Assembly (NCBI RefSeq): GCF_000515355.1
Contig: NZ_KI911725.1
Location: 12,216-48,615, forward strand
Reading direction: 5' to 3'
Source: Promicromonospora kroppenstedtii DSM 19349
GTDB lineage: Bacteria > Actinomycetota > Actinomycetes > Actinomycetales > Cellulomonadaceae
DNA: 36,400 nt
Below, piece by piece: positions 1-36,400 of the stretch. The position numbers and the translations under genes are program-made. Position 1 is the stretch's first letter. Every line of letters begins with the position of its first letter. The notes under the pieces are model-generated. The model was not told the origin of the DNA. It did no database searches and was given only the letters and a program-made list of their open reading frames with translations.

Positions 1-309
1 GTCCGCCGCGCCGTCCGCCGGGGCCGTCACCGCGCCGACCGCGCCCGGGACGGGCACCAGCACGCCGGCCCGGAAGAGCACGGCCATGATCTCGTCGCGT
101 CGCTCGACGCCCACCCCGCACCGCGCTGCCGACTGCTCGACGGTCACGTGTCTGCGCTCGGCGATCTCCTCGAGCCAGGACTCCTCGGCCGGAGCCAGCC
201 CGGACAGCACGAACGACCACCGCGGGTCGGAACCGCACTGCACCTGACCGCCGCCGCGGCTGAGCACGGGCGTACCGGGCCGCAGCCGGAGGGCGGGAGC
301 GCTCGTCAT
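1..309 (-). CDS. ThiF/HesA-like protein, N-terminal part (runs off window)
   Basis: An open frame on the minus strand starts at the ATG at 309 (MTSAPALRLRPGTPVL) and stays open to the left edge, giving about 103 residues. The N-terminus, with an RPGTPVLSRG segment, a DPRW segment and a winged-helix-like stretch, resembles the leader region of actinobacterial ThiF/HesA adenylyltransferase-like proteins that commonly sit beside DUF2342 metalloprotease genes. The adenylation domain itself lies outside the window, so the family call rests on this short region and on gene order. It is divergent from the metalloprotease at 460; the 150 nt between them should hold both promoters. Wholly different winged-helix proteins remain possible. 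Confidence 0.5.
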   Translation of the reverse strand, partial: MTSAPALRLRPGTPVLSRGGGQVQCGSDPRWSFVLSGLAPAEESWLEEIAERRHVTVEQSAARCGVGVERRDEIMAVLFRAGVLVPVPGAVGAVTAPADGAAD

Positions 310-459
310 GTCCGCAACGATGCCCGACGACGGCGCCCCCGGTGCGTTGTCCACAGGCCCGGGAGGATATTCAAAGCATCCGGCCGGCTGGAAGTTCCCG
401 GCTGCGCCCAGAGCCGAAAGGACGGCGCAACGCTTGCCGACCCGGTTACGGTGAACACT

Positions 460-1878
460 ATGAGCGACCAGCACCAGCCCGGCGAGTCTCCCCAGTCGTG
501 GGAGGAGATGCTGCGCTCCATGCTCGGCGAAGGCGCAGACGAAGTGATGGCCGAGATGCGCGAGCGGGGCATCGACCCGACCGCGCTCGGCGGCGCGCCC
601 GACCCCGTGATGATGCAGTACGCCCTGGCCCAGGTGCAGAAGATGCTCTCGGCCGAGGGCACCGGCCCCGTCAACGCCGACGTCGCGCACGACGTCGCGC
701 GTCAGGTCGCCGTCAGCGAGGGTGACCCGTCCCTGACGGGCAAGCAGGCCAAGGACGCCACCGACGCGCTGGGAGTGGCCGAGCTCTGGCTCGACGCCGT
801 CACCGACCTCCCGCCCGCGGGCGGGACCAGGCGCGCGTGGAACCGGTCCGAGTGGGTCGAGGCCACGCTCCCCGTGTGGAACGAGCTCGCGGCGCCTGTC
901 GCGACGTCGGTCGCGGACGCACTGGCCACGGTGCTGCGCGACCAGCTCCCCGAGGGCGTCGACGACGGGGAGGCGGTGCCCGGCATGCCCGCCGGCGTGC
1001 TGCACGGACTGGGCGGCTCGATCGACCCGGCCCAGATGATGCGCCGGCTCGGCTCCGCCGTGTTCGGCATGCAGGTGGGTCAGGCGGCCGGCACGCTCTC
1101 GCGCGAGGTGTTCGGCGCCACCGACGTCGGCCTGCCGCTGCTCGACAGCCCCGACACCGTGCTGCTCCCCACCAACGTGGCGGCGTTCGCCGACGGCCTG
1201 GACGCCCCGCTGGAGGAGGTCCGCCAGTTCCTCGCGGTCCGCGAGGCGGCGCACGCACGCCTGTTCACCCACGTCCCGTGGCTCCGGTCGCACCTGCTGT
1301 CGATCGTGGAGCGGTATGCCCGGGGCATCACCATCGACCTCGACGCGCTTGAGGCCCAGGTGCGCGACATCGACCTCGCCGACTCCGACGCGCTGCGCAG
1401 CGCGCTGTCCGGCGGCGTCTTCGGCCTGCAGAACACGGACGAGCAGAAGGCCGTGCTCCTGAACCTGGAGACCACGCTCGCCCTCGTGGAGGGCTGGGTG
1501 GACGAGGTCAGCGCCATGGCCGCCCTGCCGCACCTGCCGCACGCCATCCCGCTGCGCGAGATGATCCGCCGCCGCAGGGCCGCGGGCGGTCCGGCGGAGC
1601 AGACGTTCTCGACCCTGGTCGGGCTGGAGCTGCGGCCGCGCCGCTCGCGCGACGCGGCGACCCTGTTCTCGATCGTGGCCCGGGCCCAGGGCACCGAGGG
1701 GCGCGACGCCGTGTGGGACCACCCGGACCTGCTGCCCGGCACCCAGGACCTGGACGACCCGTCCGGCTACCTGGTGCGCCGCGAGGCGGCGGAGAACGAG
1801 CACGCCGACATCGACGCGGCGCTCAAGGAGATCTTCGGCGAGGGCGACCCGGACGACGCGGCGGACCCGGAGAAGTAG
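460..1878 (+). CDS. Zinc-dependent metalloprotease, DUF2342 family
   Basis: A 472-residue protein of the actinobacterial DUF2342 (zincin-like 2) family. Although the frame is open upstream to 148, the start is placed at the ATG at 460 because the acidic N-terminus MSDQHQPGESPQSWEEMLR fits the family and the upstream part reads as low-complexity antisense of the neighbour. The family signature REAAHARLF lies at residues 261-269; in this family the Glu/His pair is thought to contribute to a degenerate zinc site. No signal peptide or membrane segment is visible, so it is probably cytosolic. The substrate is unknown; earlier annotations linked the family loosely to F420 biosynthesis without proof. 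It converges on the metallopeptidase gene with 1 nt between the stop codons, so no terminator fits between them. Confidence 0.85.
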   Translation: MSDQHQPGESPQSWEEMLRSMLGEGADEVMAEMRERGIDPTALGGAPDPVMMQYALAQVQKMLSAEGTGPVNADVAHDVARQVAVSEGDPSLTGKQAKDATDALGVAELWLDAVTDLPPAGGTRRAWNRSEWVEATLPVWNELAAPVATSVADALATVLRDQLPEGVDDGEAVPGMPAGVLHGLGGSIDPAQMMRRLGSAVFGMQVGQAAGTLSREVFGATDVGLPLLDSPDTVLLPTNVAAFADGLDAPLEEVRQFLAVREAAHARLFTHVPWLRSHLLSIVERYARGITIDLDALEAQVRDIDLADSDALRSALSGGVFGLQNTDEQKAVLLNLETTLALVEGWVDEVSAMAALPHLPHAIPLREMIRRRRAAGGPAEQTFSTLVGLELRPRRSRDAATLFSIVARAQGTEGRDAVWDHPDLLPGTQDLDDPSGYLVRREAAENEHADIDAALKEIFGEGDPDDAADPEK

Positions 1879-1879
1879 G

Positions 1880-2422
1880 TCAGTCCTGCTCGTCGTCCGG
1901 GGTGGCGGTCCCCGGGTCGTCCTGCGTGAACGACGCGCCCTCCAGGAAGCCGCGTGCCCGGTCCGTGCGGGGGTAGACCTCGAGGATCTTCCAGAACTCC
2001 GGTCCATGGCCGGCGTGCAGCAGGTGCGCCAGCTCGTGCAGCAGCACGTAGTCGAGCACCCACCCCGGCATGCCCTGCAGCCGGGTCGAGATACGGATCG
2101 AGCCGTCCAGCAGCGTGCACGACCCCCAGCGCCGGCCCTGGTTGTTCGACCAGCGCACGCTGGAGGGGCGGGCGCGGCCGTCGAGATACTTGGCGGAGAG
2201 CTCGGCAGCGCGGTCGGCGAGCTCCTGGTCGGACGGGCGGCGGCGCCGCTCCTTGTCCTCGAGCCGGGCTACCATCTTCGCCACCCACTCCCGCTCCTGC
2301 GCCCGAGAGAAGCGCGCAGGAATGGCGACGATGGTCCGTCCACCGTCGCGGTATGCGCTCACCGTGGCGGTCCGCCGGCGGCTCCGGCGTACCTCCACGG
2401 ACGTCAGGGCGTCGTGGGCCAC
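1880..2422 (-). CDS. YgjP-like (M48/DUF45) metal-dependent hydrolase
   Basis: A 180-residue protein with the zincin motif HELAH at residues 129-133 and a probable third ligand at His139 (HAGHGPEFW). Upstream, WSNNQGRRWGSC (91-102) is the conserved block of YgjP/DUF45 proteins. Length and motif order match this family, also annotated as M48 or SprT-like. It lacks a signal peptide and is probably a cytosolic metallopeptidase of unknown substrate. The C-terminus (after 160) is acidic and likely disordered. It is transcribed divergently from the PDZ-Lon gene; the 130 nt between them hold the promoters. The metal-binding residues are visible; protease activity is inferred from the family. Confidence 0.9.
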   Translation of the reverse strand: MAHDALTSVEVRRSRRRTATVSAYRDGGRTIVAIPARFSRAQEREWVAKMVARLEDKERRRRPSDQELADRAAELSAKYLDGRARPSSVRWSNNQGRRWGSCTLLDGSIRISTRLQGMPGWVLDYVLLHELAHLLHAGHGPEFWKILEVYPRTDRARGFLEGASFTQDDPGTATPDDEQD

Positions 2423-2552
2423 GGAACGACCGTACCGGTTATCGGCGTCAAGGTGGGGTATAACACACCGTTCAAGTGGAAAAACTTTGCCTAACAGGCT
2501 GTTGTGGGGTGCGATTCACGGAACCCTCAGCCAAGTGAGGAATGATGGGCCG

Positions 2553-3662
2553 GTGACTGACATGCGTGACCTCCAGCACTCTCCTCAACCCGAGCCGCCA
2601 CCGTTCGACGACTCGGGCACCGCGGCCGCGCCGATCTCGCGCCGCACGGTCACGCTGGGGGTGTCCTTGCTGCTCACCGCCGTCCTGTCCGCGTTGGCGC
2701 TGGTCGTGCCCACGCCGTACGCCATGCGCTCGCCGGGGCCCACGGAGGACACGCTGGAGCGCAACCTGATCCAGATCGAGGGCGCCCGCACCTACGAGTC
2801 CACGGGCGAGCTGCGCCTCACCACCGTCTCCGTGCTGGGCGGGCCGGGTTATCCGATGCTGGCGGGCCAGGTGATCCAGGGCTGGCTGGACCCGCGGCGC
2901 TCCGTGCTTCCCGTGGAGGCGATCTTCCCCGAGGCGACCACCAAGGAGGAGCAGCAGGAGGTCAGCCAGGCGGAGATGGTGTCCTCGCAGGAGTCGGCCA
3001 CCGCGGCGGCGCTGACCGAGCTCGGCTACGACGTGCCCGCCGTGCTCGACGTCGCCGGCACGGAACCCGGGTCCGGCGCCGAGGGCAAGCTGGAGGAGGG
3101 CGACGTCATCACTGAGTTCCAGGGTGAACCTGTCGGCACCTACGCCGACCTCATCGACGGGCTGGCCGGGACGACGCCGGGCGACGACGTGACGCTCGGT
3201 GTGCAGCGCGGCAACGGTACCGAGGACGTCACCATCACGACCGCCGACAACGGCCAGCGTGCCGTGCTCGGCGTCTTCATCGACCCGCACTACGACTTCC
3301 CGGTGGACGTCTCCATCGAGATCGAGAACATCGGCGGCCCCAGCGCGGGCACCATGTTCGCGCTCGGCATCATCGACAAGCTCACGCCCGAGGACGAGGC
3401 GAACGGCGAGGTCATCGCCGGCACCGGGACCATGAGCCCCGAGGGCACCGTGGGCCCGATCGGCGGCATCGAGCAGAAGCTGTACGGCGCGCAGCGCGAC
3501 GGCGCCGACTGGTTCCTGGCACCGGTGGACAACTGCGACCAGGTGGTGGGCAACGTGCCAGGCGGGCTGCACGTGGTGCGGGTGGGCACGCTGGCCGAGG
3601 CGCGGGACGCCGTCGAGCAGATCGGGCGCGGCGAGGGTGCCGACCTCCCGACGTGCTCCTGA
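2553..3662 (+). CDS. YlbL-type membrane-anchored PDZ-Lon (S16) protease
   Basis: A 369-residue protein with a single N-terminal transmembrane segment (about residues 35-57), a PDZ domain (about 150-230) and a C-terminal Lon proteolytic domain. The S16 dyad is visible: Ser264 in GGPSAGTMF and Lys309 in GGIEQKL, 45 residues apart as expected for Lon. There is no AAA+ ATPase domain, typical of the YlbL family, so it probably degrades or regulates a few membrane or cell-envelope targets outside the cytoplasm. The GTG at 2553 is preferred because a GAGG box lies 12 nt upstream; the in-frame ATG at 2562 is the alternative. It is followed by the UPF0182 gene on the same strand, a linkage often seen in Actinobacteria. 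Confidence 0.9.
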   Translation: MTDMRDLQHSPQPEPPPFDDSGTAAAPISRRTVTLGVSLLLTAVLSALALVVPTPYAMRSPGPTEDTLERNLIQIEGARTYESTGELRLTTVSVLGGPGYPMLAGQVIQGWLDPRRSVLPVEAIFPEATTKEEQQEVSQAEMVSSQESATAAALTELGYDVPAVLDVAGTEPGSGAEGKLEEGDVITEFQGEPVGTYADLIDGLAGTTPGDDVTLGVQRGNGTEDVTITTADNGQRAVLGVFIDPHYDFPVDVSIEIENIGGPSAGTMFALGIIDKLTPEDEANGEVIAGTGTMSPEGTVGPIGGIEQKLYGAQRDGADWFLAPVDNCDQVVGNVPGGLHVVRVGTLAEARDAVEQIGRGEGADLPTCS

Positions 3663-3734
3663 CGCATCCGTGACGCACCTGCCGAGTCGTTGACCACGTG
3701 TTGCACATCTGGAGGATGTGGGAACCTTGTGTTG

Positions 3735-3760
3735 GGAACCTTGAGCAGAGCCTGGCCGTT
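3735..3760 (+). promoter_or_regulatory. Putative SigR/SigH-type promoter (GGAAC-N18-GTT)
   Basis: GGAAC at 3735-3739 is followed after exactly 18 nt by GTT at 3758-3760, the architecture used by SigR/SigH-type ECF factors. The decamer GGGAACCTTG occurs twice here (3720-3729 and 3734-3743). The predicted start of transcription is about 40 nt upstream of the UPF0182 GTG. Pattern only; no expression evidence. Confidence 0.35.
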
Positions 3761-3806
3761 CCATCTGGGTACGGCCCAACCATTGATGACGTGAGGTAAC
3801 GCAGTC

Positions 3807-6800
3807 GTGTCCTTCGCCGCAGCACCCCGTCGCCCATCCGGCGGCGCACCCCGAGCCCGACGACGCAGTCCCCTGGGGGTGGCGGTCGTCGCGGTCGCCG
3901 TCGTCATCGCGGCCCTGCTCCTCCTAGCGCAGTTCTGGACCGAGGTGATGTGGTTCGGGCAGCTCGGGTTCTCCCGGGTGATCTGGACCGAGTGGGGCAT
4001 GCGCGCCGCACTGTTCGCCGGTGGGTTCGCGATCATGGCGGGCGCCGTGTTCTGGTCGTTCACCGCGGCCTACCGCTCCCGCCCCGTCTACGCCCCGAGC
4101 ACCCCTGAGCAGGCCACGCTCGACCAGTACCGCGAGGCCGTCGAGCCCCTGCGCCGGGTCGTGATGATCGCCGCCCCCGTGCTCGTCGGCTTCTTCGCCG
4201 GCGTCGCGGCCTCCGCGCAGTGGCGCACCGTGCTCCTGGCCTTCAACAGCGAGCCGTTCGGCGAGAACGACCCGCAGTTCGGCATGGACCTCGGGTTCTT
4301 CGTCTTCATGCTTCCGGCGCTGCGGTTCACCGTCGGGTTCCTCATCTCGGTCGTGGTGATCGCCGGCATCGCCGGAGTGATCACGCACTACCTGTACGGC
4401 GGCCTCCGGGTGGGCCCGGCCGCGGCCGGCGGTCCCCGCACCACGCCCGCCGCGCGCATCCACCTGGCCGTCATCGGCGCGGCGCTGCTGCTCCTGATCG
4501 CCGCCAACTACTGGCTGGACCGGTACTCGATCCTGACCAACGCCGGTGACCGGTTCGACGGCGCCTCCTACTCCGACGTGCACGCCGTGATCCCCGCCAA
4601 GGGCATCCTCGCGGTGGTCGCGATCTTCGTGGCCGCGCTGTTCATCGTCACCGCCTTCCGGGGCGACTGGCGCCTGCCGGCGATCGGCGTCGGGCTCATG
4701 GTGGTCTCGGCCATCGCGATCGGCGGTATCTACCCCGCCGTCGTCCAGCGCTTCCAGGTGAACCCGAACGCGCAGGAGCTGGAGAGCGAGTACATCCAGC
4801 GCAACATCGACGCGACGCTGTCGGCCTTCGGCATCGACGACGTCGAGAAGGAACCGTACGACGCCACGACCCAGGCCGAGGAGGGCGCCCTGCGCGCCGA
4901 CGCCGACACGGCGGCCTCCATCCGCCTGCTGGACCCGCAGATCGTGTCGCCGTCGTTCCGTCAGCTGCAGCAGAACAAGCAGTACTACAACTTCAACGAC
5001 TCCCTCTCGGTCGACAAGTACGAGATCGACGGCGAGTCGCGCGACACCGTCATCGCGGTGCGCGAGCTGAACCTCGACGGCCTGGGCCAGGACCAGCGCA
5101 ACTGGGTCAACGACCACACCGTGTACACGCACGGCTACGGCGTCGTCGCCGCCTACGGCAACCAGCCGGGACCGGACGGCCGCCCGGCGTTCTTCGAGGG
5201 CGGCATCCCGTCGCAGGGCGCGATCACCGACCTCGAGGGCGAGTACGAGCCGCGCATCTACTTCAGCCCGAGCACCACCACGTACTCGATCGTCGGCGCG
5301 CCCGAGGGCACCGAAGCGTGGGAGCTCGACTACCAGGCGGACGACGCCGATGACGGCGGCCAGGTCAACACGACCTTTACCGGCGACGCCGGCCCTGACG
5401 TCGGTACGTTCGGCAGCAAGCTCCTGTACGCGCTGAAGTTCGGCGAGGAGCAGCTCCTGTTCTCCGACCGCGTGACCAGCGAGTCGCAGATCCTGTACGA
5501 CCGGGACCCGCAGCAGCGTGTCAGCAAGGTCGCCCCGTGGCTCACCCTCGACAACCGGGTCTACCCGGCGGTCGTGGACGGCCGCGTGAAGTGGATCGTC
5601 GACGCGTACACGACCAGCGACGCCGTCCCGTACTCGACGTCGACCCCGCTCGACGAGGCCGTGGCGGACACCCTCACCCAGCAGGCCGGCGCCCCCGTCG
5701 AGCTGCCGGAGGAGGTCAACTACATCCGGAACTCGGTGAAGGCCACGGTCGACGCGTACGACGGCTCGGTCGACCTGTACGCGTGGGACGACCAGGACCC
5801 GATCCTGAAGGCCTGGACCAACGTCTTCCCGACCTCGGTCAAGCCCATGTCGGAGATCTCCGGCGACCTGATGAGCCACCTGCGGTACCCGGAGGACCTG
5901 TTCAAGGTGCAGCGCACCCTGCTCAGCCAGTACCACGTGACGGACTCGGCCGAGTTCTTCTCGGGCCAGGACTTCTGGAACAACCCGACCGACCCGACGT
6001 CGGAGGCGACCACCGCCCCGCTGCAGCCGCCGTACTACCTGACGCTGCAGATGCCGGGCCAGGAGGAGTCCACGTTCTCGCTGACCTCGACGTTCATCCC
6101 GGGCGGTAACACCGACCGAGAGGTGCTGACCGGGTTCCTCGCGGTGGACGCGGACGCGGGCAACGAGGCAGGCAAGAAGGGCGAGGACTACGGCAAGCTA
6201 CGCCTGCTGGAGCTCCCACGGGACACGACCGTCCCCGGACCGGGTCAGGTGCAGAACAACTTCGACTCGAACCCGACCATCTCCGAGCAGCTGAACATCC
6301 TGCAGATCGGTGCCTCCACGGTGCGGCGCGGCAACCAGCTCACGCTCCCCGTGGGCGGCGGCCTGCTGTACGTGCAGCCGGTGTACATCCAGTCGACCGG
6401 TGGCACGCAGTTCCCGCTGCTGCGCAAGGTGCTGGTCGCGTTCGGTGACGACATCGGCTTCGCCGACACGCTCGACGAGGCGCTGGACCAGGTGTTCGGT
6501 GGTGACTCGGGCGCCCAGGCGGGTGACGCCGGCGCTGCGGCCGAGGACGAGGCGCCGACGGCGCCGCCCACGGGTGAGGGCGAGACGGGCACGGAGCCCA
6601 CGCAGGAGCCGACCGAGGAGCCGTCCGGCGAGTCCACACCGGAGAGCACCGAGCAGCCGTCGTCCGAGCTGGACGCCGCGCTGCAGGACGCCCGCCAGGC
6701 CCTGGAGGACTCCAACACCGCCCAGCGGGCGGGTGACTGGGCCGCCTACGGCGAGGCTCAGGACCGGCTGCAGAAGGCACTGGAGGAGGCGATCGCCGCC

Positions 6801-6824
6801 GAGGAGGCCCAGCAGCAGGGCTGA
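3807..6824 (+). CDS. UPF0182 family large membrane protein
   Basis: A 1005-residue protein of the UPF0182/COG1615 family. The first 330 residues hold about seven hydrophobic spans, beginning with SPLGVAVVAVAVVIAALLLL near residue 25. They are followed by a large, presumably extracytoplasmic region of about 550 residues rich in aromatic and acidic residues. The C-terminus has a Pro/Glu/Thr-rich linker (about 900-955) and a final charged helix. The start is the GTG at 3807, preceded by a GAGG box about 11 nt away. The function is unknown in the family; the architecture suggests an envelope protein. It lies downstream of the PDZ-Lon protease but 144 nt apart, with its own putative stress promoter, and ends at a strong stem-loop. 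Confidence 0.92.
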   Translation: MSFAAAPRRPSGGAPRARRRSPLGVAVVAVAVVIAALLLLAQFWTEVMWFGQLGFSRVIWTEWGMRAALFAGGFAIMAGAVFWSFTAAYRSRPVYAPSTPEQATLDQYREAVEPLRRVVMIAAPVLVGFFAGVAASAQWRTVLLAFNSEPFGENDPQFGMDLGFFVFMLPALRFTVGFLISVVVIAGIAGVITHYLYGGLRVGPAAAGGPRTTPAARIHLAVIGAALLLLIAANYWLDRYSILTNAGDRFDGASYSDVHAVIPAKGILAVVAIFVAALFIVTAFRGDWRLPAIGVGLMVVSAIAIGGIYPAVVQRFQVNPNAQELESEYIQRNIDATLSAFGIDDVEKEPYDATTQAEEGALRADADTAASIRLLDPQIVSPSFRQLQQNKQYYNFNDSLSVDKYEIDGESRDTVIAVRELNLDGLGQDQRNWVNDHTVYTHGYGVVAAYGNQPGPDGRPAFFEGGIPSQGAITDLEGEYEPRIYFSPSTTTYSIVGAPEGTEAWELDYQADDADDGGQVNTTFTGDAGPDVGTFGSKLLYALKFGEEQLLFSDRVTSESQILYDRDPQQRVSKVAPWLTLDNRVYPAVVDGRVKWIVDAYTTSDAVPYSTSTPLDEAVADTLTQQAGAPVELPEEVNYIRNSVKATVDAYDGSVDLYAWDDQDPILKAWTNVFPTSVKPMSEISGDLMSHLRYPEDLFKVQRTLLSQYHVTDSAEFFSGQDFWNNPTDPTSEATTAPLQPPYYLTLQMPGQEESTFSLTSTFIPGGNTDREVLTGFLAVDADAGNEAGKKGEDYGKLRLLELPRDTTVPGPGQVQNNFDSNPTISEQLNILQIGASTVRRGNQLTLPVGGGLLYVQPVYIQSTGGTQFPLLRKVLVAFGDDIGFADTLDEALDQVFGGDSGAQAGDAGAAAEDEAPTAPPTGEGETGTEPTQEPTEEPSGESTPESTEQPSSELDAALQDARQALEDSNTAQRAGDWAAYGEAQDRLQKALEEAIAAEEAQQQG

Positions 6825-6842
6825 TCCTCCGGCAAGCGCTCC

Positions 6843-6882
6843 GTCAGGCCCGCAGGTCACCTCGGTGACCTGCGGGCCTGAC
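6843..6882. terminator. Bidirectional stem-loop terminator
   Basis: A perfect inverted repeat with 19-bp arms (6843-6861 and 6864-6882) separated by 2 nt lies between the converging UPF0182 and nicotianamine-synthase-like genes. There is no T tract, as is common in high-GC Actinobacteria. Confidence 0.72.
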
Positions 6883-6886
6883 CGCG

Positions 6887-7705
6887 TTACGGGAGCCGGC
6901 GGGCCACCACGACCGAGTTGATGACGTCGTCGGTGGGGTGCACCACCTCGAGCACCTCGAACCCAGGCATGGCGTTCAGGTCGACGGGCGGGTACAGCAG
7001 GGTGCGCAAGCCGCGCGCGCTGCGCGCGAGCAGCAGCGCCCCCGGACGCATCGCCTGGCCCACCGCCCTCAGGATCTCTGCCTTGGCCGACGGCGTCTCG
7101 CCCACCAGGGCGGCGAGCACCACGACGTCGTGGTGCGTGAGGCCGACGTCCGCGGCGTCGGCCTGCTCGAACCGGACCTCGGTGGATCCGAGGCGCGCGC
7201 CGACCCGCCGGGCCAGGCCCACCGCGGTGGCGTCCCGGTCGACGCCGACGACGGGGGCGTCCAGCGCGGCGGCGTAGCCGAGGGTGCTGAGGGGGAGCGG
7301 CCCGCAGCCGAGCACCGCGACCGACGTCGCGGTGCCGCCGTTCGCGTGCAGCACGAGCCCGGCCTCCAGGGCCGTGAGCCGGCGGTAGTTGTCGAGGTAC
7401 GGAAAGGTGTCGAGCGCGGCCCGGGCGTCCGGGGCGGTGGCGATGTGCTCCGCCCAGGCCCGCTCGAGCTCGGTCTCCCCGCGCGCCGAGAGGTCGCGGA
7501 TGGCGTCCTTGCGGCGCCGGACCTCCGGGTGGTCCAGCAGATCTCTGGCCTGGCGTTCCGGCGTCGCGAGGACGGTGTGCACCAGGGCGCCGAACAGGGC
7601 GTTGGTGCCGGGATCGGGACGCAGGTGGGGCAGTGCGGCAAGCTGGTCGGTGAGGTGGACGATCCGGTCGGCGGACAGGGTGGTATCGCTCAGCTCCGTC
7701 GTCAT
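6887..7705 (-). CDS. Nicotianamine synthase-like protein
   Basis: A 272-residue protein whose signatures match the nicotianamine synthase family, best known from plants and related to bacterial opine metallophore enzymes. FPYLDNYRRLTALE (101-114) corresponds to the plant FPYYNNY motif. GCGPLPLS (133-140) is the SAM-binding loop, AALVGE (198-203) follows, and the C-terminus GFEVLEVVHPTDDVINSVV (248-266) is nearly canonical. Family members condense aminocarboxypropyl groups from S-adenosylmethionine; the product here is unknown. The start is the ATG at 7705, preferred to an extension reaching 7813 that would run into the tRNA promoter. No opine dehydrogenase, metal transporter or export gene is adjacent. 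It sits between a terminator and the tRNA and appears to be a single-gene unit. Confidence 0.82.
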   Translation of the reverse strand: MTTELSDTTLSADRIVHLTDQLAALPHLRPDPGTNALFGALVHTVLATPERQARDLLDHPEVRRRKDAIRDLSARGETELERAWAEHIATAPDARAALDTFPYLDNYRRLTALEAGLVLHANGGTATSVAVLGCGPLPLSTLGYAAALDAPVVGVDRDATAVGLARRVGARLGSTEVRFEQADAADVGLTHHDVVVLAALVGETPSAKAEILRAVGQAMRPGALLLARSARGLRTLLYPPVDLNAMPGFEVLEVVHPTDDVINSVVVARRLP

Positions 7706-7774
7706 GGGGACGATGGTTCCACGGCCGGATCGGTTCGACCGGCTGTGACCTGCGTCTCGACCGGCCGACCCGGT

Positions 7775-7804
7775 TTGCACATCGTCGCTCGGGGTGCGTA
7801 AAGT
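7775..7804 (+). promoter_or_regulatory. Promoter of tRNA-fMet
   Basis: TTGCAC at 7775-7780 and TAAAGT at 7799-7804 are separated by 18 nt and end 12 nt before the mature tRNA. They fit a housekeeping-sigma promoter. Confidence 0.6.
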
Positions 7805-7816
7805 AGGGATCACCGA

Positions 7817-7890
7817 CGCGGGGTGGAGCAGCTCGGTAGCTCGCTGGGCTCATAACCCAGAGGTCGCAGGTTCAAATCCTGCCCCCGCTA
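7817..7890 (+). tRNA. Initiator tRNA-Met (CAT)
   Basis: The cloverleaf is readable: acceptor arms 7817-7823 and 7883-7889, anticodon stem 7844-7848/7856-7860 with CAT at 7851-7853, T-stem 7866-7870/7878-7882 with loop TTCAAAT, and discriminator A7890. Initiator identity is shown by the unpaired first acceptor position (C7817 opposite T7889) and by the three consecutive G-C pairs next to the anticodon loop. The CCA end is not encoded. The 3' half serves as the attachment site of the island to the right. Confidence 0.95.
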
Positions 7891-7893
7891 CAA
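7857..7893 (+). repeat. attL core: 3' part of tRNA-fMet, direct repeat of 30200-30236
   Basis: This 37-nt stretch, from the anticodon stem through the tRNA 3' end, recurs at 30200-30236 with a single mismatch (G7887 against A30230). The tRNA is complete here and only its 3' part is present at the far copy. This is the classical outcome of tyrosine-recombinase integration into a tRNA gene. Confidence 0.82.
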
Positions 7894-7895
7894 CG

Positions 7896-7929
7896 TCAGG
7901 CCCGGAGATCTGCGGATCTCCGGGCCTGA
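7896..7929 (+). terminator. Stem-loop terminator of tRNA-fMet, element-side copy
   Basis: Perfect 15-bp arms (7896-7910, 7915-7929) with a 4-nt loop TGCG directly follow the tRNA. The same 14-bp arms recur after the attR copy at 30241-30272 with a different loop (CACG), so the element brought its own version of the host terminator. Confidence 0.75.
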
Positions 7930-7945
7930 GAGGTTTGTAGAACTT

Positions 7946-7973
7946 GAGCACCGCAACAGAAACGCAACAGATT
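7946..7973 (+). repeat. Possible integrase arm-type site, left copy
   Basis: A 28-nt stretch ending in ACGCAACAGATT matches 30022-30049 at 25 of 28 positions in the same orientation. Both copies lie inside the island, 52 nt (left) and 150 nt (right) from the att cores. The internal repetition of GCAACA suggests a protein-binding site such as an arm-type site. It overlaps the upstream part of the excisionase frame. Confidence 0.4.
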
Positions 7974-8063
7974 GGGCCCTTGAGCGACCTGTTCGAGCCG
8001 GATCTGGAGTTCGGGTACGGAGTGCGCTGGAGCACTCTGGAGGAAGGCCTACACCTATGGTGC

Positions 8064-8309
8064 ATGGACGCCTTCACCACATCTGAGAGCGGCCGGCCCG
8101 ATGTGGGCCTGGAGCCGCTGCTGAGCACCGAGGACCTGGCGGATTATCTTGGGATACCCGTCGCCACCCTCCAGGACTGGCGTGTGGACCACAAGGGTCC
8201 ACGCGGCATCATCGTCGGCCGCCGCGTCAAGTACGCCGTGAGCGACGTGCGTGCGTGGATCGAGCAGCAACGCGAGACACGCCCCGGCGACCACACGGGC
8301 GGGCGGTGA
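8064..8309 (+). CDS. Excisionase / AlpA-type helix-turn-helix protein
   Basis: An 81-residue protein with a MerR/AlpA-type DNA-binding domain (HTH_17). LLSTEDLADYLGIPVATLQDW is followed by a wing with GRRVKYAVSDVRAWIEQQR, the usual form of actinobacterial excisionases that direct an integrase toward excision. The ATG at 8064 is taken as start; a GGAGGAAGG box lies about 18 nt upstream, which is far. The frame is also open from a TTG at 7944, which would add 40 residues and overlap the repeat at 7946-7973. It ends 5 nt before the integrase fragment, the normal xis-int order. A general regulator of the same fold is possible. Confidence 0.72.
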   Translation: MDAFTTSESGRPDVGLEPLLSTEDLADYLGIPVATLQDWRVDHKGPRGIIVGRRVKYAVSDVRAWIEQQRETRPGDHTGGR

Positions 8310-8314
8310 TCGGC

Positions 8315-8557
8315 ATGGGACGACCGCGCACACCAGTGGGCACCTTCGGCGATATCTGGTTCGCAGACCTGGACAACGGAAGCGTCGAAGCTCGCACCTG
8401 GTACCGCGACGACGACGGAAAGTCGCGCCAGGTGCGGGCCGTTGGTCCTTCCGAGACGGCAGCAAAGATCGCGCTCAAGGCCGCGATCGCGGTCCGGGGT
8501 AGCCGTTCCGGCCTCGGCGAGCTGACCCGCAACAGCTCGTTTCCCGGCGGCGCCTGA
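8315..8557 (+). pseudogene. Truncated tyrosine integrase (N-terminal arm-binding domain only)
   Basis: Eighty residues remain. GRPRTPVGTFGDIWFADL and TWYRDDDGKSRQVRAVGPS match the N-terminal arm-DNA-binding domain of actinobacterial phage/ICE integrases, which normally continue to about 380-450 residues with the catalytic Arg-His-Arg-Tyr domain. Here the frame stops after NSSFPGGA, where the core-binding domain should begin, and no catalytic part is seen in any downstream frame. The fragment may still bind arm sites, but strand exchange is not expected. It lies directly after the excisionase gene, and its stop overlaps the ATG of a small open frame (TGATG). Confidence 0.65.
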
Positions 8558-8682
8558 TGGAGCGTGTCCCGGTGGTCCTGGCCGACGCGCGAGCCCGCGC
8601 CGCTCAGATCCGGCACGAGGCGGACGAGCGAGCACGACGGGATGCCATCGAGCGGGCCTCCGAGCCGCACCGCGGCTGGTAG
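8557..8682 (+). CDS. Small hypothetical protein (41 aa)
   Basis: ATG at 8557 overlaps the stop of the integrase fragment. The 41 residues are rich in Ala, Arg and Glu (ARARAAQIRHEADERARRDA) and are predicted to be helical. I recognise no family. Its position at the point where the integrase is cut off suggests it may be an artefact of the deletion or an inserted small gene. The TGATG overlap and G/C-rich third positions are the only evidence for translation. Confidence 0.35.
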   Translation: MERVPVVLADARARAAQIRHEADERARRDAIERASEPHRGW

Positions 8683-8750
8683 GAATTTCCACAACCGGGC
8701 AATGCTCGGAGCCCTTGAACCTGCCGGTGTCGAGCACTCCCCGCCGGCCG

Positions 8751-8788
8751 GTATCCACAGGTTTGTCCCAGAGTTATCCACAGGTTTC
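8751..8788 (+). repeat. Two DnaA-box-like direct repeats
   Basis: TATCCACAGGTTT occurs at 8752-8764 and again at 8775-8787. The second copy contains the perfect DnaA box TTATCCACA (8774-8782); the first has GTATCCACA (8751-8759). The spacing is 23 nt, about two helical turns, inside a 243-nt gap without genes. They may be remains of a replication or transfer origin of the element. Confidence 0.45.
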
Positions 8789-8925
8789 AGGCTGTTTCAC
8801 GGCGTGGCTCTCCGGCACGGGAACGGGTCGGTAACGTCGCCACCCAGGACCGGCGCCGGTCGCGAGCGTCGGCGGTCTGGCCGTGGTCGCCGTGATGGAT
8901 GGGCACCGTAACGAGGGCGGATGTG

Positions 8926-9150
8926 ATGGAACGGATCTGGCTCGACGTGCCGTTCGAGGAGAAGGACGAAGCCAAAGAGCTCGGTGCAAGGTGGGCACCG
9001 GACGCGAAGCGGTGGTTCGCCCCACGCCCCGGGATGGCCCGGCTGGAACGCTGGGCCGCGCTGCCGGACGTCCCAGACCTGCTGCCCGGTGAAGACCGGT
9101 CGCTCGGGTCGGGGCTGTTCGTCGATCTGGTGAGCTGCGAGTCCAGTTGA
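8926..9150 (+). CDS. DUF5710-domain protein, C-terminally short
   Basis: Seventy-four residues beginning MERIWLDVPFEEKDEAKELG, then ARWAPDAKRWFAPRPGM and LPGEDRSLGSGLFVDLV. This is the compact DUF5710 module common on actinobacterial plasmids and integrative elements, often at the front of larger primase-like or nuclease-like proteins. In relatives I know of, the chain continues past GSGLFVDLV; here it ends four residues later (SCESS), so it may be the truncated N-terminal part of a longer ancestor. The ATG at 8926 has a GAGGG box about 9 nt upstream. Its stop overlaps the next start (TGATG). Function unknown. Confidence 0.6.
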   Translation: MERIWLDVPFEEKDEAKELGARWAPDAKRWFAPRPGMARLERWAALPDVPDLLPGEDRSLGSGLFVDLVSCESS

Positions 9151-9314
9151 TGGCCGCCCTGGAGCAACTCGCTCGCGAGCGAGAACTACACGAAAGCATG
9201 AATGGTGAGCTCACCGCCGCCAACGAGGTCAACCGCCAGCTCGTGCGCGACCTCACCGCGGCGAAGGAGAACGAACTGCTGCTGCGCCAGCGGCTCAGCG
9301 CCCGCCGGAAGTAA
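9150..9314 (+). CDS. Small coiled-coil protein (54 aa)
   Basis: The ATG at 9150 overlaps the stop of the DUF5710 gene, implying translational coupling. The 54 residues (MAALEQLARERELHESMN followed by Leu/Glu/Asn heptads and ending RQRLSARRK) look like one continuous amphipathic helix or coiled coil. No family is recognised. Small helical proteins of this kind are common on mobile elements. The coupling and the lack of internal stops in a high-GC frame support it; length alone would not. Confidence 0.45.
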   Translation: MAALEQLARERELHESMNGELTAANEVNRQLVRDLTAAKENELLLRQRLSARRK

Positions 9315-9553
9315 TACCGCGTGCAGTCGACGTGAGCGGAAACCTCGCACACGGGCGACTCGACCCGCCACGCTTGATCGCCGGAACGCGTCGGAGACGC
9401 AGCAGCACTTCGACGTTCCCGATTCGCATACGTCGAATTTGTCGGTGGTGGCCCACCCTGGGGTGCAGTTCATCGTCCTGCTCCGAGCGTGAACCTCGGA
9501 GCCCGCCAGCCCGACTACAGAGATGACACGCGACGAGCGCGAAGGGAGGCGAG

Positions 9554-10096
9554 ATGACCGACGAGCTCCTGGTGGTCCGGGCCCAGTTGGGTAGCCGGTC
9601 CGCACTGGAGGACCTGGTGACGCGATGGCAGCGGCCGGTTTGGCTGTACGTGCGGCGCATGCTGGACAGCGAGCGCGCCGACGACGTCGCCCAGGAGGCG
9701 TGGATCGCGGTCGTGCGAGCGCTACCTCGGCTTCGCGAACCGGACCGGTTCGCGCCGTGGCTGTTCACGATCGTGCGACGGGCTGTGCTGAATCGGCTGC
9801 GCGACCAGTACGCCGACCGGCACGACCTGGTCGGCGGACCCGATCGGGGGGCGTTCGACCGGCCTGACGACGCCGTGCCGGACGCAGTGGACGAGTTGGT
9901 GGACCGGGCCGAGATGATCGATCGTCTGGCCGGCCTGCCGGTACTGGAGCGCGAGGTGCTGGTTCTGCACTACCTGGAGGACCTTTCGGTCCAGGACTGC
10001 GCGCAGGTCTGCGGAGTCCCCTCGGGGACCGTCAAGTCACGACTGAATCGTGCGCGCCGTCTGCTGCGCGAGCACGTCGAAGGAGAGGTGAGCTGA
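9554..10096 (+). CDS. ECF-type RNA polymerase sigma factor
   Basis: A 180-residue sigma-70-family protein with region 2 at about residues 8-75 (DDVAQEAWIAVVRALPRL and FAPWLFTIVRRAVLNRLRD) and region 4 at about 122-170 (LPVLEREVLVLHYLEDLSVQDCAQVCGVPSGTVKSRLNRARRLL). There is no C-terminal extension, unlike the ECF41 proteins farther right. The start at 9554 follows an AAGGGAGG box. One nt separates it from the next gene, a four-helix membrane protein that may be its anti-sigma partner, though no zinc-binding anti-sigma motif (HxxxCxxC) is visible there. The upstream 239 nt contain no gene and may carry its promoter. Confidence 0.92.
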   Translation: MTDELLVVRAQLGSRSALEDLVTRWQRPVWLYVRRMLDSERADDVAQEAWIAVVRALPRLREPDRFAPWLFTIVRRAVLNRLRDQYADRHDLVGGPDRGAFDRPDDAVPDAVDELVDRAEMIDRLAGLPVLEREVLVLHYLEDLSVQDCAQVCGVPSGTVKSRLNRARRLLREHVEGEVS

Positions 10097-10097
10097 C

Positions 10098-10583
10098 ATG
10101 TCGAATGAGGAACCCCGGGCATCAGTACCCGAGGTCGTCGCCGGGCTCAACGAGACGCTCTCGCGGACCGGACGCGTGCGCGCGGTAGGGACCTTTGTGA
10201 TCGGGCTCGCGGGCGCCGTCTTCGTGGCAGCCCTGTGGTGGACCGAGCCTGGGCCGCTACCGGTCCTCACGCAGGTGACCTTCGGGCTGCTCATGGTGTT
10301 CTGCCTCACCTGGGCCGGCTACGGGACGTGGCTGCTACGGACGCGCGTCGCGCTGTTCGCCACCGACCGCGTGGTGGCCGCGTGGATCGGCCTGGCGGCA
10401 TCGGCGCTCACCGGCACCATGCTGGTGATCCTTGCCGTCCAGCGCGGATCCGGGACCTGGGGCCCGATCATCGTCGCGGCGGCTTTCATGGCGGTCGCGA
10501 TCACCCTGGTAGTCCGCGCCCACACCCACCGCACGGCACTGCTCCGCCGCGAACGAACCCTCAATGGAAAGCAGGAGTCATGA
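10098..10583 (+). CDS. Four-helix membrane protein, possible anti-sigma partner
   Basis: One hundred sixty-one residues: a hydrophilic N-terminus of about 28 residues followed by four hydrophobic spans (about 31-52, 56-80, 90-113, 121-140) and a basic tail. It starts 1 nt after the ECF sigma gene and its stop overlaps the ATG of the next small gene (ATGA), so the three form one operon. Position suggests that it senses membrane signals or restrains the sigma factor. No recognised anti-sigma domain is visible, so that role is inference. The family is unknown to me. Confidence 0.8.
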   Translation: MSNEEPRASVPEVVAGLNETLSRTGRVRAVGTFVIGLAGAVFVAALWWTEPGPLPVLTQVTFGLLMVFCLTWAGYGTWLLRTRVALFATDRVVAAWIGLAASALTGTMLVILAVQRGSGTWGPIIVAAAFMAVAITLVVRAHTHRTALLRRERTLNGKQES

Positions 10584-10696
10584 CGCACAACGCCAAGCTC
10601 GTCCGCAAGCGGTTCGGCCGCACCGGCATCATCATCGCGCTGACAGTGGTCGTTCTCCTCATCGTCGGCGGGATCCTCCTACTCGTCCTGACGTGA
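10580..10696 (+). CDS. Single-span membrane peptide (38 aa)
   Basis: The ATG at 10580 overlaps the stop of the previous gene. The 38 residues have a basic N-terminus (MTHNAKLVRKRFGRTG) followed by one very hydrophobic span (IIIALTVVVLLIVGGILLLVL). A GCAGGAG box precedes the start by 4 nt. It ends the ECF operon. The size, topology and tight coupling suggest a small membrane regulator or a subunit of the four-helix protein. No homologue is recognised. Confidence 0.62.
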   Translation: MTHNAKLVRKRFGRTGIIIALTVVVLLIVGGILLLVLT

Positions 10697-10763
10697 CCGG
10701 CTCAGCCGCAAGAAGTCCGGGCGGTGCTCAGGTGCCCTGCTTCGGGCGCGTGGTGTTCGCGCC

Positions 10764-11084
10764 GTGCAGGTGATCACGGTCGATCGTGGCCTCCACGACA
10801 AGGAGCGCAGAACCGGACAGCGATCTGATTGCGTGCTGTCAGTCATCGCCGGTGGCGAACTGCCACCATCAGCGGCCAGAGGAAGTGCGGCCAATGATCG
10901 TGTGCAACTCATCGCACACGTTCCGAGCAGCGATGACCTGATCGTGCCAGTGATTTACCAGCAGGACGGGCGGATCTGCGCGGGCTGGGCCAGCTGCCAC
11001 GACATGGACCACAACCTGGCCGCTCGTGTCGCCGTCCTGGACGGCCAAGTCACTTCGGACCAGTACCAGCAGCTTCAGGACTAG
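10764..11084 (+). CDS. Hypothetical protein (106 aa), doubtful N-terminus
   Basis: The second half (from about residue 46, DRVQLIAHVPSSDDLIVPVIY onward) has the strong G/C third-position bias of real genes here. The first half does not, so the true start may be a GTG near 10898 and the protein about 60 residues. No family is recognised. Its stop codon coincides with the outer end of the inverted repeat at 11084-11158, so it may have been cut by that insertion. Treat as tentative. Confidence 0.35.
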   Translation: MQVITVDRGLHDKERRTGQRSDCVLSVIAGGELPPSAARGSAANDRVQLIAHVPSSDDLIVPVIYQQDGRICAGWASCHDMDHNLAARVAVLDGQVTSDQYQQLQD

Positions 11085-11158
11085 GGACTGCTGCACGGAT
11101 AGGTGACGACTCAACCTGTAGGGCAGGTCAACCTGTCACCTATCTGTGCAGCAGTCCC
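11084..11158. repeat. 24-bp inverted repeat pair, IS-remnant or MITE-like
   Basis: Arms 11084-11107 and 11135-11158 begin GGGACTGCTGCAC and match at 23 of 24 positions (the one difference allows a G-U pair). The 27-nt interior has a further small inverted repeat, AACCTG/CAGGT. No transposase fits between them. The arms resemble IS terminal repeats brought together by an internal deletion; a long terminator hairpin is the alternative. Confidence 0.6.
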
Positions 11159-11247
11159 AACTACAGCTAACGCTCTCGGTGGTGCTAGCCCTTAACGCTT
11201 GCGCGGCGCTCACGCATCCAGACCAGTGCGGCTACGACTCGGGAACG

Positions 11248-11862
11248 TCAGTGAGCCGTCGTCGCACTTGTGGCGGTGGTGCGTCCGTGATTGATCGCGG
11301 CGTCCACTGCTGCGCCGATGCGCTGCAAGGCAATCAGGTCGCGTGGTTCGAGCGAGTCGATCAGGTATTCGCGGACTGCCGCGACATGTCCGGGCGCAGC
11401 GGCGACCACGACGTCGTAGCCGGCCTCGGTCAGGGTGGTGTTGGTGCGGCGACCTGCACCGGGTATCCGGGACCTGGCAAGCAGCCCTCGCTTCTCCAGT
11501 CGCCCGACGACGTGCGACAACCGCGACAGCGAAGCTGATGTGCGCACGGCCAGTGCGCTCATCTGCATGGTCCGATCCGGCTCCTCGGAGAGGACCGACA
11601 GCACCATGTACTCGAAGAAGGTCATCTGGGACTCGCGCTGCATCCGCGCGTCCAGGGCGGCAGGCAAGCTGATCATGATCGCAGAGTTGGCCAGCCACGC
11701 CGCCAGTTCGTCGCCGTTCAGCCAGCGCGGCTCGGCGTCCGATCCAACGGGTGAGCCACTCCCGGGCTCGGTGACCGCAGCGGACGGCGTCGTTGCGCGG
11801 GATGCCGAGCCGCCTTGCCCAACCCTCTTGCCCTGCCGCTGAGCATCCGCCGCCTTCGTCAT
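11248..11862 (-). CDS. MarR-family transcriptional regulator
   Basis: A 204-residue protein with a winged helix of MarR type at about residues 60-165: MTFFEYMVLSVLSEEP, MQMSALAVRTSASLSRLSHVV, RLEKRGLLARSRI and GRRTNTTLTEAGYDVV. The first 45 residues are Ser/Gly/Thr-rich and probably disordered; a later start such as an internal GTG or ATG is possible. It is divergent from the aldo-keto reductase gene, and the 147 nt between them contain three copies of a palindromic operator (11887-11950). This is the usual layout of a MarR repressor controlling itself and a neighbouring oxidoreductase, probably in response to an electrophile, phenolic or quinone ligand; the ligand is unknown. Confidence 0.87.
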   Translation of the reverse strand: MTKAADAQRQGKRVGQGGSASRATTPSAAVTEPGSGSPVGSDAEPRWLNGDELAAWLANSAIMISLPAALDARMQRESQMTFFEYMVLSVLSEEPDRTMQMSALAVRTSASLSRLSHVVGRLEKRGLLARSRIPGAGRRTNTTLTEAGYDVVVAAAPGHVAAVREYLIDSLEPRDLIALQRIGAAVDAAINHGRTTATSATTAH

Positions 11863-11886
11863 GCGGCCAGCCTACGGCGATCGTTA

Positions 11887-11950
11887 TTGACGCATCAAGT
11901 TCCAGAGTGTAGAACTTGACGCATCAAGTTCATCTTGATGCGTCAAGTTC
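11887..11950. promoter_or_regulatory. Triple operator for the MarR regulator
   Basis: The palindrome GAACTTGACGCATCAAGTTC fills 11912-11931 (8-bp arms around CGCA). A copy lacking its outer left end, TTGACGCATCAAGTTC, lies at 11887-11902, and an inverted copy, CTTGATGCGTCAAGTTC, at 11934-11950. They lie between the divergent MarR and aldo-keto reductase genes. Two adjacent dimers plus a third site suggest cooperative repression. Confidence 0.68.
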
Positions 11951-12009
11951 TTGTCGGGTCGACATACCGGCAGTGGGCCTGGCGAACCGATCCAGAGAGG
12001 ACTATTCCG

Positions 12010-14174
<2,165 letters not shown>

Positions 14175-14285
14175 GACACCTCAGCAGGGTGCGGGCGTCC
14201 ACGGCGGCGGCCCGCACCCGGCTGTCGAGCGGACTCGGCGGTGACGCCCAAGGCGTCGATGAAGACGATCGCAGAGCTCGCTGTC

Positions 14286-14906
14286 TCAGCCGTGGGACCA
14301 GGTCACCGCGTTCATCGCCACATCAGCGACCCGGAGCAGTTCCGCCTCGCTCCTGCCTGTCGCCGCCTGAACGGCGATGCCGTACGCGACCGTCGTGATG
14401 TAGGCCGCCAGCGTGCGCGGATCCTCGGTCTCCGGCAGATCACCCTCGGCCCGCGCACGCAGAAATCGGGACTCGAGGCGCGCAGCGCCATCCTGGCGCC
14501 AGTCGACGAGGACCTTCTGGGCGGTGAGCCCGTTGTCGCCGGCGGACAGCGCAGCCTGGACGCCAAGGCATCCGTGGGGTGCCTCGCGACTCGTGCTGGC
14601 GGCGGCTGCGCCGCGAAGGATGGACTCGGCGACTTCGCGTGCGGTCGGCTCGGACAGTGCACGGATTCCGTAGGAGGCCGGGCCTTCCGTGTACCGCTCG
14701 ACCGCTCGGCGGAACAGCTCGTCCTTGTTCCCGAACGCCGCATACATGCTGCTGCGAGTGATGCCCATCGCCTCGGTCAGGTCCGTCAGGCTCGCCCCTT
14801 CGTAGCCTTTGGCCCAGAACACTCTCATGGCTTGTTCGAGGGCGTAGTCGGAGTCGAACTCACGAGGCCGCCCTAGCTTGGTCTGCGATGCGGGCATGGC
14901 AGTCAT
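14286..14906 (-). CDS. TetR/AcrR-family transcriptional regulator
   Basis: A 206-residue protein with an N-terminal TetR helix-turn-helix: LGRPREFDSDYALEQAMRVFW, then YEGASLTDLTEAMGITRSSMYAAFGNKDELFRRA (about 35-68). The C-terminal ligand domain has the HGCLGVQAALS segment seen in regulators of reductase genes. It starts at 14906 or, less likely, at the ATG at 14897. It is divergent from the quinone-reductase gene 337 nt away. GGAC-N6-GTCC at 14920-14933 just upstream may be its operator. Likely autoregulated and controlling the reductase; the ligand is unknown. The TetR and Gal80-like genes converge. Confidence 0.9.
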   Translation of the reverse strand: MTAMPASQTKLGRPREFDSDYALEQAMRVFWAKGYEGASLTDLTEAMGITRSSMYAAFGNKDELFRRAVERYTEGPASYGIRALSEPTAREVAESILRGAAAASTSREAPHGCLGVQAALSAGDNGLTAQKVLVDWRQDGAARLESRFLRARAEGDLPETEDPRTLAAYITTVAYGIAVQAATGRSEAELLRVADVAMNAVTWSHG

Positions 14907-15243
14907 TATGCGCCCTTACGGACCAGACAGTCCAGATAACGCGAGGGATCAGGCGTTCAAGTCGCCGTCGATGGTGAGCACAGCTCCGGTGCTGAACGCC
15001 GGCGAGGCGCCCGCGACGAAAGCGATGGGAGACATCCCGGGCCGCGACGCCTGCCTGCCCGCGCGGTCGAGGCTTGCGAATAAATCTCTGACCGCCTACG
15101 GTACTTCCGTACCGATCGGTCCTGAAGTGATGTACTGGACCAAGAGGGACGTGACCTCGCTACCGGGCCTGCGTGAGCGAGCACGCCGAAGCACGCCGCA
15201 GCGGAAGTGCCGCCGGCTCGCTCTGAGAAGGAGAAGGATCATC
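14907..15243. other. Intergenic region with putative TetR operators and an SDR relic
   Basis: No intact gene is seen. GGAC-N6-GTCC lies at 14920-14933 near the TetR start, and CGGTAC-TTCC-GTACCG at 15099-15114 lies 130 nt before the quinone reductase; either could be a regulator site. Between them is the tail of a short-chain dehydrogenase gene (separate entry). Confidence 0.4.
14949..15061 (-). pseudogene. C-terminal relic of a short-chain dehydrogenase
   Basis: The minus strand reads RPGMSPIAFVAGASPAF, then STGAVLTIDGDLNA and a stop codon at 14949-14951. This is the standard SDR C-terminus (normally ...AFLASPAASFTTGAVLTIDGGLNA). Upstream residues quickly lose similarity and no start or Rossmann motif is present, so only about 35 codons of a lost SDR gene survive. 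Its orientation, downstream of where the quinone reductase now starts, shows that this locus was rebuilt. Confidence 0.5.
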
Positions 15244-16149
15244 ATGAAAGCCGCCGTCATCGCCTCGTTCGGCGAACCCTCCGTGTTGCAGGTTGCGGAA
15301 GCTCCACGACCGGTGCCGGGTCCGGGTCAGGTGCTGGTACGGGTTCACGCCGCCGGGGTGAACCCGGCGGAGATCCTGGCACGCGCCGGAGCGTTCCGCC
15401 TGCGTGCTCCCGCCATCATCGGATTCGAGTTCGCCGGCGTCGTCGAGGCGGTCGGTCCGGGCGTCGACGAGGGCGTGGTCGGCGACCGCGTCGCCGGATG
15501 GCCGGACTCCGCCACCCAGGGCTCCTACGCCGAGTACACGGTCAGCAGCAACTTCGCGACGATCCCCGACGGCGTGTCCTTCGAGGAGGCCGCGGCTACT
15601 GTCATCGGCGCCGACAACGCGGCGAGGGCTCTCGGGCTTATGAACCTTCGCCCGGGTGAAACGCTCGTGGTCACCGGCGCGAGCGGTGCTCTGGGCAGCG
15701 CCGCCGTGCAGTTCGCGCGACAGCGGGGTGTGACAGTGATCGGCGTCGCCGGGACTGCCAACGCGGACTTCGTCCGGAGTCTCGGGGCGACCCCTGTCGC
15801 CCACGGCCCGGGCCTGGTCGATCGCATCCGTGCGGCCGCTCCGGGCGGGGTCGATGCCGCGCTCGACACCGCCGGCAAGGGACTCCTTCCCGCCCTCGTC
15901 GATCTCCTCGGCGGCCCCGACCGGATCGTGACGCTCGCCGACCGCGATGCCGCACAACACGGCGTCGCATTCAGCGCCGGGGGCAGCGAGAACCGCGACC
16001 GCGGCCCCGTCCAGGAAGCCCTGAATCTGATCGCCGCCGGCGCATGGACCGCACGCATCGACCGGAGCTTCCCGCTCGACGAGGCCGCGGACGCCCATCG
16101 CCTCGTCGCCACGGGCCACACCCACGGCAAAGTCATCCTCATTCCCTGA
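15244..16149 (+). CDS. Zinc-independent MDR-family quinone oxidoreductase
   Basis: A 301-residue medium-chain dehydrogenase/reductase. It has the N-terminal GroES-like domain (VHAAGVNPAEILARAG at 35-50, GFEFAGVVEAVGPGV at 60-74, GDRVAG at 80-85) and the nucleotide-binding loop VTGASGALGSAAVQFAR (143-159). The structural zinc cysteines are absent, as in NADPH:quinone reductases. AAGGAGAAGGA precedes the ATG at 15244. The frame is open upstream to 14878 but that part overlaps the SDR relic in antisense and is not coding. It is probably controlled by the divergent TetR regulator and followed by an alpha/beta hydrolase gene 51 nt downstream, suggesting an operon for detoxifying or degrading a carbonyl or quinone compound. 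Confidence 0.92.
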   Translation: MKAAVIASFGEPSVLQVAEAPRPVPGPGQVLVRVHAAGVNPAEILARAGAFRLRAPAIIGFEFAGVVEAVGPGVDEGVVGDRVAGWPDSATQGSYAEYTVSSNFATIPDGVSFEEAAATVIGADNAARALGLMNLRPGETLVVTGASGALGSAAVQFARQRGVTVIGVAGTANADFVRSLGATPVAHGPGLVDRIRAAAPGGVDAALDTAGKGLLPALVDLLGGPDRIVTLADRDAAQHGVAFSAGGSENRDRGPVQEALNLIAAGAWTARIDRSFPLDEAADAHRLVATGHTHGKVILIP

Positions 16150-16200
16150 CTCGGCCGACCGGCCATTCCACCACGACAACAATCAATGGGAGAGTCCGAA

Positions 16201-16923
16201 ATGCCTGCAGTCCTCGTCCATGGTGTACCTGATACCCACCGGCTCTGGGACACCGTCCGTTCCTATCTTGAGCGCGAAGATATTGTGGCGATCGATCTCC
16301 CCGGGTTTGGCGTACCCCTACCCGCTGGATTCACGTCGACGAAGGAAGAGTATCTCGACTGGCTCATCAAGAAGATCGAAGAAATCGGCGAACCCGTCGA
16401 CCTGGTCGGTCATGACTGGGGGTCTCTGCTCACGGGCCGTCTCGCGTCCGTCCGACCAGATCTGGTGCGGACATGGACAGGCATCAGCGGACCGATCGAT
16501 CCGGAGTATCCGTGGCACTATCTCGCCAAGATCTGGCAGACGCCAGGCGAGGGCGAGCAATGGATGGCGGACCTTGACCTCGAGGCGTTCGCAGCAAGCC
16601 TCAACGAAGCTCAGATGCCGCGCGACGCGGCAGACGAATCGGTCCGGCACCTCGATGCCACTATGAGAGCAAGCATTCTCGCCCTCTACCGTTCGGCGAT
16701 CGAGGTCGGGGCGGAGTGGAAGCCAGGTTTGAGCAACGTGACCGCACCGGCGCTCGTGATCTGGGGCCTGGACGATCCATTTCTTCCTCACCGCTTCGCC
16801 GACGAGCTCGGTAATGCCACACGCGCACGTGCGGTCTTCAAGCTGCGCAGCTCGCACTGGCCGATGATCGAGCGCCCGGCCGATGTCGCGCGCGAACTCG
16901 AGGCCCACTGGGCTCACGTGTAA
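16201..16923 (+). CDS. Alpha/beta hydrolase (epoxide hydrolase/dehalogenase type)
   Basis: A 240-residue alpha/beta hydrolase with LVHGVPDTHRLWD near the N-terminus (5-17). Its nucleophile elbow GHDWGS puts an aspartate (Asp72) in the nucleophile position, as in epoxide hydrolases and haloalkane or fluoroacetate dehalogenases rather than serine esterases. Asp191 or Asp192 (WGLDDPF) and His219 (SSHWPMIERP) complete the triad. GGGAGAG lies 6 nt before the ATG at 16201; an ATG at 16186 overlaps that box and is less likely. Third positions carry more A/T than in its neighbours, a possible sign of separate origin. It probably shares a transcript with the quinone reductase and is followed by a long hairpin. 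Confidence 0.87.
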   Translation: MPAVLVHGVPDTHRLWDTVRSYLEREDIVAIDLPGFGVPLPAGFTSTKEEYLDWLIKKIEEIGEPVDLVGHDWGSLLTGRLASVRPDLVRTWTGISGPIDPEYPWHYLAKIWQTPGEGEQWMADLDLEAFAASLNEAQMPRDAADESVRHLDATMRASILALYRSAIEVGAEWKPGLSNVTAPALVIWGLDDPFLPHRFADELGNATRARAVFKLRSSHWPMIERPADVARELEAHWAHV

Positions 16924-16933
16924 AACCTGCGCT

Positions 16934-17045
16934 TGGGCCACTCGGGCTCAAACCCCGCGGCCACCATGGCGAACGGAAATAATTGCTCGCTCACTATGGC
17001 GAGCGAGCAATTATTTCCGTTCGCCATGGTGAGCCCGAGTGCCCA
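16934..17045. repeat. Long two-tier inverted repeat (hairpin)
   Basis: The inner arms are 30 bp and perfect (16963-16992 and 17001-17030) around an 8-nt loop. The outer arms (16934-16949 and 17031-17045) add 15 bp with one bulge, and 13 unpaired bases lie between tiers on the left side only. The inner stem contains the A/T-rich core AAATAATTG, unusual in this genome. It separates the hydrolase gene from the second Gal80-like gene and could terminate transcription, but it is far longer than the other terminators here. Confidence 0.75.
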
Positions 17046-17117
17046 CGCATGTGTCCGGAAACGATCATCGTGACGCAGCGCGGAGAGCGTTGCGCGGGCT
17101 GCACAAGGAGCATACTC

Positions 17118-18260
17118 ATGACGAATTCAGCAAATACCCGAATCGGCGTCGGCCTTATCGGGGCCAGTGCCGACCGAGGTTGGGGCGGAATTGCTCACGT
17201 CCCGGCGCTCCAGGCGCTCGACGCGTTCCAGATCCGCGCCGTCAGTACGACTCGTATGGAGAGCGCGGCCGCGACCGCTCGTCGGCTGGGCGCCGATCTC
17301 GCCTTCGACACACATGAGGCTCTGGTCGTGCGACCGGAGGTCGACCTGGTGCTGGTCGCGGTCAAGGTGCCGGAGCACATGCAGATCGTTTCCGACGCGC
17401 TGGCCGCGGGCAAGATGGTTTATTGCGAATGGCCGCTCGCAAGAAACCTGTCGGAGGCCGAAGCGCTGGAGGGGTTTGCCCGTGAGCGGCAGCTGCGAAC
17501 GGTTGTCGGGTTGCAGGGCGGCCTGCACCCGCCGATCCTCTTCCTTCGCGACCTCATCGCGCAAGGCGTGATCGGCAAGCCGCTCAGCACGAGCATCCGG
17601 GCGCATCTGGCCGACGACATGTGGGTCGGCCGATATGACCCGCCGGTCGAGTACATGGCTCGCGCAGAGCATGGCGCCACGCTTCTGAGCATCATGCTCG
17701 GCCACGGGCTCGAACCGCTTGCGCGCGTGCTCGGCACGTTCGAGAGTCTGTCCGCCGTCGTCGCCAATCAGCGTGGTGACGGCGTCCGCCTCTCCGATGG
17801 CGCGTCGCTGCCGAAGGACGCGCCGGATGAGATCGTGGTCGCCGGTGTTCTCGAAGGCGGGATCGTCACTTCGCTGCACTACAGTGCCGGGCAGTCTGCC
17901 GGCTCGTCGATGGTATGGGAGATCCAGGGCACCGAGGGCAGTGTGCGTGTTGAGTCGGCGTCGGGTTACCTCCATTTCACCGATTTCACCATCACGCTGC
18001 GCCGCGGCAGCGAGCCTGTCCAAGTGCTACAGGTGCCCCCCGCTTATGCGGCTCCCGACCTGCAGCTCGACGCACCCGCGGCAGGGGTCGCCCGCCTCTA
18101 CGCCCAGTTCGCCGCCGACCTCCGCGACGGAACCGCCGTTGCGCCGGATTTCGCGGTCGCACTCGATCGCCACCGGGTACTCGAGGCGATCACACGGGCC
18201 GCTGAAACAGGTCATCGGCAGCATCTGTCCCGCCCCGACCGAATGAACTCCAGTCTTTGA
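17118..18260 (+). CDS. Gal80-like Gfo/Idh/MocA-family protein (second copy)
   Basis: A 380-residue protein paralogous to the one at 13083. GLIGASADRGWGGIAHVPAL (12-31), VDLVLVAVKVPEHMQIV (75-91) and VVGLQGGLHPPILFLRDLI line up closely with yeast Gal80 and its bacterial relatives. The EKP position reads Glu104-Trp105-Pro106, like the EWA of Gal80, so the catalytic lysine is absent. AAGGAG lies 7 nt before the ATG at 17118. The N-terminal glycine-rich turn is altered (GASADRGW), as in the family. The 5' leader starts within the long hairpin. Its substrate or partner is unknown; it may act as an NAD(P)-sensing protein. Confidence 0.87.
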   Translation: MTNSANTRIGVGLIGASADRGWGGIAHVPALQALDAFQIRAVSTTRMESAAATARRLGADLAFDTHEALVVRPEVDLVLVAVKVPEHMQIVSDALAAGKMVYCEWPLARNLSEAEALEGFARERQLRTVVGLQGGLHPPILFLRDLIAQGVIGKPLSTSIRAHLADDMWVGRYDPPVEYMARAEHGATLLSIMLGHGLEPLARVLGTFESLSAVVANQRGDGVRLSDGASLPKDAPDEIVVAGVLEGGIVTSLHYSAGQSAGSSMVWEIQGTEGSVRVESASGYLHFTDFTITLRRGSEPVQVLQVPPAYAAPDLQLDAPAAGVARLYAQFAADLRDGTAVAPDFAVALDRHRVLEAITRAAETGHRQHLSRPDRMNSSL

Positions 18261-18571
18261 ACCCGGGAGAGGCACTGCCGCAGGACCCGAGGAGATGGCG
18301 ATCCGCGAGCTAACCCTGACTTGATCACACAGAGCTGACCCGTACCGTGTCGAAGGACTCTGCTGACCAGCGGGACCTCGCCCTCCATCCCTCTTCTTCA
18401 ATGCGGCGCCGACTGCGTCGCTCGTCCACCGCGGTCGAGGTCCCCGCGCCAGGTGAGCAGCGGCGGGTGTCCGACCCTGCCCGGGTCGCGGCGACGGTCG
18501 TCCAGCTCGAAGCAGCCCTCCGTGATTCCCTGGAATCAACCTCGCGCAATCCGGGGCATCCGGTCGGGCCG
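18261..18571. other. Gap without recognisable gene
   Basis: Open frames occur on both strands but none has a recognisable domain, a good ribosome site or consistent codon bias. It lies between the second Gal80-like gene and a chain of broken genes and is probably part of the same decayed segment. Confidence 0.4.
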
Positions 18572-18975
18572 CTAGCCTGTTCGCCGAAGGATCTCAACCC
18601 TGCCCCACTGCCGCTTGACAAGTTCAGTGAAGGAATCCGTCCCACTTCGGTTCGAACCGGCATCCTCCAGGCAGGGCACCAGCTCGTGGAATCTGCCCGA
18701 CCGCGCGCGCAAGAGCCACCTGTACTGGACCAGCAAGCCCTGGGGGCACAGCTGGTCCAACCAGGCCGGCGCGATATCCCACGCACCGACCGTCACCAAG
18801 ATCGCGTCGAACGGGCCATGCCCTTCGACCGCGAGCTCGCCGTCACCGGTCAGGACCGCCACCCGCTCGCCGTACCCCGTCGCCGCCAGGCACTCCACAG
18901 CGCGCGCCGTGACCCACGGGTCGATGTCGATGCTCACCACCGACCCTGCTTCGCCCACGACCTCGGCAAGCAGAC
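18572..18975 (-). pseudogene. Fragment of a PCMT-like (isoaspartyl) methyltransferase
   Basis: LLAEVVGEAGSVVSIDID, WVTARAVECLAATGYGERV, VLTGDG, then PFDAILVTVGAWDIAPAWLDQL and PQGLLV match the central SAM-binding half of protein-L-isoaspartate methyltransferase-like enzymes, such as those accompanying actinobacterial peptide clusters. The N-terminal third, including the GxGTGY loop, is missing. After PQGLLV the sequence no longer resembles the family and stops at 18572. It is therefore cut at both ends. The upstream end is joined to a DoxX-like start in another frame. Confidence 0.52.
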
Positions 18976-18979
18976 CAGA

Positions 18980-19068
18980 CGGTTCAAGGTGCGGGTGACC
19001 TTGGTCAGACCGCTGGTGAGAAAGACCAGGGCGAGCACGGCATTGATGATCCAGAGTGCGATGAGCAC
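18980..19068 (-). pseudogene. N-terminal fragment of a DoxX-like membrane protein
   Basis: From a GTG at 19068 the minus strand encodes VLIALWIINAVLALVFLTSG followed by LTKVTRTL, the typical first helix of DoxX family proteins. The similarity ends around 18980, where the sequence passes, out of frame, into the methyltransferase fragment. The reading frame closes shortly after. This is a join between two broken genes. Confidence 0.48.
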
Positions 19069-19139
19069 GACGTTCTACTTTCGGTGAGGGGCGAGGCGTG
19101 ATGGATGCGGGATGTCGGAGGTGTGACCGGCCACGGTGT

Positions 19140-20264
19140 CTAGCGGGCGTGACCGAAGTACATGAGCTCCCAGATCGCCTCGTCGGTGTGCGTCTCCAGC
19201 ACGTGCCCGTCCGGCGACTGTCGCTCGATCCGCAGCTCGCCGACGAACCGCAGGTAGGCGCCGTCGAACCGGATCAGGCGGGCGGCGGTCTTGCGCCACC
19301 CGCTCATCTGCTCCAGGAAGGTGTTCGCGAGCAGGTCGCGGTGCTTGGTGAAGGTGACGATGTACCGGTCAGTCCCGTCGTCGTAGATGTACGTGGTCAC
19401 GGTGGCGACGGGCTTGCCCGTCTTCGGGTCGGTGCGGATGTCGGTCGCCTCGAAGTTAACGAGCGAGGCGTCGTCGGCGACGATCTGGCCGTCTTTGGCG
19501 AGCATGAAGATCGGGATGGGCTCGTATCCGTACTTCTCGTGCGCCGTGATGTACGACGCGATCACCGAATACGGTCCGGCCTGGCCGCGTGCCCAGTACC
19601 AGTCGTGGATGATCGACATCATCCCGACGTTGCCCCAGTTGTGGTCGTGGTAACCGATGCCGGTGATCTCGGTGCGGGTGCCTTCGACCTCGTAACTCCC
19701 GCGGACCGACCCCTGGGGCACGGAGGGCAGCCAGGAGAACTCCAGGTCCCGCTCGGCGCCGAAGACGAGGTAGCCGGTCTGCGGGCGCCAGGGGCGCACC
19801 TGCGCGTCGAGCGTGACGTCCACCTTGATGCCGTCGACCTCCGCGTGGATCTCGTAGTGCGACAGGTCACCGGCGAACGTGTTGCCGTCGATCACCACGT
19901 CGGCGCCCTTGGTCGAGGCGGAGAACGAGGCGGCCGGGAAGTCCTTGACGATGGCGTAGCTGCGCCCGTCGGGCAGGTCGAGGTTGAGCCGGATCTGCGG
20001 GCTGAGCGGCTTCTTCGGCGCGGAGAGGTCCTTGGTCATGAGAATGACGACGAGCTTGGCTCCGTTGTCCAGGTGCGCGTCGAAGTACCACCACTCGTAC
20101 GTGCCGCGACGCCCGTCGGTCCGTGCGCCGTCCTCCCACGTGGCGACCTGCTCGCGGGCGAGGCCGAGGCGTCGGAAGTCCGCGTCGTCGTGCGCGATGC
20201 TCGCGCGGTGCGGTGTGCCTGGGCCGCGGTCGGCGGTTCGACTGGACGTCTTTTCGACACTCAT
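19140..20264 (-). CDS. CrtC/AttH lipocalin-like protein
   Basis: A 374-residue protein with two lipocalin-like beta-barrel halves of the hydroxyneurosporene synthase (CrtC)/AttH type. TYEWWYFDAHLDNGAKLVVIL (about 55-75), the central GIGYHDHNWGN and DWYWARGQAGPYSVIASYI are family hallmarks. Related proteins act on carotenoids or other hydrophobic substrates, but no carotenoid genes are nearby, so the reaction is unknown. No signal peptide is seen. The start at 20264 has an AAGGATC box; the frame is open upstream to 20354 but passes through the promoter. An ECF41-type promoter at 20313-20337 suggests it belongs to the regulon of the sigma gene just upstream. Confidence 0.78.
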   Translation of the reverse strand: MSVEKTSSRTADRGPGTPHRASIAHDDADFRRLGLAREQVATWEDGARTDGRRGTYEWWYFDAHLDNGAKLVVILMTKDLSAPKKPLSPQIRLNLDLPDGRSYAIVKDFPAASFSASTKGADVVIDGNTFAGDLSHYEIHAEVDGIKVDVTLDAQVRPWRPQTGYLVFGAERDLEFSWLPSVPQGSVRGSYEVEGTRTEITGIGYHDHNWGNVGMMSIIHDWYWARGQAGPYSVIASYITAHEKYGYEPIPIFMLAKDGQIVADDASLVNFEATDIRTDPKTGKPVATVTTYIYDDGTDRYIVTFTKHRDLLANTFLEQMSGWRKTAARLIRFDGAYLRFVGELRIERQSPDGHVLETHTDEAIWELMYFGHAR

Positions 20265-20312
20265 GGGTTGATCCTTCGTCTCGGTGAGGCACGAGTGCGC
20301 CCCATATATAAG

Positions 20313-20337
20313 GACGACGTGGCTCACCCAGGTGTCA
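20313..20337 (-). promoter_or_regulatory. ECF41-type promoter of the CrtC-like gene
   Basis: On the minus strand TGACAC (20332-20337) is followed after 15 nt by CGTC (20313-20316) and then CTTATA. The spacing and both boxes match the two promoters at 21309-21368. Confidence 0.5.
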
Positions 20338-20393
20338 GGACCGAGATGCCGCACAAGGAGTCGTGCTCGTCACATGGCAGGGAGCGTTATGAG

Positions 20394-21287
20394 CTAAGGC
20401 GTCTTCCAGGATGAGAGCTTTTCCGGGTTCAGCACCAGACGCACGTCAGTCACCACCCCTTCAGAGACATCGAGGGTCACGACACCGATGATGTGGCCCT
20501 CGTCCCAGATGGCGAAGCCGAGACCGTCGTGCGTCTCCTGCTCCAGCACGTCGCAGCCGGGGTACTTGTGCACGACCCCGGCGATGAACCGGGCCACCCG
20601 TTCAGCGCCGACAACCGGGTGGCGCGCGGCGGTGACGACCCCGCCACCATCGGAGCGGAGGACGGCGCCGGGGTCGAGGACCGTGATCAGCGCCTGGACG
20701 TCGCCACTGCGCGCGGCCGAGGCGAAGGCTCGCACGACGTCATCGTGCTCACGTCTCGTGGCGCGCCGATCTCGTGCCTGCTCGACACGGTGCCGGGCAG
20801 AGGAGGCCAGCTGGCGGCAGGCGCCTGGGCTGCGGCCCACCGTGGCAGCGATCTCGTCGAACGGGACCGCGAACACGTCATGCAGCACGAAGGCGACTCG
20901 TTCGGCAGGCGTCATCGTCTCGAGCACCACCAGCAGCGCCGAACTCACCGAGTCATCGAGCGAGACCTGGTCGGCCGGGTCCAGCTCAGGGCGGGAGAAC
21001 ACCTGGGACGGCAGCGGCTCGGGCAACCAGGGACCCACGTACTCCTCACGCCGGGCACGCGCCGAGCCCAGCATGTCCAGGCAGATGCGGCTCGTGACGC
21101 GCTGCAGCCAGAAGCGCGGCGCCTGCACGGCCACACGCTCCTCCCTGCCCATGCGCCACCAGCGCACGTAGGTCTCCTGGACGGCGTCCTCGGCCTCGGC
21201 GATCGTGCCAAGCATCCGGAACGCGAGCGACATCAGGTGCCGCCGCTCAGCGAGTGCCTGGTCGATGGCCGGTTCGTCGTTGGTCAT
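20394..21287 (-). CDS. ECF41-type sigma factor with NTF2-like C-terminal domain (SigJ-like)
   Basis: A 297-residue sigma factor: region 2 (about 12-78), the ECF41 linker YVGPWLPEP (83-91), region 4 (about 118-172, LETMTPAERVAFVLHDVF and IAATVGRSPGACRQLASSAR), then an NTF2/SnoaL-like domain (about 185-290). The two motifs that define this regulatory extension are present: DGGG at 213-216 and NPEKL at 287-291. In the ECF41 group this domain replaces a separate anti-sigma factor and modulates activity. The start at 21287 follows a GGGAGG box. It shares a symmetric promoter region with the divergent NmrA-like gene; such oxidoreductase genes are the usual ECF41 targets. Confidence 0.93.
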   Translation of the reverse strand: MTNDEPAIDQALAERRHLMSLAFRMLGTIAEAEDAVQETYVRWWRMGREERVAVQAPRFWLQRVTSRICLDMLGSARARREEYVGPWLPEPLPSQVFSRPELDPADQVSLDDSVSSALLVVLETMTPAERVAFVLHDVFAVPFDEIAATVGRSPGACRQLASSARHRVEQARDRRATRREHDDVVRAFASAARSGDVQALITVLDPGAVLRSDGGGVVTAARHPVVGAERVARFIAGVVHKYPGCDVLEQETHDGLGFAIWDEGHIIGVVTLDVSEGVVTDVRLVLNPEKLSSWKTP

Positions 21288-21308
21288 GGGAACCTCCCGC
21301 CCCTAGAA

Positions 21309-21368
21309 GACGAGACAGCACGACCGAATGTCAGGCGAACACCTGACATCACGCACGACCACGTCGTC
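21309..21368. promoter_or_regulatory. Symmetric divergent ECF41-type promoter pair
   Basis: The palindrome ATGTCAGG-CGAACA-CCTGACAT (21328-21349) supplies a TGACAT box to each strand. Minus strand: TGACAT 21328-21333, 15 nt, CGTC 21309-21312. Plus strand: TGACAT 21344-21349, 15 nt, CGTC 21365-21368. The identical spacing on both strands argues for use by one sigma factor. The published ECF41 consensus is close (TGTCACA and CGTC). Confidence 0.55.
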
Positions 21369-21377
21369 CTACTAGGC

Positions 21378-22145
21378 ATGAACTCTCACTCTCGAAGCAT
21401 GAAGGTCGCCGTGGCCGGCGGCACCGGCACCGTCGGACGACACGTCGTTGACGCACTGCGCGCCGCGGGACACCAGCCGGTCGTGCTCACCCGAGCCTCT
21501 GGCGTCGACCTGCTCGACGGCGCCGGCCTCGCCGATGCGCTGCGAGGAATCGACACCGTGGTAGACGTCTCGTCGACGAACACTGCCTCGGCCAAGAAGT
21601 CTCTGGCGTTCTTCGAGAGCGTCACACGCAACCTGCTTTCGGCCGAGCGAAAGGCCGGCGTGGGCCACCACGTCGCGCTGTCCGTGGTCAACGCGGCGAA
21701 GGTCCCTGCCAGCTATTACGCGGGCAAGGTCGCCCAGGAGAAGATGATCATGGCGGTACCCGGCGGCTGGTCTCTGCTGCGCGCCTCGCAGTTTCATGAG
21801 CTCACCGAGGTCCTCATCCGTCAGGGCCGGGTGGGGCCGGTGCAGATCGTCCCGCAGATGCGCGCACAGCCGATCGCGGCGGTCGAGGTTGCGGCCGAGC
21901 TGGCAAGCATCGCCCTGGGTGAGCCTCGCGGGCTGGTGCCGGACCTCGCGGGCCCGCGTCCGGAACGTGTGAGCGACATGGTTCGCCGTTTCCTGCAATC
22001 GACCGGCAGGCCGCGCCCGGTCCTGGAGGTGTTCGTGCCGGGTGCCTGGGGGCGCGGCATGCGCGAAGGTACGTTCCTGCCAGACCCGGGCACACGCCTG
22101 GGCCAGCAGTCCTTCGACGAATGGCTCGGGACCGCCGCATGCTAG
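21378..22145 (+). CDS. NmrA/SDR-type NAD(P)-binding oxidoreductase
   Basis: A 255-residue atypical short-chain dehydrogenase. AVAGGTGTVGRHVVDALRAAGH (about 10-31) is the dinucleotide-binding loop; DTVVDVSSTNTAS and SYYAGKVAQEKMI (Tyr/Lys of the active-site type) follow. Proteins of this NmrA-like kind often pair with ECF41 sigma factors. The start at 21378 lies about 10 nt after the predicted -10 box, so the mRNA may be leaderless; an ATG at 21399 is the alternative. The gene is divergent from the first ECF41 gene and converges on the second across a strong stem-loop. The likely role is redox or quinone-related; the substrate is not known. Confidence 0.9.
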   Translation: MNSHSRSMKVAVAGGTGTVGRHVVDALRAAGHQPVVLTRASGVDLLDGAGLADALRGIDTVVDVSSTNTASAKKSLAFFESVTRNLLSAERKAGVGHHVALSVVNAAKVPASYYAGKVAQEKMIMAVPGGWSLLRASQFHELTEVLIRQGRVGPVQIVPQMRAQPIAAVEVAAELASIALGEPRGLVPDLAGPRPERVSDMVRRFLQSTGRPRPVLEVFVPGAWGRGMREGTFLPDPGTRLGQQSFDEWLGTAAC

Positions 22146-22165
22146 TTGGCGCCAGTTGCCCGCGT

Positions 22166-22206
22166 CACGATGCCGACGTCGCCCCTGCGGCGACGTCGGC
22201 ATCGTG
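22166..22206. terminator. Bidirectional stem-loop terminator
   Basis: Perfect 18-bp arms (22166-22183, 22189-22206) with a 5-nt loop CCTGC between the converging NmrA-like and second ECF41 genes. No T tract. Confidence 0.72.
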
Positions 22207-22219
22207 GCCGTCGGCGCGT

Positions 22220-23089
22220 TCAGGAGGACTGCACCGAGCCGAGCTTGTCGGGATTGCGGACCAGATAGATACCGTCGATCACGCCCTCACCAGAGCTCAC
22301 GGTCGCCATGGCCAGCAGCTCATCGCCCTGCTCGATGAGAAGACAGGACCCGCCGTTGGCGTCGGAGATCTCGAAGGTCGCGCCCTGTCCGAACTGCCGG
22401 AGGGCTCCGAGCAGGAAGCGGGCGACTCGGTCGCGGCCGGTGACGGGCTGACGGGCGGCGGTGACCTTGCCGCCACCGTCGGAGATGCTGACGACGTCCT
22501 GGGCGAGAAGCCGTTCGAGCTCGTCGAGGTTGCCGGAGCGGGCTGCGGAGAGGAAGGCGTCCAGCAGGCGGGAGATCTCCTGGTGCTGCGCGGGTGCCCG
22601 TCGTTGGCCGGCGAGGTGGTCGCGGGCACGTCGGGCGAGCTGCCGAGCGTTGGCCTCACTGGTCTCGAGGACCTCGGCGATCTGCCGGAAGGGGTAGTCG
22701 AACGCCTCACGCAAGACGTACACGGCTCGCTCGCTCGGCGAGAGCTGTTCCATCAGTGTCAGCATCGCGACACTGAGCGCCTCGGCGCGCTCGGCTCCGA
22801 GGGACGGGTCGTCGCCAGTCGGGACGAGCTCCGGGAGCCACGGGCCGATGTAGGACTCCCGGCGCACCCGGGCCGACGTCACGGCGTTGATGGACAGCCG
22901 GGTGACGGTCGTGACCAGGAACGCTTCCGTGTTCAGGACGACGGACCTGTCGGTCGCCTGCCAGCGAAGCCACGCGTCCTGGACGATGTCCTCGGCGTCC
23001 GCCACGGTGCCGAGCATGCGGTAGGCGATTCCGAACAGCCGCCGCCGGTTGCTCTCGAATACCTCGGCCGCCTGGCTCAGCTGCGACAC
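22220..23089 (-). CDS. Second ECF41-type sigma factor (SigJ-like)
   Basis: A 289-residue sigma factor with the same architecture as the gene at 20394: region 2 (about 10-75), linker YIGPWLPEL (80-88), region 4 (about 112-162) and an NTF2-like domain with DGGGKVTAARQPV (from 204) and NPDKL (279-283). The GTG at 23089 is chosen because AAAGGA lies 6 nt upstream; the frame is open to 23251 but the extra part lacks family similarity. The two paralogues are clearly diverged, so this is not a recent duplication. Transcribed toward the NmrA-like gene. A possible TGACTA-N15-CGTG lies upstream but is weak. Confidence 0.92.
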   Translation of the reverse strand: MSQLSQAAEVFESNRRRLFGIAYRMLGTVADAEDIVQDAWLRWQATDRSVVLNTEAFLVTTVTRLSINAVTSARVRRESYIGPWLPELVPTGDDPSLGAERAEALSVAMLTLMEQLSPSERAVYVLREAFDYPFRQIAEVLETSEANARQLARRARDHLAGQRRAPAQHQEISRLLDAFLSAARSGNLDELERLLAQDVVSISDGGGKVTAARQPVTGRDRVARFLLGALRQFGQGATFEISDANGGSCLLIEQGDELLAMATVSSGEGVIDGIYLVRNPDKLGSVQSS

Positions 23090-23217
23090 CGTAGTCCTTT
23101 CCGTCGGGTCAGCGAAGTTCACCTGCTTGCTCTCGACGAGTCTGCCGACGGTGGGCACGTTCTGCACGGGCACATAGTCACGTGCCGTCGACGAGCCTCG
23201 CCGAGACCGGAGCCCGG

Positions 23218-23748
23218 TCACACGGACGGCCTGCGGCGATAAGTAGCCCAAAGGGCGTAGGCGGTCGCGCTGAGCAGCGTGCCCACCAAGACGTACGCCA
23301 CGGCACGGAACCAGTCCGACCGTCCCTCTGTCAGCGGCACGTCCAAGGGGTTCGACTCCGGTGGGACGTTACCGACGGTGAAGCGGTAGCTCCCGTCGAG
23401 GGGGGCCCCGTCCGCGGACACGACGCTCCAGCGCACCTGATACCGCCCGTCGGGCAGTGCGGGGTCGAGCGCCTGCTCGACGCCGGTCGCGGTGACGAGG
23501 ACGGTTCCGTCCGCCCAGTCGCGATCGTCCTCGTCCTGGACCACGACGGTCGCGGTGGTGGCATCCGTCTGGATGTCCGAGGTGAAGGTCAGAGCAACCG
23601 AGGACGGCCGCCGCTCGAGAGCCTCGTTGTACGTGGGTTGCGCCGAAGCGACGGTCGTATGGGCCGAGGCCTGCCCCGCGCCCAGCGGTGAAGCGGACAG
23701 GCCCGCGACGATCAGGAAGGCGAGTGCGGCAGGTATTCGCTTGCCCAT
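23218..23748 (-). CDS. CopC-domain protein with C-terminal membrane anchor
   Basis: A 176-residue exported protein: signal peptide (1-29, cleavage after ASA), a CopC beta-sandwich (30-130) and a C-terminal transmembrane span (about 148-168) ending RRRPSV. Maturation would expose His30 as the N-terminal residue, as in copper-binding CopC proteins. The second conserved site, normally DGH in SADGHPxxG, reads SADGAPLDG here, so the second histidine ligand is replaced by alanine and copper affinity may be lost or altered. GGGAGAAG precedes the ATG at 23748. It is divergent from a membrane protein gene across a symmetric promoter region. No CopD or copper exporter is adjacent. Confidence 0.86.
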   Translation of the reverse strand: MGKRIPAALAFLIVAGLSASPLGAGQASAHTTVASAQPTYNEALERRPSSVALTFTSDIQTDATTATVVVQDEDDRDWADGTVLVTATGVEQALDPALPDGRYQVRWSVVSADGAPLDGSYRFTVGNVPPESNPLDVPLTEGRSDWFRAVAYVLVGTLLSATAYALWATYRRRPSV

Positions 23749-23804
23749 TGGTGCTTCTCCCGGTGACGACTGTTCTGCCGCCGCGAGGGCGGCGTCACCA
23801 CCTC

Positions 23805-23869
23805 AGACCGCACAGCGAACCTCGTTCGTGACAGATCCGGTGTCACGAACCGGGGTTGCTGCGCGGTCT
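23805..23869. promoter_or_regulatory. 65-nt quasi-palindromic divergent promoter region
   Basis: The left arm (23805-23833) and right arm (23841-23869) are inverted copies matching at 24 of 29 positions, around GATCCGG. Each strand reads TGTCACG, 16 nt, CGGTC, close to the TGTCACA/CGTC elements described for ECF41 promoters. Leaders of about 50 nt (CopC gene) and 80 nt (membrane gene) would result. A dimeric repressor site is the alternative reading of the central palindrome (10-bp perfect arms, 23824-23850). Confidence 0.5.
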
Positions 23870-23955
23870 TCGATGCAAGCCCGCGCCCAGATGGCGCAGA
23901 AACAGCGCCATCTCGCCGATGTGCGTGCGAGAACGCCTACCGAGGAGCCTGAACT

Positions 23956-24393
23956 GTGACGTTGATCATTCGCATCGCACTGGCCGTCCTGTTCGCCGAC
24001 GAGCTTGTCGTCGGGGCATGGAACGCCATCTCGCCCGAGACGTTTTACACCCACTTCCCGACAGTCGATCTCACACCACCGTTCAGCGAGCACTACGCGA
24101 GGGACTTCGGCGGCGCGACCCTCGGCATCGCCCTGCTGCTCGGTATCGCCATGGTCCGGCCCAAAGCCCACTTCGTCGTCCCCGCGGCAATCGCGTACTC
24201 GATCTTCGCCGTACCGCACTTCTTCTACCACCTGGTCAACCTGGAGAACTTCACTCTCGGTGAAGCGATCACCCTGACTCTCGCCAACGGTGTTGTCGCG
24301 CTCCTGGGGATCGGCGTCATCCTGCTCACGGCTGCCCGCGACCGACGGGCGGCGCGCGTCCAGGTCAACAGCGGAGTGCCGGCGAACCCGTGA
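23956..24393 (+). CDS. Four-helix membrane protein of unknown function
   Basis: A 145-residue protein with four hydrophobic spans (about 1-20, 50-68, 75-95, 105-128) and a basic tail. The loop after the first helix carries SPETFYTHFPTVDLTPPFSEH, a pattern seen in small actinobacterial membrane proteins annotated only as hypothetical. The GTG at 23956 has GAGGAG 8 nt upstream. Its stop overlaps the GTG of the following sigma-2-less ECF41-like gene, so the two are translationally coupled and probably act together at the membrane. It is divergent from the CopC gene. Confidence 0.78.
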   Translation: MTLIIRIALAVLFADELVVGAWNAISPETFYTHFPTVDLTPPFSEHYARDFGGATLGIALLLGIAMVRPKAHFVVPAAIAYSIFAVPHFFYHLVNLENFTLGEAITLTLANGVVALLGIGVILLTAARDRRAARVQVNSGVPANP

Positions 24394-24986
24394 CCGCGCT
24401 GCGTGGACGAGACGCTGACGCGGCGATCCTCGACTACGTCCTGCGTGCCGCGCTGCGAGCCCTTGGCCCCCAGGAAGCCGCCGCTCTGCTTCTCCTCGGT
24501 GCCTTCCCGCACGACACCGCTCTCGTGGCCACGTTCGTGGGTTGCTCCGAGGACGATCTTGCAGGGTTGGTCGCCACCGCTCGGGCGAGGCTGCGGCGCG
24601 ACCGTGCCGCGCTGGTCACCGAACCCATCACGGCCCTCAGACAGCTCAGGTCGGCATGGCGCGGCGGGGACAAAGAGGCGGTCATCGGACTCTTGTCCGC
24701 TGACGTCGAGGTCTTCATCGATGGCGGCCCCGGTGCCGGGCGCCTGCGCGTGCCAGTACGCGGGTCGAGGGATGTGGCAGCTCTCCTGATCGACATCGTG
24801 GGCGGCGAGCCCCCTGCCCTGGAGTTGGCGGTCGTCGGCAGAGTGCCATGGCTCATCGGGCGGTACGACGAGCTGGCTGTCGGCTTTCTTGCGGCTGAGG
24901 TGCTCCACAAGTCCGTGACGCAGGTCTGGCTGGTCGCCGGCCCGGACAAGCCCAGCCGAGGCGACACACCACGAGGAGGGGGCTGA
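24390..24986 (+). CDS. ECF41-like protein lacking sigma region 2
   Basis: A 198-residue protein that aligns with the second half of the neighbouring ECF41 factors. Residues 20-72 (ALRALGPQEAAALLLLGAF, then LVATFVGCSEDDLAGLVATAR) correspond to region 4. Residues 80-190 correspond to the NTF2-like domain, with DGGPGAGRLRVPVRG (111-125) in place of DGGG and GPDKP (184-188) in place of NPDKL. Region 2, needed for core polymerase and -10 recognition, is absent, and only about 19 residues precede the region-4 part. It starts at a GTG overlapping the stop of the membrane protein gene. It could be a DNA-binding regulator, a decoy or a modulator of the two full ECF41 factors; it should not act as a sigma factor itself. 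Confidence 0.78.
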   Translation: MTALRGRDADAAILDYVLRAALRALGPQEAAALLLLGAFPHDTALVATFVGCSEDDLAGLVATARARLRRDRAALVTEPITALRQLRSAWRGGDKEAVIGLLSADVEVFIDGGPGAGRLRVPVRGSRDVAALLIDIVGGEPPALELAVVGRVPWLIGRYDELAVGFLAAEVLHKSVTQVWLVAGPDKPSRGDTPRGGG

Positions 24987-25043
24987 TCAATGGCCTGAGA
25001 AACGTCCCACCCTCACCGTCAGACAAACCATAGGAGTACCACC

Positions 25044-26273
25044 ATGAGACACAGCGCCAGGATCCGTCGCGCCGCAACAGGCGTTGCGATCGTCCTGATG
25101 GCCACCGCAACAACGCCCCTGACGATCCCGACCGTGGTCGAGGCCCGGACCGGACCCGGGGTCATCGCGGAGCGGCCGGAGCCGGACTCCGGTCGTCTCG
25201 GCGCGGGGACGCTGCTTACCGCCGAGGCCATCGACGAGCTCGACCCGTCCCTTGCAGCGGCCGCCGAACGAGCGGACCGCATCACCTATCGCTCGAAGTC
25301 GCTGTCCGGTCGCGACATCGTGGTCAGCGGCGCATTGCTCACACCCAAAGGAGCAGCGCCGGAGCACGGCTGGCCGATCGTGTCGTGGGCACACGGCTCC
25401 AGCGGCATCATCGACCAGTGCGCTCCCTCGACCGCGCTGAACGAGGACGGCAAGGTCGACCTGTTCGGCTACGCCGGGTTCGTCACACAGTTGCTCGAGG
25501 CCGGATACGCGGTAGCTGCGACCGACTATGAGGGACTGGGTACCAGGGGCGACCACCCCTACATCGTGGCCGACAGCGAAGGCCGCGGGGTCATCGACGC
25601 TGTGCGTGCGGCCATCCAGGCCGAGCCGACGCTCTCGAAGTCCTACTTCAGCGTGGGCCACTCACAGGGTGGTCAGGCCGCCATCGCCGCGGGCGAGATG
25701 GCGCACACCTACGGCAAGGGCCTGGACTTCCGCGGCACGATCGGGCTCGCACCGGTGACCAATGTCGGGCAGGCCTATTCGTACGGCTCACCTGGTCCTG
25801 TCGACCGCGGGTTCTACCTGCTGGCCCTCCACGGTCTGCGGACCGAGCATCCGGACCTGCGGTTCGACCAATATCTCGGGAAGCAGGCCCTGGACCTGCT
25901 GCCGCGGGTCAGCCAGGTATGCACCGACCAGATCTGGGAGGAGTTCTCCGCCGACCTCGGCACAGAGCTGAACGACTACCAGTTCACGCCTCAGAACTCG
26001 GCGGCGGCACTGCAGGTGCAGGGATGGCTGGACGAGCAGAGCGTGCCCAGAGGCAGGACCCCGGGGCCGATGCTGCTGCTGCAAGGTGACGCCGATCCTT
26101 CGATCAAGAAGGCGGTGACCCAGCAGGCTGTCCGTAACGCTCGCGGCAGTGGCACGGCCGCCGAGTTCAGGCTATACCCCGGTGCGGACCACTACACGGT
26201 CCTCGGTCCCCGGAGCGACGGTGGTGCCGCCGCCGACGTCGTTGAATGGCTCGACAGACACCGGCACCCTTAG
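25044..26273 (+). CDS. Secreted lipase-family alpha/beta hydrolase
   Basis: A 409-residue protein with an N-terminal signal peptide (basic start, hydrophobic core about 13-28, cleavage near VEA at 34). The catalytic domain matches the secretory lipase (LIP) family: WAHGSSG oxyanion region, GHSQGGQAA with Ser207, an acid at Asp349 or Asp351 (QGDADPS) and His383 (GADHYTV). DQCAPS and VCTDQIW supply cysteines that may form a disulfide. AGGAG lies upstream of the ATG at 25044. Probably releases fatty acids from extracellular esters. It is a single gene after the sigma-2-less gene (57 nt) and ends at a stem-loop. Confidence 0.9.
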   Translation: MRHSARIRRAATGVAIVLMATATTPLTIPTVVEARTGPGVIAERPEPDSGRLGAGTLLTAEAIDELDPSLAAAAERADRITYRSKSLSGRDIVVSGALLTPKGAAPEHGWPIVSWAHGSSGIIDQCAPSTALNEDGKVDLFGYAGFVTQLLEAGYAVAATDYEGLGTRGDHPYIVADSEGRGVIDAVRAAIQAEPTLSKSYFSVGHSQGGQAAIAAGEMAHTYGKGLDFRGTIGLAPVTNVGQAYSYGSPGPVDRGFYLLALHGLRTEHPDLRFDQYLGKQALDLLPRVSQVCTDQIWEEFSADLGTELNDYQFTPQNSAAALQVQGWLDEQSVPRGRTPGPMLLLQGDADPSIKKAVTQQAVRNARGSGTAAEFRLYPGADHYTVLGPRSDGGAAADVVEWLDRHRHP

Positions 26274-26288
26274 CCGCCATAGCCCGCA

Positions 26289-26337
26289 TCCGCTCCGCAC
26301 GGCCCACCCGAACTGTGGGTGCGTCGTGCGGAGCGGA
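26289..26337 (+). terminator. Stem-loop terminator after the lipase gene
   Basis: Outer arms of 13 bp (26289-26301, 26325-26337) and an inner 5-bp stem (CCCAC 26303-26307, GTGGG 26315-26319). Confidence 0.62.
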
Positions 26338-26371
26338 CATCACCTGCCTCTCCTCGTCCTGGGAGCATCCG

Positions 26372-27046
26372 ATGAACCTTGTCCTGCACGCCTGTGCTGT
26401 CCTGTTCGACAGCGACGGTGTACTCGTTGACTCCAAGGCCGCAGGCGAAGCGGCATGGCACTCATGGGCGCTGCGTCACCGGCTCGACCCCAGCCACGTG
26501 CTGGCGGGCGTGCACGGGCGCAGGTCGCGTGAGACCGTCGCGCGGTTCCTGCACGCGGCCGAGGTCGGCCCCGCGACAGCCGAGATCGATGCGCTCGAGA
26601 TCAGGACCTCCGACCGGACCGTGGCGATCAAGGGCGCCACCCAGCTCATGGCCTCGATACCGGGGACATCGCGAGCGGTCGTCACCTCCGCGTCCCGTGA
26701 CCTTGCCACCGCTCGCCTGGCCGCTGCGGGTATCCTGCTGCCCGCCGTGCTCGTGTCGGCCGAGGACGTCGCCGCGGGCAAACCGGCGCCAGACCCGTAC
26801 CTGAGGGCGGCGGAACGACTGAGGATTCCCCCGGCCGACTGCGTCGTGCTCGAGGACAGCGCACACGGCATCCGCTCGGCACGCGCCGCGGGGGTGGGAG
26901 CTGTGCTCGGCGTCGGCGACTCGGCACGCGGGCTCGGCTGTGAAGCCGTCGTCCCTGATCTCACCTCGGTGCGCTGGACCGAGAACGGCATCGTGCTCAC
27001 CGAGGCATATGACACGACACCGGCAGTCGGCGAGCGACGGGCATGA
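26372..27046 (+). CDS. HAD-superfamily sugar phosphatase / phosphoglucomutase-like
   Basis: A 224-residue HAD subfamily IA hydrolase. Motif I is LFDSDGVLVDS with Asp13 and Asp15, motif II the VVTSAS segment, motif III the lysine of GKPAPDPY, and motif IV VLEDSAHGIRSA. The cap helices follow motif I, as in beta-phosphoglucomutase and YfbT/YniC-type sugar phosphatases. GGGAG lies 6 nt before the ATG at 26372. Its stop overlaps the ATG of the MocR gene (ATGA), so the two are co-translated. The substrate is unknown, likely a sugar or small phosphorylated metabolite. Confidence 0.9.
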   Translation: MNLVLHACAVLFDSDGVLVDSKAAGEAAWHSWALRHRLDPSHVLAGVHGRRSRETVARFLHAAEVGPATAEIDALEIRTSDRTVAIKGATQLMASIPGTSRAVVTSASRDLATARLAAAGILLPAVLVSAEDVAAGKPAPDPYLRAAERLRIPPADCVVLEDSAHGIRSARAAGVGAVLGVGDSARGLGCEAVVPDLTSVRWTENGIVLTEAYDTTPAVGERRA

Positions 27047-28464
27047 CGGGACGACAGAGGCCAGGCATCGACCTGCACATCGACATCGGTACCGGCTCCG
27101 ACTCTCGGGCGCGGTCTATCGAGGCCGCGCTGAGGAAGGCCGTAGCGTCCGGCCGGCTGCCTGCGGGGACCCGGTTGCCGGGAACGCGCAGTCTCGCCGA
27201 TGACCTCGGGATCGCACGCGGCACAGTCGTGGAGGCGTACACCCAGCTAGCGGCGGAAGGCTGGCTGGTCAGCGTGACAGGTTCGGGCACCCGCGTCGCC
27301 GAGACAAGGCCATCGCCAACCCAAGCCGGTCCGCGTGCTCCAGTGCAGGACCTCGTGACGCGTCAGCTCATCGACCTGCGGCCGGGCAGGCCAGATCTCA
27401 GCATGTTCCCGCGCGCCCTGTGGGCGACCAGCGTCAGACGAGCTCTGGCGGCGGCGGACTACCACAGCATGGACTACGGCGACCCCGCGGGGCTGCTGGC
27501 ACTGCGCGAGGCCGTGGCGACGTACGTCTCCCGGGCACGTGGAGTGCAGGCCGACGCACGCGCCGTCGTGATCACCAGTGGATTCGCGCACAGCCTGGCG
27601 CTGTTGACGCACGCGCTACGCCACTGCGGTGCAGGCGTGATCGCCACAGAGGACCCGGGGCTCGCCCACCACCGGCGAATCATCCACGCCGGCGATCTGG
27701 GGACCTCGCCCTTGCCGGTCGACGCACAGGGAGCGGATCCCGCCTGCATTGCCCCTGGTGCGGGTGCGGTGCTGCTGACGCCGGCACACCAGCACCCGCG
27801 TGGTGTGGTGCTCAGCCCTGCGCGGCGCGCAGCATTCGTGGACTGGGCCGACGCACGGGACGGCTTCGTCATCGAGGACGACTACGACGGCGAGTTCCGC
27901 TACGACAAGCGGCCCGTAGGAGCCATGCAAGCACTGGCGCCCGACCGGGTCGTCTTCGCGGGCAGTACCAGCAAGGCACTGGCGCCGGGGCTGCGGGTCG
28001 GATGGCTGGTCCTGCCGGCTCGACTACGCATAGCGGTGCTGGATGCCATGGCGGCCATGGGAACCACGGTTGGCGCACCGGACCAGCTCGCGCTGGCCGA
28101 CCTGCTCGACCGCGGTGACTACGACCGGCACGTCCGGCGCGCCAGGCAGAGCTACCGCAAGCGACGCGCCGAGCTGTCTGCCCGGCTCGCAACTCAGACC
28201 AACGTCCGGCTCGACGGGGTCCCGGCCGGATTGCACACGCTGCTGCCCTTGTCCTCGCAGCAGGAGGAGAAACACCTCGTCGACGCCGGTCTGGCTGCGG
28301 GTGTTCGCCTGATGGGGTTGCACACCGCCCGCTACTGGCACTCGACCGAACGAGACGGCGGTGGGCTGGTGCTCGGTTACGCCACGCCTCCACAGCACTC
28401 GTGGCGACACGCGCTCGACGTTCTCGCACGGGTTCTCGACGGCGCCGCCGTCACCGGGTGGTAG
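27043..28464 (+). CDS. MocR/PdxR-type GntR regulator with aminotransferase domain
   Basis: A 473-residue protein: an N-terminal GntR winged helix (about 20-85, AGTRLPGTRSLADDLGIARGTVVEAYTQL) fused to a fold-type I aminotransferase domain (about 105-470). The PLP lysine is Lys311 in GSTSKALAPG, and IEDDYDGEFRYD supplies the PLP-contacting Asp/Tyr. MocR proteins usually sense PLP or an amino compound and regulate transcription without catalysis. No other vitamin B6 gene is nearby. It overlaps the HAD phosphatase gene by 4 nt; a link to PLP phosphatase function is conceivable but unsupported. It converges on the epimerase gene. Confidence 0.92.
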   Translation: MTGRQRPGIDLHIDIGTGSDSRARSIEAALRKAVASGRLPAGTRLPGTRSLADDLGIARGTVVEAYTQLAAEGWLVSVTGSGTRVAETRPSPTQAGPRAPVQDLVTRQLIDLRPGRPDLSMFPRALWATSVRRALAAADYHSMDYGDPAGLLALREAVATYVSRARGVQADARAVVITSGFAHSLALLTHALRHCGAGVIATEDPGLAHHRRIIHAGDLGTSPLPVDAQGADPACIAPGAGAVLLTPAHQHPRGVVLSPARRAAFVDWADARDGFVIEDDYDGEFRYDKRPVGAMQALAPDRVVFAGSTSKALAPGLRVGWLVLPARLRIAVLDAMAAMGTTVGAPDQLALADLLDRGDYDRHVRRARQSYRKRRAELSARLATQTNVRLDGVPAGLHTLLPLSSQQEEKHLVDAGLAAGVRLMGLHTARYWHSTERDGGGLVLGYATPPQHSWRHALDVLARVLDGAAVTGW

Positions 28465-28485
28465 GCCCCTCGCTACCGAGCATGG

Positions 28486-29337
28486 TCAGTTCTCGGTGAG
28501 CCCCGCACGCCACGACTTTCGACCCGGCACCCAGCCCAGCGTCTTGCGGGCCCGCGTGTTGTCGGCGCCCCGGGCCCAGCCTGCACGTTCGCCTTCCACC
28601 AGGGTGGGCTCTGGGAGCCCGGCGAGGGCGTAGAACACCGGGACCCACTCGTGGCCGGGTGCGGGTTCGTCGTCGCAGATGTTGACCGGGCCGGACGGCC
28701 AGTGCAGGGCCGCCACCGCCGCCCGGGCGGCGTCGTCGACGTGCACGAAGCTCGAGACGTCCGCGGTCGCCGGCAGCCGTCGGTCTCGGGCCGCCGTAGC
28801 CATCAGGCCGCCGGGCTCGTACCAGGTTCCCGGGCCGTAGAGCGTGCCGTAGCGCAGGACCACCCACTCAGGCATTCCTTGGACGGCGTTCTCCAGGTTG
28901 GCGACGCCTTCGACCATGCCGCGCCGATCCGGTTCGCACTCTAGGTCCGGGGGAGTGTCCTCCGTGGCAGGTTCCGCACCCGGTTCGTAGGCCCACGAGA
29001 TGCTCTGGGCGACCATCCGACGCACACCAGCCGCCTTCGCGGCGTCGACCAGGTTGCGGGTCCCGATGGTGCGGAGCCTGGCGTTCGCAGTGCGGTCACC
29101 TGCCGCCAGGTCGGTCAGCTGGTGCATCACGACGTCTGGGCGGGCAGTGCGAACAGTCTCGGTGAGCGTGGAGGCGTCGTACACATCGCCGAGGACCGCC
29201 GTAGCGCCCAGCGAGTCGATCGTGTCGTACGAGTCGCGGCCCCGGGCAAGGCCCACGACGTCGTGGCCCTCGGCGAGCAGTGCGGGGATCACCCGGCGGC
29301 CGATGGCGCCGGAAGCACCAGCAAGGAAGATCCGCAT
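28486..29337 (-). CDS. NAD-dependent epimerase/dehydratase family protein
   Basis: A 283-residue extended short-chain dehydrogenase. LAGASGAIGRRVIPALLAEGHDV (about 5-27) binds NAD(P), GDVYD and HQLTDLAAGD follow, and RYGTLYGPGTWYEPGG is typical of the family. The SYK-type active-site tyrosine is not clearly in place, so it may be a redox or regulatory member. Located 12 nt downstream of the cupin gene on the same strand, and so probably transcribed with it. Its start at 29337 is preceded by GAGGAGGAC. Substrate unknown. Confidence 0.9.
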   Translation of the reverse strand: MRIFLAGASGAIGRRVIPALLAEGHDVVGLARGRDSYDTIDSLGATAVLGDVYDASTLTETVRTARPDVVMHQLTDLAAGDRTANARLRTIGTRNLVDAAKAAGVRRMVAQSISWAYEPGAEPATEDTPPDLECEPDRRGMVEGVANLENAVQGMPEWVVLRYGTLYGPGTWYEPGGLMATAARDRRLPATADVSSFVHVDDAARAAVAALHWPSGPVNICDDEPAPGHEWVPVFYALAGLPEPTLVEGERAGWARGADNTRARKTLGWVPGRKSWRAGLTEN

Positions 29338-29349
29338 CGTTCGTCCTCC

Positions 29350-29760
29350 TCAGTGGGCGCCTGCGCGCGGGGCGCGAAGGTGGGCTCGTGCCGCCAGTTC
29401 CTCGGCGTCCGGGAACGTCATCATGTCCTGTCCCGGCGCACAGATCATCACCACGACGAACCGGCTCCACGCGTCGGGCAGGTTGTTCGCGGCCCGGTAG
29501 TGGATCAGGTCGCCACCTGGTTCCCAGAACGCCTCGCCGGCCTTGATCAGTCGTTCGGGCTCACCCTCGAGCTCGAAGAGCATCTCGCCTTCGAGCATGT
29601 AGCCGAAGACCGGCCCCGAGTGCCGGTGCGGCGGGGTGCCCTGGTCGCCGGGTGGCAGCTCGATCGTGGCTGTCATCACGTCGGAACCAGCCGGGATGGG
29701 CGGGGTCTCCGAGAGCAGCATCGAGAGGACTGAATTGGTCTTGGGGAACAGATCTGTCAT
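29350..29760 (-). CDS. Cupin-domain protein
   Basis: A 136-residue single-domain cupin. The first metal motif is GTPPHRHSGPVFGYMLEGEM (about 42-61, with two His and the glutamate), the second AGEAFWEPGGDLIHYRAAN with a histidine. It likely binds a metal ion and may act as a small isomerase, dioxygenase or sensor. Its start at 29760 is weakly supported; the frame is open farther upstream. Forms a two-gene operon with the epimerase. This is the last clear gene inside the island. Confidence 0.86.
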   Translation of the reverse strand: MTDLFPKTNSVLSMLLSETPPIPAGSDVMTATIELPPGDQGTPPHRHSGPVFGYMLEGEMLFELEGEPERLIKAGEAFWEPGGDLIHYRAANNLPDAWSRFVVVMICAPGQDMMTFPDAEELAARAHLRAPRAGAH

Positions 29761-30199
29761 GTCTTCGACGTTAGGCGCGTCCCGGCACACGCACCTAGTC
29801 CACTTCGGTGTCGCGAGTCTGGACCAGTTCGAAGCACCCGGCGGAGGTGGTCCATGGTCATGCTGAGACCAAGCCGAGTATGACGACGCCCCAGGGCGTA
29901 GGGCAGGCTGGCCAGGACGAGCGGGGAGTCCATGAGGGCATTTATGGAGGCCCTGACCGCGCTGAACCACCCAAGCCGGGAACGCCGACGGCTGGGTTGT
30001 GCCCGCGCTCTACCAGGATTCGAGCCCCGCAACAAGAACGCAACAGATTCAGTCCTGACAGGTCCAGCCACGCCCAAGCGCCTCCATCGAGGCTGCGGTA
30101 GCATCTTGCCTGCTAGTTGGGGTATCTCCCGAGAAACTAATGGTAGATCCCGCCGACTCCAGACCCTTCCGTAGTTGGACATCTCGGGCACGACGTGTT
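29761..30199. other. Gap before attR without recognisable gene
   Basis: Open frames on both strands lack family similarity and good starts. The stretch contains the cupin promoter, the second arm-type repeat (30022-30049) and the inner flank of attR. Short TAGTTGG repeats occur at 30114 and 30172. Confidence 0.45.
30022..30049 (+). repeat. Possible integrase arm-type site, right copy
   Basis: Matches 7946-7973 at 25 of 28 positions in the same orientation. See the left copy. Confidence 0.4.
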
Positions 30200-30236
30200 C
30201 CAGAGGTCGCAGGTTCAAATCCTGCCCCCACTACAA
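30200..30236 (+). repeat. attR core: displaced 3' end of tRNA-fMet
   Basis: This copy matches 7857-7893 at 36 of 37 positions. The sequence to its left (30182-30199) does not form the 5' half of a tRNA, so this is a remnant and not a second tRNA gene. Confidence 0.82.
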
Positions 30237-30240
30237 ATGC

Positions 30241-30272
30241 CAGGCCCGGAGATCCACGGATCTCCGGGCCTG
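30241..30272 (+). terminator. Original tRNA-fMet terminator (host copy)
   Basis: Fourteen-bp arms (30241-30254, 30259-30272), identical to those at 7897-7928 but with loop CACG. It is followed by TTTT at 30277-30280. Confidence 0.7.
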
Positions 30273-30355
30273 AGCGCTTTTCCGGGCTGCGGCGGGTACG
30301 ACGATCGCGAACAGACGGGGCTCGTCTCGGTAGGCGCTCCGAGCCGGGGCCCGGT

Positions 30356-31144
30356 TCAGACGGTCGGCACGGTGCCGCCGTCGATCACGTACTCGGCGCC
30401 GACGATCGCCGAGGCGCGGTCCGAGACGAGGAACCCGACCAGGTCCGCGATCTCCTCGGTGTTCGCGAACCGGCCCAGGGGTACTCCTCCGAGGGACTCG
30501 TAGATGGTCTGCTTGGCTGCTTCACGGGTGAGCCCGTTGCCCTCGGCGATCCGGTCCACGAACTGTTCGTAGGCTTCGGTCTCGATGCCGCCGGGGCTGA
30601 TCGCGTTGACCCGGACGCCGCGCGGAGCGAGCTCGTTGGCAAGCCCTTTGCTGTAGGTGCGCAGCGCGGCCTTCGCCGCCGCGTAGGCCAAGGACGCGTC
30701 GTACTGGGGCAGCTCTCGCTGAATCGAGGTGAAGTGCACCACCACGCCCGACCCGGCCTTGATCATTGCAGGGAGGAGGGCGCGGTCCAGCCGTACGGCC
30801 CCGAGGAGGTTGAGGTTCAGCTCGGTGAACCACTGGTCGTCGGTGATGACCGCGAATCCACCGAACGGGGTGGATGCCCCTCCGACGACATGCACCAGGA
30901 TGTCGAGTGCGCCGCCAGCCTCTGCGATACGAGCAGCCACAGCGTTGGTACCCGCCGCCGTCACGATGTCCGCTTCGATGAAGCGGTCAGGGTGCTCGTA
31001 CCCGTCGGGCATCGTTCGCGCCGTCACGTACACGTCGGCGCCCAGCTCTCGCAGCCTCTCGACGACTGCCTTGCCCGAGCCCTTCGAGCCGCCCGTGACC
31101 AGTGCCCGGCGACCGTCGAGACGGTCGCGATCTGAGATAGACAT
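30356..31144 (-). CDS. Short-chain dehydrogenase/reductase
   Basis: A 262-residue classical [11 protein letters not shown] (17-24) binds the cofactor, and Ser140, Tyr154 and Lys158 (YAAAK) form the catalytic set; NAISPGG and the C-terminus [15 protein letters not shown] are standard. GGGAGA lies 5 nt before the start at 31144. It follows the SnoaL-like gene by 40 nt on the same strand, so the two probably form an operon divergent from MerR. The presence of an Arg at 43 (TARTM) suggests NADPH preference. Substrate unknown. It is the first gene outside the island on the right. Confidence 0.93.
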
Positions 31145-31184
31145 TTTTCTCCCGTGGAGATCGACGTGGTGTGGCATGGTGCGG

Positions 31185-31547
31185 TCAGGCTGGGTGGTTG
31201 GCGATGACGAGCTCGGTGATGAGGCCGTCCCGCAGCGCGAACCGGTAGTCGAGCTCGGCGACGCCGCCCGGGAAGGTGCCCTCGAGACGCAGGGTGACCA
31301 CCCAGTGGATGTCGTCGACGCGGTGGGCGCCGACCTGCTCGGTCGTGTACTCGAACTCGGACCCGGCGTCCCGCAGGAACGGGTGGGTTTCCTCTCGGCC
31401 GCGGAAGGTCTCGTCCTGGTCCACGATCACCGCGTCCTCGGTGAGGAACGACGAGGCGGTGTCGGCGTCGTAGGCGATGTGTGCGGTGAGGAAGTCGCGC
31501 ACGGTGGTCGGAAGCAGGTCGGACGGGAGATCGGTGTGCTGTGTCAT
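31185..31547 (-). CDS. SnoaL/NTF2-like protein
   Basis: A 120-residue protein with the NTF2-like cone fold typical of SnoaL or ketosteroid-isomerase-like proteins. It has an N-terminal helix pair ([20 protein letters not shown]), [18 protein letters not shown], then beta strands ending in [12 protein letters not shown]. Such proteins bind small hydrophobic ligands or perform isomerisation or hydration. It is the first gene of a probable operon with the SDR, transcribed away from MerR. Confidence 0.86.
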
Positions 31548-31590
31548 GAGCCCACCGTGTGGCCTCCGATTGCGGGAGGGTCAAGCGGTG

Positions 31591-31612
31591 GACTCTCCCC
31601 CGGGGGGAGCCT
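31591..31612. promoter_or_regulatory. Putative MerR operator
   Basis: CTCCCCC-G-GGGGGAG (31595-31609) is a perfect odd palindrome centred in the 78 nt between the divergent SnoaL-like and MerR genes. On the minus strand CTTGACC lies near 31577-31583. This is a plausible MerR site; the exact promoter overlap is uncertain. Confidence 0.45.
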
Positions 31613-31625
31613 TCAGAATGAGGGG

Positions 31626-32420
31626 ATGCTGACCATCGGCGAGTTCTCGCGGCTGACCCACCTGAGCGTGCGGACCCTGCGTCGTTACCACGAGGCGGCC
31701 TTGCTGGAACCGGCAGTGGTGGACGAGATGACCGGTTACCGCTACTACGGCGTCGACCAGATCCCGACCGCGCAGGTCATCCACCGGCTCCGTGAACTCG
31801 ACGTCCCTCTGAGCGACGTGCAGCGGATCCTGCGGACCCCCGATCCCGGTGTCAGGACGGCCCTGGTAGCGGACCACCTGGAACGCCTCGAGGACGTCCT
31901 CGACCGCACGCGGGCCGCGGTGGTGTCGCTTCGCCGCCTGCTCCAGCCTGATCCCGCGCCGATCGACGTCCAGCTGCGCGCGGAGCCCGCCCAGACGGTC
32001 GCGGCGGTGGAAGCCGTGGTCGGGCATCGCGACGTCGAGACCTGGTACGCAGGCGCGATGGCCGAACTGGAGGCAGCCGTCGGCGCCGCCGTGACCGGAC
32101 CGCCGGGCGGCACCTACGACAACGCCCTGTTCGAGCAGGAACGAGGTCACTCGACCGTCTACCTGCCGACCGCTGCACCACCCCGCACAGGGCGCGTACA
32201 CCCCGTGGTCCTGCCTGCTGCAGAACTGGCAGTCACGACCCACGTCGGCGAGCACGACGCCATCGAGGTCACGTACGGGCAGCTAGGGACCTGGGTGGTG
32301 GAGAACGCCATGTCGGTGGCCGGGCCGGTACGCGAGGTCTACGTCGTCGGGCCTCGTGACACGAGCGATCCCGCCGAGTGGCGCACCGAGATCGGCTGGC
32401 CCGTGTTCCGTGTCGTCTGA
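31626..32420 (+). CDS. MerR-family regulator with GyrI-like ligand domain
   Basis: A 264-residue activator: an N-terminal MerR winged helix (MLTIGEFSRLTHLSVRTLRRYHEAALL, then TGYRYYGVDQI), a dimerisation helix (about 75-115), and a C-terminal GyrI-like/effector-binding domain (about 120-264, with VREVYVVGPRDTSDPAEWRTEIGWPV near the end). This organisation resembles BmrR/TipA-like regulators of small-molecule responses. The ATG at 31626 lies 14 nt after the palindrome; the transcript may be nearly leaderless. It is likely to regulate the SnoaL-SDR pair in response to an organic ligand. Confidence 0.92.
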   Translation: MLTIGEFSRLTHLSVRTLRRYHEAALLEPAVVDEMTGYRYYGVDQIPTAQVIHRLRELDVPLSDVQRILRTPDPGVRTALVADHLERLEDVLDRTRAAVVSLRRLLQPDPAPIDVQLRAEPAQTVAAVEAVVGHRDVETWYAGAMAELEAAVGAAVTGPPGGTYDNALFEQERGHSTVYLPTAAPPRTGRVHPVVLPAAELAVTTHVGEHDAIEVTYGQLGTWVVENAMSVAGPVREVYVVGPRDTSDPAEWRTEIGWPVFRVV

Positions 32421-32736
32421 GGCGGTCAGAGCGAAGCGGGATCGTGGAACGACGTGCGTGCACTGGGCGTATCTGGCCGGCGAGGTGCAGGCAGCGCACC
32501 TTCGCGTTGGCTGAGATATCGCTGCTGACCACGGTATTCGGGCCGGGTTCGGCGCTGGGTACGGACGCCGCATCAGGCATCCCGGCGCTTCTGCCGACCG
32601 CCCCGGGGCGCATGCCGCGCCTGTTGGTGATCTCGCGGGTGCGGTCCGGAGGGTGCTGTCCGTCGTCGCTGATACGTCACCCTCCATCACCGGGACCGGA
32701 TCGGCTTGGGGCCTGGCGGCGGCGTCGGGTAAACGG
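32421..32736. other. Gap without recognisable gene
   Basis: No domain, terminator or plausible ribosome site is seen on either strand. It lies between the MerR gene and a multi-lesion pseudogene and is probably decayed sequence. Confidence 0.4.
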
Positions 32737-33505
32737 TCAGCGGTCCCGCGCAGCGGGCCGGTACTCACCTCCCGCAGAGATCTCCAGGTATTCACGGTAG
32801 GTCTCGGCCAGAACGACGGGCGGGACCTCGGCGATCGGGATGCCTCTGCTCTGCCCGTGGAAGGACAGGCTGGTCACGGCCGCGTCCATTCCTGCTTCGT
32901 CGTTGATGTAGGTGCCCGTGAACTCGATGACGACTCCGATTCCCAGCGACGCGTGGGACTTGGTGCCACGCGGACGTGACCCCTGAGTCCTTCTGAGCCG
33001 GTCAGGAGAGCCGTGAGCGCTGTCCGGACCGCGTGATCGTGTGACAAGCCCGATGCCTCGGCAACCTCGGCGACGAACGCGGGAGTCCACCGGTCCACGA
33101 AGGCTGCGTGGGCGCCGTCCAGCGATGCATACCGCCGACTGACGAAGTTGTGCACATGGTTGACCAGGATGGCGAGCCAGTCGGGCGCGCTTCAGACGGA
33201 CGGTGCGATCGGTGACACGAGGCCCAGAACCCGACCCAGCCTGAAGATCTGCACGGGCGATGCCGCCCGGTACACATGGAGGTAGAGGCGCGCGATCTCG
33301 CGTTCGGACCAGCCCGGTCGTAGCGCCAGGAACGAGCGGTGCGGATCGAAGCCGACGTTCAGATGCGAGAGTCCTAGATAGGGCCTGCCGAGCAGGCGAT
33401 CGATGTCCCTGCAGCACTCTGGTGTCAGCCGGAGCCGGGACTTCTCCCCCCCGGCGTCGCCGGGTCGGTGGGCAGGGCGATCGCCAGCACCGACCACCGC
33501 GTCAT
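32737..33505 (-). pseudogene. Multi-lesion pseudogene of unknown family
   Basis: A protein of about 250 residues can be pieced together on the minus strand. It starts at the ATG at 33505 (MTRWSVLAIALP) and shifts frame at a run of seven C (33446-33452). It continues LTPECCRDIDRLLGRPYLGL and FLALRPGWSEREIARLYLHV, meets an in-frame TGA at 33192-33194, then resumes WLAILVNHVHNFVSRRYASL and SHDHAVRTALTALLTGSEGL. It shifts again near 32990 and ends VVIEFTGTYINDE ... YREYLEISAGGEYRPA. Good codon bias in all three parts supports a once-functional gene. I do not recognise the family. The homopolymer shift could be a sequencing error; the stop and the second shift make real decay more likely. Confidence 0.55.
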
Positions 33506-33525
33506 CTGCCACCACCGGAACGGTT

Positions 33526-33660
33526 TCAGCTGCCGTCTTCGGCAGGTACTGGGCTGAGCAGGACGGCATCTGCGAGGGCGAACGCGCCGTAGCAGATCGA
33601 CGCGATGCGCGCCCCGCGGGACGCGGCGGCCTGAAGCGCTTCGTGCACATCCGGCTCGGA
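33526..33660 (-). pseudogene. Fragment of a DJ-1/PfpI (GlxA-type) domain
   Basis: The minus strand encodes PDVHEALQAAASRGARIASI followed by CYGAFALADAVLL and a stop after a few unrelated residues. ARIASICxGAFxLA is the nucleophile-elbow signature of DJ-1/PfpI domains in GlxA-type AraC regulators. Only about 45 codons remain, with no start and no helix-turn-helix part. It lies 21 nt upstream of the multi-lesion pseudogene. Confidence 0.48.
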
Positions 33661-33683
33661 TCCCGGCCCGCTTGCTGTCGAGC

Positions 33684-33713
33684 GGCCGGGTCGTCATGGG
33701 CGACGACCCGGCC
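33684..33713 (-). terminator. Stem-loop terminator of the Gfo/Idh operon
   Basis: Perfect 12-bp arms (33684-33695, 33702-33713) with a 6-nt loop, 17 nt past the stop codon of the minus-strand Gfo/Idh gene. Confidence 0.68.
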
Positions 33714-33729
33714 GTCGACGTGTCGGCCG

Positions 33730-34827
33730 TCAGGCGATGCCCGCGCCCTCGCCCGAGGGTGTGAGCACCCGGGCCAGCTGCTGCGCCTGGACGCTCAGCT
33801 CCGCGGCCTTGAACGCGTGCTCCTGGGTCATCGCGGTCTCGGTGCGCTCCAGGCAGTCGAGGATGAGCCGGCCGAAGTACGGGTAGCCCACGTTGCCCTT
33901 CGCGACCAGGTGGTGCTCGCCCTCGCCGTTGACCAGGAAGACGTGCCCCGGGCCCTCGTCCGTGGCGACGTTCGTGTACTTGCGCAGCTCGATGTAGCCC
34001 TCGGTGCCCAGGATGAACGTGCGGCCGTCGCCCCAGGTCCGCAGGCCGTCCGGCGTGAACCAGTCGACGCGGCAGTAGCCGGCTGCGCCGTTGTCCATCG
34101 CGATGTTGGCCTCGCCGAAGTCGTCCAGCTCCGGGTGCTCCGGGTGGTTGTAGTTGGCGATGGCCGCGTGCGTGACCGTCGCGTCCTTGGCGCCCGCGTA
34201 GTGCAGCATCTGCTCGAAGTTGTGGCTGCCGATGTCGCACAGGATGCCGCCGTACCTGTCCTTCTCGAAGAACCAGTCCGGGCGGCCGGTGCCGAGGCGG
34301 TGCGGGCCCAGCCCCATGACCTGCAGCACGCGGCCGATCGACCCGCGCTCGACGAGCTGGTCGGCCAGGACCGCCGCCTCGACGTGGATGCGCTCGGAGT
34401 AGTAGACGGCGTACTTGCGTCCCGTCCGCGCGGTGGCCTCGCGGACCGCGGCGAGCTGGTCGAGGGTGGTCAGCGGGGCCTTGTCCGTGAAGTAGTCCTT
34501 GCCGGCCTCGATGGCACGCAGGCCCAGGGCCGCGCGCTCCGACGTGACGGCGGCGCCGGCGACCAGGCGCACCTCGTCGTCGTCGAACACCTCGTCCTCG
34601 CTGCGCGCGACGCGCACGTCCGGGAACTTGGCGCGGAACGCCTCCACCTTCGCCGGGTCCGGGTCGTACACCCACTTCACGGTGCCGCCCGCGGCCTGGA
34701 GGCCCTCGGCCATGCCGTAGATGTGGCCGTGGTCGAGCCGCACCGCCGCGAACGGGAAGTCGCCCGCGCTCACCACGGGGTCCGGCACCGGTTCGGGCGC
34801 GTAGTTGGCGCCGCTGGTCGCGTTCAT
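33730..34827 (-). CDS. Gfo/Idh/MocA-family oxidoreductase (second gene of operon)
   Basis: A 365-residue protein: an N-terminal Rossmann domain (FAAVRLDHGHIYGMAEGLQAAG at about 26-47, VYDPDPAKVEAF at 53-64) and a C-terminal Gfo/Idh domain with YGGILCDIGSHNFEQMLHYAG. The EKP motif is modified to Asp115-Lys116-Ala117-Pro118, keeping the lysine. The LDHGH start instead of GxGxxG marks a diverged branch often paired with a canonical member. Its ATG (34825-34827) overlaps the stop of the upstream dehydrogenase, so both are co-translated. Likely part of a carbohydrate or inositol-type catabolic route under LacI control. Confidence 0.92.
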   Translation of the reverse strand: MNATSGANYAPEPVPDPVVSAGDFPFAAVRLDHGHIYGMAEGLQAAGGTVKWVYDPDPAKVEAFRAKFPDVRVARSEDEVFDDDEVRLVAGAAVTSERAALGLRAIEAGKDYFTDKAPLTTLDQLAAVREATARTGRKYAVYYSERIHVEAAVLADQLVERGSIGRVLQVMGLGPHRLGTGRPDWFFEKDRYGGILCDIGSHNFEQMLHYAGAKDATVTHAAIANYNHPEHPELDDFGEANIAMDNGAAGYCRVDWFTPDGLRTWGDGRTFILGTEGYIELRKYTNVATDEGPGHVFLVNGEGEHHLVAKGNVGYPYFGRLILDCLERTETAMTQEHAFKAAELSVQAQQLARVLTPSGEGAGIA

Positions 34828-35996
34828 CAGTTTGCCTCCTGGTTGCTGCTGCCGACCGTGATCGCGCCGGGCAGGTCGCCCACCGACGCGGTCTTCTCGA
34901 AGAAGTGGGGCGCCCGTGCCACCAGCGTCCCCGTGCGGTAGTAGGGGTCGTCGGACTGCAGCGGCAGGTCGACGGTGCGGCGCTCGATGCCCGCCTGGTA
35001 GATCGCGGTGACGAGCTCGACGGCGCGGCGGCCGTCGGCGCCCGTGACGGCGGGCACGCGGCGGTCCCGCACGGCCTCGAGCGTGTCCCCGATCTGGCCG
35101 TTGTGCCCCAGGTGGGCCAGCGGTTGCCGGGCCGCGGCCAGCGCCTCGATCTTCGCCACGCGCTCGGGGTTGCCGTCGGGCGCGGGGAAGCCGTTCGGCG
35201 AGGCCGCCGAGGCCACCACCTTCCACGGCTGCGAGACGCGGGCGTCGCGGCCCTGCACCACGATCGCCTGCTCCTCGCCGTGGTGCACCACCGAGCTGGT
35301 CACCTCCGCCAGGGCGCGGTCGTACTGCAGCACGGCCACGGAGAGGTCCTCGACCTCGGCGTTCTCGTGCGCGGCGTTGGTCAGCACGGCGGTGACGGCG
35401 CGCGGGGCGCCGAGCATCCACTGCGTCAGGTCGAGGTGGTGGATCGCGTGGTTCAGCGTGCAGCCACCGCCCTCCGACTCCCACGTGCCGCGCCACCACA
35501 GGTCGTAGTACGCCGTGCCGCGCCACCACGCCGAGTTCACCTGGACGTGCGAGACCGGCCCGGCCAGCCCCGAGTCCAGCACCTCCTTGAGCGTGGCCAT
35601 GTCGTCGCGGAACCGGTTCTGCGCCACCACGGACAGCACGCGGTCGTGCTCGGCGGCGGCCGCGATCATCGCGTCGCACTCCTCCAGCGAGGGCGCCATC
35701 GGCTTCTCGACCAGCACGTCGACGCCGGCGCGCAGCGCCGTGATCGTCAGCTCCGCGTGGGACGACGGCGGCGTCGTGATGCTCACCAGGTCGAGGTCCG
35801 GCTCGGCGGCCAGCAGCTCCTCGATGCTCTCGTAGGCCCGCGCCTCGGGCACCTGCAGCCGGGCCCGCTGCTCCGCGGCCTTGCCCGGGACGATGTCGCA
35901 GACCGCGACCACCTCGCACTCCTGCGCGAAGCGGCGATATCCCTCGGCGTGCGCACCGGCGATACCGCCGGTCCCGACGATGCCGATCTTGAGCAT
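34827..35996 (-). CDS. Gfo/Idh/MocA-family dehydrogenase (first gene of operon)
   Basis: A 389-residue canonical family member: IGIVGTGGIAGAHAEGYRRF (4-23) binds NAD(P), Glu97-Lys98-Pro99 is the catalytic EKP motif, and HAIHHLDLTQWMLG supplies the substrate-binding histidine. GGAGGAAGC precedes the start at 35996 by 4 nt. First gene of a two-gene operon downstream of a LacI-type regulator and its palindromic operator. Probably oxidises a sugar, polyol or amino-sugar derivative; the substrate cannot be read from sequence alone. Confidence 0.94.
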   Translation of the reverse strand: MLKIGIVGTGGIAGAHAEGYRRFAQECEVVAVCDIVPGKAAEQRARLQVPEARAYESIEELLAAEPDLDLVSITTPPSSHAELTITALRAGVDVLVEKPMAPSLEECDAMIAAAAEHDRVLSVVAQNRFRDDMATLKEVLDSGLAGPVSHVQVNSAWWRGTAYYDLWWRGTWESEGGGCTLNHAIHHLDLTQWMLGAPRAVTAVLTNAAHENAEVEDLSVAVLQYDRALAEVTSSVVHHGEEQAIVVQGRDARVSQPWKVVASAASPNGFPAPDGNPERVAKIEALAAARQPLAHLGHNGQIGDTLEAVRDRRVPAVTGADGRRAVELVTAIYQAGIERRTVDLPLQSDDPYYRTGTLVARAPHFFEKTASVGDLPGAITVGSSNQEAN

Positions 35997-36070
35997 GCTT
36001 CCTCCGGTTGGCGTCCTGGACGACGACGGCAACGGCGCCGGTCGCGCGGAGGCGGTGCGGCGTCGCACAT

Positions 36071-36090
36071 CGCATCATACGTATGATGCG
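36071..36090. promoter_or_regulatory. LacI-family operator (perfect palindrome)
   Basis: CGCATCATACGTATGATGCG is a perfect 20-bp palindrome with the central CG of LacI-family sites. It lies between the LacI gene and the Gfo/Idh operon. Its minus strand contains TATGAT (36074-36079), a good -10 box, so repressor binding would cover the promoter. Confidence 0.72.
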
Positions 36091-36125
36091 ACGGTTCATC
36101 ATCGTCATGTCCGGTGCGCGGGATG

Positions 36126-36400
36126 TCAAGGGCGGGTCAGGTCTCCCGTCGACTCCCGCCACACCACCCGCTGCAGCGGCGCGGTCGGCGGGGGAGTCTC
36201 CTCGTCGCGGACGGCGGCGACCAGCCGGCGCATCGCGCGCCGCCCCGCCTCGACGAAGTCCACGGGGATCGTGGTGAGCGACGGCATCGTGTACGCGCTG
36301 AAGTCGGCGTCGTCCCAGCCGGTGACCACCAGGTCGCCCGGCACGGACCAGCCGCGCTCCGCCGCCCCGCGCAGCACCCCGAGCGCCACGTGGTCGTTGG
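36126..36400 (-). CDS. LacI-family transcriptional regulator, C-terminal part (runs off window)
   Basis: The last 91 residues of a LacI/GalR regulator: NDHVALGVLRGAAERGWSVP, the conserved VTGWDDADFSAYTMPSLTTI segment, FVEAGRRAMRRLV and the terminal region. The DNA-binding N-terminus lies beyond the right edge. It stops 35 nt before the 20-bp palindrome and is on the same strand as the Gfo/Idh operon, consistent with local repression relieved by a sugar ligand. Confidence 0.92.
   Translation of the reverse strand, partial: NDHVALGVLRGAAERGWSVPGDLVVTGWDDADFSAYTMPSLTTIPVDFVEAGRRAMRRLVAAVRDEETPPPTAPLQRVVWRESTGDLTRP

Follow-up and report, generated by a model that had tools for sequence, protein, structure and literature searches.

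A purifying-selected ECF41 fragment without sigma region 2 shares a predicted divergent promoter with a complete ECF41 factor in Promicromonospora kroppenstedtii

Promicromonospora kroppenstedtii is a soil actinobacterium, and the window, i.e., the whole stretch of 36,400 nucleotides that we analysed, includes three neighbouring genes related to ECF41 sigma factors (Table 1). Two of them, ECF41A and ECF41B, match the models of sigma region 2, region 4, and SigJ/SigX4, which together with their motifs bears out the original prediction of two complete factors with WLPE, DGGG, and NP(E/D)KL. The third, hereafter the short protein, was also correctly described as lacking region 2, and combines a sigma4-like with an NTF2-like part. 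The SigJ model matches it from position 111, and a SnoaL model built from 51 ECF41s recovers its SnoaL-like extension at 56.9 bits. None of its residues align at the WLPEP linker motif of the ECF41s, a domain search of the 198 residues gave no Pfam region 4 match, and DGGP and GPDKP stand in place of DGGG and NP(D/E)KL. The AlphaFold model, with a modest pLDDT of 65.8, served solely for fold assignment: the top PDB match is 5xe7, and SigJ and SigG1 come first among the structural matches, followed by NTF2-like proteins (designed proteins and ketosteroid isomerases). The anticipated coupling to a membrane protein was found as a 4-nt GTGA stop/start overlap with a DUF4345 gene, the product of which is hydrophobic by eye and presumed to lie in the membrane.

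Table 1. Genes and predicted regulatory features around the short protein gene (positions in the window).
Feature	Position	Strand	Length	Remarks
ECF41A	20394..21287	-	297 aa	WLPEP, DGGG, NPEKL
NmrA/SDR-like oxidoreductase	21390..22145	+		divergent from ECF41A; COE-type neighbour
ECF41B	22220..23251	-		longest frame, start codon provisional; WLPEL, DGGG, NPDKL
CopC-domain protein	23218..23748	-		leads the predicted CopC-ECF41B operon
Divergent ECF41-like promoter pair	23806..23868	both		candidate, by sequence
Promoter towards CopC-ECF41B	23833-23806	-		
Inverted repeat	23825-23849			TTCGTGACA-N7-TGTCACGAA
Promoter towards DUF4345-short	23841-23868	+		
DUF4345 protein	23956..24393	+		28.0 bits vs cut-off 26.5; upstream of the short protein gene
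Short protein	24390..24986	+	198 aa	GTG start; ECF41 sigma4 + SnoaL
Secretory lipase	25044..26273	+		downstream of the short protein gene

The absence of region 2 is not an artefact of a frameshift. Searches of the window by tblastn with both region 2 segments returned only ECF41A and ECF41B, plus a 13-residue match at E 0.15, and no sigma2 sequence was detected around the short gene (23700-25100, E up to 1) or near its two orthologues. One of these orthologues belongs to Promicromonospora iranensis (69%), the other to a member of a different family (53%); both likewise lack region 2, which is thus absent in 3/3 species. A hidden frameshift, or homologues with region 2 in the same place, had been named as the facts that would undo the original prediction; neither was found, and the search that it proposed for the same truncated architecture and its neighbours gave these two orthologues, both with ECF41B in the genome. 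The three short proteins found in total (genomes G000 and G186 of Promicromonospora, and G475 of the other family) form a single group (100/100) apart from both ECF41A and ECF41B, leaving descent from either unsupported; their placement in the tree is unsure because of the long stem branch (1.57). The dN/dS of the short gene is 0.24, 0.30, and 0.36 in the three species pairs (ECF41B: 0.23-0.25; ECF41A: 0.19; NmrA: 0.32; CopC: 0.41), and purifying selection maintains it.

Such proteins were rarely encountered elsewhere. Genome contigs scanned with the short protein as single query gave no relative, and a second scan with two query sequences found P. iranensis only; in the large genome samples the best 5-14 first-look candidates were scored per genome, and weak copies can be missed. 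A survey of the class with the sigma4-SnoaL part of ECF41A (118 genomes, of which 66 gave matches with E of at most 1e-12) gave no other sigma2-less ECF41 among the at least 150 matches listed: two open frames among them are shorter than 285 aa, and both retain sigma2 behind an in-frame stop. The short protein itself is absent among the matches listed, and equally diverged cases could be missed. Plasmids gave six Streptomyces records, every one below 60% identity; among the best five of the six, three are annotated sigJ and two are nameless. Neither did we find a described example in the open-access literature that we searched, in agreement with the original prediction.

The regulatory context ties the short protein to one of the two factors. 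Promoters of ECF41 regulons are reported to be of the type TGTCACA-n16-CGTC, with a spacer of 16 +/- 1 (PMC3426412). The candidate promoter scores 9/11 against this consensus, a value reached by 23 of the 218,226 combinations of site and spacing in the window, and the strict consensus scan has by itself no significance; the published-type TGTCAC-N15-18-CGTC has no occurrence in the window. The predicted promoter is a variant, TGTCACG-n17-GGTC, conserved and nearly unique genome-wide, and its weight as evidence rests on these two properties. The divergent promoter is conserved between families (37/48, E 3e-6). Exact TGTCACGAA-N15-GGTC occurs twice in G000 and four times in G186, every time within divergent pairs, which adjoin DUF4345 genes or remnants in these two Promicromonospora genomes; it is absent from G475, where there is one -35 mismatch towards the short gene. 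ECF41B homologues at at least 74% identity were found in 3/42 and 2/396 genomes, the same ones where the short protein was found. By common promoter and co-occurrence, the tie of the short protein is to ECF41B and not to ECF41A. The latter has its own NmrA-like gene, where the -35-like repeat, read by eye, differs, and is by its sequence context part of a neighbouring module with no promoter tie to the short gene.

The presumed regulon extends beyond this pair. In G186, PCuAC and DyP genes lie between CopC and ECF41B, and the orthologue of the lipase is located elsewhere behind its own TGTCACGAA promoter, so that the lipase is predicted to belong to this regulon too. With CopC and DUF4345, this repertoire may point to copper or oxidative envelope stress. 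We know of no signal for ECF41 factors. The membrane protein is a less constant companion: G475 has the short protein and ECF41B without a DUF4345 gene, a 31-codon frame at the locus looking like its remains, and in 11/16 loci DUF4345 adjoins ECF41 genes (one of them broken over frames) with no short protein found. This weakens the idea of a membrane anchor as functional core, and with it the membrane-linked modulator of the original prediction.

The residues kept and lost by the short proteins are informative on their function. We compared the columns up to P0003 residue 217 with at least 80% conservation among 51 full ECF41s, a set of fetched loci covering the factor at more than 100 bits that is neither random nor independent; three of these columns precede sigma4 proper. 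The short proteins keep 16/21 hydrophobic, glycine, or proline columns and 2/14 polar ones (one-sided Fisher p 0.0004). R175 (51/51 full ECF41s), R203 (48/51), and Q204 (47/51) are lost in 3/3, and alanine or proline plus glycine stand in the recognition helix, the lost R-Q pair of which we take to contact the promoter. With most of the core kept and most conserved polar residues lost, the short proteins seem DNA-blind. In the SnoaL part, G261 of DGGG and N333 of NPDKL are replaced in 3/3, K336 in 2/3, and the eroding G475 copy has lost DGG. The NPDKL motif is reported to dock the fused SnoaL domain onto the linker, and because N333 is lost, the short proteins are unlikely to dock in this way in trans.

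Detached SnoaL domains were also found elsewhere. Four further genomes (G305, G441, G505, and G560) encode a SnoaL-only ECF41 fragment overlapping the end of an ECF41B-like gene, so that detached regulatory domains recur next to ECF41B-type factors, even if eight of the 12 fetched ECF41B-like loci (51-56% identity) have none within about 1.5 kb. The SnoaL-only proteins group with the short ones at 98/96 in a SnoaL tree with long branches and 118 columns, and at 91/93 once the L102 row is removed. This tree omitted pieces below 90 aa, duplicates, and three broken or cut ECF41 frames (L024, L025, and L041), and the repeat tree additionally L003, L054, L058, L074, L087, and L088.

Lacking region 2 and WLPEP, and with polar sigma4 residues and DGGG/NPDKL altered, the short protein by its sequence cannot work alone as a sigma factor. 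The explanation that we favour, with about even confidence, is that the regulatory half of an ECF41 factor here forms a separate, DNA-blind protein acting in trans on ECF41B, probably in feedback. RNA polymerase with ECF41B would fire the divergent promoter in both directions, and the short protein would therefore accumulate while ECF41B is active. It might then contact ECF41B by its SnoaL and/or sigma4 surface, or else capture the ligand of the SnoaL domain within ECF41B, and tune the activity of the factor, most probably lowering it as negative feedback. The SnoaL-only partners of the four genomes could be a simpler version of this arrangement. The suggestion of a polymerase-free decoy or modulator is in this sense sound, because the ECF41 half is real, selected, and tied to a full factor, although that factor is ECF41B and not both.

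The most serious competitor, which we nevertheless consider unlikely, is that the short protein is an effector, i.e., an NTF2-fold enzyme or ligand-binding target of ECF41B with a vestigial sigma4. NTF2-like proteins do follow SigJ and SigG1 among its structural matches, the docking motifs are lost, and the sole targets of ECF41 factors reported so far are the genes of COE enzymes and of the factor itself (PMC3426412). Yet an enzyme would not need a sigma4 that retains most of its core in 3/3 species, and in the four genomes it is the sigma gene itself, and not a target operon, that the detached SnoaLs overlap. Rather less probable is a positive role, in which ECF41B needs a detached SnoaL or sigma4-SnoaL chain as co-sigma subunit. 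Co-occurrence and the overlaps of SnoaL-only genes with the sigma gene would fit, as would the reported loss of promoter activation when the whole C-terminal extension of Ecf41Bli or Ecf41Rsp is removed (PMC3426412), but the SnoaL domain of ECF41B itself is complete, DGGG and NPDKL included, and most fetched ECF41 loci lack a detached SnoaL in the flank.

The remaining explanations are much harder to reconcile with the data. The length of the stem branch and the missing DGG in G475 might betray a decaying, functionless remnant of an old ECF41 gene; this is very unlikely given intact frames in three species, dN/dS of 0.24-0.36, and the joint retention of promoter, coupling overlap, and partner. 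Region 4 reads the -35 element in full factors, and the sigma4 part could compete for it as a DNA-binding repressor, but with R203, Q204, R175, and other polar positions lost in 3/3 and alanine or proline plus glycine in the recognition helix, we give this even less credence, which also weakens the DNA-bound co-repressor of the original prediction. Least plausible of all is a split sigma factor, in which the short protein would provide region 4 and another protein region 2: it does have the one region without the other, but tblastn finds no such subunit in the window and the recognition-helix positions are lost.

Returning to the regulatory half acting in trans, a tentative generalisation, somewhat less secure than the case itself, is that ECF41B-type factors have a dedicated family of trans-acting regulators derived from the ECF41 C-terminal half, either SnoaL-only proteins with genes overlapping the end of the sigma gene or DNA-blind sigma4-SnoaL proteins under the divergent promoter that the factor itself uses. 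The ECF41 group is widespread, has a fused SnoaL domain, and is described as lacking an obvious anti-sigma factor (PMC3426412). If true, the group would thereby gain its first anti-sigma-like or co-sigma partner, a regulatory half on its own chain would offer a direct handle on the working of the SnoaL domain apart from the sigma function, and a further case would be added of a sigma factor fragment turned regulator.

The closest known systems are the ECF41 factors themselves, e.g., SigJ of Mycobacterium tuberculosis and Ecf41Bli, which the short protein resembles in its sigma4 and SnoaL parts by profile and fold, in its ECF41-like promoter, and in its neighbours, and from which it differs by lacking region 2 and the WLPEP linker and by its altered polar sigma4 residues and DGGG/NPDKL motifs. 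The alphaproteobacterial sigma mimic PhyR is a response regulator that titrates the anti-sigma factor NepR, and has a sigma-like fold with degenerate promoter contacts that engages in protein contacts (PMC8103513), as we presume for the short protein; the latter has no receiver domain among its 198 aa, and no anti-sigma factor is known here. SigO-RsoA of Bacillus subtilis, as outlined in the same source (PMC8103513), also places sigma region 4 on its own chain, whereas here the window holds no separate region-2 partner, a full ECF41B is present, and the sigma4 contacts are lost. Finally, SigG1-RsfG of ECF56 shares with our system a SnoaL-bearing ECF, a protein regulator encoded next to it, and targets related to copper, but RsfG is described as having no conserved Pfam domain (PMC7730460), whereas in our case the partner is an ECF41 fragment.

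The window (C164:12216-48615 of genome G000) encodes two complete ECF41 factors, 38% identical in the alignment, and a third protein (P0001, the short) that retains the sigma4 and SnoaL parts only; profile matches and alignment thus bear out the original prediction of two full factors plus a third with region 4 and an NTF2-like part. The short matches the SigJ model only over positions 111-285 of 293 (E 1e-13), and a search of Pfam matched no family, while 5xe7, SigJ, was its only match in a PDB sequence search (E 0.003). Six sequences went into a structure model (pLDDT 65.8), whose four top PDB matches were SigJ and SigG1 chains, with E-values of 8.3e-7 to 5.0e-6 and TM-scores, normalised by query length, of 0.44-0.47.

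Coordinates of the features discussed, in the window and in loci fetched from other genomes
Feature	Locus	Positions (strand)	Remark
CrtC/Diels-Alderase-like lipocalin-type protein	window	19140-20354 (-)	adjoins ECF41A
ECF41A	window	20394-21287 (-)	complete factor
ECF41A/NmrA-like interval	window	21285-21400	TGTCAGG...CCTGACA, second divergent ECF41-like -35 repeat; core differs from CopC-DUF4345 element; partly kept in G186 (all by eye)
NmrA-like	window	21390-22145 (+)	
ECF41B	window	22220-23251 (-)	complete factor
CopC	window	23218-23748 (-)	
DUF4345	window	23956-24393 (+)	
Short	window	24390-24986 (+)	198 aa
Lipase	window	25044-26273 (+)	
CopC, PCuAC, DyP peroxidase genes	L009 (G186)	7970-10310	in a row before ECF41B
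Second TGTCACGAA pair	L090 (G186)	7741-9381	between lipase orthologue and DUF4345 remnant
SnoaL-only fragments	L102, L107, L108, L109		overlap ECF41 3' end, +1 frame; then NmrA-like gene (by eye)

The short is a genuine gene and not a factor whose region 2 is hidden by a frameshift, since no region 2 was found near any of its three known copies and its orthologues lack it equally. With the short as query, 2 of the 221 genomes of the family match at E 1e-15 or better, namely G000 and G186, which genome kinship places in the same genus; G186 is Promicromonospora iranensis, because locus L047 (NZ_JAJQMN010000014.1) is contained letter for letter in its stretch. Its orthologue (69% identity), likewise without region 2, overlaps the DUF4345 gene by ATGA and lies in the same gene order as in the window (ECF41A, NmrA, ECF41B, CopC, DUF4345, short), so that no intact homologue occupies this place; the window's CopC-ECF41B interval lacks the PCuAC and DyP genes that G186 has there. 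A third copy, in G475 (another family of the same order), is 53% identical to the window's and divergent from an ECF41B orthologue; the search of a further 23 genomes from that family gave no match at E 1e-15. Each orthologue of the truncated protein is thus found beside ECF41B. With scoring confined to the few best first-look candidates of each genome, 8/396 genomes of an order sample passed E 1e-13, and only G000 (400.8 bits) and G475 (241.8 bits) scored high, the other six reaching 53-64 bits with frames of at least 325 aa. In a class sample scored in this way 41/394 passed, the best non-orthologue had 79.4 bits, and among the matches listed every frame except the window's had at least 297 aa. 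Two ECF41 genes of other actinobacteria (L087, L088) each carry an in-frame stop within region 2. The short is under selection, with Nei-Gojobori dN/dS of 0.24, 0.30 and 0.36, next to 0.24, 0.25 and 0.23 for ECF41B, 0.19 for ECF41A and DUF4345, 0.32 for NmrA and 0.41 for CopC.

Conserved polar residues of sigma4 have been lost. Compared with the full ECF41s among the fetched loci (51 sequences; P0003 numbering), R175 (51/51), R203 (48/51) and Q204 (47/51), which we take to be the counterparts of -35-contact residues of E. coli sigmaE, are absent from all three shorts. Across the 35 conserved columns to residue 217, three of which precede sigma4 proper, the shorts retain 16 of the 21 hydrophobic, Gly or Pro positions versus 2 of the 14 polar ones (one-sided Fisher p 0.0004); in the SnoaL columns the contrast is not significant (9/16 versus 2/5, p 0.45). 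G261 and N333, each present in 51/51 full factors, are also lost from all three, and K336 (51/51) survives in the window's short only. Position 197, arginine in 41/51 full factors, is cysteine in every short (C52), and in this copper-related cluster a metal or redox link is possible.

The likely partner of the short is ECF41B. At 74% identity or more, ECF41B occurs in 3 of 42 genomes, a set chosen partly from earlier matches, and in 2/396 of the order sample (at most five candidates per genome scored; G186 gave no row). The genomes that carry it are those in which the short was found, and the next homologues are at most 56% identical. The two genes also share a promoter-like element: the CopC-DUF4345 interval holds TTCGTGACA-N7-TGTCACGAA, in which TGTCACG-N17-GGTC reads in both directions, and it is recognisable in all three species with a short. 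As published, the ECF41 signature reads TGTCACA-n16-CGTC (spacer 16 +/- 1; PMC3426412), and by that consensus alone the element is not rare, its score of 9 of 11 being reached by 23 of the 218,226 combinations of site and spacing that the window offers; exact TGTCAC-N15-18-CGTC occurs 0 times there. Yet the window contains the palindromic pair once and none of 200 shuffles does, and between window and G475 the element is the region's best blastn match (37/48, E 3e-6; reverse orientation 35/48, E 0.002), reading TGTCACG-N16-CGTC on G475's ECF41B side and GGTCACG-N17-GGTC on its short side. Genome-wide, G000 has two exact copies of TGTCACGAA-N15-GGTC, G186 four and G475 none, and every copy belongs to a divergent pair; up to one mismatch gives 11, 13 and 7, and since a reversed control gives 5, 2 and 2, these are partly chance matches. 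At the second pair of G186, the lipase is an 80% orthologue of that downstream of the window's short, and the DUF4345 remnant, its first 41 residues, adjoins a Pyr_redox_2 (pyridine nucleotide-disulphide oxidoreductase) gene. Such lipases are found at E 1e-60 in 2/18 genomes, single copy in each, and the presence of the lipase near the promoter in two different arrangements argues that the divergent promoter is real.

The predicted coupling to a membrane protein held in part: the DUF4345 overlap recurs in G186, and the 16 kb fetched from G475 contain neither a DUF4345 nor an ECF41A match. A 31-codon frame overlapping the start of the short in G475 begins like DUF4345; with 23/30 at E 0.27 for this start and its end likeness read by eye, calling it a DUF4345 remnant is a guess. 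DUF4345 is a recurrent ECF41 neighbour by itself, because ECF41 genes or pieces occur in 11 of the 16 fetched DUF4345 loci (in L041 split over frames). An element similar to the divergent promoter lies at -58 of the DUF4345 genes in two of the 16 (G068, G089), and in G106 such an element stands ahead of the NmrA-like gene located before DUF4345.

Detached SnoaL domains occur elsewhere. In G441, G505 and G560, which hold the three closest ECF41B homologues outside short-bearing genomes (at most five candidates per genome scored), and in G305, a SnoaL-only frame of 120-125 aa begins 11-20 nt before the sigma gene ends, and matches the SigJ/SigX4 models at C-terminal positions, about 166 to 290. 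Such a gene lies within about 1.5 kb in 4 of 12 fetched ECF41B-like loci (51-56% identity, L098-L109). Fourteen of the 22 SnoaL frames without sigma2 are copies of one or another of the three shorts; the remaining eight comprise these four partners and four frames (L002, L024, L025, L041) that are pieces at locus edges or broken ECF41s. A SnoaL tree with 71 rows puts the three shorts and four SnoaL-only proteins into one group (98/96) apart from 64 fused domains, with support of 95/91 without the shorts, 98/91 without the f19 rows and 91/93 without that of L102. With such long branches and only 118 columns, a common origin is suggested rather than proven.

These observations suggest a regulatory loop in which ECF41B would drive the divergent promoter and the short, accumulating with ECF41B activity, would act by contacting a protein or a ligand, with negative feedback on ECF41B as the most likely outcome. 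Fused ECF41 extensions restrain as well as enable the factor: partial truncation gave ~20-fold and ~120-fold more activity, and full removal abolished it (PMC3426412). The latter favours a positive role of the short, which is a serious rival precisely because the fused extensions act both ways. Under negative feedback or its rival, docking would need another surface, since the shorts no longer have the motif that PMC7730460 describes as docking on the WLPEP linker; the SnoaL-only partners retain the KL end in sequence.

The prediction had known of no polymerase-free ECF41 half, and we likewise found none in the open-access literature, where neither a region-2-less ECF41 nor a detached ECF41 SnoaL partner was found described, including the available parts of PMC3426412, PMC7730460, PMC8999054 and PMC8103513. 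Sigma mimicry is known from PhyR and a split sigma factor from SigO-RsoA, as described in PMC8103513.
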